Source: Ilex aquifolium (lineage: Eukaryota; Streptophyta; Magnoliopsida; Aquifoliales; Aquifoliaceae). Taken from it: a stretch of DNA of 64,000 bases. The DNA lies in assembly GCA_951799425.1 (NCBI GenBank), contig OX637391.1, forward strand, positions 49,757,069 to 49,821,068. Direction: 5' to 3'. The position numbers and the translations under genes are program-made. The first letter of the stretch is position 1; every line of letters starts with the position of its first letter. Shown in pieces: positions 1-64,000 of the stretch. The notes beneath the pieces are model-generated. The model made no database searches and was not told the DNA's origin. It was given only the letters and a program-made list of their open reading frames with translations.

Positions 1-246
1 AGACGTTACTTGACCACCCAGCATTTTCTACAATAATTATAGTCGGCCATCGTGGAATGCCTTCTTCACTTCATTTTAAGTATTCGGGCATTATAGGCAA
101 AACATTAGATGGGAATTATCTGTGTAAGCACAGATTCGAGTTCTCCATGTACTGTATATTTTGTTGATTCGACAACCTATGACATAAGAAACAATCCTAA
201 ACCAGCACAACCTTGTAAAGTTTTTCAACGGTCTTATAAGAATTAC

Positions 247-633
247 CTTCCGAATTTGACTATTAGGCAAATCTTCATAAGAATCTTGAGATCTCAATCC
301 TGCCGATTCTGAAGATGTTTGTGGGTGGATTTGAGGTGATGGAGGCATCTTCTCCAGCGATGAAGATGTCTTTGGAGATGATTTTCCAGACTTTATTGCA
401 GCTAAAACATCCCCTTTTGTGAGAGTGCCACGAGGACCTGACGCTGTTAATGATGAGGCATCCAATCCATGTTCTAAAATTAGCAACTTTGCTGATGGAC
501 TAATCCTAGTGAAACTAATTTTCTGTGTTCTCCCTTCATGTTTTGCCTCGTGATGGGTTGGCTTTTCCTCTTTTGCCATCCAATTGCCACTAAAAGATGT
601 CTTCACAGTTTCCAAATCATTTGGCTCCTCAAC
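247..633 (-). other. Linker and peripheral subunit-binding domain of E2 (exon 13)
   Basis: A 387-nt exon starts after TTTTGCAAG and ends at the donor GTAATT (246-241). It encodes a hydrophilic linker, then the small helical E1/E3-binding domain (ISPSAKLLILEHGLDASSL with GPRGTLTKGDVLAAI), then a Ser/Pro/Lys linker that runs into the start of the acyltransferase core (NSQIRK). Reading beyond 246 soon loses family resemblance, which marks the intron. Confidence 0.9.
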
Positions 634-3600
634 CTTGCAAAACAGATGACATCAGTTCCCATATGCCCAGAACACCTACAATACCTATACACCATAGAGA
701 TAGATATGGATTGTTGGATTCTAGTAATCAAGAAACTGTCAGGAAAACTAAAATGGAAGTAATCCCCATAGCTTCAATTAATGGGCAAAAAAATGTGACC
801 TGCAGCTCATGAAAGAAGAAAATTATGCCATACAATTTCAAGCATTGTAACAACTTACTGTTATTGCAATGGGTTGTCCCACGGCCACGTCTTTTGAGCC
901 TTCCGGTGCCAGTATCTTGGCAAGGAACCTGCAGCCAGTAGGATATAGAAAAATATAAGAATAATTATTCAGGGGTAGCTCAAATCCAAAGAATTTCAGG
1001 GCTTGTTTGGTTTGCATCTCAAAAAACAGTATCTGAAAATAGTTTTTGTGAAGAATTTTAAGAAAGTGTTTTTTAAAATTTTAGATTGCAAAATCTGTTT
1101 GGTTATATATTTTTGAAAATAGTTTTAAAGAACAAAAAATTGTAAAATAATCCACAAAATCCACAATTCTCACCTCTTTCTTTCCCCTCTCTGTCTTCAC
1201 AAAACACACACACGCGCACACACACACACATAAACGCGTACACACAGATCTGTATATACACATATCTGAGCACATATCAGTGTATATACACAGATCTGGG
1301 CAGATTTGAAGCTTCAATTGTTGTGAGACAGAGAGAAAGACGCAGATTTGAGCACACAGACAGAGAATGGAGAAGATGCCGGAGATCTGTGTGTGTGTGT
1401 GTCTTGGACCCAGATGCAGAAAAAAAAAAAAAAACTGGAGAGGACGGAGAAGACGCCAGAGATCGTTGGAGTTCTTGAACCTAGATCGTGTGTGTGTGTT
1501 TCGTCTGGATTTGCCGAAGTGGATAGAGAAACTCCGGGGATAGAACAGCGATCTTCATTGCACAGCGCTCGTTGCACAGAGAGAGAGAGAGAGAGAGAAG
1601 AGATGGAGAAAATATAAGCGGAGGGCTTTTATACTTCAACAAAAAAAAATGCATTTTACTGCTAAGGAAGTTTGATGGGTGGACCTCATTAAAGACGAGG
1701 GGTTGTTTCCCTTGTTTTCTATTTTGACCTGAAAACTCAGAAACCATCATTTATATGTTCTCTATTTTTTGTTCTCATTTCTCACTTTTTTTGAAAATTT
1801 ATTTTTGGAAACTACTAACCAAACAACATCTTACAAAATGTTGTGTTTTGAGAACAAAAAACAGGTTTTGAGACACAAAACAAACACCACCTTAGTTTAA
1901 TTTATTTGCGTCAAAGCAACCACTAAAAAGTCAGGTTCTGAAAAAGTAGCCATCAAGTAGATGCAAAGCTTAAACTTCGAGGCCAATGACATAAAAGGCA
2001 CCAAAAACTTCATTATGATGAGTATAGTACATAAATAATTCCCAACCCCCCCCCCCCCAAAGAACAAAGTTATTCAAGATAGGTTATAATTATATATATA
2101 GTAAATAACAAGATTGTGTTGGCACTATTCTAGTGCCACTAGTCTCCTTTACTCTGCCAGAAACGCTGACACATACAGCTATTGGAAACACTCAAGCTCA
2201 GTTAAATCCATTTCAATGTTTCTAGGCTTCTGTTTTGGAAACTGTGTATCACCCTCGTGACATTCTCTTCCGTACAATGATTAAATTATCAAAGCAGTGA
2301 TCAATAATAAGTACGAAAAGGCAGATCCACACAATATTTGACATCTATAAACAAAATATAATACGCGGAAACACAACATTCTAGAGGAATATTACCCCTC
2401 TTCAAGACATTCAAATTCTAGGGTAGCTTTGTCAGTCTCTATCTCACAGATCACATCACCAACCTGAATCTGTTAGATCAAGTATAAAACAAAAATGAGA
2501 AGCAATAGAGATGTAATAAACCAGTATTCACCAATTCAAATGGAGAATGTACCTCATTTGCAAATTTAATGCATAGATTAAACATAACTAACCTTATCGC
2601 CTTCCTTTTTCCTCCACTTAGCAATGTTACCCTGGTTCTGCAGGGAAACAAAGAATAGCAATCTTAAGCTTCAACAGGAGAAAGAAAATTCAACACAACT
2701 GAGCAAGACATGTTAGCTTAAATCTGTTCTGAACTTTTCTTACCATGGTTGGAGATAATGCTGGCATTTCAAGAACAACATGAGGAGGAAGCTCAGATGC
2801 ACTAATCTTCACAGAACTTGTTTCTTGCTCCCTGTCCTCATTTCCAACATTTTGCTGAGACAATTTTTTCTCTTCAACCTCTGATTCACCAGCGACAGTA
2901 GCAGGGACTTTTTGTATATCCTCAGCTTCCTCAACCTAATGAAACGGTTGAAGTTAGTATTTTTTCAACAAATGGACTATAGAAAAAGAAGGAGCTAAGA
3001 CATTGGAAATTACTGTTATCGGTGTAAAAAATAAGATAACTAACGAAATATGTTATGCAGTGGACCATATTCCACCAATTATAATGAATTAAGAAGGCAT
3101 AGAAAGGATTTTTTGGGGGCTACTTGAAGGTATTCGAGACTCTTAGAGCAACCTATTATCCTCCCATACAAATCCAATATCCAATGCGCATCACTGGCAT
3201 CAAGCAGTTGTCAATGACTATAAAGAAAATGGTTGAACAATTAGAATGGCGTAGTTTCTGTATATAATAAACTACAATAGCATAGTTGAAGAAAAATTGA
3301 AATCCTTGAATGTAAATAGTTGAAATACTAAACGTGATATTAGGGTTAGGAGAGAATTAAGAGAAATAATGAGAGGCAGAGAAAGAAAGAATAATCAGTT
3401 GTAGTGACTAGGTTGTCCTACACTCTATTTATAACTAAACAATATTAAGGTAATTACAATATTACCCCAGACTAATTATAAAACATAAAACTCAAAAATG
3501 TCCAGCTTAGAACATAAACTACTGATGGTAGACTGAGCCAATGGTTTGGTAAAAATATCACCGAATTGATCACCAAACTTGATATATGGAGTGATAACCT

Positions 3601-6600
3601 CCTTTCACATTAAGAGATCTCTAATGAAATGACAATCCACCTCAATGTGTTTGGTGCGTTCATGAAATACCGGATTACTTGCTATGAAAATAGTTGTTTG
3701 ATTGTCACAATGCATCTGCATAGGGGAAGACACATCAAGTCTCATATCACGAAGTAAAGAGCAGACCCATAACATCTCACAAGTAGTGTGTGCTATAGAA
3801 CGATACCCATCCTTTGCATTGGAACTTGCAACCACGTTCTGCTTCTTTCTGCGCCAAGTAACAAGATTATCACCAACAAATGTACAATAGCCAAAAGTAG
3901 ATCGTCTATCACTATAACTATCTGCCCAGTCAGCATTTGAAAAAACAATAGCAGTTATGGACGGTATAATAATCCTTTCCCTGGAGCTCCTTGCACATAC
4001 TAAAGTATACGGCAGACATTATCCCAATGAGGCTTACGAGGAACGTGCATAAACTGACTAACCACACCAACAACATATTCTATATTTAGGACATGTAACG
4101 GTAAGGTAAATCAACTTACCGACCAACCTCCGATCACGCCCTATATCATCAAATACTTCACCACTCTCAAAATCTAACTTAAGTGTAGAGTCCATAAGTG
4201 TATCAATCAGATGCGCACCAAGAGTATTAGTTTCAGATAGTAAGTCTAATACATACTTTCACTGGCACAGACTGATACCCTCCTTTGATCGAGCAATCTC
4301 AATCCCTAGGAAGTACTAAAGAATACCTAAGTCTTTGGTGTGAAACTACTTCCCCAAATAGGCCTTGAAAATGGGCAATACCATCTGAGACATTATCACT
4401 AACAATGATGTCATCCACATAAACAATAATGCATGCGAAAGCCCGACGAATGAAAACTGATCTGAGATAGAGCGCTGAATCCCAAATTGAAGTACCACGA
4501 TACTAAACTTATCAAATCAAGTACATGGTGATTGTTTCAAGCCATACAATGTTTTCTTCAAACGACACACTAATTGCTCCCGACCTGAAACAACATAGCT
4601 TGGAGGTTGAATTATATAGACCTCCTCCTATAGATCTTCGTGTAAGAAGACATTCTTTATGTCCAGTTGATACAAGGGCCCGTCAGAACTGACTACAACA
4701 GAAATAAGAACTCTAATAGAGTTAAGACCATCAACAGGGAAGAAAGTCTAACAGTAATCCATAACATATTTGTTGGGTGTAGCCCTTAACAACTAATCGT
4801 GCATTCAAATGCTCAACAGAGCCATCAGGATGATATTTCACAGTGTAATCCCAACGACAACTAATGTTCTGCTTCCTGGATGGAAGAGAAGTAAGATCTC
4901 AAGTATGATTGTCATGAAGTACCTTCATTTCCTCATCTATAATCAGTTTCCATCTAGGAGATGTTAATGCATGTTTCAAAGAGCTAAGAACAAATAAAAG
5001 ACAATGCTGATGCAAAGACAACGAAAAGGTGAAAAGAGTCGATGCAAAGAGACAAAATTAGATATAGGATGCTTAATACAAATATGAGTACCTTTTTACA
5101 ATGCAATAGGCAAATCAGAAGAAGGTAATACAGTAGGCATCTCAGGAGGAAGGACCTCGGTAGAATCAAGTGGTGGCCAGGGCGTTGGAGCATACGAACA
5201 ACTTATTTATCTATGGAACGACCGTAAACTTGCAAGGGAGGGTCAAAAGACGAAGAAAAAGAAGAGACACAATTAGGTACACGAGGCAACAGGAGCTCCC
5301 CTGACTAGTAGAGATCAAATATGGGGAAAGAGTAGTTCCTGAATGGGAAAAAAAAGATGACTCGAAGGTGACATCGACAATGACATAATATCGACGACAG
5401 ACATTGTCATAACAACGATAGCCTTTTTGAGTACGAGAGTATCCCCGAAAGATAGTTAACCGAGTGAGGAAAAGTTTATCCCGACTCGGACCAAGAAGGT
5501 GAATAAATGCAACATAACCAAAGACAAGAGGAGTGAGACCAAAGGGCGATGTATCAGGATAGAACAAGGAGAACAAAGATTTGTTACCTATGATGGGGAA
5601 GAAATCCGATTAATAAAATAGACTACAATGAGAACGTCTGTCCAATAAGACGTGGAAACATGCATGTTAAACATGAGGGTAAGAGCAATATTTAATAAAT
5701 GACGATGCTTGCATTCTGCAACTCCATTTTGCTGGATGTATATGGACAAGTAGTCTGATAAATGATACCAAGATCAATATAAAATGTATTCATAAAGGAT
5801 TGTACATACTCAAGGGCATTATCTGAACGAAATATCTTAATTTGTTTATCAAACTGTACAAGGATTTCATTATAATAGAAGGTAAGAAAAATTTTAGGCA
5901 TCAAAACAATCTTTCATAAGCAACAACCAAGTCATACGAGAATAATCATCAACAAAGATCACAAAATAATAAAATTCAGAAATACTTTTTATTCTTGAAA
6001 GACCCAAATGTTAGAGTGAATAATAGCAAAAAGACTAGACTGATGACTCTTACTACTAGCTGGAGAAGAACTATGTTGATGCTTGCCTAATTGAAAGGTC
6101 TCACATTCTAACATAACAGATGGACTCAAACTAGGAACGACTTGACGAAGCTTTAGCAACGAAGAATGACCCAATCGAAAATGCCATTAGGGGGAGGGGG
6201 GGACATGGTAGTATTCAACATAAGAACTACTGCTCTAGAATTCAAATAGTAAAGTCCATTATGCTCATGCCCCAAACCAATCACCTTCTTCGTCTGGAGG
6301 TCTTGAAAAATACAAGAGGCTGAAGAAAATGTCACTAAACAATGTAAATGCTTAGTTAATTGACTCACAGATAACAAATTAAAGGAAAACTGAGGGACAA
6401 AAACCTAGATGTTAATGACATGAAATCGATAGTATGGAGATCACCAGTCCACATACTGGTCTAAAAGAACCATCAGCTAAAACAATACGAGAGTTAGAAG
6501 AACGAAAATTAAAAAATAAGGAAATACAAACATGTGGGCACTAGCTTCCGAATCAATAATCCAAAATGGTGAGACGTATTGTGCTGCCACATGTGCAAAA

Positions 6601-9600
6601 TTACATGCAATGACTATACCAATAGCTGAAGTAGGCGAATGGAAGGAGAATGAAGACTGTGCTGACTGAACTAACAAGTAAGATTATCATGAGAGCCAGC
6701 TATAGATGTAGAAGGTCCACCGGTCGATGGCTGAGATATAGGAGGAGTTGAATCATCAAAAACCTGATTAGCAGGTCTTCCATGTTTATCCCAACAATAA
6801 TCCTCAGTATGTCCATCAATTTCACAATAAGAACATTTTCACTTGAAATGATTGACACGACCATCACGACCAATACCTCTACCACCTTGATTACCACCTA
6901 AGGTTGGGTGGCAATCACTTCCACGACTACCACGATTACCGTTACTAGAGAATAAAGCAAAGGACTCCTGTGAGGGATATGGAGTCCCACGGGTCAAAGA
7001 GGCTCTCTGAAGACAAAAATAAGCATTGACAACAGTTGAAAGTTTCTCACTAGCCAAAATATGATCTTTTAACACACCATGTTCAGAGTTAAGACTGAAC
7101 AAGAATAAAACAACTTGAAACTCTTCCCGTTGTCGTTGTTGTACCTCTAGATCTGCACTCAATGACTGATAAAGTAGAAGTTCTTCCCATAACCCTTTCA
7201 AAGTGACATAATGCTCAGCTAGAGACATACTCCCTTGCTTGCTATTAAACAAGCGTTCAAAAAGTTTATAGATTCGGGACACATTATGCTCCTATAAGTA
7301 CATCTTCTCGAGAGAGTCCCAAATTTTATTGGTTGTATCAAGCAGTTGAACATTCAAAGCTACACCAAGCTCCCTACTATGCCACAACCAAGTCATCACC
7401 AAGAAATTCTCGCTCCATTAGTATTCAAAATTTTTGTAAGTTTCGAGAGGAGGACTTTTAGTCACATACTTGACTTTTTGTTTAGTACGCAAGAAAACTT
7501 TAATAACATGGGACCAAGAATAAAAGTTGGTTCCATTTAACTTCACATAAGTAATCTGCCTAACCTGATCATCAACAACCAAACAACCACCGATGTATCC
7601 TTTGCCTCCTCAGAAGTTGCCATAGTCCAATCCACCACCAAGTAGCAAATCAGCGGATAAGAGAACCAAGGAGATCCCCAAACCACCACAACACCAAAAA
7701 AAGATGAACAACCCAATAGTAGTCCAAAACAGCCAAAAAAAAAAAAAAATCGGATCCAACAGTAGTCCAAAGCAAACCCAACACTACTGCCTACACAACA
7801 AAGCAACCCACCACCACCAAGATAGATTCAGCGTAAAAAAAAAAAAACAAAGCCCCACACACCAACAGCACACTAGGAGTCAATCCTGCACAGAACACTC
7901 CACAGCAGCAGAACACTGGGATTCAACGTAAGGCCCAGAGGACCAGAACTGGAGAAGCTAACATCTGAAGCTTCACCAGAAGGCCATAAAACATCAAGCC
8001 GAGAGCTTCAATTTGCCAGGAAACACATCCAAACACCAACTCTCAGATGATCCCTACGGCCTAGTCACGCTCTGTTGTGAAGGAAGGATGCTTCGCAAAT
8101 TGTTGAGTTGCAAGAAACATCCAGATTGAAGAAATCGGGCAAATTTTTCGAAAAACATTCAAAAATAGGAAGTGTATTCAGATGATCTCAACAAATTTAA
8201 CAAAAATCATCATAAATACACCTCAGCCCAAGAATTCGACCATGGATATGTGTTTTCGTCGCCAGAGGATGCTGACATCAGCATCACCAGTCTACTGATG
8301 TCACTGACAGGATCTTCGTTGTTTTCTTCCTTGAGTCTTCTAATCTATTTTCAATGATTATTCGACTGCTCTAATACCAATTTGAAATACTAAAGTGATA
8401 TTAGGGTTAGGCTTAGGAGAGAATAAGAGGAGAAATAATGAGAGGCAGAGAAAGAAAGAATAATCAGTTATAGTGGTTAGGTTGCCCTACACTCTATTTA
8501 TAACTGAACAATATTAAGGTAATTACAATATTACCCTAGACTAATTAACTTATGTCTAATATAGAAATTAAGAACTCAAACATAAATAAAATATTTCCTT
8601 TTAAATAATAGAAATAGTTTCAAAAAATAATAAAAAAACCTTTTTACAAAAATCTGAAAATAACAAAGTGCACATGGTGTTTATTCAAGAGGATATAATA
8701 TATCCCAAATATAAATGGAATAAATGTTGAGCAGTATCACAAGTTACCGTAATTGCTATTGGCTGTCCCACAGGCACATCTTTTGAACCCTCAGGTACCA
8801 TTATTTTAGCCAGAAACCTGAAGATAAGATTCCACCCAAATACTGTAAAAGTTTAAGAAGTCATAAATCAAGGATATTTTTATCAGTGCTATCCAGTTAT
8901 TCCATTCAAAATTGACATCACGGAACTAAATGTTTACGAAAACTATTGATCAGGATTGACAATGAACGCTGAAAATAATTGGAAAGCAAGCCACAATGAT
9001 GTGCCAAAGCATAACTGCAGGATACAAAAGAGACAAAAAACTTTTTGGAGGAAGCACCCGACGAAGAAAGGATTCCCATTATCTTTGCCAAGGAAAACTT
9101 TGAGGAAAATGTGCTTTGCTCTAATACTAACCGACGCAAATATGGCATATGAACATAGTGCGTTGTCCAACATATAAAATAAGAGAGTGAACATAGAATT
9201 ACCCTTCTTCAAGACACTCAAACTCAAGGGTAGCTTTGTCGGTTTCTATTTCACATATCACGTCACCCACTTCTATCTGTTAGATCACATATTTAAGACT
9301 CAAATGAACAAAAAGTGCAGAAACAGTCAATGGTATAATATATAAGTTTCAACAAAAAGATTGAGTTTATGCAATAATCTATTAGTGTCACAATATTTAG
9401 CTTCAAACAGATCATATAATATACCAACTTTCAATACAACTGACCTTATCTCCTTCTTTCTTCCTCCACTTAGCAATATTACCTTGAGTCTGGACAGAAG
9501 TAGGCATACATGTAGGTCATCTTAACAAAGAAGATAACATAATCTGAAAAGGGAAGTATCACAACTATTTCAAAGATCTATTAGCTTACCATTGTAGGAG

Positions 9601-12600
9601 ATAAAGCCGGCATTCCGATAACTGTATGTGAAGGAAGCTCTGCAAGGACCACCACAATCGAATTAAAAGTTCAGTCCTTTACATATATAGGAGCACAAAT
9701 ACCAATTTATATATGTATCAAATTTGCTCTTTTAAGCTTGGTGATCAGCCTCTCTAAAGTGAGGGTAAGGCTACCTATGAAAATTTCAAAGTAACTTGAT
9801 CATTTTAACTTAAACCCCAGCCGCACCGCAGGTCACTCTCGGTCACTTCTCTTTACTCCTGCTCTCCACCTTCACTGTTTTTGATATCCCCCTGACTCAA
9901 ATAAGTTCCATTTGTTTGTCTGCACTTCACTCGTTCACCATTTCAAGTATTTCATACGAAGATAAAAGATAGCCTAGATAACTTGATAGACAGCTAAATC
10001 CTGTCCCTTCTTTGCCTAAACCAAAACGCCCTCTACGTTAGTATAGAGGAACTCGAGCTGGTGGCCAAACAATCAAAAAGGAAAAACAGGATTTGCATTG
10101 GATTGGGCTTACACAGAGGTTGGCATAGCTTAGGGTAAGCATGGCGGGTTGACTTCCGAGTCTCCGACCCACTCTAGTTGCATCCCCAAAAGAAGGATGG
10201 TTAAAAATTGAAAATAAAAATAATTGAAATTTAAAACATAGATGCTGAGTTTAGGAACTACGACTAAATTATTTGAAACTTATAATAATGCCAATCTGAG
10301 ATTAACATGTGATCATACCTGAATCACATGCTTAATACTTGGCTCAACCAAACAACCAAGCATTGTGACATCCAATGCAAGTAGCAGCAGGAAGTTCATG
10401 ACTAAGTAGTATAAAACTCCATATACCGAAAGAAAAATGAATTACTAATTATCATCTTGAGGGGAAATTTGGAAAAGCAGTCAAGATTGTCCTGAAGATA
10501 AAATTGGGAAACCTATACCATGTTCACGGACAAGAACCTAAGCACGTTTACGAATTGGAACAAGGGGCTAAACAATCAAGAAAAAGAACTGGAACAGAAT
10601 GAAAACCACACAAGCTTCTTCAAGTTCAAGCTAGCATCCAAGAGATATATAATCATAGGAAATTAAGAAGAGATGCTAAATAGAATGGAACAGAGAATAT
10701 GGCACCTGAAGATGAGAGATATCTGACATTACTTCGCAACTGCAAAATCACAATCGACATTAGAAAACATAAGTGTTATGGAAGGGAAATCACTGACAGA
10801 TTTTAATGTCTAACCTTAAGCTGAGAAGAATTATCACGAACTCCACCAAACAGCAACAAAGGTGTAGGCCTGGCAAAATTCATCATCAGGAAAATTAGGA
10901 AAAACTTAGTCGAACATTCAGCAGTTCAAATCCATGCCCAACCAATCCAACCTGTCCTTTGGAATTTATTTTTGGTATTTGATCCAAGTTTGGTAAGACA
11001 TGGATTACTAATCAAGGAATGACCCTCAAGATGACATCAAATACAATCGAATTCAATTTTCTAACATTCCACTGCCTCCAAACCTGGAAAATTATGAATG
11101 GCTACGAAGTCATCTTTTCTCTTTTTTTCCTGATAAATATGTTTTTCAAATTTCTAAAATGTTCTATGAGGTCATGTATGTAAAAGTGACAGATTTTTCT
11201 ATGATCAATAATTTAGCATTACCTTGTTTGACCTGCAACCCACCTAATTCCTAATAGAAAGCAACATTTTGGGCCAATTGAGGTGAGTTTGGACCAATGT
11301 TACCTAGAGCTTGGATCGATTAGGCACCCAAATGCAATACGATGCTTCGTCGATGTGTGGTGCGATGGGAGTAGACTTGGTTGTTTTGGATCGCAATTTA
11401 CTTTGCATATAACTAATATGAGAAAAATTCAACTCACAGCGAATCAAAGTATAGGTTTAAAATAACAAATATACATATGGTATCAGGGGGGGGGGGAATT
11501 ATGGTGATCTAGGTCGTGACCCTACCCCTTTTGGGGTTGTGCACCACAATAAAAGGGCACCTAGGTACCTATGATCCCAGTATCACTGGTTTGGACTGCA
11601 GAAATTCACTGCCAAAATGGGGTTCTATGTAGAACGTGTTAGTTTAATTGCTTTGTCAATAGATTAATTCTCTAGAACTCAGTTGTATAAGCTTTAATGT
11701 CAACAAGCCAACGTGAACTATCACAGAACAAAATAATATTAAGCTTAATGGAAGTGCGTAGTCTAGGATCCCAAAACTAGAAAATAAGTGCTTTATGACA
11801 AACACTATTCACATAAAGAGACAAGCTATGAAAGTCCACTGATACAAACCTTGTCAAAGTGCCATCACCATCAACAATAAAATTCTGCACCCTGGAACAG
11901 CTACAACAATAACCAATTACATAAGCAGCGGCGGAGCCGGGATTCTATTTTAGAGGAGGTAAAAACATGAATGAAAAAAAACAAGCAATAGGTACTAGAA
12001 TTTTTTCCATACCTCCATTAATAAGGAATAAATTGGGTGTTCTTCATATAAAGAAATTCACTAGTGCAAGTATGAGAAATATTTTATGATCCAAGACTAC
12101 GAAATTAAAAACAATATCAATTCAGCCTTGCTAAAATATGACCAAGACAATAATTTTTTCATAGTACATTTCAACTCAATCATGTATTAAATTGAAACAC
12201 AACCTAGGTTTGTTATAAATCCCAATAATTGATTAATTCTATGCTAAATTTTTCACTAATTTCTTTTTAATATACACAACCAAAAAGTACGTACAAAATT
12301 ATTTTTCATCTTGTTATGAAGCCTAGTTGAGTTCATGGTCCATGTTGAGAAAGAGCAAAAATACTTTTGGGCTATTATATTTTACCATTTGCATATGTTT
12401 ATATAATATTGGTTTATGAGCAACTAAATTGTCAAAAAATAAGAGGAAGTGCATTAAATAAGGATCAGAGTTTGGGCAATACATATGAGTTAGAATATTT
12501 CACTAGGTTAGGGGGCGAGTGGACCATTAACTAACCAAAAACGAAAGGAGGGACACTATACAAATGTCTGAAAACTTGAAGGGGGCAATGTAACAAAATT

Positions 12601-15600
12601 AACATAATGATATTTTTATTATACTACATATCACAGTCTTCTTCACAAATCAGTTGCCCCCACACCTTAGAGTGTAGCTCCAACCGTGTACATAAGCATA
12701 GATGTGCAGTCTTTTAGACATGGAAGTACATCAAATGAAAAGTATAGAACATATGCCCAAGAAATGAACGAACTTGTATCAAATTCTATGATACATGACC
12801 ACAGCTGCAGGTGTCAGGTGGGACATGTTTACAGAAATTTGCTACGTCCAACAAGTAAATTTATGAAAATGGGACCCAACTAAAGAGATGGAAGTGTCCA
12901 TAGAATACAGAATTAGATATATCATACAAGAATGAGGTCAAGGACAGGGATCAAAATTTGATTTTGGCAAATTGCTTCGGTTCCCAAGAAACGAAAACAT
13001 TTCAAAAATATTTTGGAAACATAGCAAAACACTTCAAAACATACCGAAGCACCTCAAAACATACCAAAGCACCTCAAAACATGGGACTTAAGATATTCAA
13101 TAACTAATTCATTTCGATTTCCATGGAAACGAAAACGTTTTGACCTTTTTGAAATGAGATTTTGAAACGAGATGTTAATCCTTTGTCAAGGAATGGCCTA
13201 GTGGTTCTAAACCATCCAACCTGTTGTTAATGCAAGTTTGAGCCCATTAGGGATAAGGGGCAAGAGTGCCCATCTTATGGGCTAGGTTTTCGGAAAGAAA
13301 ACAACTAAAGAAAAGAAAAGGCATATAGTTCATGGCTTTTTATGCAATTGTATGATAAATATGTAAATATTGAATAATGTGAGGAATTGCTAAAATCCTG
13401 ATTTTGATGTCTTTTTAGGATGGAAAATGCTAAATAGACTTAAAAAAGTGACCTAAAAACTTGACTTGATGAATTATTACCATTGAATAGGTAGTGGGTC
13501 CCAATAAATACTGGGACCCACAGTTAAATTAATGACAAATATAACAACCACATTATCAAGTCAATTTTTTAAGTATGTGCAGCATTAATCATCAAGGATT
13601 ATGGGGTCCTGCAAAAACACTATATAGAATATAGGATGTAAGGTCTGTTAGGATTATGTGGGTTGTAAAAACATGATCTAAAAATAGTATCTGGGTCTCA
13701 ATTTTATCAATTGAAACAAGTGAGCACCCCAATGTCATGGTGTTCAATGACAACGGGGGTTCATCACCCACTACTTATACCCCAAAAACTACAATCTGGT
13801 CCAAGTAAGGATGCTTCTTTCTAACTTTGTCTCGCATCCATTTTGGTTGATGGCGTCCCATCACATAGACTAGAGAATGGGGGAATAAGAAATCCAAAAT
13901 TTTCTTAACAAATGAGTCAAGGAATGTCGAGTAGAGTAGCTTGACCCGGGCCAAAGTGACAAGCCTAACAAATAAAGATTCAAAGAGACATTATATCATC
14001 TCCACCCAAAGCCTTTTCTATCTTAAGATATGTGTGGGATTACTCACCAGTTGCTGAGTTTAAACATATATAACAAATACAAGGGTTCCCTACCGACAAT
14101 TTGTTGCGGATCAAGATTAATATCAAGCCTCCTTTCTACTAAATACCCATACAAGAATATGGCAGTAAGAAAGTTGACATAAAGTGAAGAGTCAAAAAGA
14201 GGTTAATCACAAATATAAAAATTGTAAAAGAAAATGTGTTCTCTATATAAAATCTAATGGTGCATGTTTCCATGTTTTTCACCCCGTAACGAGACTTATT
14301 TGGCCATTTGAACACTATATCTCGGGTATACTCTTTTTCTCCCTTCAAATCATGTACCTAGATGGAGATAGGCATAGATTTCTCTTTTGGGAGAATAAGT
14401 GGTGGGTTGACCAAACTTTCAGTCTTCTTTTACTATCTTATCAGACTTCCTAGGCTACACTTCTCGCGGATTTTTTGATTCATTCAAATCTTACACTCTC
14501 CCATAAGATAGTTTTTCTGGAGAAAAAAAAAATCAAATACGCATGAGATTGAAAAATTATTAGCACTTTCAACCAAAGTCATCATATGTAGAGGAAAGGT
14601 GTTGATACTATGAAAGTAGAAATACTTTAACCCAAGATCAGTTCCAAGATCCTTTCCAATATGCATAGATTCTCTATATTCCTCCCCACCAGATTGATTC
14701 AAAAGGCAAAAGTATCGTCGAAAGTTAAGCCATGGCTTCAGTCAATACCCCGGTGAACATTTCACCAATGACTTTCAGCTAAAAACTTATTCAAAGCCCT
14801 TAGACCTAATTGGCCTCCTATTTTAGATGGAATGTGTAGAACTGCTTGGGTGTTACATACAACCTTGCTCAACGGAGAAACTGGTTAACTGCAAATTGGA
14901 GGCATACATAACCTCTTGATTTCCACAAAGGAAAATATCTTAGCATTGCTTAAAGGCCTCCACAAAGCCTCTTTTATGTGAATCCAATGTTGTGTCACCG
15001 AATATATTTGAGGATTGGGGTGAATGGTCAATTGGCTGAAGATATAAGCATTTGAATCCTAGTTTTAGGCCTACTTTGTCACGCCCCAGATCAGTGGTGT
15101 GAAAAGCGAGCCTAGGCGCTCGCATAGGCGAGAAGCGAAGTGAGGCATTGAGCATGCCAAGCGAAGCGAACATAGACGAGAGAAAAGCGAGAAAAGGTGA
15201 AGAAGCGAAAAAAGCAAATAAGCGATCGCTTTAATTAACTTTTTATTTTTCTGTCTTAAACTATTACTGTGCATTGGATTTATGTAATTGGATAAAAAAT
15301 TAGATATGTCAACCATAGCCGATTGAGCCTCATCTATATATATGTAAACTAATCCTAATCACCAAATTGATTTGAGCCAGCAAACAGTGGGAAACCTCTT
15401 CTCCTCTTCTTACATCGCTCGCAAGAAAGTATGCCTCTTCTCTCCTTTTTCTTCTTCTTCTTCTTCTTATTCTTTTGACCCTGAATTAGACTGACCAGGG
15501 AAAAGTGGCTTGCAACACTCACCTGGGAAGCCCACTGCAATAAACTCTCTGGCCTGCATCAGATTGAGACAGACACTGAAGGTATGTCTACGTCCTCTGA

Positions 15601-18600
15601 TGCTTCTCTTCTTTTTCTCTTCCTCATCTTCTAATTTTTCCCCTCTTCGATTTCTGGTTCTACTGGAACCTTCTCCTCCTCTTCTACTCTGTTTCTATTT
15701 TCTTTGTTGTGTTGCTATCATGCTGATTCTGCTTCCTCCTCTTCTATTCTGTTTCTATTTTTTTATCTTGTTGATTCTATTTCTAGTTTTGCTGGAACCT
15801 CCCCTCTACTTCTTCTATGATCCTATGTTATGCAGTTATGCTTAGACTGATTTTCTGCTTTGTTATTATGGTTTTCTACACTAGTTGCTTAGACTGATTT
15901 TGCTGTGGTTGTTTTTAGATCGCTCATTTTTTATTATGCTGCTTTGTTATGCTAGTTCAATTGTTTCTCCCGAAAATGACTAATTTAGTAGAAAATCATA
16001 TAATTTTTGTTATTTCTTCCTATTTGTAATGGAAAGGATTTCATCTGTGATGGTGGAGTAGTAATGACCAAATTTTTTTTCGAAAGAGGTGTAAATTTGA
16101 AGAGTACTACCATAAATGATATTTTTTTCAATTTAAATATTTATGGTTTTGGTTGCATTAAAAATTTAGTATTTGTAAAGTTAGAACTTGGATATTTAGA
16201 GGTAATTAAATTAAAATATTTTTTTATTTTTTTATTGTTCGCTTCGCCTCGATGAGGCGCTCGCTTTGCGTCTCGCCTAGGCCTCAAGAAACTTGTTCGT
16301 TTCAGTTCGCTTTACGTATTAAATAACATTGCCCTGGATTTCATTTTCTATTTTCGAGGGTGATCTAATAATATTATTCCAAAGTAACTTGGAGTAATAC
16401 AGTGATTATCATTTACAATATTTCTTTATGATATGATTGTAAAATTTCGGAACTATTCAAAAACAAATTTATGAATGACCTTTTTATGAATTGATTTGTC
16501 TCTAAAGAGCCCAAATTGCCAACATATATCCTCCCGACGAGCTAAACAGTTTTGAAAAATTAGTAAACATCCCCAAACAATATGCTTAGTAGGTTAACCA
16601 TATTCCAAGATAAACAAGTTTGAAAATAGATAGCTTTTTATAGTGGATGAAAAGTATACAATCAATACATATTTAAAAAGATTCTTGTCGAGCATCAAAG
16701 AATGAAATATTTGAGTACATAAAACAATGGATCAATATCCAAAAACATGCTTTGGAAGCATAAATAAATAAAGAACCTTTTTTCGAATATCAAAAATATT
16801 GTGTTATACCAGAAAACAAAGTAAGCATCCTAAGTTTCACAATTATCATCAAACTTTTTAGGGATTTTCACCCCCATGAAGATACACTCCCTACTATATC
16901 AACCAGTTCCCAAACCCGAAGGCCACGGGCCTCCAGGTACTTATGACAACACCGTGAGTCCCTCTACGGACTCAACATCATAAGCCCTCTAATGTTCAAT
17001 CCTATGTGCGCACATGTTTTTATGAAAAATAGTTTTCAAAAATACTTTGTTCCATAACTGGAGTGGAAATATCATAATTAGTATAGTTTTCAAAAAATAC
17101 AATCGGAGAAAAAATATCTTAGTTTAACAAATCAACATATGAGAACTTGATGATTAAGTTTATGACGTAGTAGAAAAAGTATGAATATCATAATAAGTAT
17201 GAAAAACTGAGTAGATCTTTGAATAAGAGAAAATTTACCGTTAATACGATTGACAAATTATTCGGACTAAAAATGTCTCAAATTTAGCAAATAATCGGAT
17301 CATATAATATATTCAAAGTAATAGTAGTTCAAAAATAATAGGAATATTATGAGGAATATGAAAATGCCAAGCTCATCTCGGGATATGAAAAACACACCGA
17401 CGGATCAAATTAGTTTGTCAATTTCAGCACATGCTATCAAAATAAGATGTGCATGAAATATTAGGATTCATCATGTTATTATCTAGTCAGACTTAAACTC
17501 AAAACAACCTTTAAGTTGAAAAACTAAGTCGTATGACATCGAATTAGCCCGAAATCAAGAAAACGTCCTAAAACAAAACTATTCCCAAATGAAGTCGAAT
17601 TCAGACCGGTTGGAAAACCCTTGAAGAGAGGATTGTTTTGATCAAAACAACACTCCCATGGGGTGTCTCACGCACCGTCGTGATGGGCTGGGTTGTTTGG
17701 GCACTATTCATCATCTTCAACCTCTAGCTGGGTCATTTTGCCCTAGGTTCTCCTCTCAGTTTTTCTTTGATTTCTCTCTCATTTCTCAACCTTTTTAAGT
17801 GATTCAAAATCCATAATCTCTGTAATTGAGTACTCTATCATCTAGTGTTAGGTTCCCGTTCAATCTGTTACTCAGAACTCACGAATTTGATCTCCAAAGT
17901 CGAACTCTCCATTACCAAAACCCGAAGCTCTGCAACCTCAAAATTGATCAACCAAATGTCATTTTTTTCTAAAATCTAACACCAAATTCAAGTTCCAGGC
18001 ACCAAAAACCTTAAGAATGACCCTCCTTTCAAACTAAAACTCAAGATTAAGAAAACCTAAAAAAAAATCAAGTTTTAAAATTTTTCGGGTTTCTTGATTT
18101 TGACCACTTTCACTCACTCAAACTTCAAATTAGAGAAATATAAACGATCCTTAAGTTTCCAAAATCCTTACCAACACTTGAATGGCTGAGTTTGAGCTCC
18201 TATTTTGGTAGAACTTCCACTTCCACTTTCTCTCTCATTCTCTTTTAAGTTTATGACGATTTTGGCATGGATCTAAGACGTTTTTATAGCCAAAAATCAC
18301 CCCTTGCCATCATTATTTCCATGGCTTAATGAATTTGAGCCTTCCACCTCCTACTTAGTCTTGGAGCAATCTAATTGGACCCAATTTCATCTATATCCGA
18401 AATTTTCTATTTTTTTTAATTTTTTTTTTCACTGATTATACTTTAACCTCATTCTGAGTAAAACACTCACACTACCTAGCAATTCTTCTTAAATTAAATT
18501 ATACTAACTTCCCAAATTACACTAACTACCCCGATTTCACTAAATTACTTTTTTTGTTTGAGATAAAAATTGAGCCAAGATAAATCTTATTTCCACCAAA

Positions 18601-19998
18601 TCAAATTACTATAATACTTTTTAAAATCCAAATTAACTCCCTTACTTTTCAAATCCATTCCTCCTTTCTGATTCTCTTACATCGGATAGAAACTATCATC
18701 GGTGGATCACATTTATTTGCTCTGAATCTTTTCATTCATCTCTGAATTCTACCAAATTAAGTCAAGCATTCTCCAAATCAAGATGGACGATCCTCACTAA
18801 TATCGAGACTCACTAAACCTTTGATTGAAGATTACCGTATACTAAACATTTTGGGGAAGAGATTGTAGATTCAATGAACTCCTCCAAAGTAAGATTCACT
18901 GCATTCCAAGTTTCACTAATGAGAAAGCTAATAATTTGGCTAAACAAGGAACCGCTATTATCTTTTAGAGGGCACTTCCATGCCCTGTGAGAAGGCTTTA
19001 ATGGGTGTCTATTGGGATTTCTCAGCTTTTTATTTTTTGTTCTGGTGCTTGCTAAGGCTTTGGCAGTGCTATTGAAGGATTATTATCCTTCCTACTTTTT
19101 CATTTTTAAAGAGTACTTCTATTTGGTAATGGTGAAAAATATGTTTTTTTTAAAGTTCTATTCTGGGTAGATGCTTTTCTATATTATGTTTTGAGGTCAA
19201 CGATTAAGTAGATTTTTCTGCCATAGTTTGGCAGTAGCTTGAGAGTTACACAGGTTGAGATGCATGAACATTCTGATTGTGGCCAAAATCAAAGAAATTC
19301 ACAGTGGAAGGTCTCTTTGATCATCTCATAGAACAAAATATACAAACTCACTTAATGACAAAGCAAGCAAAGCTTTTGGTTCGATTGCAATATCTTGTCT
19401 TGTGATTCCTTTTAATATCTGCAATACTGTAAAAACCATATCATATCTAGGCATAAAATTTCTCACTTCACCATACTAGATACAACATTATATGGCATAA
19501 ATCAAGTGAAACACATGAAAAATTCCTACATGAGTTCACCATTTTGAGAAACTAGCTAACAAATAAACAATGAATCACAATATGATGAAGGAAAACCATC
19601 CTACATATTCCCAAGCTTTCTTGCAGCCTTATAAATCTCTATAAGCCTCAAGAACCAACCATTCGACTCTTCAACAACTTAATGCAATTCCAAACATCAA
19701 TGCACCCAAATCTAAAACGCGAGAAGCAACATCGGTTCTACACTCAAAATTCTGAAATTGGATATTAGGTTTTGTCAATTTTTATACAGCTTTGACTTCT
19801 CTACCAACCACGAAAAAACACAACTGTCACAAATTAGACCATCAATAAACATATTGTGGCCGAATTTGAATCCGTAAAAGACATTTCAGCAATCTAAACC
19901 AAAAATGCTACGAGGATCACAGCATGTGTAATACAGCATTCGTCTAATATGACAATATCTGAACAAATAGTATAAATTTGAAGTATATATGTATAGAT

Positions 19999-20029
<31 letters not shown>

Positions 20030-20152
20030 GAAAGAGAGAGAGTACCGTAAGAGGGATCGGGAGGCGGAGCCAGTGTAGGAAGAGAGAAGGCGAGCCCTGA
20101 GGATAGAAGGAGCTCGAGAGATAACGGGATGTCGAAGTCGTGATAGCGCCAT
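247..20152 (-). CDS. LTA3: Mitochondrial pyruvate dehydrogenase E2 (dihydrolipoamide acetyltransferase), two lipoyl domains, 3' partial
   Basis: E2 accepts acetyl groups on lipoyl-lysines and passes them to CoA in the mitochondrial matrix complex. Coding exons read from the minus strand: 20152-20046, 11891-11850, 10869-10815, 10739-10706, 9639-9590, 9489-9445, 9276-9203, 8817-8748, 2935-2744, 2637-2593, 2469-2396, 928-859 and 633-247. All introns are GT-AG and phases join without a stop for 415 codons. Order: a basic N-terminus (MALSRLRHPVISRAPS), typical of a mitochondrial presequence; lipoyl domain 1; a Glu/Ser-rich linker; lipoyl domain 2; a second linker; and the E3/E1-binding domain (KLLILEHGLDASSL), ending at PNSQIRK. 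The catalytic domain is not in the window; 1-246 reads as intron. Introns of 8.2 kb and 5.8 kb hold transposons. The match to Arabidopsis LTA3 is from memory of the family. Exon 2 is the least certain because it is short, but its phase fits. Confidence 0.9.
859..2935 (-). other. Linker and lipoyl domain 2 of E2 (exons 9-12)
   Basis: Exon 2935-2744 encodes an acidic/Ser-rich linker followed by LPPHVVLEMPALSPTM. Exons of 45, 74 and 70 nt then complete a second lipoyl domain with its own lipoyl-lysine (CEIETDKATLEFE) and FLAKILAPEGSKDV. Both domains keep the ETDKA lysine, so both could be lipoylated. The second copy differs from the first at few positions. Confidence 0.92.
999..1892. mobile_element. 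Terminal-inverted-repeat element in an E2 intron
   Basis: Left end GGGCTTGTTTGGTTTGCATC and the reverse complement of the right end (GGTGGTGTTTGTTTTGTGTC) form imperfect terminal inverted repeats, each followed by TCAAAA. The interior holds CA/GT, A and GA microsatellites and no coding sequence. The element lies about 70 bp upstream of the acceptor for the exon at 928-859. I could not fix a convincing target-site duplication, so the superfamily (hAT or PIF) is open. Confidence 0.55.
3321..3480 (-). repeat. Copia 3' LTR
   Basis: Direct repeat of 8383-~8549, diverged by several substitutions and small indels. The terminal TG at 3321 marks its outer (plus-strand left) end. The inner end next to RNase H is uncertain by about 10 bp. 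Confidence 0.75.
3500..6680 (-). pseudogene. Copia pol relic (protease, integrase, RT, RNase H)
   Basis: Segments recognised in order on the minus strand: protease near 6570 (FWIIDSEASAHM, with Glu where the DSG active site has Gly); pre-integrase near 6170 (LGHSSLLKLRQ type); integrase near 5850-5720 (FRSDNALEY); RT with the catalytic YVDD near 4411-4423; RNase H at 3835-3605 (ending HIEVDCHFIRD); and DIFTKPLAQS near 3560. Many stops and frameshifts. Catalytic residues are visible only piecemeal, so no enzyme can be made. Confidence 0.8.
6700..7622 (-). pseudogene. Copia gag relic with zinc knuckle
   Basis: The likely start ATG is at 7622 (MATSEEAKDT). A frameshift follows within 100 nt and the frame then recovers TYVKLNGTNFYSWS, the N-terminal gag signature. 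7282-6839 is open (147 codons) with a UBN2-like gag core (LFNSKQGSMSLAEHY) and a Gly/Arg-rich tail. A CCHC knuckle (CX2CX4HX4C) follows near 6840-6800 in another frame. Frameshifts and stops make it non-functional. Confidence 0.75.
8363..8380 (-). other. Copia primer-binding site (initiator Met tRNA type)
   Basis: Minus-strand TTGGTATTAGAGCAG directly follows the 5' LTR. It differs by one base from TGGTATCAGAGC, the usual complement of the 3' end of plant initiator Met tRNA. Confidence 0.75.
8383..8549 (-). repeat. Copia 5' LTR
   Basis: Partner of 3321-~3480. Read on the minus strand it carries TATAAATAGAGTG, a likely LTR TATA box, and ends TTTCA next to the primer-binding site. Confidence 0.75.
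8748..9639 (-). other. Lipoyl domain 1 of E2 (exons 5-8)
   Basis: Four exons (50, 45, 74 and 70 nt) encode the first biotinyl/lipoyl fold. It opens with LPSHTVIGMPALSPTM, continues through GNIAKWRKKEGDK, and carries the lipoyl-lysine in CEIETDKATLEFE. It closes with FLAKIMVPEGSKDV and PVGQPIAIT. The lysine of ETDKA is the residue lipoylated in the family. The last three exons have exactly the same lengths and phases as those of domain 2. Confidence 0.92.
11928..12688. mobile_element. TSD-bounded 761-bp element next to E2 exon 2
   Basis: Bounded by perfect 10-bp direct repeats, tacataagca, at 11918-11927 and 12689-12698. Its ends are GCGGCGGAGCCGGG and, reverse-complemented on the right, CACGGTTGGAGCTAC, which are only loosely inverted. 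No coding sequence. A 9-10-bp duplication suggests a MULE-type element, but the weak terminal repeats leave this open. Its left edge is 36 bp upstream of the exon 2 acceptor. Confidence 0.65.
12699..15076. other. Intron 1 sequence, nothing recognised
   Basis: AT-rich intron of the E2 gene. Reading frames are short and none resembles a known protein. No bounded repeat was found. Confidence 0.5.
15077..18700 (-). mobile_element. LTR-like sequence in E2 intron 1 (right end unresolved)
   Basis: Begins TGTCACGCCCC at 15077, split by the hAT-type element, and resumes at 16340. The style resembles the TGTAACGCCCC ends of the LTRs at 30149 and 35037. A TATAAAAA-type box lies on the minus strand near 18275-18285. 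I found no matching right terminus or target duplication, so the extent is approximate. Confidence 0.35.
15092..16331. mobile_element. Non-autonomous hAT-type element (1,240 bp)
   Basis: Ends CAGTGGTGTGAAAAGCGA and, reverse-complemented on the right, CAATGTTATTTAATACG. Subterminal GCGAAGCGA/CCTAGGCG-rich arms occur in opposite orientation near both ends. Flanks ccccagat (15084-15091) and ccctggat (16332-16339) match at 6 of 8 bases, as for an aged 8-bp hAT duplication. The interior is T-rich and non-coding. Removing it would rejoin a TGTCACGCCCC LTR-like end. Confidence 0.65.
18701..20045. other. Intron 1, 5' part
   Basis: E2 intron downstream of exon 1, with CA/TA and GA microsatellites at 19998-20042. 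A splice-flanked stretch near 19384-19425 was considered as an exon and rejected. Nothing else recognised. Confidence 0.5.
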
Positions 20153-20285
20153 GGATCATCCGCGTGCTGTGCTATTTAGCTTCTACTTGAGAGACACAGA
20201 AAGAGAGAAAAAGGAACTGGTTGATTGAGAGAGAGAGTTGAGCTCTCTGTTTTTTTATTTATTTGCTGGGCCTAAAATTAGATTA
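20153..20285 (-). promoter_or_regulatory. 5' leader and proximal promoter of the E2 gene
   Basis: Directly upstream of the ATG at 20152 the sense strand is rich in CT tracts (about 20190-20250), typical of plant housekeeping leaders. At about 20268-20274 it carries GGCCCA, the site II type element common in plant genes for mitochondrial proteins. No clear TATA box is seen. The transcription start is not determined. Confidence 0.4.
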
Positions 20286-22400
20286 TTAGAAAGATACATG
20301 CCTTTGCGGAAAAGTCCACAGACGCAATGGCGGGCTGCAACTGTGGACTGGCCAGGAGACGGTGTTGTATTAGTAGGTGTCGAAGTTGAAAACGTTAGGT
20401 GTCGAAGTTGAAACGTAGGTAGACTTAAAATGTTAATTTTATTATTATTATTATTAACAGTGGGTAGTCATATTTATTGAGATTTATTATAATAAATTAA
20501 GTCAATATTTTAATTCTAAATAATATTTTTTTATTAAGTGAACAGTTAAGTCGATTAACACCCAAATTCATATTCAATTATTCGATTCTAGGTCGATTTG
20601 ACAAATTATGTTAAAAACCAGAGTATCGTATTGTGTTGACTTTATGTCTGAGTTATGTGAGTCGGGTTGTATTAAAATTGATTTAATCTTTTATGTATAC
20701 AATCCATTTATTTAGTAGGTCTAATAAGATCAATTTCTATTATTATATGAACTTATTAAGGTAAAATCAAATTCAATAACTTCATGTTGAATTTGTTTTC
20801 ATGTCTTAGGATGAAATTAAAGTAATAATACAATAGGTACAAAATGAACAAGATAGAATAGAGTCTATTGGATAGGTAGATGGGAGCAAAGATAGCATTT
20901 GTGTAGTTAAGCAGGAAAGATAGTCATTTTTTGATGTATTAGTAATGCATCATATACGTTGCACGTGAATAATTTTTATACACAAAAATTAATAAAAAAT
21001 ATTAGGTATATGTACACCTAAATTAGATATCATCTCAAATTTATCAAATTTATTTTTTTTATTGCTCATTCTCTATTTTTAAAATAGTGAAAACTTTGTA
21101 TATTCTTAAGATTCGTTGTTCTAACTGCCCTTAAGTGAGTAAAAATTTTTGCCTTTGCTCCAATTGCTTTTAGAATTCGAAGGATGAAACCTTCATAAAG
21201 ATCAGGATGTTGTTCCATAACATGCTAAAAATAGTTAAAGTTTTATTTTTTTTAGAATTTTGTGATCGAGAGTGGTTTTTTAGTGATATTTAAAAAATTA
21301 TTTTTTTTTTGAAATTCATTTGATTAAATTTTCCCTTATAATTCATTGAATAAAATAAAAATAATTGTCAATATACTAGTTATATTGTAATTAGGAATTA
21401 GTTAGATCAATTGAAATAAGATTTAATATATTACTCAATAATATATATTATAAATCATATTAAAATTCTAAAAAAATAAATTTTTACTTAAAAATAAACT
21501 ATAATCCATTTTCAAATAAAAATCTTAATACAACTTTCAAATTTTACTATGACTGAAAAATTATGTTGATGTAATATTAATTAATTTTAAAAATTATATA
21601 TACTATTATTTTTTATCTTAGAACTGAAAGAGTAAAACTTTTCGATAAAAATGAAAGACATATGTAGGAATAATGCTATTTTTGCATATGAGATGAGTAA
21701 TGTTAGATTAACAGAGTTTTTGAAGGTTTTTGAACACTTTATTAAAAATTATAAGGATGCATCCATTTTTAAGGGTAATATAATCAATCAAAAAATTTCA
21801 TAGAAACTGAAATTTATACATAGAGAATGGATAATTAAAAAAGATGTTAGAGGTAATTTGGAGATTTAAATACATAAGAATATGATGATACTTTAGATAT
21901 TTAATTACGGAAGGATAGATTAATCTTTGTAATTTTTTATAAGGGTAAAATTTTCATGTTAAAGTACTTTTATTAGTTTTATAAATGTAAATAATGTTAA
22001 GCTGACATAAAAAGGACATAATAAAAAGGTTAATAGTATTTTTTTGTCCCTAAAATATACACTTTTCGTCAGTTTGATCCTCATTGTATTAATTTTGTCA
22101 ATTTGATCTCTAAAATATTCAATTCGTATTTAAATGGTCCCTACACAATGCGGCCTGTTAAGTATTTGACAGAAGTGATTATATGTTGGTCACATCATAC
22201 TATTTGAAAGAATGACACGTGGTCATTTCCGTCAAAAAACTTAACGAATTATCTTGTTAGGGACAACATTGACACAATGAGTAGACTTGATTATTGATAT
22301 ATTGATCGGTCCAACACGGATACTTAATAGACCAAAAGTGTTATTAATTCCTAATAAAAATAAATCAAATGATATGAAACTAACAGAATGAATAAAATTT
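20286..22400. other. AT-rich intergenic DNA
   Basis: Very AT-rich, with a short tandem duplication of GTGTCGAAGTTGAAA at about 20377-20415. No gene, RNA or bounded element recognised. Confidence 0.5.
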
Positions 22401-23410
22401 AAATTTAGGGTAAATTGAAAAATTTGTCTATGAGGTTTACTACTTGTTGGACTGTAGTCCTTAAACTTTCAATTTTGTCAATTCATTCCTCAAAATTCAT
22501 ACATTTCACTAGTGTAGTCTTTTGCACTAATTTCTTTCTAAATCATTGATGGAAAAACCACAGGTGACTGCTATTAAGGGTAATTAAGTCATTGTGAAAC
22601 AATCCTATATCAAAACACCCTTATTCATCCTTTGAACAATTCTAAACCTAAACCAAACCATTCTATTTCTTCTTCCCCTATTTCTTATTTAGCAGATCTA
22701 GATTCTTTCCATTATACTTTTACTCGGTTTCGCTCAATGATACATTACCAACAGTGTATGAGTGAAGGGTTCACATATTTATAGTGGGTCTGACTTGAAA
22801 ACATGGTGGGTGATTTATAATTGAGTGAATTAAGTGAAAAAGTAATGGAGAAGATCTCAATACTTATTTATCTTATCTCTTTCTCTCTCTCTCTCTCACA
22901 CACACACATACACATGCACACTCCTAACAAACACTCGCCACAAAATATGTACATTGCTTATACCGTTTCTCTCTCCCTCTCTCTATCTTTCTCTCCACAA
23001 GCACACGCCAAAATCCAACAACCCACATATACTCTCTATTTCTCTCGTTGTACACAAAACACAAACAAATACACCACTACATAAACTAGTCATCTAGCCC
23101 AAGTTCGTGAGAACTAGCAACACCAATACCAACAACTAATCCACCACCTAAAAATCCAATCATCATTTTAACCAAAAGTAAAATAAAATAAAATCCAATC
23201 ACCATCCAAATTAAAAACAAATATGAAATCAAAATCACAAATGAAATGACAAACAAAATCAAAATTAAAATTGGAATCATGAATTAAAATAAAAAATGAA
23301 ATCATAATAAAAATTGAATTCAAAACTGAATTACAAGGGGTGGAGTGATCTACTGTGGGGCAGGGTAGAAATAGGGAAATTAGGGAAGGGGTTCTAGGCC
23401 GGGGGTGTTT

Positions 23411-23534
23411 TTTTTTTTTTTTTTTTTGGGGGGGGGGGGGGGGGGAGAGGGGGAGGGGGAGGGGGAATGGGAGTTGAACCCTTAACCTTAAGAAGACAAA
23501 ACCTTCACAAATCAAGGAGTACCATTGGACCAAA
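23411..23534 (-). mobile_element. tRNA-derived SINE copy 1
   Basis: Minus strand reads A-box-like TTGGTCCAATGG, B-box-like GGTTCAACTCC, a C-rich stretch and a long poly-A tail (T-run at 23408-23427). Flanks ggccgggggtgttt (23397-23410) and ggtcgggggtgttt (23535-23548) form a 14-bp target duplication with one mismatch. The long T and G homopolymers may be miscounted in the assembly. Confidence 0.65.
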
Positions 23535-23616
23535 GGTCGGGGGTGTTTGAGGGTGGTACCTACTAGTGATAAAGAGTGGAGCCAGCTTGGTGATGGTGGA
23601 GGGTGAAGGCATTATG

Positions 23617-25067
23617 GGGATGAACGATGATGGTCCTGTACACACTCATACGTAGAGAGAGAGAGAGAAAGAGAGAGAGAACCTTTGTGAGAATTAGCAG
23701 TTAGTTGTGGTAGTGGGTGATTCTCGTGGTGGCTGGTGTATGTGTCGACATTGGTGTTGCCATTGGCGTTGAGGTGGATAAATGTTTTGTAAGGCGGAAT
23801 TAAGATTTATTTTTGACGAGCAGATCCGCACAAATGAAGACAGATATAGATTAAACAGTCAAATCAATGGACCTCACGATCTTCTACCGTATGTCCTTCC
23901 AAGACAAAATTTGAATGCAGTGTAGGCTACAATCCTCCAAATTTTCTCTCTTACTCTCTCTGCCTCTTCTAAACGTAAATGTAAAGTTAGTGGCTAAGAA
24001 AAATAGGGAGTGCATTTATTTATAGGCTAAAGTAAAGACCCTAAAGATAAATAAAGGTTGGGTTTCCAATGGGCCGAGGAATCTTGTGTCTAAACCAGAA
24101 CAAATATTCTACGGTCTATTAATAATAAGTTAGTCCATTAAAAACTTATTACTGATATCTCGGACCTTATTTCAAAATTATATTTCGAATTCCTAGTTAT
24201 TATATGCTTAATAATCTCCCCATATTTAAGATTACAGATGTCTGTCAATTAATTAAATTACTAACAATTATATTTAATTGACTTATTTTTATCCTTGAGA
24301 TTTTACCACTCAACTTATTTGTTATGTTGGATAATTAAATCCACCTGTAAGGTTTGACATGGACAAAAATTATGAGTTTCCTTAAAAGGACATCATCAAC
24401 CCATTTAAATATCAGGACATGATTTCCTTTAATAATTAATTTCTACCATACAAATAATGTCATCGCCTAATTTATCGAGATTGTTGACTCAAATATGAAT
24501 CTTACTCTTTTATAAATTAAAGTAACAATTATTATATGCATGTGTCCATTAAATATCTCAGGATTAAGAGATTAAACAATCATAATAACCATGAGATATT
24601 TATTTTCTTATTTAGTCAAAAAATAAAAAAAAACCTCAATAATAGTCATGTTCAATACACAAAGTGTACTAATGCAACAATCCACGACATCAGACAATCT
24701 CCTATAGCCAAGACAGTGAACCTTTACTCATATCATACAAGAATCCGATAATCTGATTTTCTATGTATAAGCCGAACTCTACATACCAGATTATCTACAA
24801 TGTAAAATAAAAGAGACATGTGTATAACATATATTTAATATAATGCAAATAAATTGAGTTTCACTACAAAATACAAGTTTTTAGTATATAATTATATCAA
24901 TTATGAGGATGAACAGTAATGGTCCTACACGCGCGCACGCACGCACACACACAGAACCTTTGTGAGAATTAGGAGTTAGTTGTGATAGTGGGTGGTTGTC
25001 GTGATGGTCGGTGAATGCGTCGATGTTAGTGTTTCCATTGGCATTGAGGTGGAGAAATGTTTTTAAG
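23617..25067. repeat. Diverged direct repeat, about 170 bp, spaced 1.1 kb
   Basis: 23617-23793 and 24898-25067 share GATGAAC, TGGTCCT, a microsatellite, ACCTTTGTGAGAATTAG and the CATTGGC/GTTGAGGTGG block through AAATGTTTT. The first copy has a GA-rich and the second a CA-rich microsatellite. The sequence between them (23794-24897) shows nothing recognisable. Confidence 0.7.
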
Positions 25068-25399
25068 GAGACCCAAAAATAGAGATGCAAAAAAAGAGAT
25101 TGTGAGACCTGTACACGCATTGTATGACATTTTGTTAAATGTTAGGGGTTAATGCATAATTTATGATATTAATCTGGGGGTTAAATTGTAGTTACAGAAA
25201 CTATGGGAATTTTTTTTGAATTATTACCCAAGGGGTTGAATTTGTGACAAAAATGGTATATGGGTGTAAAATCAAATAAAGGAGAAATATTATGGGTGTG
25301 ATTTAAAAAGTAATGGTAAATTAAGTGGTGGATGTGTGGATGGAGAATACTAAGAGAGACCTAAGTGTAAATAGATTAAAATAATGGTGATTTAGGGAG

Positions 25400-27451
25400 G
25401 TCACCCGTCACTCCCTTAGCCTCACTTCCTTTGTTATGTGTACATATAGTTCACTTCTCTCATATCTCTCTTCTTATTGTATTCTAATCTTCATATGATA
25501 TAAAAGAAGATCTATCTCCAGTTATCTATTTGTAAGTTAATTTCCAGTTAAAACTATTTGTTGTTGTAATTTAAATACTTTGAATAAAAACATTTGTTGT
25601 GCTAGTTTATTGTTCTTCCTACTCATTTATGTCTTGCTTCCGCCCGTTTTTGGTATCTATATAAGTGAGGGTATATATAAATATATGTAGATGTATATGT
25701 GTATGTGTGTGTGTTTAGCGTGAGTTTTGATAAAGATGGAGAGAAGAGATAGAGAAAAGGGAGTGAAAAGAGAGAGAAGAGTTGGGTTGGGAGGGAAGAT
25801 AACCCGACAGAGGAACTTCAATCTTTCAGTTCGAAATCGGCGTGGAACGAATCAATTTTTTTGGCTTCTTTGATTCAAAATAGACTTTGTTGAAGAATTG
25901 TAAGAGAGTAACTATTTTTGGTAAGAAATTCTGTTAATAATTATTTGTATTTGGTTATTTAAAAGAATAGGAAAAGGGTTGGGTTTTGGTGTTTGTAAAT
26001 CTTGGCTATGGGTATGGTTTTGGTTTTGATTTTGGTTTGTGGATTTTGCATGTTGGGTATGTAATAAATATGAAATATAATGTATTTTGGGGATTATAAT
26101 TGATGGTATATATATTAGGAGTTGTGGGGTTGAGAGAGGAAGATTGGGGAAAAAGATGAAACGAAGAAGGGTTTCTGCCAGACTTCTATGTCCTACTGGT
26201 AGAATGACATTCTGTCAGGATTCTGTCGGTAGAAAATGGTGTCCTGCCGGTAGAATGACATTATGTCAGACTTCTACCGGTAGGACGACATTCTATAAGA
26301 AGTTCTACCGGTAAGACTTCTATCTGTAGAAACATAAAATTCTCACCATTTTGTCGTAACGTTTGTAAATTGTTGTCCACTCAACCTCAAATTTTCTTTA
26401 ACACTTTAATGGGTTTGAATCAATTTTAGTTGATCTTATTTACCTACACGCACGTCATTAAACATAAGGGTTAAATATATTATAGTAAATGAAAGGGGAA
26501 ATTGGGAAGGCATCGGGTTAAGCTCGATTAATCACTTATGCATGTGTAGCATAATATCATTTGTTTGTAGATGATATTTATATAATTTGTGACGATGTAT
26601 GCTAGGTGCGGAACGACGTTGTCAGTGTAGGATTCACCTAAGATTACATAAAGGGACTGAGTTCGTATTTGGAATTGAACCCGAGATGAGTGTATTGATT
26701 CATAATAATTGGAAATGTGTATGAGTATTATTAGCTATATTTATGTGATTATAGCTAAATTGTGAGTTGATGGATTTTGTGTTGTATATTGATGTTTGGT
26801 TATGAGTTGGAATTATTAATTGAAGGATTATGTGATTTCTGTGATTATAACTGCTGAGACTACTGGACATAATTAGTAGTGATGTAATAGCTGTGACTGT
26901 CGAGCATAAATGGTAGAGATGAAATTGTTGAGACTGCTAAGCATAAACAATAGCGATGTGATTGCCGAGACACCCAAGCGAAAACGGATAGCATAAATTA
27001 CTATTGGTTGGTTGGATATTGATGTTAAATCTTATAATGTGGATTGTGTTATTATTGTGCTATGCTTGGGTGTTTTCTTTTTGTATGTTTCAAATATACT
27101 CACTGAGCGTGTGATTTTGCTCACCCCTCCACAGTTGTTTGTTTTCAGGAACATGGGAAGTAAAAGGTGGTCCACTAGGCAGTCTAGCTTGATGTAGTGA
27201 GGTTGACGTCAGAATGTATAATATGTCGTGTAACATAATTGTACATAATTTTTTGTTGACTTCTTAAGGATGTAAAGAGTGTGATGCCCTAGTCTTGTTG
27301 TAACATTGTAGTATGTAAATGTCATATTTTCATATCTAAGTAATGGCCTAAAAATTATTGCACATGTTAACTATTCTGGCTTAATTGTGGATTAAGGTTA
27401 AAAGATTAGAATTATCCACACTCTATCTCTCTTCCGGGATGGGGTGTGACA
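25400..27451 (+). mobile_element. LTR-like stretch ending GGGGTGTGACA
   Basis: Ends at 27451 in GGGATGGGGTGTGACA, the style of a gypsy LTR 3' end, with TATATAAG near 25657 as a possible LTR TATA box. At 26180-26320 short near-repeats of the CGGTAGAATGACATTCTG type occur. The left end and target duplication were not found. Confidence 0.3.
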
Positions 27452-27610
27452 AAGATTGTGTTTATATATATAACTAATTTATTTATCATACATATGATAT
27501 TACATTGACACCTTTATTTTGCAAGTATAAATACATAAATGCCCCTCAATTACATCATGTGCCAAACATGTTATATTCTGACAATGATTTAAATGGAACT
27601 TAGTGCAACA

Positions 27611-29340
27611 GTGAGGTGTACATTGGGTCGAGCTGGCACAAGCACGACACAGTTAAAGGTGAGCCCGATACGACACGACACAACTTGAAATGGGCCAACC
27701 CAAGCATGGGCACACCCACTATGTCGGGCTGGGATTGTGATTTGAGCCCAATTGTGTTGGCACGACACGAACATAGGTTAGGCATGAGTACAACCCAGGC
27801 ACAGTCACGACACAAGCATGGGCACGACACATACATGATTAACGATTATTTTTTAAAAAAAATTTGGCCAATAATTCCATTTTAACCCTTCCCAACAACT
27901 ATATAACGGCTAGTTTAAGGAGTAAATCTAGAATTTACACTTTTTAGCTTCTATATATCATTTTTACCCATCCTAACGGCTATATAACGACTAGTTTGAG
28001 GGGCAAATTTGGAATCCAATATTTATAAATTCTCTGTAAATACCTTACCTCGTTTCTTTTATTTCTCACAAAATTACTCACTGTCTCTCTACAAACTCTA
28101 TTTCTGCCAACAACAATGTACATCTTTCCATCTACAAGGCTACAAGTATAAGTTGTAATTTACAACTACATCGACATCTTCGATTACTAGTCTACGTCCA
28201 CATCTCAATTACAAGTCAACTTCTACATCTTCAATTACTTTAACTTTGGTCGAGCTATTTTTAATTTAATTACGTGTTTTAATTATAGTTACTTATTTTA
28301 AATTAAAAATGGACTATAGGAATTTTGACTTTCAGAATTTAGATTTTGGTGAATTTAACAAAATTGATGATGTGCCCGAAGGTTCAGGCGAACCTTTAAA
28401 TGAACCTAGTGCAACTAGTACTCATGGTAGGGGAAAAAGGTCCCTCGCATTTGAAGAATTGAACCATTTTAAAGAAGAACTAAGAAAAAATAAAGATGGG
28501 AATAAGGAAAAGAGGGCTATATGCAATTATTGTAAAATTGACTTGAGTTACAAAAGTTATAATGGCATGAGTCACATTGACCGACATTGTTAAAAATGCT
28601 TGGCAAAACATGGTGGAGGTAATGACCCCAGACAAACCCAACTTAGTCAAACTGGAAGTAGTTTGTCAACTTTTTCATACTCTCAAGGAAAAACGAGAGA
28701 AGGATTGACCAAATACATAACTGCAGCAAAGCCACATTTTTACTTTTCCTGAAGATGTTAGATTTGAAAATATAGTTTAAATCATGTCTTAGCCCTGTTT
28801 ATTCTAGTATTTCTAGAAAAACCACAAGAAGTGATTGTTTAAAGGTTTTTAATGGAACGAAAAAAAGTTTGATTGCTGAATTTTCAAGTTTTATTACTAT
28901 AATATCTTGTATTTTTGATTTATGGACTGGTCGAAATAAACTAGGTTTACGATGCATTTTACTGATTCGAGTTGGGTGTTTCATAAAAAAATTATTTCTT
29001 TTCGTATGATAGAATATCCTCGTACTAATTCTCATATATTTCAATGTATTATGGGTATACTTAGAGAATATGGAGTTATTGATAAACTTTTTAGTATTAC
29101 TTTTGACAATCATTCTGCTAATAATGTTGCAATTGACATGTTTAAACATAATTTGCATCCTCTTTGGGGTAGTGAATTGTTTCAAGTAAAATATGCATGC
29201 TATGTAAAATGTGCATGTCATATCAATCTAAACATACAAACAATACAAGAATTACTTCTTTATCATTTCCTACGAGTAACAATGACCTATCTTGGTCTAT
29301 ACTTGCTAAGATTGAAAAATAAAGATCCAATGTAATTTTT
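27611..29340 (+). pseudogene. hAT (Ac-like) transposase relic
   Basis: 28309-28593 is open for 94 codons and encodes a BED-type zinc finger (CNYCKIDL ... HIDRHC), the DNA-binding N-terminus of Ac-like transposases. After stops and frameshifts, 28952-29335 (127 codons) resembles the transposase core (DSSWVFHKKI, then LFSITFDNHSANN with the catalytic-region Asp, then CACHINLNIQ). The C-terminal dimerisation domain is absent. Upstream, 27611-27840 starts CAGTGAGGTGTACATTGGG and is rich in GCACGACAC repeats, as in hAT subterminal regions. No right terminus was found, so the element is 3' truncated and dead. Confidence 0.75.
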
Positions 29341-30148
29341 CACGCACTGAACTCTATAAGTATTTAGAACTTGGGTAGAGGTATGTCGAGAGTGATGCAA
29401 GAATTTGACTTTACTTGATTCCTTGACGCCAATCGATCTAACAGGTATAAGCTATCATTTGCTACCAAGCCATTTGTGATTGAAAGGGTTGTTGTTTTGG
29501 AGGATCTTTCAATTTTTGGGGAAAAATGGATGATGGAGGAAAGAAACTGAAAGTATTCAATGAGATGTGGTGGGGATGGTGTGAAGCTCGTGGTACAGGA
29601 ATTTCATAATGATGCAGAGCAAATGGAGGGGATGAGACTTAAGATGTATGTTTGGGGAAAGGTTATGGATCATGCTTCTTGTCAGGACCACCAAACAATG
29701 AAGGAATTTTGGTTTAGAATGACAATGTCGTTCCCATAGACGACGCCAATCTAATGGTGTAAAGACTTGAGAAACACAACAAGTAATTAACTGCAAATTG
29801 AGCAGTAGGGATGCAATGATTAGAGTGGTTCATCCTGATGAAGAACATGAACACTCCATTGTAGAAAGGAGACTCTTGCTCTGGGTGCCGGGCTTGTGAT
29901 ATTGCTCAAGAGAGAGAATACACAGTAGGATTTTTGGGGTAGTGTATATGCTTACCCCTTGTTACATTGATCCTTCGTTTATATAATAAATTTTTAGAGA
30001 ATATTTATGGAATCTTGGCGGTTAAGAAACTTTAATCCCAAAGCAAAGTCTGAATATTTAAGTGGAGTAGCTTTAGACCCAAGTAAATGTAGGGTTTCCT
30101 TGGGAGGCTCTCTTTCTGTTCATTTAGGTAATTTCAATTCCGAAAATC
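29341..30148. other. Unassigned sequence left of the LTR nest
   Basis: No convincing gene. It may include degraded retroelement sequence, but I could not assign a family. Confidence 0.4.
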
Positions 30149-31054
30149 TGTAACGTCCTAAATTCCACAATGGAAACATTAACTAATTATAATCCATCAA
30201 ACCATGAGAACATACTAAAGTACCATTAAATAAATACAACAATTTTTCATTCAATATCTAACTAAATAAATCTCAAATAAAATAATAAATAAATCCTTAA
30301 GGTTACATCCAAACCAAAGTAAATTATATTCCAACCAACTAACTAATCCAAAACTAAAAATATTGTTTCATCATCAAAGTGCAGAATTTATAAATTAAAG
30401 ATAACATCTCTAAACATCCCCTTCTGGATCCACATCATGATCCATCTCAGCATCCTAATCTACCTCCTCACCTAAAGTTATATCTTCCTCAAAACCAAAA
30501 TCTGAAAAATATTTATGTCATATGATGAGCAAAAAGTCAAGTAGGAAAACCTTCTCAAACCCAAACAAGGTTTCAGAAACAATTAAAACAGGAATGTCTC
30601 ATTTGATAAAATAACATATTGTTATTTGAAGTAAAGCCAGGACAATTAATGAGATATCAAGTTTACGGTACTAACAATAAAATTCATAAAGAAGAAGAAA
30701 TAATTCTCAAAACAATAACTAATCACCACAAATATATCTCATATACGTAAGCAGACTAGCATGAATACACATATCGAAAATATATTGTACTACACTCACA
30801 CACACCATCATCTAACTAATCCTTGCAAGGATACACTACTTTAGGAAGGGCGTATACCAACACATCGACAGTGACGAATACTCCCCAAGAATAGTATACT
30901 AGCCCCCAATCTTGATACCCATGAGCGACTAGTGCGAATTTTTGAACCTCACAAGGTTCCAAGTAATTCCACTACGAGTGATAGGGAGAGCCTTCAAACC
31001 CCTCAAGATAAGAAACATATTTATGCAATCTACGATATTCTGTCAAAAATAACC

Positions 31055-31922
31055 TGTAAGACCCGTATTAAAATTAAATAACGATAATACTTTCTTAAGA
31101 GTTCTCCTAAGATGAATAAAATGATGGCAGAATCTTAGAATCATTGTTGAAATAATTGATTATGAAGTTTAAGTTTCAAGCGTATTGACTTTCGGGGTAA
31201 ATTGATTTTTGGAGATGTTTAAGTATGAGAAGTGTGGTTAAGTAATATTATAAATATTTTTACGTCAAAATAAGGTTTCCATTGAATTTGGAAGGTCAAA
31301 AAACCTTGGGAGATGTTATATATATATATATATATATTTTTTTTTTTTTTGGAAGGGGGAAGGAGGAAGGGGGCTTGAACCCTTGACCTCAAGAAGGCAC
31401 AAGGTAAAGAATACCATTAGACCTAAGACCCATTGGTCTTGGGAGATGTTATATGGGGTGTACTAGAAGTTTGGAAGTATTCTAGAGTTAAAATCAATTT
31501 TGGAAAGGATTTGGGTAGAGTAAAATTTGACAGTACCTTAATATTTAGATCATAACTTTTTATGTTGATTTATGATTGATCCGAAATTTTTACAGAGAAA
31601 TTAGACTTAAAGGGCTATAAAATTTTATTTCACGAAATTTTTTAGAATCGGCTTCTAACAAGGTCAAAATTGATCTGCAAGTCAGGGACAGATAGTTACC
31701 CTTGCCCAGATGGGAATTCTCTATTTTTCAGCCTATAAATACTATAAGACCGCGATCTAAAGGTCTTTACCTATCCTTTTGACCCTAAGAATCCTAGGAA
31801 AGTTTGAGGAGAAAAAAATAAGGAAGAACGGGATAAATCTTGAAGGATTAATGTAGGGTAATCGCAACGAAACTTCTTACGATCAAGATCTCAAGAATCA
31901 AGGTAGGGGTTTCTTCCTAAAC

Positions 31923-31960
<38 letters not shown>

Positions 31961-33198
31961 TGATTCTAAATCATATGTATATGTTATAAAATTATTATTT
32001 TTTTGTTTTCTTGCAAATCGTATTATGTCTTGAATGAGGTTATTATTTGATAGCTATAAAAACTCTCGTTCTTGTTATCAAAACCATAATTTTCAAGAAA
32101 GATAGGTTTTACCCTAGATATTCCATTGTTCTTGATTTAAAAACTCTAGTGTTTTGTTTGAACAATAAAATTATATTTCTTGATGATCTCTTGAATATTT
32201 TCTTGAGTTGTTCTGTTGGAAAAATATATGTGGAATTATGATTTTTGGTTTACCTGTGATTTGGTGAAGTGGTTTGGTATAGTATCTCTTGTGTGGATGT
32301 TTTGATGAACATGAGTGATCATTGACCGGGTATCGTAGAGTGGGTAGATGCGTTTCTTACTCCAAGTGAGATTGAAGGTTCCCTACCACTCGTAGTTGGA
32401 TTGGTGCCTTGCAAGGACCAAACCACTATTCGCTTACAGGTATCGAGGCTGGGGGCTAGTATACTATTCATGAGTTGGATTCGTCACTACTGATTCATCA
32501 ATAAACACCCTTCCTAAAGTTATGTAGCCTTGCGAGGATTGGGTGTGAGTATGTGGGTCAGGATATTCTCAATGTGTATATTCATATTAAGTCTTACTAC
32601 ATACCTGAGATACAGTGTTGGTAATGGTTTGTTCTTTGAAAGTTGGTTTTGCTTCTTCATTTTTAATTTATTACTACTACGTAAACTTGAGATTTGATGA
32701 ACTGTCACTGTTTTATTTCAAAAGTTATATATGATATTTTGTAAAATGAGACCGACTTGTTTTATATGTTTTCAAAACCTTGTACGAGTTTGGAAGGATT
32801 TTCCTACAGAGCTTAGTACTCACCCCTTACAAACAATGTCTTTTTTGGATTACGGTCGAGAGGAAGAGCTCGGATTAGATGAGCAAGTAAATTGACAAAC
32901 TTAGATTGATGAGAACGTGGATCCCGAGGTAGACGTTTAGAGCTGTTTCCTTTATGTTCCTGATGGGGAGGCTAATTATGAGAAAATAGTAAGGATAATG
33001 TTTTATTTAATCTGCTGCAAGATAATATTTGATGTTTGGATATAATTGGTATGGTTTGACGTATTTGTTTTGGATGACGATTTAGTTATTATGGATGATG
33101 AATGTAATTTCTTTTATCTATGGATTTTATTAGTTGCTCTCATGATATGAATGGTTATAGATAGTAATGCCTTCTAGGGTGGATTTTGGAGTGTTACA
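31055..33198 (+). repeat. Left LTR of the chromovirus-like element
   Basis: 2,144 bp with a TATA box (CCTATAAATACTATAAG near 31733). It is 136 bp longer than the right LTR, and 133 bp of that is the SINE and its duplicated target at 31321-31453. Confidence 0.9.
31321..31437 (-). mobile_element. tRNA-derived SINE copy 2
   Basis: Minus strand reads A-box-like TAGGTCTAATGG, B-box-like GGTTCAAGCCC, a CT-rich stretch and an A tail. Flanked by perfect 16-bp duplications, cttgggagatgttata, at 31305-31320 and 31438-31453. The same site is uninterrupted in the right LTR, which proves insertion after the host element integrated. Confidence 0.85.
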
Positions 33199-33479
33199 AG
33201 TTTGGTTTGGTAGAAAGCTTATAAATTAGATTTTACATGGGAGTTGTAGATTGTTGGTTAGCCAATGGAAGGATCAATTATGGGATGAAAGAAATTCTGG
33301 GCATGAATCTTTTTAGGAATTAAGGGTATATTAGTTTAGGGTGAGTTGGTGCTATAATAGGGGGGAAAAAGGGGAACCTTAGACTTAAATTTTCTTAGAA
33401 TGGTGTACTTATAAGATAAGTGTGAGTTGATATGTTGTTAGGTTATGGATTATATTTGAATTCATGAATCTTACTTAGG

Positions 33480-33570
33480 TTAGAAGAATTGATGTAATTT
33501 TTGGGATGGATATGCTAGCTATCTACCATGTTGTTATGAACTGTTTTAGGAAATGGACGGTATTATATTG
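33480..33570 (+). pseudogene. Gypsy protease C-terminal relic
   Basis: A short in-frame stretch reads DVIFGMDMLAIYHVVMNCF, which matches the conserved end of gypsy/chromovirus aspartic proteases (VILGMDWL...DC). Frames around it are broken. It supports a gypsy origin for the host element. Confidence 0.6.
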
Positions 33571-35036
33571 TTGGTTATTAAGGGATACTAGGTATGAATC
33601 TTTAAGGCATTGAATTTTATTTATGAGACATAAATTTTGGGTTAACCTTGAGGTCATTAGCATTTATGATGAAAGATTATGAGATTAGATTCAAGTATTT
33701 TGATGGAACATGAGATAAAAGACTATTTGGTGATTATTATATGATTAGTGATGATGATCTTTTATTGTATTCAAAATCTTACAATGTTATGAGAGTATAA
33801 GATCAAAGAATGATGAAGTGCATGACGGATGACAGAATATGATGAGGTTATTATTTCATGTTAGGAAGATTTTTGGTGCTTACCGGATTTTTAAGGTGTC
33901 CTAAACTTTTGAAAAACAACGAAGTGTGGTGATTTTATTTATTTTTATTTAGACAAGGTAAACTAGGGCATTCTTAGGACAGTCAAGACTTAATACAGAA
34001 AGGGTTATATTAAGTTATAGAAAAAACTCGAAAAGCTAGGAAATTTGAGGAACGATGAGTATGTTTTTCCTTATGGTGGAAAAATTTTGAGAGTGATATA
34101 TCTTTCCCTAACGTGAGTACAATGTTCAAGTATGATTAATCAGAGGAGTATGATAAAATAACAATGAATGAGTATCAGTTCTAGGAATAAGGGTAGGAAT
34201 TATAGTTATTCTTATTAGGAAGATTGGAGGTCATTCTATAATTATGTACTTGAAGGTATCGATATTTATTTGGAAATATTGTGGATAGTTGGCTGGTACT
34301 CACAAATGTAAATTGAAAATTGAGGTCGATGTAAGAAAACGAATTTAGAGACATATGGAAAATAAATCTTTATGGATAGTTTGATGACGATTGGAAGAAT
34401 ATAATTTGAGGAAATTGATGTCGATACCTATGCAGATTAACTTGGACATGAATTGAGAAACTGTAAGCAATTTTTGGGGTAAAGGACTAAGGTTATCCTA
34501 CTAATTATCAGATTGTTATTATCTTGGGGATTATGAATAATTTTTAAGGCTATGATGACTAATATAGTTAAATTGAGGAACATTAATTGAATTATTGAGA
34601 GTCTAGTTTTTGTTATGATTTTCTTACAAGAAATTTTGTGGCATTGATTTGAGAGACATTGTGGGGATTTTTGATTAATCGAGGACAAGTGTAGTTAGGT
34701 TTCAATTTTGGTGGAATTGAATATATCTTATCAAAATTTTCAAACCTATGAGAATTATTATCTTGTGGCTAGTTTTGATTTGTGAATTGGTGGATTATAA
34801 TTTATATCAGAGTGCACAACGAACTATTTAAGCTATGACTACAATGGTGAAAGTAAAGAGTATCATGAGAAATTGTAAATGGCTGTGCAACCTAAGAGTT
34901 GATTCTAGAATATTGGCTTATATGGGGGTATGTAATTGTGAATTGAAATTATTGTTAGATTTCAAAGATTGTGAGTTTCTAGTCTAATGAGAGAATAAGT
35001 CATTAAGAAGGTTATATGTATTTCAGGAATCGAGAT

Positions 35037-37080
35037 TGTAACGCCCCAAATACCACCCTGGACGGCATTACATTCTAAAACCATTTATACCATGAGAGTA
35101 ACTAATAAAAACCCATAAATAACAGGGGGTCCTTAATTTAACAAAATTTGGGCAGAGTCTCCTTTGTTCGGGGAGCTCTACCCAAAACACAACCTGTGCA
35201 ATTATACTACATTGACCACACCGGGTCCATTGATTCATAAAAATACTTACAACATTATCCAAAAGAATATGCCAAACAATGACATCTACATCCCAAAAGA
35301 ATTAAACTACACTTGGCAGCGGAAACATAAAAATAATGTTAGACTTTACATTGCCTCAAAAGGAACTTCCTAGTTTATCACAAAAGAAAATAGAAAACTA
35401 AGCATCTCCCTCGAGATCTACGTTCCCTTCTATGGGAGCTTTCCAATGTCCCGACTCGTCAGTTCCGAGCTCCTCCTCTAGACAAGACCTGAAATATGTT
35501 GTTTGTAGGGGGTGAGCACTAGGCTCTGTAGCAACATTCCTCCCAAACTTGAACAAGGTTTTAGAAAAACATAGAAAAGCGGTCGGTCTCATTTTACAAA
35601 TAGCATATGTAATTTTTGAAGTAAAACCTGGACATTTTAAACAGATCTCAAGTTTACGAACAACAATAAAGTTAAACGGAGAGGTGAAACCAATTACCAA
35701 CCATGAGCCATACAATTTCCAAAAGTAAACCAATAACCCACATCGGATATAATATTGTCCTTTTTGGCATGAGCATCCTTACAAGGAACCTCTCACCCTC
35801 AAGGTCTTGTTTCTTTGGTATGAGCATCCTTACAAGGAACCTCTCAACCTCAATGTTTTGTTTCTTTGGTATGAGCATCCTTACAAGGAACCTCTTGAGA
35901 AGGAATGAGCATCCTTACAAGGAACCTCTCACTCATGTTCATCCAAACACCATATAAGAAATACCATACCAACAATTTTCTCAAATAACAAACAATTCCA
36001 CAAATCCCCCAATTTATCACAATTTCCCCAAATCCACAATTCTCACAAGTGATATTTCGATAGAGCAATTTAAGAAAACACATACGAGAGATCATTCACA
36101 ATATCATTTTAATTCCCAACACCAAGCACTAGAGTTTTCAAAACCAAGATTGAGTGAATATAGAGAGGAAAATCCATATTTCTCAAAAACTAGGATTGAG
36201 AGCAAAAACAAGAGATTTAGTAGTTACCCAACCATAACATTATTTAAAACATGATAATATTTGCATAGACATCAAGAATCAAAGGTTTCCTAACATACAT
36301 CTAGGATTTTAAGTCAAAAGATACATATACACACACACACATATATATATATATAGCTCTAGCCTCAATGAACAAGAGTGAGAGAAAACCCCTACCTTGA
36401 AATCAAGAATTTCAAACCAAAGCCCAAGCTTTAGAGACTCTCTTTCTCCCTTTTCTTCTTCCCTTTACCTTCTCCTAGGGCTCTAAGAGATGTGGGTTGA
36501 GAGTGAAATGTATGAAATGAGAGAAAATGTAGTGTAAATGGGGTTTTAAACCCAGCTGCCCCGAATTTTACTGTTCATGGGCTGTTTTGACATCGTTTCG
36601 TTATCTGGGCATAACTCTCTCATCCGAGCTCCGATTGAGATGATTCAAGATGATATGAAACGCTAAGAAAGAGTTCTACAACTTTCCTGATTTGAGTTTT
36701 GAGAGATATTGACTGCATCAAGGTCGAAATCGAGCTTGAAGTTGCAGCCAGTGCACAGTTCATGTGCACTGTTCACAGCTGTTTCATCCCCCTTTTTTTT
36801 TTTTTTTTTCCAATCCATTCCTAAGCCAACCAAATCTATCCCAAATCTCTCCAACACATATTTCTACACCAAACCTATTTAATACAAGTTATGGGACCTA
36901 AAATTTCATATTTTCACTTATTAAAACTAAATTTCAACTATTATTTCCACTAACATTTTAAATCCTTACTTTTCCAATCTACCAAATTCAAACACACATC
37001 ACTACACATATCCACATTTTTACAACAAATATTTATTATATATCTATATACATATATAAAAGAAAATGCGGGGTGTTACA
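35037..37080 (-). mobile_element. Solo LTR, 2,044 bp, nested in the chromovirus-like element
   Basis: Runs from TGTAACGCCCC to GGGGTGTTACA and is flanked by perfect gagat duplications (35032-35036 and 37081-37085). Its left end matches the reverse complement of the surrounding element's LTR 3' end, so it is a related LTR in opposite orientation. Within it, 35761-35935 has a GAGCATCCTTACAAGGAACC unit four times. No coding region, so it is the product of LTR-LTR recombination after insertion. Confidence 0.88.
35761..35935. repeat. Short tandem repeats in the solo LTR
   Basis: Four copies of GAGCATCCTTACAAGGAACC. The first three are spaced about 55 bp apart, with the repeated TTTCTTTGGTAT/CTCTCA context. 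The fourth is closer. Confidence 0.8.
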
Positions 37081-37590
37081 GAGATAAATCTTACCGTAAT
37101 GTCATTACTAAGTTGTGTTATACCATGATGTTAGTATAGAAAAGACGAGTAACCCTAATAGCAAAATTGCAATTGATTTGTTTTGATATGCTTATGGATA
37201 AGTTACATGTAAGAAGCAAATATGAGGTTTATTGAAAGGACTAATGAATTTAAAAGAGAAGTGCTATTTGATAAGTAGACAATTAAGTTTTTTGATCTTG
37301 TAGTTATGCATGATAAGAAATAAGTTGAAACAATCGTATAAAATTATTGAGAATTAAGATGATAAGTGAATGCTAGTGAAGGAAGGTAATCTTAGGGACT
37401 TTAAGTAAGTGCAATGATGTTATAAGTGGAAGGGGTTGATTTAAAATTTAAAATATTCTATTCTATTCTAATCTTAGATTTGATACTTAAGAGATTAATA
37501 TGCGTTGAGACCATGTGGTCAATTAGAATTGGGTGAACTAACTCAACGATTAAGTTTCGAGAACGAAACATTCTTTTAGGGGGGGTGAAT

Positions 37591-39598
37591 TGTAAGACCC
37601 GTATTAAAATTAAATAAGGATAATATTATCTTAAAATTTTTCCTAAGATGAATAAAATAATGGCATAATCTTAGAATCATTATTGAAATAATTGATTATG
37701 AAGTTTGAATTTGAAGCGTATTGACTTTCGGGGTAAATTGAGTTTTCGAGATGTTTAAGTATGAGAAGATGATTAAGTAATATTATAAATATTTTTAGGT
37801 CAAAATAAGATTTTCATTGAATTCGGAAGGTCAAAAAACCTTGGGAGATGTTATATGAGGTGTACTAGAAGTTTGAAAGTATTCCGGAGTTAAAACTAAT
37901 TTTGGAGAGGATTTAGGTAAAATAAAATTTGACACTATCATAGTATTTAGATCACAACTTTTTACGCTGATGTCTGATTGATCTAAAATTTTTACAGTAT
38001 AAACTAGACTTCAAGGGATATAAAAGTGTATTTCACGAGAAGTTTTAGAATTGGCTTCTAACAACGTAAAAATTGATCTGGAAATCAAGGGTAGACAGTT
38101 ATCTGCACCCAGACGCAAATTCTCTATTTTTTAGCCTATAAATGCTATAGGGCCGCGATATAAAGTATATTTACCTATCCTTTCAACCCCAATAATTATA
38201 GGAAAGTTTGAGGAGAAGAAAAGGAGGAAGAATGGGCTAAATCTTGAAGGATTAAAGTGGGGTAATTATAACGAAACACGTTAAAATCAAGATCTCAAGA
38301 ATCAAGATAGGGGTTTTTTCCTAAACTTGTCCATTGAGGATAGAGTTAATATATATGTATGTTTTGATTCTAGATCGTATGTATATGCTAGAAAATCATT
38401 GTTTCTTGGTTTTCTTGCAAATCGTATTATGTCTTGAAAGAGGTTATCGTTTGATAGCCAAAAAAACTCTCGTTCTTGTTATCAAAACCCTAGTTTTCAA
38501 GAAAGATAGGTTTTACCCTTGATATTTCATTGTTTTTGATTTAAAAACTCTAGTGTTTTGTTTGAACAATAAAATTATATTTCTTGATAATCTCTTGCAT
38601 ATTTTTTTGAGTTGTTATGTTGGAAAAATACATGTGGAATTATGGTTCTCGGTTTATTTGTGATTTAGCGAATTGGTTTGATATAGTATCTCTTGTGTGG
38701 ATGTTTTGATGAAGACGGGTGACTGTTGACCGAATATCGTAGAGTGGGTAGATGCGTTTCTAACTCCAAGTGAGTTTGAAGGTTCCCTACCGCTCGTAAT
38801 TGGGTTGATGTCTTGCAAGGACCAAACCACTATTCACTCATGGGTATCGAGGTTAGAGGCTAGTATACTATTCTTGAGTTAGATTTGTCACTGTCGATGC
38901 GTTAATATACGCCCTTCCTAAAATTGTGTATCCTTGTGAGGATTGGGTGTGTGTGTGGGTCAGAATATTCTTAATGTGTGTATTCATGTTAAGTCTTACT
39001 ACATACCTGAGATACAGTGTTTGTAATTGTTTGTTGTTTGAAAGTTGGTTTTGCTTCTTCAATTAATTTATTGCTATTACGTAAACTTGAGATCTGATGA
39101 ACTATCACTGTTTTATTTCAAAAGTTATATATGATATTTTGTAAAATGAGACCGACCTATTTTATATATTTTCAAAACCTTGTTCGAGCTTGGAAGGATT
39201 TTTCTACATAGCTTAGTGCTCACCCCTCTACAAATAACATCTTTTTTCAGATTACGGTCTAGAGGAAGAGCTCGGATTGGATGAGCAAGTAAATTGGGAA
39301 GCTCACATTGATGGAAACGTGGATTCTGAGGTGGACGTTTAGAGTTATTTCTTTTATGTTCTAGATGGGGAGGTTAATTATGAGAAAATGTTAAGGATAA
39401 TGTTTTATTTAATCCGCTACAAGATAATATTTGATTTTTGGATGTAATTGTCATGATTTGACGTATTTGTTTTGGATAACACTTTAGTTTATGGATGATG
39501 AATGAAATTTTTTTTATTTATGAATTTTATTAGTTGTTCTCATGATATGAATGGTTATAGATAGTAATGCATTCCAGGGTGGATTTTGGGGTGTTACA
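37591..39598 (+). repeat. Right LTR of the chromovirus-like element
   Basis: 2,008 bp, the direct-repeat partner of 31055-33198, with TATA box CCTATAAATGC near 38137. It carries the empty SINE site near 37840-37858. Confidence 0.9.
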
Positions 39599-40000
39599 TA
39601 ACCCATGTTCATCACACCCACTAATACAAGGGATAATTTTCATAAAGTCCACATATAATCACGAATCACGATTCCACAATTGTCAATATAGAACAATTTC
39701 AAGAAAACTTGCAAGAAATCTCCAAAAAATATGTTCGAATTGATAATAATCAAAAACTAGGGTTTTTGAAATAAAAAAATGGGATTTGTGATGTAAAACT
39801 TGTGATTCTCTCAAGAAACGAATCATATTATCAAAAAGAGTATGAAAGAATTGTATATCTATCATATATGATCGAATAAAAAAAACAAAACATACATATA
39901 AATAATCCTAACTCTCAATGAGTGAACTTGAGAAAGAACCCTACCTTAATCCACAAGTACTTGATCTTAACACGTTTTGAAGCGAAGACCATGCGTTAAT

Positions 40001-41641
40001 TGATTAACCCTAATTTATGCATAATTTAATTAGGGTTAATAGGACAATTGTGTTAGTTAAACTAGTCAAAATAAGTCAAATTATGGTTAGTAATGTAATT
40101 AATGATAATGCATTAATTGTTGTTCTTTTCAGGATTTCTTTGTGTCAAAGCTACAAATTACTGGGGAGCCAATTATCAAAGCATAGGGTGTCAATTATTA
40201 AAGCTCAAAACAAAGGGAGATCAAAGTGTAAATCAAGATCTTCTTGATATTTGTAAAGGGCATCTTTTAGGATATAATATTTGTAAAGGGCATCTTTTAG
40301 GATATAATATTTGTAAAGGGCATCTTTTAGGATATACTAATGACATCTTCTTGATATTTGTAAAGGGCATTTTTTGGATGCCTATAAATACCACTCATTG
40401 GGGCTTGTAAAGATAATATTTTTCTCTTGTATCACCTTTCTTGTAAAGAGCATCTCTTAGTAGTGGAAAACCCTCCAAAAGTCTTGATTGCTTTCTTGTA
40501 TCATTTTTCTTGTATTATTGCTTTATTTACTTTCAAGTATTATTGCTTTATTTACTTTCAAGTATTATTGTTTTCTTTACTTTCTTGCATTATTGCTTTC
40601 TTTACTTTTTTGTATTATTGCTTTCTTTTACTTCCATTGTTGAGCTTCCTTCTTCCCTTAGAGGAGTGAAACTCTTCCACTTTTCTAGAGCTTTACCAAA
40701 GCCGTGAAGGGTGGAACGTGATTCACTCATTCTTTGTCGAAGATCGGCTCCTTGTGTAATATATTTTTACCTTGTAATTCCTCTACTTGGAGGGATGAGC
40801 ATCACTTACTTTTCTAGCTTTACCAAAGCAATGAAGAGTAAGTAGTTTCTCATTCACTCTTTAGCAAGAGGTGATGTACATGAATAAATTATCCGGAAGT
40901 TATATTGATGCATTTCGTTTATGCTTAGCTCCAATCTTCATTTCTTCATAATGTCTTTTCATTACATTGTTGTCTTTACCTTAAGCATGAGTAGCTAAAT
41001 CTTTAAGTTGGCTAATCCAAGGGAGACCTCCTCTTGGGCATGCCATTTCAACTCATCTGCTTTTCTCCCTTCAGTGTACGATGGTTCGGTTTAACTGGGT
41101 TGAGAGAAGACATGGTGTGAGTCTTTGATATCCCGTAGACTTGTCACGGGTTATGCTTAGATCGTCACTTCCATCTCGTCCCTCGCTTCCCACGAATCAA
41201 TCGTTCATCTATGCACCATTGGAGGAAGGGTTTGAGTCGACTTGACATTCCCATTGGAGTGAAACCTTTTGATTAGTCAACACTTGTTTCCCATTTCAAT
41301 TTCATCACAACACCAATCACAAACCAACTTCAAACAACAAAAAGATTTTACATTTTTCTTTCACTAAAAATTACCTTCTACACGATTCACCTCCTTCCCT
41401 GAGGAGACGACCTTGGAATACAATTCCAAGTAAAACACGACACACAAAAGTCTTCTTGCGCTTGTGAAGTATTTTTGTTCACACACACACACACACACAC
41501 ACACACATTTCATTGATTCCACCATTCCGTTGCCCTTTCTTTTGACATCATTCCAAGAGAGAGTGACACTCCCCTCCACACATAGACTTTACGTATTGAG
41601 GGATGATGTCCGGAGGATAGGAACAACAACGGTTTTAGTCA
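40001..41641 (+). repeat. Left (inverted) LTR of the Athila-like element
   Basis: 1,641 bp, TGATTAACCC to TTTTAGTCA. U3 has three 30-bp tandem units (40251-40336) ahead of the TATA box CCTATAAATACC (40381). It is followed by AGCATTTTTG, the short leader that normally sits between LTR and primer-binding site, and then by the polypurine-tract side of the element. Confidence 0.88.
40251..40336. repeat. 30-bp tandem repeats in the LTR U3
   Basis: Unit CATCTTTTAGGATATAATAT followed by TTGTAAAGGG, three copies, about 45-130 bp upstream of the LTR TATA box. They are also present at 52063-52150 in the other LTR. The position suggests an LTR enhancer. Confidence 0.85.
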
Positions 41642-41651
41642 AGCATTTTTG

Positions 41652-41665
41652 CACCCCCCAACCTA
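41652..41665 (-). other. Polypurine tract of the Athila-like element
   Basis: Minus-strand GGTTGGGGGGTGC abuts the leader remnant of the inverted LTR. In a normal element the LTR 5' end (TGATTAACCC) would follow. Here the reverse complement of leader plus U5 follows. Confidence 0.7.
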
Positions 41666-43481
41666 AACATTACTAGTCCCTAGTAATAAATAACAACAGA
41701 ACAACATAAAATCACTTTCGTAGATAACACGATTGCATTTAGCATATGCAACAAGCCGTTAAACCCCTAGGTGATCCCTAGTGGACGAGTTTTGTCTCGT
41801 GAAGGTTTCTAGTGAAGCTACCTACAAACTCCAGTTAAAAATATGTGTATATGCGTTAGCACCATGATCGTTGAGACACCCCATCCTTTAATTTTTTTTT
41901 TTTTTTTTTTATAAGAGAAATAGAACACTTCTTTGTCATTGGTACATAATATATGCAAAAATAAACACTTGTTATATTGGTATTTGAAATTCCCTATGTA
42001 GTAAGAATGATCATTCACGTCACAGGAATTGTTATATAATAAACACTCCATTTTACTACCTTCCATGGATAGCTTCGATTTCACAAACCTCTCGTAGAAT
42101 GCTCTCAGCAAAAGTTCACTCCGATTAGAGTGACTTATCTCTTACGGGGCATATGATCAGAGGGTGGCCAATCGAAAAATCACATGCACAATTAGGAAGG
42201 GAGTGAAGTTTAAGGAAACAAACTAATCATGTTTGGCATAATCTCATGAAAGAATATTGATGCAATTTAAAGAAATATTATTTATCATACCCCACTTTTG
42301 GTTGACGACACATGCATGCAACAGACTTGAGATCAATTAGGATTTTTTATAGGTTGTAATGTGACCAGAGGTCAGTGGCTTACCAAATGACGTCAATGAT
42401 TTTCAAAAGCTATCATTTCATTCTGTAATGTAGCACACTTCTTTCTAACTTTTCGACATTTTGCCCAGAAATAATATTTCTTTCTTTCATTTTTTTTTTT
42501 TTGTTTTTTTCATTTTTCACTTTCTTGGCAATTTCCTGCCTTTCTGTTTCTTTTCTGTTTCAATTGTTCCCATCGCTTTTTTTTTTGGTCATTGAATAGT
42601 AACCTCTATAACTTTTTCCCTTTTTCTTGCATTTCTGTATCATATTGATTTATAAGAGGGTGCAAGAAAATTAGATAGCAAAGGTATGTCAAGCATATTC
42701 TCTTGTTGCTTGGTAATCATACGGGCTATTTGGAAAAAGTTCGTTCATTGAAGGCTCAATCACGGTTAACTAGGGATATAATTTTGTACAAGAAATGGCT
42801 TAAGGCTCAAAATTAAGTCAAAGATGGCCTAAGATCATTTCTCAAGTATGTGCACATGTATGTGTCGTATGAACAGATTTCTTGGGGGATACAGATTGCC
42901 TTAGTTGCGTCAATCAAAGCAAATTTAATGAGATTATTCAAAAATAGAGAGTGAAAGACCTTACTTGAATAAATGTTAATTGTCTCTCAAAAGTATAGTA
43001 AGGCTCAAAACTTACCATGGTATTCTTTGTCATCTCCACTAGTAATGTCTGATTTTTCATGGAATGTCGGTTATATACCGATTCTATTTTCGAGTCTGGT
43101 CATTCCGTACCTTAAGAATAACAAATAGCAATGTACATTTGACATTTAAGCATAGAGAAAATACAATTTTTCAAGGAAATGAGGTTTTTTTTTTTTTATA
43201 CTGGAATTCAAAATCAAACAAAATCAAAGTTATTTACATATATATTTATCTATGAAAATTGAAAGAAGACTAAATGCACAAATTGAACTTGGAAATTTAT
43301 GGCGTCTCAGGATCAGTCCCTACCCATGCTATAGTTTGGCATTTTAGGACATTCCTTACTTGGCCCACATCTTTATTTCAACAACAAGACTTTGTACAAA
43401 AAATATTTACAAAAAAGTTCGGACCCTTAACCTTCATCCCAAAACACGTTTTTCCACAGCTTTGTCTTTATTAGTCAAAAT

Positions 43482-43757
43482 CTAATCCGAGTCATCGCTT
43501 GTGTCTGTGTCATTATTAGTGACCCTTCCAACTTCTTGTAACACATAACGTGTAAGTCCCGGGCTGGAATAAGATGGCGTGTCAGGAAAATCCTTACTCT
43601 GCCCATACACTATCCAGTTTAATCGATCGGTTGCACGACCCGAAATTGGTTCAGAACACTGATTGTATTTTTTCATGTGAAAACACATGCCACATTGTTT
43701 ACAAGCACCCAGTCGTTTGACACGACGACGTTTAGCATAAGTGCTTCTGCCACACAA
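43482..43757 (-). CDS. Unrecognised small Cys-rich ORF in the Athila-like element
   Basis: 91 codons on the same strand as gag-pol, about 1.1 kb after its stop. It has a basic N-terminal patch (AKRRRVKR), a CX2CX4HX6C pattern (CKQCGMCFHMKKYNQC) resembling a relaxed zinc knuckle, and an acidic tail (DTDTSDDSD). I do not recognise a family. It lies where Athila elements may carry an env-like or extra ORF, but has no signal peptide or membrane segment. It could be captured host sequence or a chance ORF. Confidence 0.4.
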   Translation of the reverse strand: MCGRSTYAKRRRVKRLGACKQCGMCFHMKKYNQCSEPISGRATDRLNWIVYGQSKDFPDTPSYSSPGLTRYVLQEVGRVTNNDTDTSDDSD

Positions 43758-44881
43758 TGGTTTTGCTTGTGCTTCTCAGATTTCAATTTTTCTCACAACT
43801 CTTGCCTTTTTCATTATCACAGCATACACATTGGATGGAAATGTGCGTAAAACGCCTAAACTGAACCAAAAAAGTTTACTATCCATGCTTGCTAAAATTA
43901 GAGACACCCTATCTGGTTCTTTAACGTCTGCCAGTCACAAAGACGATTGAAACTGCATCCGATGTGATCATGAAATATAGGCACAAATACTGTAAAAATA
44001 CGCAATCTAGAATAAAAATAAATAGAACCCTTTTTTTTTTTTTTTGTGTAGGACTGTGAACTGTTCAGATCTAAAACTAGAATTACAAATACGAAACTAG
44101 AGAAAGTAGATCCACACCCCCCAATCTAAACTGAACATTGTCCCCAATGATTCGAATTTACCAGTGTATGAAGTTTGGAAATGAGGTTGTAAGATACAAA
44201 TATGTTCAGCTGCCGAAACCTACAAACAACACACACCAATTAATCATCTTCTAGGGAGATTTGGGTTCGGCTGAAAACCTTTAAATGCGAACAGAAGAAG
44301 AACACCCATGAACAAATACAGCATATAACGCAAATTATTAAACAAATGACTGGGTCTTCGGGTTCTACAACCATGAATTTGTAGGGGGTGGGTTGTTTTT
44401 ACAGAGAACAACGAAGAAAAAGAAGAAGAAGAAGAAAAGAAAAGAAGAAGAAGAAGGGGGGGGGGGGGGGGGACCAACACCGGTGATGGGGGAAAAAAAA
44501 GAGTGGGAAGCCTAATAAAGGCATCCCAGTAGGTCGGCCCCTTTTTTTTTTTTTAAAGCGAGTGTCGACAGGCGCTAGTGTCGGCAGGCGCGAATATTCG
44601 CGCAGAATATTCCCACAAACATTGGTTTAAGATGCAAATAGTGCTCCTCACCCCCCAACTTGAATCATGTATTGTCTTCAATGAAACAACAATGTATGAT
44701 ATTCAATGAAGGACAGTAAAAAAAATGAGTAGGGTTAGAAAACACCTTGCAATTTAGCTTCGATAAAAGCACCAATATCTGAAACTCAGAAAAACAATAC
44801 TATATAAACAAAAAAAGTAAGTGACATAAAAATAACATAAATAAATAAAAGCATCTGTACACTAAAAAACATAAATACTAG

Positions 44882-47800
44882 CTACTCCTCCACCAAATCC
44901 AGATACACCGGATTAATTAAATCCTCCTCCACCATCTGTCCTTCAAAACCCTCAAAGAATGGCTTAAGCCTTTGGCCATTGACCTTGAATGTCTGGCCAT
45001 TGTCGGGGTTTGTGACATCCACAGCTCCGTTGGGGTAGGCCACCTTGACAAGATAGGGGCCATCCCAACGGAATCGAAGTTTTCCTTGGAAAATGGATAG
45101 ACGAGAATTGTATAAAAGCAATTTTTGCCCGGACTCAAATGATTTCCTCACAATGGATTTGTCATGAAAGATTTTGGTCCGTTCTTTTGAGATTTTGGAG
45201 CTTTCATACGCCTCTCTTCTAATCTCCTCTAATTCATTCAACTCTAACTTTCTTTGCTCTCCAGCCATCCTTAGGTTGAAGTTCAAAGTCTTAATGGCCC
45301 AATAGGCCTTATGTTCCATTTCGACCGGCAAGTGGCAAGCCTTTCCAAAGACAAGCCGATAGGGAGACATGCCTAATACAGTCTTGTAGGCGGTGCGGTA
45401 GACCCATAAAGCATCAATCAGTCTCTCAGACCAATCCTTCCTGTTTGGGTTAACCGTCTTTTCTAAAATATTTTTGATCTCCCTATTGGCCAATTCGGCT
45501 TGGCCATTGGTTTGTGGGTGGTATACAATGGATACTTTGTGTGTAACGCCATATTTAAACATTAAAGATGCAATTGGCCTATTACAGAAATGTGACCCAC
45601 CATCACTTATTATCGCACGAGGCATCCCAAACCTCGAAAAAATGTTCTCTTTGAGGAACTTGACTACAACCCGGTGGTCATTAGTCTTGGTCGGGATAGC
45701 CTCCACCCACTTGGATACATAGTCCACTGCCAGTAGAATGTAGAGATAACCAAATGACATAGGGAAAGGACCCATGAAGTCGATGTCCCAATAGTCGAAT
45801 ATTTCTATGACAAGCACAGGGGAAAGGGGCATCATGTTTCTTCGGGTCACACTACCCAAGCGCTGGCATCTATCACATTCTTTGCAAAATGAAACACAGT
45901 CTTTTATAACTGAGGGCCAATAAAAACCTGATTGAAGAATTTTAGCTGAAGTCTTTTTCGCAGAGAAATGGCCACCGCATGCTTGTGAATGGCAAAATGT
46001 CAAGACGTCCCGCTGTTCATTCTCAGGTACGCATCTCCTCATGACTTGGTCAGGACAGTACTTGAACAGGTACGGGTTGTCGAAGTAAAAGTACTTCACA
46101 TCTGCCATAAATCGTCTTCGATCCTCTGGGCTCCACTGCAGTGGTATCTGTCCTGTTGCAAGATAGTTACATATATCAGCGTACCAAGGACACACAGAAT
46201 GAATTGAAAACAATTGTTCGTCAGGAAAAAAGTCAGGGATAGGAATGTGCTCATCGGCCTCTTGCACCACAAGCCAGGATAAATGATCTGCTACCACGTT
46301 CTCAACTCCTTTCTTGTCCTTGATTGTCAAGTTGAATTCTTGTAGGAGGAGTATCCACATAATGAGTCTCGGTTTAGCATCCTGCTTAGACAACAAATAC
46401 TTCAAAGCAGAATGATCAGTAAAGACAACAATAGGTGAACCTATGATGTAAGAACGGAATTTATCTAAAGCAAATACTACTGCTAGCAACTCTTTTTCTG
46501 TGGTAGTGTAATTCATTTGAGCTTCATTGAGCGTTTTGCTAGCGTAGTATATTACATACGGTCTATTTTTCTCCATTTGACTGAGCACTGCACTGACCGC
46601 ATAATCACTCGCGTCGCACATGAGCTCAAAAGGTAGATCCCACCTGGGTGGTCGCATGATCGGAGGTGTGACTAACATGCTTTTAAGTTTTTTAAAAGAT
46701 GTCTCACAATCATCCGACCACTCGAATGGGACCTCCTTAGACAATAAGTTGGTCAAGGGTCGGGCCAATACACTAAAATTTTTTATAAAGCGACGATAAA
46801 ACCTGGCATGGCCCAAAAACGACCGGATGTCCTTGATAACTCTTGGCGTAGGGAGGTTGGAGATGGCCTCCACCTTGGATTTGTCGACTTCAATACCCCT
46901 TGCTGAAACTATATGGCCAAGCACAATTCCCTCCGTCACCATAAAGTGACACTTTTCCCAGTTCAAGACTAAATTTTTTTCTTCACACCTCTCCAACACT
47001 CTCTCCAAATTTCCCAAGCATCCATCGAATGAGTCCCCAAACACTGAAAAGTCATCCATGAAGATCTCCACTATCTTTTCCACCAAGTCACTAAAAATCC
47101 CCATCATGCATCGTTGGAAAGTCCCCGGAGCATTACATAGTCCAAATGGCATGCGGCGGTAGGCGAAGGTACCATAGGGGCATGTGAAGGTGGTCTTCTC
47201 TTGATCTTCCAATGCGATCTCTATTTGATTATAGCCAGAGTACCCATCTAGAAAGCAATAGAATAGGTGCCCTGCTACTATTTCCAAAACTTGAACAAGA
47301 AATGGCATTGGAAAGTGATCTTTCCTTGTGCATGCGTTAAGCTTCCGGTAGTCAATGCAAACCCTCCACCCGGTTATGACTCTCGTAGGTATAAGCTCAT
47401 TCTCAGCATTCTCCACCACCGTGACTCCAGATTTCTTTGGTACTACTTGTGTGGGACTAACCCACTTACTATCGACAATCGGAAAGATGATGCCCACGTC
47501 AAGTAGTTTTAATACCTCATCCTTCACCACCTCCTTCATGATGGGATTCAACCTTCTCTGAGGTTGTCGGGAAGGTTTGGTATCCTCCTCAAGATAAATG
47601 CGGTGGGTACAAATGATAGGGCTTATTCCCTTGATGTCGGCAATTGTCCAACCAATTGCCCCTTTATGCTTTCTCAATACCTCCAAGAGTCTTTCTTCTT
47701 GTTCCGCATTCAAGGTCGAGCTTATAACTACCGGAAAAGTTTCACCTTTACCAAGATAGGCGTACTTCAAATGGGAGGGTAAAGGCTTCAACTCCAAGTT

Positions 47801-49834
47801 TGGATTTTGTTTATTCGATGGAAAGATTTTCTTTTCTTGATGGGGTAACTCTTCGAATGTAGGGATCCACCTTTCCACCCCCTTCAAATCTTCTACCTCC
47901 TCTTGCTCCTCAAACTTTTCAAGATCAACAACTCCTTCTTCATTGAATTTTAACATCTCCTCCAGCTCCAAGTGCTCCTCAACCAAAGTGTCGATTCTAT
48001 TAACCTCACTTACTTCCTCGTCATCACCTGGTTGCTTTGCCAAGTTGAATACATTGAGTTTCATTGTCATATTCCCAAATGCCAACTTCATTAGACCGTT
48101 CCTGCAATTTATCACAGCATTAGATGTAGCAAGGAAGGGTCTTCCAAGTATTACGGGAATTTGGGAGCTAAGGTTTGCAACAGGGTGTGTATCAAGCACA
48201 ATAAAATCGACGGGAAAGTAGAATTTATCAATTTGAACTAAGACATCCTCAACTACTTCCCTTGATGTACGAACACTACGGTCCGCCAATTGAAGCGTGA
48301 TTGAGGTGGGCTTTAACTCCTCAAGCTGAAGTTGTTGATACACCGAGTAAGGAAAGAGATTGACACTAGCCCCCAAATCGAGCAATGCTTGCTCCACCCG
48401 GCAATTTCCTATGGTGATGGCAATTGTTGGACAGCCGGGGTCTTTGAATTTCGGAGGAGTGTTGGTCATCAATATTGAGCTCACTTGCTCGGTGAGGAAT
48501 GCTCTCTTGTGAATATTCAGTCTCCTCTTCACCGTGCATAGATCCTTCAAATTTTTTGCACAAGATGGGATTTGCTTGATGGCGTCGAGGAGTGAAATGT
48601 TAATCTTCACCTGCTTAAACATTTCCAAAATATCAGCATAATTAGCCACCTTGACATGTGGCTTCAAACGACTAGGAAACGGGGCAGGAATATGGGAAAC
48701 AATCACACTATCATCAACCAATTTCTTTTCCTCAACTTCCTCTCTTTCTTTCTTTTCACTTGACTCACCCTTGTTGGTGTCACCCATGGTCTCTTCTTCT
48801 TTTTGCAATGTGGTTTTGGGTGAAACCTTTGGCACAACAGATTTATCGATTTTTTTTCCACTACGAAGGGTGGTGACAGCCTTGAGTTGCTCACAATTCT
48901 CTTTAGTGGACTCGGATGACTCAATCACGTGTTGGCCCTTAGGGTTCTCTTGGGGTTGAGCGGGGAATTTCCCATTTTCTTGTTGTGACAACCCTATGTG
49001 ATTGGTAATTTTGGTGAGTTGAGCTGAAATGTTATTGTTAAAGGTGGTTTGGCTTTGGATGAAATTGTAGAGCATATCCTCCAAGTTCCTTTTATGGGGA
49101 GGTTGGTAGGTGGAAGGATTAGATGGTGCTTGTTGGGGAGAACTTTGGGGAGATGGACCTTGGGAGAAATTGTGTGGGGATGGATTTGACGAATACCCTT
49201 GCGGATTGGACCAGGGGTATTGGGAGCTAGACGCTTGCCCTTGACCTTGGGATTGAAATTGATTTTGCCTAGGAGGTACAGGAGGTGAATATGCATTTGA
49301 ACCATGAGGAATGGGATTTTCATTTCTCCAACTGAAGTTCGGGTGATTGCTCCAACCCGGATTGTAGGTGTTTGAATGTGGAGAAAATGATTGCCTCGTT
49401 TGGTTAAAGACATGTACTTGCTCATGGTACACTTCCTTAAGTGTCGGAATGTTGGGGCAATCCGATATGGAATGCCCCACACTTTCACAAATTGAGCAAA
49501 ACTCCTCTATCTTTGAAACATTAGACACCTCGTGCCTCCTATTGACTTCAAGACTTTCAACTTTCCTTGACAATTTAGAAATTTTTGAAAGCAAGTCTTC
49601 CCGGTCTCTCAAGTCATACATCCCTCCTCCTTGAGTTTGGCCACTCCCTTGAGGAGAAGATCTTGGTACATCGGTGGGATCCCTAATGTCCCAAGATTGT
49701 GCATTAAGGGCCAAAGTTCTAAAGTAGTCAAGGGCCTCATCGGGGTCTTTGTTCAAAAACTCGCCATTACACATCATGTTAATAAATTGTCTATGACTCG
49801 GTGTAATTCCTTCATAGAAGAAACTCACCAATTG
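44882..49834 (-). CDS. Athila-like gag-pol polyprotein (protease, RT, RNase H, integrase)
   Basis: Open for about 1,650 codons after the TGA at 49835. Approximate residues counted from 49831: end of gag; CCHC knuckle near 110 ([14 protein letters not shown]); Pro/Gln-rich linker; protease near 483 ([13 protein letters not shown], with DLG as in Athila/Tat); RT 750-960 with FMDD near 923; RNase H near 1080-1170 ([11 protein letters not shown]); integrase HHCC near 1290-1320; and the D,D-35-E core near 1347-1448 ([26 protein letters not shown]). RT precedes integrase, the gypsy order. No frameshift, so the copy is young. It has no start codon of its own and needs the upstream gag frame. Confidence 0.93.
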
Positions 49835-50491
49835 TCATGCTGTGAAACCATGATGTGGAATGAATTGCAATAACTCCTTGTAACGATCCCAACATTGGTA
49901 GAATTGCTCATTGGGCTTCTCCAAAAAGTTTTGAATTTCTTTTTTCAAAGTGGTGGTTCTATGAACCGGGAAAATATTGTTTAAAAACTCAGAGAGCATT
50001 TGGTTCCAAAATGTTATGGAGTGAGGTCTCAAGGAGTTAAACCATGTTTTTGCCTTATCTCTCAGGGAAAAGGGAAACAATTTCAGCCTAGCTATGTCTT
50101 CCATACCATGATTGGTGAGGAAGGTCGCAACTATTTCCTCGAAATCCCTTATGTGCAAATAGGGGTTCTCCTTTTCAATTCCGTGGAACGTGGGAAGTAG
50201 TTGCAACATCCCCGGCTTAACTAGGAAGAGATGAGCTTGGGGTGGGAGTCGGATGCATGATGGTGTGGTGCTTCGTGTGGGTTGGAGGAAATCTCTCATT
50301 GACCTCGCCGGAGGCTCAATGTGGATGTTGTTCCCTTCATTTACGGGAAGGGGAATTTGCATTCTCGGATTAGGCATTCTAGGTTCTCGTCCTCCCCCAC
50401 CCTGTTGCATGTTCGGGTTAGCACCTACATTATTAAAATTATCACCCGCATCCTCGGGCAGGTCTAGGTCAAGGTTCATGTTGGGGTCCAT
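49835..50491 (-). pseudogene. Athila-like gag, N-terminal part, closed by one TGA
   Basis: Starts at the in-frame ATG 50491 (MDPNMNLDLDLPED). The retrotransposon gag domain lies in its second half (WFNSLRPHSITFWNQMLSEF ... FYQCWDRYKELL). The frame ends at TGA (49837-49835) in the middle of the gag fold, and the same frame stays open from there to 44882. So one substitution separates this fragment from the rest of gag-pol. The stop could in principle be read through, but a simple nonsense mutation is the easier explanation. Confidence 0.85.
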
Positions 50492-50667
50492 GGGTTGTCT
50501 AACTAGTCGACGTTGTTCGTCCCGACCCCATATATACAAAATTATTTACAAATGAAAATGCAAACAACAAAAGTATATACAAGGATCAACGTACCTTAGC
50601 CCATGATGAACATTACGGGACTTACCTTCGTTGTCCGGAAATCACCTTCTAGGTTCAACGCTTGCCT

Positions 50668-50685
50668 TCCCCGGCAACGACGCCA
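50668..50685 (-). other. Athila-type primer-binding site
   Basis: Minus-strand TGGCGTCGTTGCCGGGGA is one base from the TGGCGCCGTTGCCGGGGA site (tRNA-Asp type) typical of Athila/Tat elements. It starts about 8 nt after the LTR. Confidence 0.85.
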
Positions 50686-50693
50686 AAAATACT

Positions 50694-52403
50694 TGACTAA
50701 AACCATTGTTGTTCCTATCCTCCGGACATCATCCCTCAATACGTAAAGTCTATGTGTGGAGGGGAGTGTCACTCTCTCTTGGAATGATGTCAAAAGAAAG
50801 GGTAATGGAATGGTGGAATCAATGAAATGTGTGTGTGTGTGTGTGTGTGAACAAAAATATTTCCCAAGCGCAAGAAGACTTTTGTGTGTCGTGTTTTACT
50901 TGGAACTGTATTCCAAGGTCGTCTCCTCAGGGAAGGAGGTGAATCTTGTAGAAGGTAATTTTTAGTGAAAGAAAAGTGTAAAATCTTTTTGTTGTTTGAA
51001 GTTGGTTTGTGATTGGTGTTGTGATGAAATTGAAATAGGAAACAAGTGTTGGCTAATCAAAAGGTTTCACTCCAATGGGAATGTCAAGTCGACTCAAACC
51101 CTTCCTCCAATGGTGCATAGATGAACGATTGATTCGTGGGAAGCGAGGGACAAGATGGAAGTGACGATCTAAGCATAACCCGTGACAAGTTTACGGGATA
51201 TCAAAGACTCACACCATGTCCTCTCTCAACCCAGTTAAACCGAACCATCGTACACTGAGGGGAGAAAAGCAGATGAGTTGAAATGGCATGCCCAAGAGGA
51301 GGTCTCCCTTGGATTAGCCAACTTAAAGATTTAGCTACTCATGCTTAAGGTAAAGACAACAATGTAATGAAAAGACATTATGAAGAAATGAAGATTGGAG
51401 CTAAGCATAAATGAAATGCATCAATATAACTTCCGGATAATTTATTCATGTACATCACCTCTTGCTAAAGAGTGAATGAGAAACTACTCACTCTTCATTG
51501 CTTTGGTAAAGCTAGAAAAGTAAGTGATGCTCATCCCTCCAAGTAGAGGAATTACAAGGTAAAAATATATTACACAAGGAGCCGATTTTCGACAAAGAAT
51601 GAGTGAATCACGTTCCACCCTTCACGACTTTGGTAAAGCTCTAGAAAAGTGGAAGAGTTTCACTCCTCTAAGGGAAGAAGGAAGCTCAACAATGGAAGTA
51701 AAAGAAAGCAATAATACAAAAAAGTAAAGAAAGCAATAATGCAAGAAAGTAAAGAAAGCAATAATACTTGAAAGTAAATAAAGCAATAATACTTGAAAGT
51801 AAATAAAGCAATAATACTTGAAAGTAAATAAAGCAATAATACTTGAAAGTAAATAAAGCAATAATACTTGAAAGTAAATAAAGCAATAATACAAGAAACA
51901 TGATACAAGAAAGCAATCAAGACTTTTGGAGGGTTTTCCACTACTAAGAGATGCTCTTTACAAGAAAGGTGATACAAGAGAAAAAGATTATCTTTACAAG
52001 CCCCAATGAGTGGTATTTATAGACATCCAAAAAATGCCCTTTACAAATATCAAGAAGATGTCATTAGTATATCCTAAAAGATGCCCTTTACAAATATTAT
52101 ATCCTAAAAGATGTCCTTTACAAATATTATATCCTAAAAGATGCCCTTTACAAATATCAAGAAGATCTTGATTTACACTTTGATCTCCCTTTGTTTTGAG
52201 CTTTAATAATTGACACCCTATGCTTTGATAATTGGCTCCCCAGTAATTTGTAGTTTTGACACAAAAAAATCCTGAAAAGAACAACAATTAATGCATTATC
52301 ATTAATTTACATACTAACCCTAATTTGACTTATTTTGACTAGTTTGACTAACACAATTGTCCTATTAACCCTAATTAAATTATGCATTAATTAGGGTTAA
52401 TCA
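50694..52403 (-). repeat. Right (5') LTR of the Athila-like element
   Basis: 1,710 bp on the minus strand, differing from the left copy by a few percent. It has five copies of a 25-bp unit (about 51766-51890) where the left copy has two, which accounts for most of the length difference. TATA box near 52012-52020. Confidence 0.9.
51766..51890. repeat. 25-bp tandem repeat array in the right LTR
   Basis: Five copies of ACTTGAAAGTAAATAAAGCA plus ATAAT. Only two copies are at the equivalent place in the left LTR (about 40515-40565). Confidence 0.85.
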
Positions 52404-53196
52404 TTAATCCTTCAATATTTAGCCTGCTCTTCCTCATTTTCTTCTCCTCAAAATTTTCTAGGTTTTTTGGAGTTGAAAAATAGGTAAAGGAACGTCAAAT
52501 CATGGCCCTAGCATATTTATAGTCAAAAAGAAATAAAACCTAAAATACAAAGCGCTGCTGTTTTTAGCGAGGTGTTCGGACGATTCTAGGGGCATCCAAA
52601 TGCCACCAATTCTCTGGTTTGCACAATTTCACTTTCTAGATAGGCATCAAAACACTTAAGGAGGTGTCCGAACGCAAGCAAATTTCTATCCAGACTTCTG
52701 GCTTGAATTTGACCTAGTTATAGAAGTCGATTCAAAAAAAATTACAAGAAATACACTTTTGTAGCCTTGAAGTCTACTTTCTAATTTTCAAATATCAGAT
52801 CAATTGGAGTTTATGTAAAATATTATGACCAAAATACTAAGTTAATATCAAATTTCTTTCTATCCGAATTCTCCCCAAAATACGTTTTAACTCCAGAATA
52901 CTTTCAAATTTCTAATACACCCCATATCACATCTCCCAAGGTTTCTCAACCTTCCAAATTAAATAGTAACCTTATTTTGACCTAAAAATCTTTAGAAAAT
53001 TACCTAGTCACCTTTTTCAAGCTTAAACACCTCCGGAATTAAATTTGACCCGAAAGTGAATATGTGCGAAACTCAAACTTCATGGTCAGTTTTTCAACAA
53101 TAATTCAAAGTTTCTACCATCATTTTATTTATTTTAAGAGTATTCTTAAGATGATATTATCCTTATTTAATTATAGTGCGAGAATTTTACAAGATC

Positions 53197-53944
53197 AATC
53201 CTGATTTGGGTAGGGGTGCACTGAATCTAGAGTGATTTCCTTGTCTCTGGCTTTCTCTAGGTCGGCTTGTATCTAATGGTCTGCTCGGGTATCTTGATGA
53301 GATCAGTAGGTCTGAACTGCCTATTTTTCTGGTATTATTAATTGCCAACTTAGTAATTTAACTCTGCAATTTATATCTCTTCAACACACATACAAAAGGT
53401 CTCACATGCACACAAGTTTACCAAAATATATTGCTTATGATGTTTCAGGTCATGATTTTATCTTAATTTGAATAGTTGAAAGGATGACAAATAATATTTG
53501 ATATACTCGTAAAGCCTGTCAAAATAGTTTGCGTGCAATGCATGCGTGTACCAACTAATAAATATATAATTCAGATTAGATTACAATCGGATTGGATATT
53601 ATTATATCTAAATTCAAATCTATTAAATATGATATAAAGGATATGATTTCGAATTTGAATTATTAGTAAAATGCCAATCCATATTAAATTAACCGGATTC
53701 AAAATCCGATCAAATTTGAATCAAATCCGATCAATTGACAGGCTTACCTATACACTCTTAATTGTCACTGTGCATGAAAAATTACTTATTATCAATGGGA
53801 CTTTAACAATATGGTACATTTGCAAAAGATGATGGAGGTAAGAACAATAAACATTGTTAATTTCAAAGTGCATTAAACACTATTATACTTCTACTTTATT
53901 TTCTTATTTAATTAAATTAACTCTCTTACAATGAAGTTACACAG
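53197..53944. other. 3' flank of the storage-protein gene
   Basis: Unique-looking AT-rich sequence between the LTR nest and the stop codon at 53945. Nothing recognised. Confidence 0.5.
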
Positions 53945-56900
53945 TTATTTTGGTATTGGGGCATCTCCTGATAATGCCTTCACAAATTGAACAACAGCTT
54001 TGGCAACATTAAAAGCAGCAAGAGACCCATAGATAGCCATTGTGTTCTGCCCTGCTTGTCCCCCAGCTAAGTCTGATAGTCCACGGATGACGATCACTGG
54101 GAAGCCATTTGACAAGCTTGTCTGCCCAAACCACCATGGTTAATTAGTTACTATGCCCATATATGATGCTAGGAAGTGTGCATTATGCTAATGAAATTAT
54201 CTTCCAATTAGGGCTTGCATTAAGCCATGACATGTCGGGTTCATGACGTATATAAGACGTATTCTTAAAATTGACTTAACAAATTAGGTTAGATTTTTAA
54301 ATTTAAATAGCATTACTCCTTTTTTAATAAAATAATTCCTAAACTTTCTCAACTTCCCCAAATTTCTTTCCCACGCTCTCCGATTTTTCAATCTCTCTCT
54401 CTTTTACTCACTCTCCTTCCTCTATATCTATAATTACCATATAATATAACAATCTTTATATCCTATTTAAATGTAGTTAGTTTTATAAGCTTCAAATCTT
54501 AGATACTAACTTAATACATTTTAATTTATACATGATAGTCTCTAATTCTTGTTTTTAGTTCTCAACTTCCTTAGAAACCTACCCCGAATAAACTCCCAAC
54601 CCCTTCCAACTTCCCACTACTCTTGTCTACCTTTACTCATCAAGTAGTAGATTTTTATAATGTTCAATTATTCAAAATATTCCATCTGACTTATATAACT
54701 ACTCCCATAAAATTACTTTAAATTTGAATTATTCATCCTCCTTAATTTATCATAATAATAAGTAATTTTTCAATAATACTAGGGGTGGGGGATGGGGGTG
54801 AGTGGTTACAACAAGGGGTGGAGGTAAGGGTGTCAGTAGAGGTGATAAGATTGTGACGAGAGAGATTGAAAATATCGTACATCGCACGGTTTACCGTTAG
54901 TATTATAATATATAGCAATGTAGTAACCTTTTTTGACCTCCAAACCTCCATCTCTCATTTCTTAACATTCTGAAAACTTTACGTGGCACATTTCTATTGG
55001 TGGGTCTGCTATTTACGCTTAATAGTCTTATCAAATTAAAAATCAGATAACTTCCTTATCTGTTGTCTCCTATTTCACACATGCCTCTTCCACTCTTACG
55101 ATCAGATTTGAATTATTCATCCTCCTTAATTGATCACATTAATAGGTAATTGTCCAACAAAGTTACGGTTGGAGTGGGGGTGGGATGAGGGGTGGAGATA
55201 CTGGATGGGACTAGCAGTGACGGTAAGAAGTGATAGAATTATGATGAATGAGATTTAAAATTTCATGCATCGCACGGGCCACCGCTTGTATAGTTGAAGG
55301 AAATGGAAAGACTAGAGAATGATTAGGTAAAAAAGAAACTTGCCATTACTACTGCTGAACTCTCCATGTCAAGTGATGAAACCTGAAAAGTTTGAAAGAG
55401 GAATTCTCTGTAAGCTGCATTGTCCAGGAAAATGTTGGCGGTTGAGCCACTGAGCCCCACCACTAATTTGGGCTTTTGTGGTAGGCATGTGGTACTGTTC
55501 ACACATTCTTCCAATTCCATCCCCTGTATTAGTAAAAATGAAAAACGTGTTAAATGGGAGGCATCATCATTTGTAATTCTTTTTTAATCATAAAAGAAAT
55601 TTCTAATTATATTTTTTTTTTTTGGCAATTTTCATTCATAATAATGGGTAAATTATACTTTGACCTCTTAATTTTGGCCTCAATCTTATTTTTTCCCCAC
55701 ATTCTTCCAAAATCAATAATTAATTATTCGTTAGATGAAAATGCTTATGTCGGTAGTAAAACACATGCTCATAATATTTGTTGTTGGGGCACTGAAAAAT
55801 CAATAATCATAATTAGATGTACAAGTGGGAAACGTAACATGGACGGTATGAAGCTAATGATTCAATTGGAGGAATATTAATGTAAAACACATACTAGTGA
55901 AGGTGTTAGCGTGACACAATACAATAGTTAAGTGGATCAAAGTATAATTTCTCAAAGGTACTAGTTTATGAGAAATTCAACTAATGTTCCAATCTCATCA
56001 GAGAGGCTTTTTTATAATGGGTTTGAAGCTGACTTTTTGAGGTGAAAAACTTAGGATTCCCCTAAAGAAAATGAGTAGAGAAGTTTTTACCTCCAAGGTG
56101 GTAGCAATTTGAAGCCAATTCTTGCTTATCTGTGCCCAAACCAAAGGTTGAGCAGTATTAGGCTCCCCAGTCTCAGAATAGAACTCCTCAGGGCTATATC
56201 CAATGCGACCCAACGAATTATTTCCTTCTCCTCTCGGTACATTATAGTCACCAAAATCAATGTGAGCAACATCATTGCTTGACACTGTCGCGTTGGGTTT
56301 CTGTCCATCATAAACATTTTTAGTATTAGACTTCAAGTACAAAATAATAATCGTTCATCGGTTCTAGAGAGAATAAAAATTAGTAAAAATTTATACTTTG
56401 AAGGTACGATGCGTACTAAAACTATAGTTTGAATACATGGTATTTTGAAGGTACGATTCAATGCAAATCAATAGTTATAGTTGAATACACGGTTGCATTA
56501 GAACAGTATTAAAATCAATAGTTATAGTTGAAGGTACGATGCGAGAAACACGGTGGTTAAAAAGATATGTGACACATAGGAATGAAGTCGATGGTACCAG
56601 CCAATCCCAAAGGCCGGTGTGAGCAAATTGTTTAGGAATGGTGACATCTCCAATGGACAAGGAATCGTTTGCATTGCCTGAAATACCAAAATGTATTATG
56701 CCTTCTATGTCAAACACATCCAACATTTGCTGCGTTGCTGCTGCCGCATTCACCTGAATCAGAGATAAGGGTTCATTCGAATTATTCTATAATCTAATAC
56801 GAAAAAATATGCAGATTACACTTTGATCCTGTGAATAATATCCCTTGTTTCACATTGCCAGCAGCCCCTAAACTATTTAATTTTCCACATTGCACCTCAA

Positions 56901-57767
56901 GCTATAGGTTTGAATTTCAGGTTGGTCTAATTGTTAACTTCTGTCCCATTTTTCAATGCAAATCGAGGGCGAAAAAAGAATTTTACTATGTTAAGAGATG
57001 TGAAATTCCCTTCATTTTTGCCTTGATTGGCTATGAAAATTTGGTCAGAAGTTGGCAATTCGTGAATGTGAAACTCAAACCAAGAGTCTAAAGTGAAATG
57101 TGAGAAAGGAGATTGTTTAGGGGGTAATGTAAACTAGGAGACATAATTCAGGGGGTTTAAGTATAATTTTCTATATATCTTTCTAGAAAAATAAAACTTC
57201 AAGAAGTGTGCATCCATGCGCTTTTTTCAAATTTATTTTCTCAAGCCTATTCTAGTGTGGATTTTTCAACATAGTTAGCTACAAAAGATAGAAGAAACTA
57301 ATATATCAGTTTTGGATAGCCATAAGAGAAACCAATAGACGGAGCTTTAATCCCAACTATCCAAGTTCATGACAGAAAAAATAAAACGTACCATACCAAC
57401 GCCACATCTTACGTAAATAACTCTCATCTCATCGATCTTCCCTACTCGGAAACGTCTGCCTGCAAAAGCCCACACATCTTTTTAGCTCATGACTGCAAGT
57501 GTTGTATTGCAGCATTTATTGATGTGTACCTGATAAATCGACATAAGGATGTTTGGGGTCTGGCTTGAAGGCACCAATTGAGAAGAAGGCATCTTCTTCA
57601 GGAGGAAAGACTGTGATGAGACCAAGATATGGGCCTTTATGATTCAGCTCCTTTATTACACTAAGTGATTTCCACCTTCTTAATGGAATTGCAGATACAG
57701 GAAACACCATTGAGGACATCAAAACTACTATCATCACTAAGCATGCTGTGACTTGTGTTGCAGCCAT
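53945..57767 (-). CDS. Bark storage protein-like / nucleoside phosphorylase family protein
   Basis: Six exons on the minus strand: 57767-57530, 57459-57392, 56753-56598, 56300-56091, 55523-55344 and 54121-53945 (TAA 53947-53945). They total 1,029 nt, 342 aa, the usual family length. A hydrophobic signal peptide (MAATQVTACLVMIVVLMSSM) precedes the PNP_UDP_1 fold: GPYLGLITVFPPEEDAFF, VDLSGRRFRVG, RCGVGMVNAAAATQQM, HFGISGNANDSLSIGDVTIP, SSLDMESSAVVM and VIVIRGLSDLAGG. Family members include poplar bark and vegetative storage proteins and are related to methylthioadenosine nucleosidases. The ribose-binding Glu of DMESSA and the Asp of LSDLA remain, so catalysis is not excluded. An upstream in-frame ATG at 57797 lies within a TATA-like stretch, so I prefer 57767. 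Intron 5 has a GC donor. Confidence 0.92.
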
Positions 57768-57796
57768 TGTGTGGTTTGCTCTCAAGAAAAATCCCA

Positions 57797-57806
57797 TATT
57801 TATAGT
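57797..57806 (-). promoter_or_regulatory. TATA-like box near the storage-protein gene start
   Basis: Minus-strand CTATAAATA lies 30-39 bp upstream of the chosen ATG at 57767. That spacing would put the transcription start almost at the ATG, so the true start may be further upstream, where TA repeats begin at 57881. Confidence 0.35.
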
Positions 57807-57828
57807 CAAAATTGGTGGCTAGTGTGGT

Positions 57829-57829
<1 letters not shown>

Positions 57830-57902
<73 letters not shown>
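57830..57902. repeat. (TA)n(GA)n microsatellite
   Basis: About 25 TA dinucleotides followed by GA repeats, 60 bp upstream of the storage-protein start codon. A shorter TA run lies at 58742-58764, on the far side of the palindrome. Confidence 0.9.
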
Positions 57903-57904
<2 letters not shown>

Positions 57905-58741
57905 TAAATTACGTATTTGGCCATCAAACTATAACCTTTGTGTCAATTAAGTCCTGACTTTTTTTTTTGAGTCAATTAAGCTTCTAGATTATCTAATTGT
58001 TTCAATCAAGCCCTTATGTTAGAGTTTTTAATGAAAGGGTGTGGAGTATGCTGGTCACATGCCTTCTTTAGGAGTGTTTTAGGCAACCCCCCTTAAAGGC
58101 ATTAATAAATTATGTATTTGGCCGTCAAACTATGACCTTGGTGTCAATTAAACTCCTGAACATTGTAGATGGTTGGTCTTTCATCTGTGAATCTCAAAAA
58201 GCAACTCCCAGACCAAAAACCTAACCCACCACATGAAGCTTCTCTGAGTCTCTATTGTTCCTACGTGTATGCTGATAATGTCCTACATCCGGATCAAATG
58301 TACCGTAAGTGCTCTATTTAATTTAGGTTTTGCATTTTTTTCTGTACTTGAACACGTACATCATTGATGAGTTGTTGCTAATCGAAATTGTATGAACAAT
58401 AGAGACTCACAGAAGCTTCATGTGGTGGGTTAGGTTTTTGGTCTGAGAGTTGCCCTTCAAGATTAACAGATGAAAGGCCAACCATCTGCAATGTTCAGGA
58501 GTTTAATTGATATAAGGGTAATAGTTTGAGGGTCAAATACATAATTTACTCATGTCGCCTAAAACGCCTCCTGAAGAAGGCATGTCACCAGCACACTCCA
58601 CACCTTTCCGTTAGAAACATTAATAGAAGGGTTTGATTAAAATAATTAGATAGTTTAGGGGCTTAATTGACTAAAAAAAAAGTCTAGAGACTTAATTGAT
58701 ATAAGGGTCATAGTTTGAAGGCCAAATACATAATTTACTCA
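57903..58741. mobile_element. Long near-palindromic (foldback/MITE-like) element
   Basis: The arm 57903-~58262 is repeated in inverted orientation at ~58385-58741. Outer arms share AGTAAATTA, TATTTGGCC, the TCAATTAAG block and the AGTGTTTTAGGC block. Inner arms share the AACATTGTAGATGGTTGG, TAACCCACCACATGAAGCTT and GAGTCTCTATTGTTC blocks. The loop is about 120 bp. It lies between TA repeats. No coding content. Transcribed, it would fold into a very long hairpin. Confidence 0.8.
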
Positions 58742-58793
58742 TATGTATATATATATATATATATTGCTGCAGTTCTATTATCTCTAAGAGAGA

Positions 58794-59399
58794 GACGCCA
58801 GATTCATAGATTATGAACGCAGTGTCTTAGGAATAATGGAAGCTGGTTTACATAACGGACTAGTATATTTTAACTGCTTTCCAGACTTCACTTTAAGTCT
58901 AGATTGCAAAAAAACAATCAAAGCATTAACTTTAGGAATAAAGCTTAATGGAGTAATTACCAAATTAGAAAAAGAAACACAATCTGTTGTGCTTATCTAT
59001 AGGATTTACTATAAATGTATTACCACAAACCTGAATGTGCATGCATTAAAGAAAAGTCCTAAAGATAGTACTTTATTAATTCAAAGCAGTACTAATGAAA
59101 CAAATATCCAAGTCCCAAAAAGACTTATGTGGAAAGATATCCAACTACCAGAACACTGGATAGTTGAAAATGAAAATTTTAACAAAGATAGTGAAAGCAC
59201 TACCACAAACCTAGAAAACGTCCAACAGTTTTCTGATGGATCAGTAAGAATCTCCTTTGATGGCACAAGATCCAATAGATCTAGTCTATCATCGATCCCT
59301 CCTAGTTTGATTAACAAACCAATTAGGATCAATGAAGGAAGAAAATCTGAATCTCATTCCACTAGAAGAGATAAAGAATTAGCATTTTTACCAGTTTGA
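58794..59399 (+). pseudogene. Endogenous caulimovirid movement protein, C-terminal part
   Basis: Open from about 58794 through the ATG at 58836 to TGA 59397-59399. The protein (GLHNGLVYFNCFPDFTLSLD ... IYRIYYKC ... PKRLMWKDIQLPEHW) resembles the 30K-superfamily movement domain of Caulimoviridae, followed by a Ser-rich linker. Movement proteins widen plasmodesmata for cell-to-cell spread. The N-terminal part is missing here and lies on the opposite strand at 59403-59746. It resembles florendovirus- or petuvirus-type integrated sequences; the genus is uncertain. It is a dead fragment, not a replicating virus. Confidence 0.75.
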
Positions 59400-59402
59400 A
59401 TT

Positions 59403-59746
59403 AATGGTTTTATTGCTACTTAGACAAGACCTAGGTGGATAAATTTAAATCCTTTAGACCTATGTCTTTTGAGGGCTTCTTTACTGAGAAGCTGACAAAT
59501 CTCTTCATCATTTTTTAGAGCATAAACTTGCTCAATTGTTTTTACTTGTAATTCAGAGTTAAAGGCTTTAGGGAGCCAACTAGACTTGTAGATTTCCCTA
59601 TGGGGGACTGTGGGGATGTTCCATCCTCTCCAATCTACATTAGACTCATGATATTCAAGTTCTTCTTCATTTACTATATTTGGTATAGTATTCAATGAAG
59701 ATCTAGATGAGCTAGCCATAGAATTATATCTGAATAATCTATTCAT
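59403..59746 (-). pseudogene. Endogenous caulimovirid movement protein, N-terminal part
   Basis: Starts at ATG 59746 on the minus strand. It encodes a Ser-rich head, then the DWRGWNIPTVPHREIYKSSW segment and an Arg/Lys-rich stretch that normally lead into the movement domain. An in-frame TAA at 59422-59420 ends it, and resemblance continues only about 15 more bases before the junction with the plus-strand piece near 59400. Capsid, protease and RT are absent. Upstream lies a roughly 300-bp leader with a tRNA-Met primer-binding site. Confidence 0.75.
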
Positions 59747-60043
59747 TGTTAAATCTAAAAATTTTCAATTTTGTAAATTATTAGTTAATTTTATTCCTAA
59801 GCTACCCCTCTGCTCATACCCTTCTAGTAAAACCTCATCCATCGGTATTTTTCCCTCAACTGCCTACACAAAGACTTACAAACGGAACGACACACTAGGA
59901 CCTCTCGGTTTCAGGCTGGGTGGCAAGGCCAAGGCAACTGAGTTATAAAAATAACAAATGATTTACTAATTGAAACATGAAAGATTTAGAATGAATAAGA
60001 TGAAACAAATATAACTCAATGGTTAACTATCCAGGCCGTCAAA

Positions 60044-60057
60044 TGGCTCTGATACCA
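60044..60057 (-). other. Caulimovirid primer-binding site (tRNA-Met)
   Basis: Minus-strand TGGTATCAGAGCCA, the standard Caulimoviridae minus-strand priming site, about 300 bp upstream of the movement-protein ATG on the same strand. This is the expected place for the numbering origin of such genomes. The same motif also serves many copia elements, so it supports rather than proves the call. Confidence 0.7.
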
Positions 60058-60069
60058 AAATAAAGACAA

Positions 60070-62705
60070 CTACGGAAGTCATGAAGAATCACAAGCTGTA
60101 GATATAAAAGATGGATATATATATATAAAATTAACAACTGTATGCCAGATTGACACCAGACATGCAATTTCCAATGAAAATATTCTATCATTTCTATCAA
60201 AAAAAAAAAAAAAATTATATGGGAGATCCTCCAGAGCAGCAGATCAGCAAAGAGTAGTAGTTGGATTAAATTATGGACAAATTACACTTTGACTCTCCCA
60301 ACTATGACCCAATTTCATGTTGTTTCGTCAACTTTTGAGTTTCTCACTTTACACTCCCAACTACTTGAATTTGTTTCATAATGCGATCTAGATTGAAAAT
60401 GTTGGCATGTTTTGGATGGAAAGTATTCAAAGGTGTAGTAAAATACGTGTTTCCCACACATACAATTGAGTAATGGGGAACCAATTATTATAGTTAGAGG
60501 TGCAACGTGAGAGATGCGATTACAAAGGGAACAGTGTGAAATTAAGAATCATAGTTTGGAGTGTAATGTGTGAAACATGACAATTAAAGAACAATATAAG
60601 ACCGACATAATTGAAAGGGTCAAAATATAATTTACTATGCATTAACTTAACATGGCTTTAAGAACACGTTTTAATTTACTAGTGGGGACTATTATTACCA
60701 AATGGTTGCCACCAAACATGCTACTTTCACGTGGATGAAGGAATAACTTCACATGGGCTGTAAGAACATTATTTGCAATATTTCCTTCATAAAGGTGGAA
60801 ATCACTTAGTATAAAGGTATATTGTATCAATAGTCTCTAAGGTTTATCACTTATCGTACTTTGATTCTTAAAGTCTTAATTTCGTCTTCAAAATTAAAAT
60901 ATTGAGTTAATGTGATCTTTAACACGAACTGCCGTCACAAAAATTTAATGAAAAATAGCATGTGCTGTCATGTGCAAATTTTCAGGGACATTTTGACAAT
61001 TTTGCAAACAAATCTAAGGGCAAAAATGTAAAATAAAACAACTAACCCCCTTTCTCCCATTTTCCCCTCAGATCCCTTAACTCAACCCGCAAAAACCTTA
61101 CTCTACATCGCCTGCCCCTGCAACTCTCCATCCTTGTCGAGAGAGAAAAATAGAGAGTTAGAAATTCACACAGAGTTCAAAAAAAAAGGGGAAAAAAAAG
61201 CTTGATTTGATATAAACATCTTCAATGGAGACACCCAAATTTAAAGGAAGAGAAACTCAAATTTAAATGAGGATAAATTCAAATTTAAAATAAGGTAAAT
61301 ATGGCCATTGGATTTTTAAAGGAAGGTGAAATCTCACCATTAAAAATTTAGGTATGGATTTGAGTCTCTCTTAATTTGAGTAAAAAAAAAAAAAGTCTCT
61401 TTTAATTTGATATAAGTATAGGCCTAACATTGAAGAAGATTTTTAAGAGTTTTTTTCTCAAATTTAAATTTGAGTTTAAAAAAGGATTGGAAATGCTTTG
61501 AGGAAGATTATTATTAAAGTAAAGGGTTAATTACAATTTGTCCCCTCCAATTATGCTTTTTATTGTAATAAACTCCATGTGATTTTAAGTACTACAATAT
61601 GTCCTCTCCAAGTTTCAAGTTGACTAAATTGAGTGATAGTAGTGGCTGAAACATGAAAGTACCACTTGAGATACCAATTTTATCCATAAAAAGTAAGAAA
61701 ACGAAAAATTCATGACAAAAATACATATGTTCAACCCAACACCAACTCACTACGCAACAACATATTCGCCTCCATCTTCACCCAACAGCAGCGCGCGAGC
61801 GCGCACATACATACACTTTTTTCATTGGTAGATATTTCTTTTTAACAAAGTAGAGATCACATAAATTTTTGATGTTTAACTTCCGTTATTTTTATGATCT
61901 AAAATTAATTGTTGGAGTTAATTATAAATTATTTAAACTTAAAGGAGGCTATTTGTTAAAATTAAAACTTAAAAGAGTGAATAACAAACTACCCAAAATT
62001 AAAAGCTGCATTTTATAATTAACCCGTAAGTAAATTACTTGGTCTGTATTTGGGGTGTACAGTTACTCCCACATTGAAATTTAAACAAACTTTTGAAGAC
62101 TTTATACTACTAAAATCTTAGAGCAATTAAGTTTTGCAATAAGCTTCTAATTGGTCCCACATTAAGTATAAAAAAAAAAAAACCAGACATAATTGAAGGG
62201 GTCGAAATATAATTTGCCATTAACTTAACATGGCCTTAAGAACACGTTTTTTTATTTTTAAAGTGCTTTTTTTTTTTTCAAATTATTTTGGCGTAATTCT
62301 CGAATTAAGTTTTGCAATAAGCTTTCCAATTGGTCCCACATCAAGTATAAAAAAAAAAAAAAAATTCCCATATTTAAAGAATTTTTTGTCAAAAAGTCCT
62401 GGATAGTGTGGCAGGGACTATTGTTACAAAATGTTTGCCACCAAATATGCAATTTTCTTCAGACAAAAAAAAAAAAAACAGAAGGGTAAATTACACGTTA
62501 ACCCCTAAATTATAGACTCGGTTTCATTTTGCCTTTTGAATGATTGAATTTTTCACATTACCCTCTCAACTACTCGAATTATTTTATCTCAATTGCAAAC
62601 ATCCATTATCTTTTTGGATGGAAATGGACAAATTGAAAAATATTACATAGAATATTGGAAATCACTTCTACTTTCTTAGCACTACAATCCATTACAATTA
62701 AGTCA
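60070..62705. other. Intergenic region between the two storage-protein genes
   Basis: AT-rich with poly-A/T runs. The block AACATGGCTTTAAGAACACG with the GGGACTATT...TTGCCACCAAA block (60640-60730) recurs in diverged form at 62217-62250 and 62411-62450. Blocks of the TAAATTACACTTTGACTCTC type (60275, 62485) also recur. No gene recognised. Confidence 0.55.
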
Positions 62706-62710
62706 CATTA

Positions 62711-63584
62711 TTATGGTACTGGGGCAACTCTTGCTAATGCCTTGACAAATTGAACAACAACTTTGGCAACATTGAGAGCTGCAAGAGGCCCAAATACATG
62801 GATTGAGTTCTTCCCTTCTTGTCCCCCAGCTAAATCCGATAGGCCACGGATCACAATCACCGGGAAGCCATTTGACAAGCTTGTCTGCCAAAACCACCAA
62901 GTTCAATTGAATGCTAAGAATTGTGCAATGCATTCTGCCAAAATGACTAAACTTTCCTAGTATAAGATTAAAGGGGGTGCAAAAATGCAATAGAGGTCAT
63001 CCCCCCAACAAGGCTCCCGCCTTTTGCAACGCTTGGGAGAGATAAATGGTATATAGTTTTATCCTGATTAGGAAACACTAATTCCCGAACTCGAAACTGA
63101 ATATCATTTGAATAGATGAGCACTATTTATAAAACATTTTTCTAAAAGAGTTATGGGAAAACTCTAAGATAAATGATTTTGGAGGAGGAATTTTTTAGCA
63201 ATCATTCTATCCCAAGGCTTTGTTACGCAATTCAAGCACAAACAAGTGTGGGATCTAAGTTCAATTTTCATTTTTTAATTGGGGTGGTTCAGAGCCAATT
63301 TATCATTCATCGCTTATCCAATTTGAGCAAGTGAATGATCGACGTTAATCTATTTGAGGAAAAGGAAAAGAAGGAATAAAAGAGGCTCAATGAAAAGAAC
63401 TTGCCATTACCACTGCTGAACTCTCCATATCAACTGATGAAACCTGAAAAGTTCGAAAGAGGAACTCTCTGTAAGCTGCATTGTCCACAAAAATGTTGGC
63501 AGTTGAGGCCCTTAATCCAACCACCAATTTGGGCATTTTTGGAAGGCACACACTTGCATTCAAACACTGTTCTAGTTTCATCCC
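62711..63584 (-). CDS. Second bark storage protein-like gene, last two exons (5' part beyond window)
   Basis: Exons 63584-63405 (180 nt) and 62884-62711 (TAA 62713-62711) match exons 5 and 6 of the gene at 53945-57767 in phase and sequence. They encode MPKLVVGLRASTANIFVDNA, SSVDMESSAVVM and TSLSNGFPVIVIRGLSDLAGG and end in APVP. Exon 5 length is identical and the last exon is one codon shorter. The intron again has a GC donor (63404-63403). Family Glu and Asp residues are kept and no damage is seen. Exons 1-4 should lie beyond 64000. Confidence 0.9.
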
Positions 63585-64000
63585 CTGTAATAATCAAAAT
63601 GAAATTGTGTCAAAGGAAAGCCACCATATAGGAAATTTTTCAGTCCTAGAAGCAAAGTTGTAATGATTTTCAGTGATGTTCTCACAAATCTTGCCTGCCC
63701 ATTCCGTTTTGTGAAACTAAATTAAGGTAAAACCAAATTAATTGGTTTCACATTGGCCCAGAACCAAATTTCCATCATGTTTTGAATGAAAATGTCTAAA
63801 TGTGTAATAAAATGCACGTTTCCAACGTCCACAATAGGGATAAAATGAAATTAATGACTATAGTTGAAGTTACAACAAGAAAAATGTGGTAGTTGAGGGG
63901 GCGATGTAAAGCAATGACCATAGTGTTGGGTGTGGAATGTGAGAAATGTAAACGTTGAAGGAGTAGTGTGTGTGTGAGAGGGAGAGAGAGAGAGAGGGGG

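Follow-up and report, generated by a model that had tools for sequence, protein, structure and literature searches.

The window, a stretch of 64,000 nucleotides from Ilex aquifolium (holly; contig OX637391.1, positions 49,757,069 to 49,821,068), carries at 40001-52403 a minus-strand element that is predicted to be a non-chromovirus, Athila-like Ty3/gypsy retrotransposon with a tRNA-Asp primer-binding site (PBS). An earlier note on this DNA placed gag-pol on the minus strand behind a normal 5' long terminal repeat (LTR) and PBS, and that arrangement stands. The 5' LTR (50690-52403, minus strand) is in normal orientation, with its U3 end, 52403, facing outward, and is followed by the PBS TGGCGTCGTTGCCGGGGA (50668-50685, minus strand), which is complementary with one mismatch to the 3' end of tRNA-Asp(GTC) plus CCA; a tRNA-Asp PBS is a feature of the Athila-like lineage. 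Next on the same strand are an open frame with a Retrotrans_gag domain (49835-50545) and an open frame with protease, reverse transcriptase (RT), RNase H, integrase zinc-binding and integrase core domains (44882-49834). The Pfam matches run in the order RT, RNase H, integrase, and none of them (E 0.001) is a chromodomain downstream of integrase. Athila-like elements carry an env-like frame between pol and the 3' LTR that some members lack; none was found here, there being no stop-to-stop frame of at least 150 amino acids in 41652-44881, which takes in the 3' region between pol and the polypurine tract (PPT; 41664-44881, minus strand). The end of the PPT, GGTTGGGGGGTG (41652-41663, minus strand), has kept every base up to U3 when compared with normal copies.

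Behind the PPT lies a complete LTR in inverted orientation (40001-41645, plus strand), its U3 end, 40001, pointing outward and its U5 end, GTCAAGCA, pointing inward. LTR limits, TGATTAACCC...GTCAAGCA, were fixed from the target-site duplications (TSDs) of direct-LTR copies. The outer limits in the earlier note (40001-41641 and 50694-52403) were correct, and the inner ones lie four bases further, at 41645 and 50690. That note also described the LTR behind the PPT as reversed, with the same LTR end at both termini, and proposed aligning the left LTR with the reverse complement of the right. In this self-comparison, 39996-41651 matched the reverse complement of 50684-52407 at 93.3% over 1732 columns, gaps counted, and TGATTAACCC faces outward at both outer termini; the direct LTRs of a normal LTR-retrotransposon insertion, which ends in U3 on one side and in U5 on the other, are not found. 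The two LTRs differ by 33 substitutions in 1638 aligned bases, and in length by a 75-bp tandem-repeat and a 6-bp CA-repeat difference. Over their full length they are reciprocal nearest neighbors (K2P 0.0205, within the range of 0.0145 to 0.0481 for 11 direct LTR pairs), and they form a clade with support of 100/98 in a tree built from 38 LTRs of the family. Four bases are common to the two and absent from the other 37 rows compared, against 0 to 13 such bases for direct pairs. This kinship is close over the first three quarters of the LTR. Over LTR bases 1241-1645 the two are not nearest to each other (the right ranks 17th of 38 for the left, and the left 7th of 38 for the right), although the four rows closest to each are the same among the 38 compared. 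That part does not argue for a second source but could hide one, and it counts in part against a single cDNA.

The element ends adjoin a perfect 5-bp TSD, TTAAT, at 39996-40000 and 52404-52408. When flanks were mispaired among 22 family insertions as a chance control, 5/5 matches arose in 0 of 462 pairings and 4/5 matches in 14 of 462, which upholds the earlier observation of the same five bases at both ends. The joined flanks align without a break to two older minus-strand repeat copies, 38369-38129 (72%) and 31921-31733 (74%), each of which holds one TTAAT across the junction; no target bases are missing, and the older repeat does continue across the insertion point, as had been claimed. Because there is one TSD and an uninterrupted empty site, 40001-52403 is a single integration with two U3 outer ends, in agreement with the earlier reading of the whole 12.4 kb as one event.

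At the inner junction, the PPT is kept up to the base before U3, as a comparison with 14 PPT-LTR junctions indicated, and the U5 side keeps TTTT (41646-41649, plus strand) and TG (41650-41651, plus strand), as judged against 17 other LTR-PBS junctions. TTTT is the four bases that separate U5 from the PBS in normal copies, and TG is PBS bases 1 and 2, the complement of CA in the tRNA-Asp CCA tail. The joint between PPT and U5 has neither microhomology nor filler bases. The inner junction unites the PPT/U3 boundary with the U5 end plus TTTT and TG, both of them termini that reverse transcription defines. In direct copies, the integrated U5 ends have no TTTT, so a joint made by integrase should presumably lack it as well. 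The genome has four matches to the LTR end plus TTTT and TG with A, C or T as the next base. One is the present locus, one a normal copy whose PBS is mutated, and two are unrelated. A heritable inverted lineage was considered and rejected, since the exact joint of PPT and U5 terminus occurs once in the genome (two further matches have three mismatches), with no sign of a replicating subfamily that carries it.

A genome search for other inverted-LTR copies with matching TSDs, as the earlier note had suggested, yielded a second, independent two-U3 insertion, at C1:8922837-8934448, with a perfect TSD, CATGT, and an inner fold-back joint, which counts in favor of the mechanism proposed below. Inverted segments occur in four further family copies, one of which (C13) formed after integration. 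This copy, at C13:30.526 Mb, has an inverted LTR and 63 bp of mirrored host flank inside the insertion and an outer TSD, ATTAT; because an outer 3' LTR is present and host flank is mirrored, it was dropped as a two-U3 candidate, and its post-integration inverted LTR counts against the mechanism proposed below. At C19:18.457 Mb there is one U3 end, the right LTR being cut at LTR position 1236 and followed by a 58-bp pol piece, and the copy at C6:35.05 Mb (D5) has no TSD. Fold-back spacers at three other loci, read by eye, measure about 52, 35 to 51 and 33 nt, of which the second varies with the alignment of a 16-bp repeat and is 32 by BLAST coordinates. Other rearranged family joints share three to five bases (TAG and CTCAG at same-strand deletions, GTCAA at an inverted joint).

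Because reverse transcription termini meet at the inner junction, the LTR flip most likely arose before integration, through a template switch or ligation of cDNA. We infer this timing, as well as a single cDNA and a step in reverse transcription; probably, one abnormal cDNA was flipped at the PPT/U3 boundary during reverse transcription and inserted once. The 5' LTR, PBS and gag-pol would have been copied normally, and the 3' LTR would have been joined backwards at the PPT/U3 boundary, the site of plus-strand priming and interruption, through its U5 terminus, to which TTTT and two bases templated by the tRNA primer were still attached. The upstream plus strand may have switched at this boundary to the free 3' end of plus-strand strong-stop DNA, or a double-stranded LTR piece may have broken off there and been ligated back in flipped orientation. 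Either route would give a linear cDNA with a U3 terminus at each end, both of which integrase would process and insert in concert, leaving a normal 5-bp TSD. At its end, plus-strand strong-stop DNA normally carries 18 bases derived from the tRNA; the joint has two, which counts against this mechanism, as does the derivation of the step from one event.

Alternatively, two cDNAs, one ending at the PPT and one reduced to an LTR, were end-joined before integration and integrase used one U3 of each. The blunt joint resembles end joining, having no homology where other rearranged copies share three to five bases, and the final 400 LTR bases fail to pair left with right, yet we consider this rather unlikely: it requires two closely related molecules, each ending at a precise reverse transcription terminus, and the short fold-back spacers elsewhere favor switching within one or a paired molecule. 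Much less probable is a normal insertion whose 3' LTR broke and was repaired by inverted copying of the 5' LTR. A comparable event is seen at C13:30.526 Mb, but 40001-52403 has no mirrored flank, and repair would have had to copy from LTR base 1 through the second PBS base and to put this copy in place of the old LTR with exact boundaries at TSD and PPT.

The opposite LTR orientations could also reflect two opposite-strand insertions fused afterwards by deletion. We give this almost no weight in view of the one TSD, the complete target, the LTR clade and the absence of chance TSD matches; within the limits of the assembly, the continuous empty site also speaks against it. On the same grounds of TSD, target and clade, the left LTR is not an independent insertion on the opposite strand flanked by a TSD of its own, the finding that would have overturned the earlier note. 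Long inverted repeats can be assembled wrongly, and the structure is read from the assembly; an assembly or chimeric-read artefact is nevertheless highly improbable, since a flipped normal 3' LTR would have no TTTTTG on its U5 side, differences at 33 of 1638 sites show that the left LTR did not arise as a simple fold-back copy of the right, and the TSD is perfect. Autointegration, in which a processed cDNA end attacks its own cDNA, is a route to LTR inversions in circles. To our knowledge, its products are circles or truncated molecules, unlike a linear two-U3 molecule with full gag-pol, and the U5 end at the joint has not been processed (GCA-TTTT-TG), which leaves this explanation barely credible.

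LTR inversion is already known in HERV-K, and the structure at 40001-52403 is a variant of it. Hughes and Coffin reportedly described HERV-K elements with inverted LTRs in 2002. For HERV-K124, a retroelement insertion with LTRs in inverted orientation, the available part of the report speculates on LTR inversion and template switching (PMC3625200); of its three LTRs two are truncated, whereas in the holly element both LTRs are complete, the body is intact, a TSD is present and the inner joint falls at the termini of PPT and U5. Complex LTR retrotransposons formed by template switching have been assigned to reverse transcription and taken as single because a TSD flanks them and their outer LTRs are alike (Sabot and Schulman 2007, PMC1950507). 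The holly element shares both features. Those complexes are three-LTR dimers for which inversion is not described, in contrast to two LTRs with no internal third here. Among HIV-1 proviruses, inversion and inversion with deletion were each found once (1.3% each); these are integrated genomes with inverted segments, as here, but two-U3 outer ends are not mentioned in the accessible text (PMC9278108). An inverted LTR pair is called the classic structure of locust Gypsy-25, which may be a parallel; the available excerpt gives no TSD or junction (PMC8786324). DIRS-1, as far as the source's available portion goes, is a tyrosine recombinase element (PMC5633606), whereas the holly element has a TSD, and its domain matches include an rve integrase but no recombinase; DIRS-type elements have inverted repeats, and in the holly element's family inversion is not the rule. 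We recognized no plant precedent in searches of the open-access literature; two plant papers that use these words do so with a different meaning.

The inner joint appears to record a reverse transcription intermediate to the base, with a break at PPT/U3 and a tRNA-trimmed U5 end, and the insertion at 40001-52403 shows that a plant gypsy integrase is able to insert two U3 ends in vivo. It is possible, although we hold this only tentatively, that the family repeatedly makes two-U3 linear cDNAs by plus-strand switching or fold-back and that integrase inserts them in concert, in which case copies bearing terminal inverted repeats (TIRs) would be a regular by-product of reverse transcription and not of chromosome repair. 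If frequent, two-U3 copies would be missed by LTR finders that require direct LTRs, would tie retroelements to TIR-like architecture and would create long inverted repeats, potential sources of silencing or rearrangement. With terminal inverted repeats, such copies would look outwardly like DNA transposons.

The gag-pol strand of the Athila-like element is flanked by LTRs that run in opposite directions, and the inverted pair that the earlier note had described was borne out by a minus-orientation self-match (93.3% over 1732 columns) as well as by an LTR alignment. The family LTR reads TGATTAACCC...GTCAAGCA and is followed by TTTT and then by a PBS complementary to tRNA-Asp. With boundaries derived from the TSDs of direct-LTR copies, the left LTR, the inverted copy behind the polypurine tract (PPT), therefore occupies 40001-41645 (+) and the right LTR 50690-52403 (-). 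The two LTRs differ by 75 bp, or three units, of a 25-bp tandem repeat (40530-40610 versus 51720-51900). Each carries a near-perfect hairpin in the first 40 bases of U3, adjoining the integrase end (40003-40040 and 52364-52401; -14.1 and -17.8 kcal/mol as RNA, respectively).

Both outer ends are TGATTAACCC, facing outward, and both abut TTAAT, as had been claimed. The proposal of a single integration likewise held: once joined at a single TTAAT, the flanks show continuous alignment with 38369-38129 and with 31921-31733 (minus strand), two older copies of the host repeat with TTAATCCTTCAA once in each. The host family is also seen as an older direct repeat pair with 86.9% identity (31438-33198 and 37840-39598). 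As a TSD control, we used 22 family insertions, 16 with two LTRs and 6 solo LTRs, in which the terminal motif at each locus was picked by eye and was identical for true and mispaired flanks. True pairs matched at 5/5 positions in 17 cases, at 4/5 in 4 and at 0/5 in 1 (D5, at C6:35.05 Mb), while the 462 mispaired flanks gave no 5/5 match and 14 at 4/5.

At the inner joint, the PPT is complete to its last base and continues into CA-AAAA-TGCTTGAC, which on the opposite strand is U5-TTTT-TG. The TG represents the first two PBS bases, complementary to the CA in the tRNA CCA; no overlap or filler was found at this joint. One partner of the joint thus ends at the PPT/U3 boundary, the site of plus-strand priming and discontinuity, and the other at the U5 terminus of linear cDNA, which still bears two bases left over from the primer. 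The integrated U5 ends of direct copies are without TTTT, and integrase is therefore not expected to leave it.

Judged from these sequences, the LTR flip most likely arose during or just after reverse transcription, mainly because the joint termini and the retained TTTT would be unexpected from integrase or chromosomal repair. Repair in the chromosome can also invert an LTR, and a family copy on C13 provides an example, but it offers no reason for endpoints exactly at the PPT/U3 boundary and U5-TTTT-TG. For a flip during or after reverse transcription, RT may have switched template to plus-strand strong-stop DNA, or an LTR fragment may have been ligated back in flipped orientation; the sequence does not tell these apart, and we lean slightly toward the template switch. 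A genome search with the inner joint gave a single exact match, the window locus, so this step is drawn from one event.

Two sibling cDNAs, instead of one, could also have supplied the LTRs, and LTR kinship does not separate these origins and is silent over the last 400 bases. In a tree of 38 of the 43 extracted LTRs (excluding three from C19:5.73 Mb, the C13 outer LTR and one divergent copy), the window LTRs form one clade with support of 100/98, and four bases common to both occur in none of 37 other rows compared. Over LTR bases 1-600 and 601-1240, they are mutually nearest among the 38. Over bases 1241-1645 (41241-41645 / 50690-51094), the right LTR is 17th of 38 in nearness to the left, and the left 7th in nearness to the right, and therefore the last quarter gives the pairing no support. 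Several other family LTRs are closer to the window LTRs in this U5-side quarter than these are to each other, the same four rows are nearest to both, and in a U5-side genome search (best 40 candidates scored) the right window LTR was outscored by four other LTRs. Either their own mutations or another source may account for this divergence. The K2P distance between the window LTRs is 0.0205, versus 0.0145 to 0.0481 in 11 direct pairs; literature substitution rates of 1.3e-8 and 0.7e-8 per site per year give an insertion age of ~0.8-1.5 million years.

Related structures have been described elsewhere. PMC3625200 reports LTR inversion in HERV-K124 and credits a possible mechanism to Hughes and Coffin 2002, and inversions are noted for HIV-1 in PMC9278108. 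Two further papers term an inverted LTR pair the classic structure of locust Gypsy-25 (PMC8786324) and give DIRS-1 inverted LTRs with a tyrosine recombinase (PMC5633606). Sabot and Schulman 2007 argued that TSDs and similar outer LTRs show reverse-transcription complexes, for which, unlike the window element, no inversion was described (PMC1950507).

A family survey with two LTR queries, the best 40 candidates of each being scored, recognised 17 two-LTR arrangements retrieved at least at both ends; nine further LTR regions and matches on C24 and C63 were left out. Eleven arrangements are direct and six, including the window, contain an inversion. Three of these were mapped from their ends only: C1:8.92 Mb has a U3 end on either side, the TSD CATGT, two deletions, and arms connected by a fold-back that includes a 52-nt spacer and 3 filler bases; at C19:18.457 Mb the fold-back spacer is 35-51 nt long and the right end is truncated, which places this copy outside the TSD count; and C9:26.23 Mb has TSD GCGTG, normal outer polarity and LTR-gag inverted inside. 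Outer polarity is also normal at C19:5.73 Mb (TSD GTGGT, LTR fold-back with a spacer of ~33 nt) and at C13:30.526 Mb (30.52-30.54; TSD ATTAT), where an inverted 5' LTR copy and 63 bp of mirrored host flank lie inside (extracted regions L009 1049-4215 and L010 2008-3663). Because host flank is mirrored within the insertion, the C13 inversion was made after integration, and it is templated repair. Two-U3 products with a perfect TSD make up 2/16 TSD-testable two-LTR insertions (window and C1:8.92 Mb), versus no two-U5 product with a TSD among the same 16, a difference that is only suggestive. Other members of the family contain joints of the fold-back, deletion and short-homology types (L012 1105-2234, L013 3563-5479, L016 3440-3480 and L018 2069), and three fold-backs have spacers of ~33-52 nt.

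The query for the primer was a 23-base tRNA 3' end, with 20 exact genome matches and 28 with at most one mismatch; a tRNA scan of two matching loci gave tRNA-Asp GTC in 2/2. Other copies supplied 14 PPT-LTR junctions for comparison; there the PPT has the form ...GGTTGGGGGGTG, its G run being somewhat variable, and TGATTAAC comes directly after it. Besides the window, 9 of 40 genome matches to the PPT end adjoin an LTR from the LTR queries, all 9 in normal orientation. Downstream of pol on the minus strand, TTGGGGGGTG occurs three times (44658-44649, 44124-44115 and 41661-41652), and these copies are possible extra polypurine tracts.
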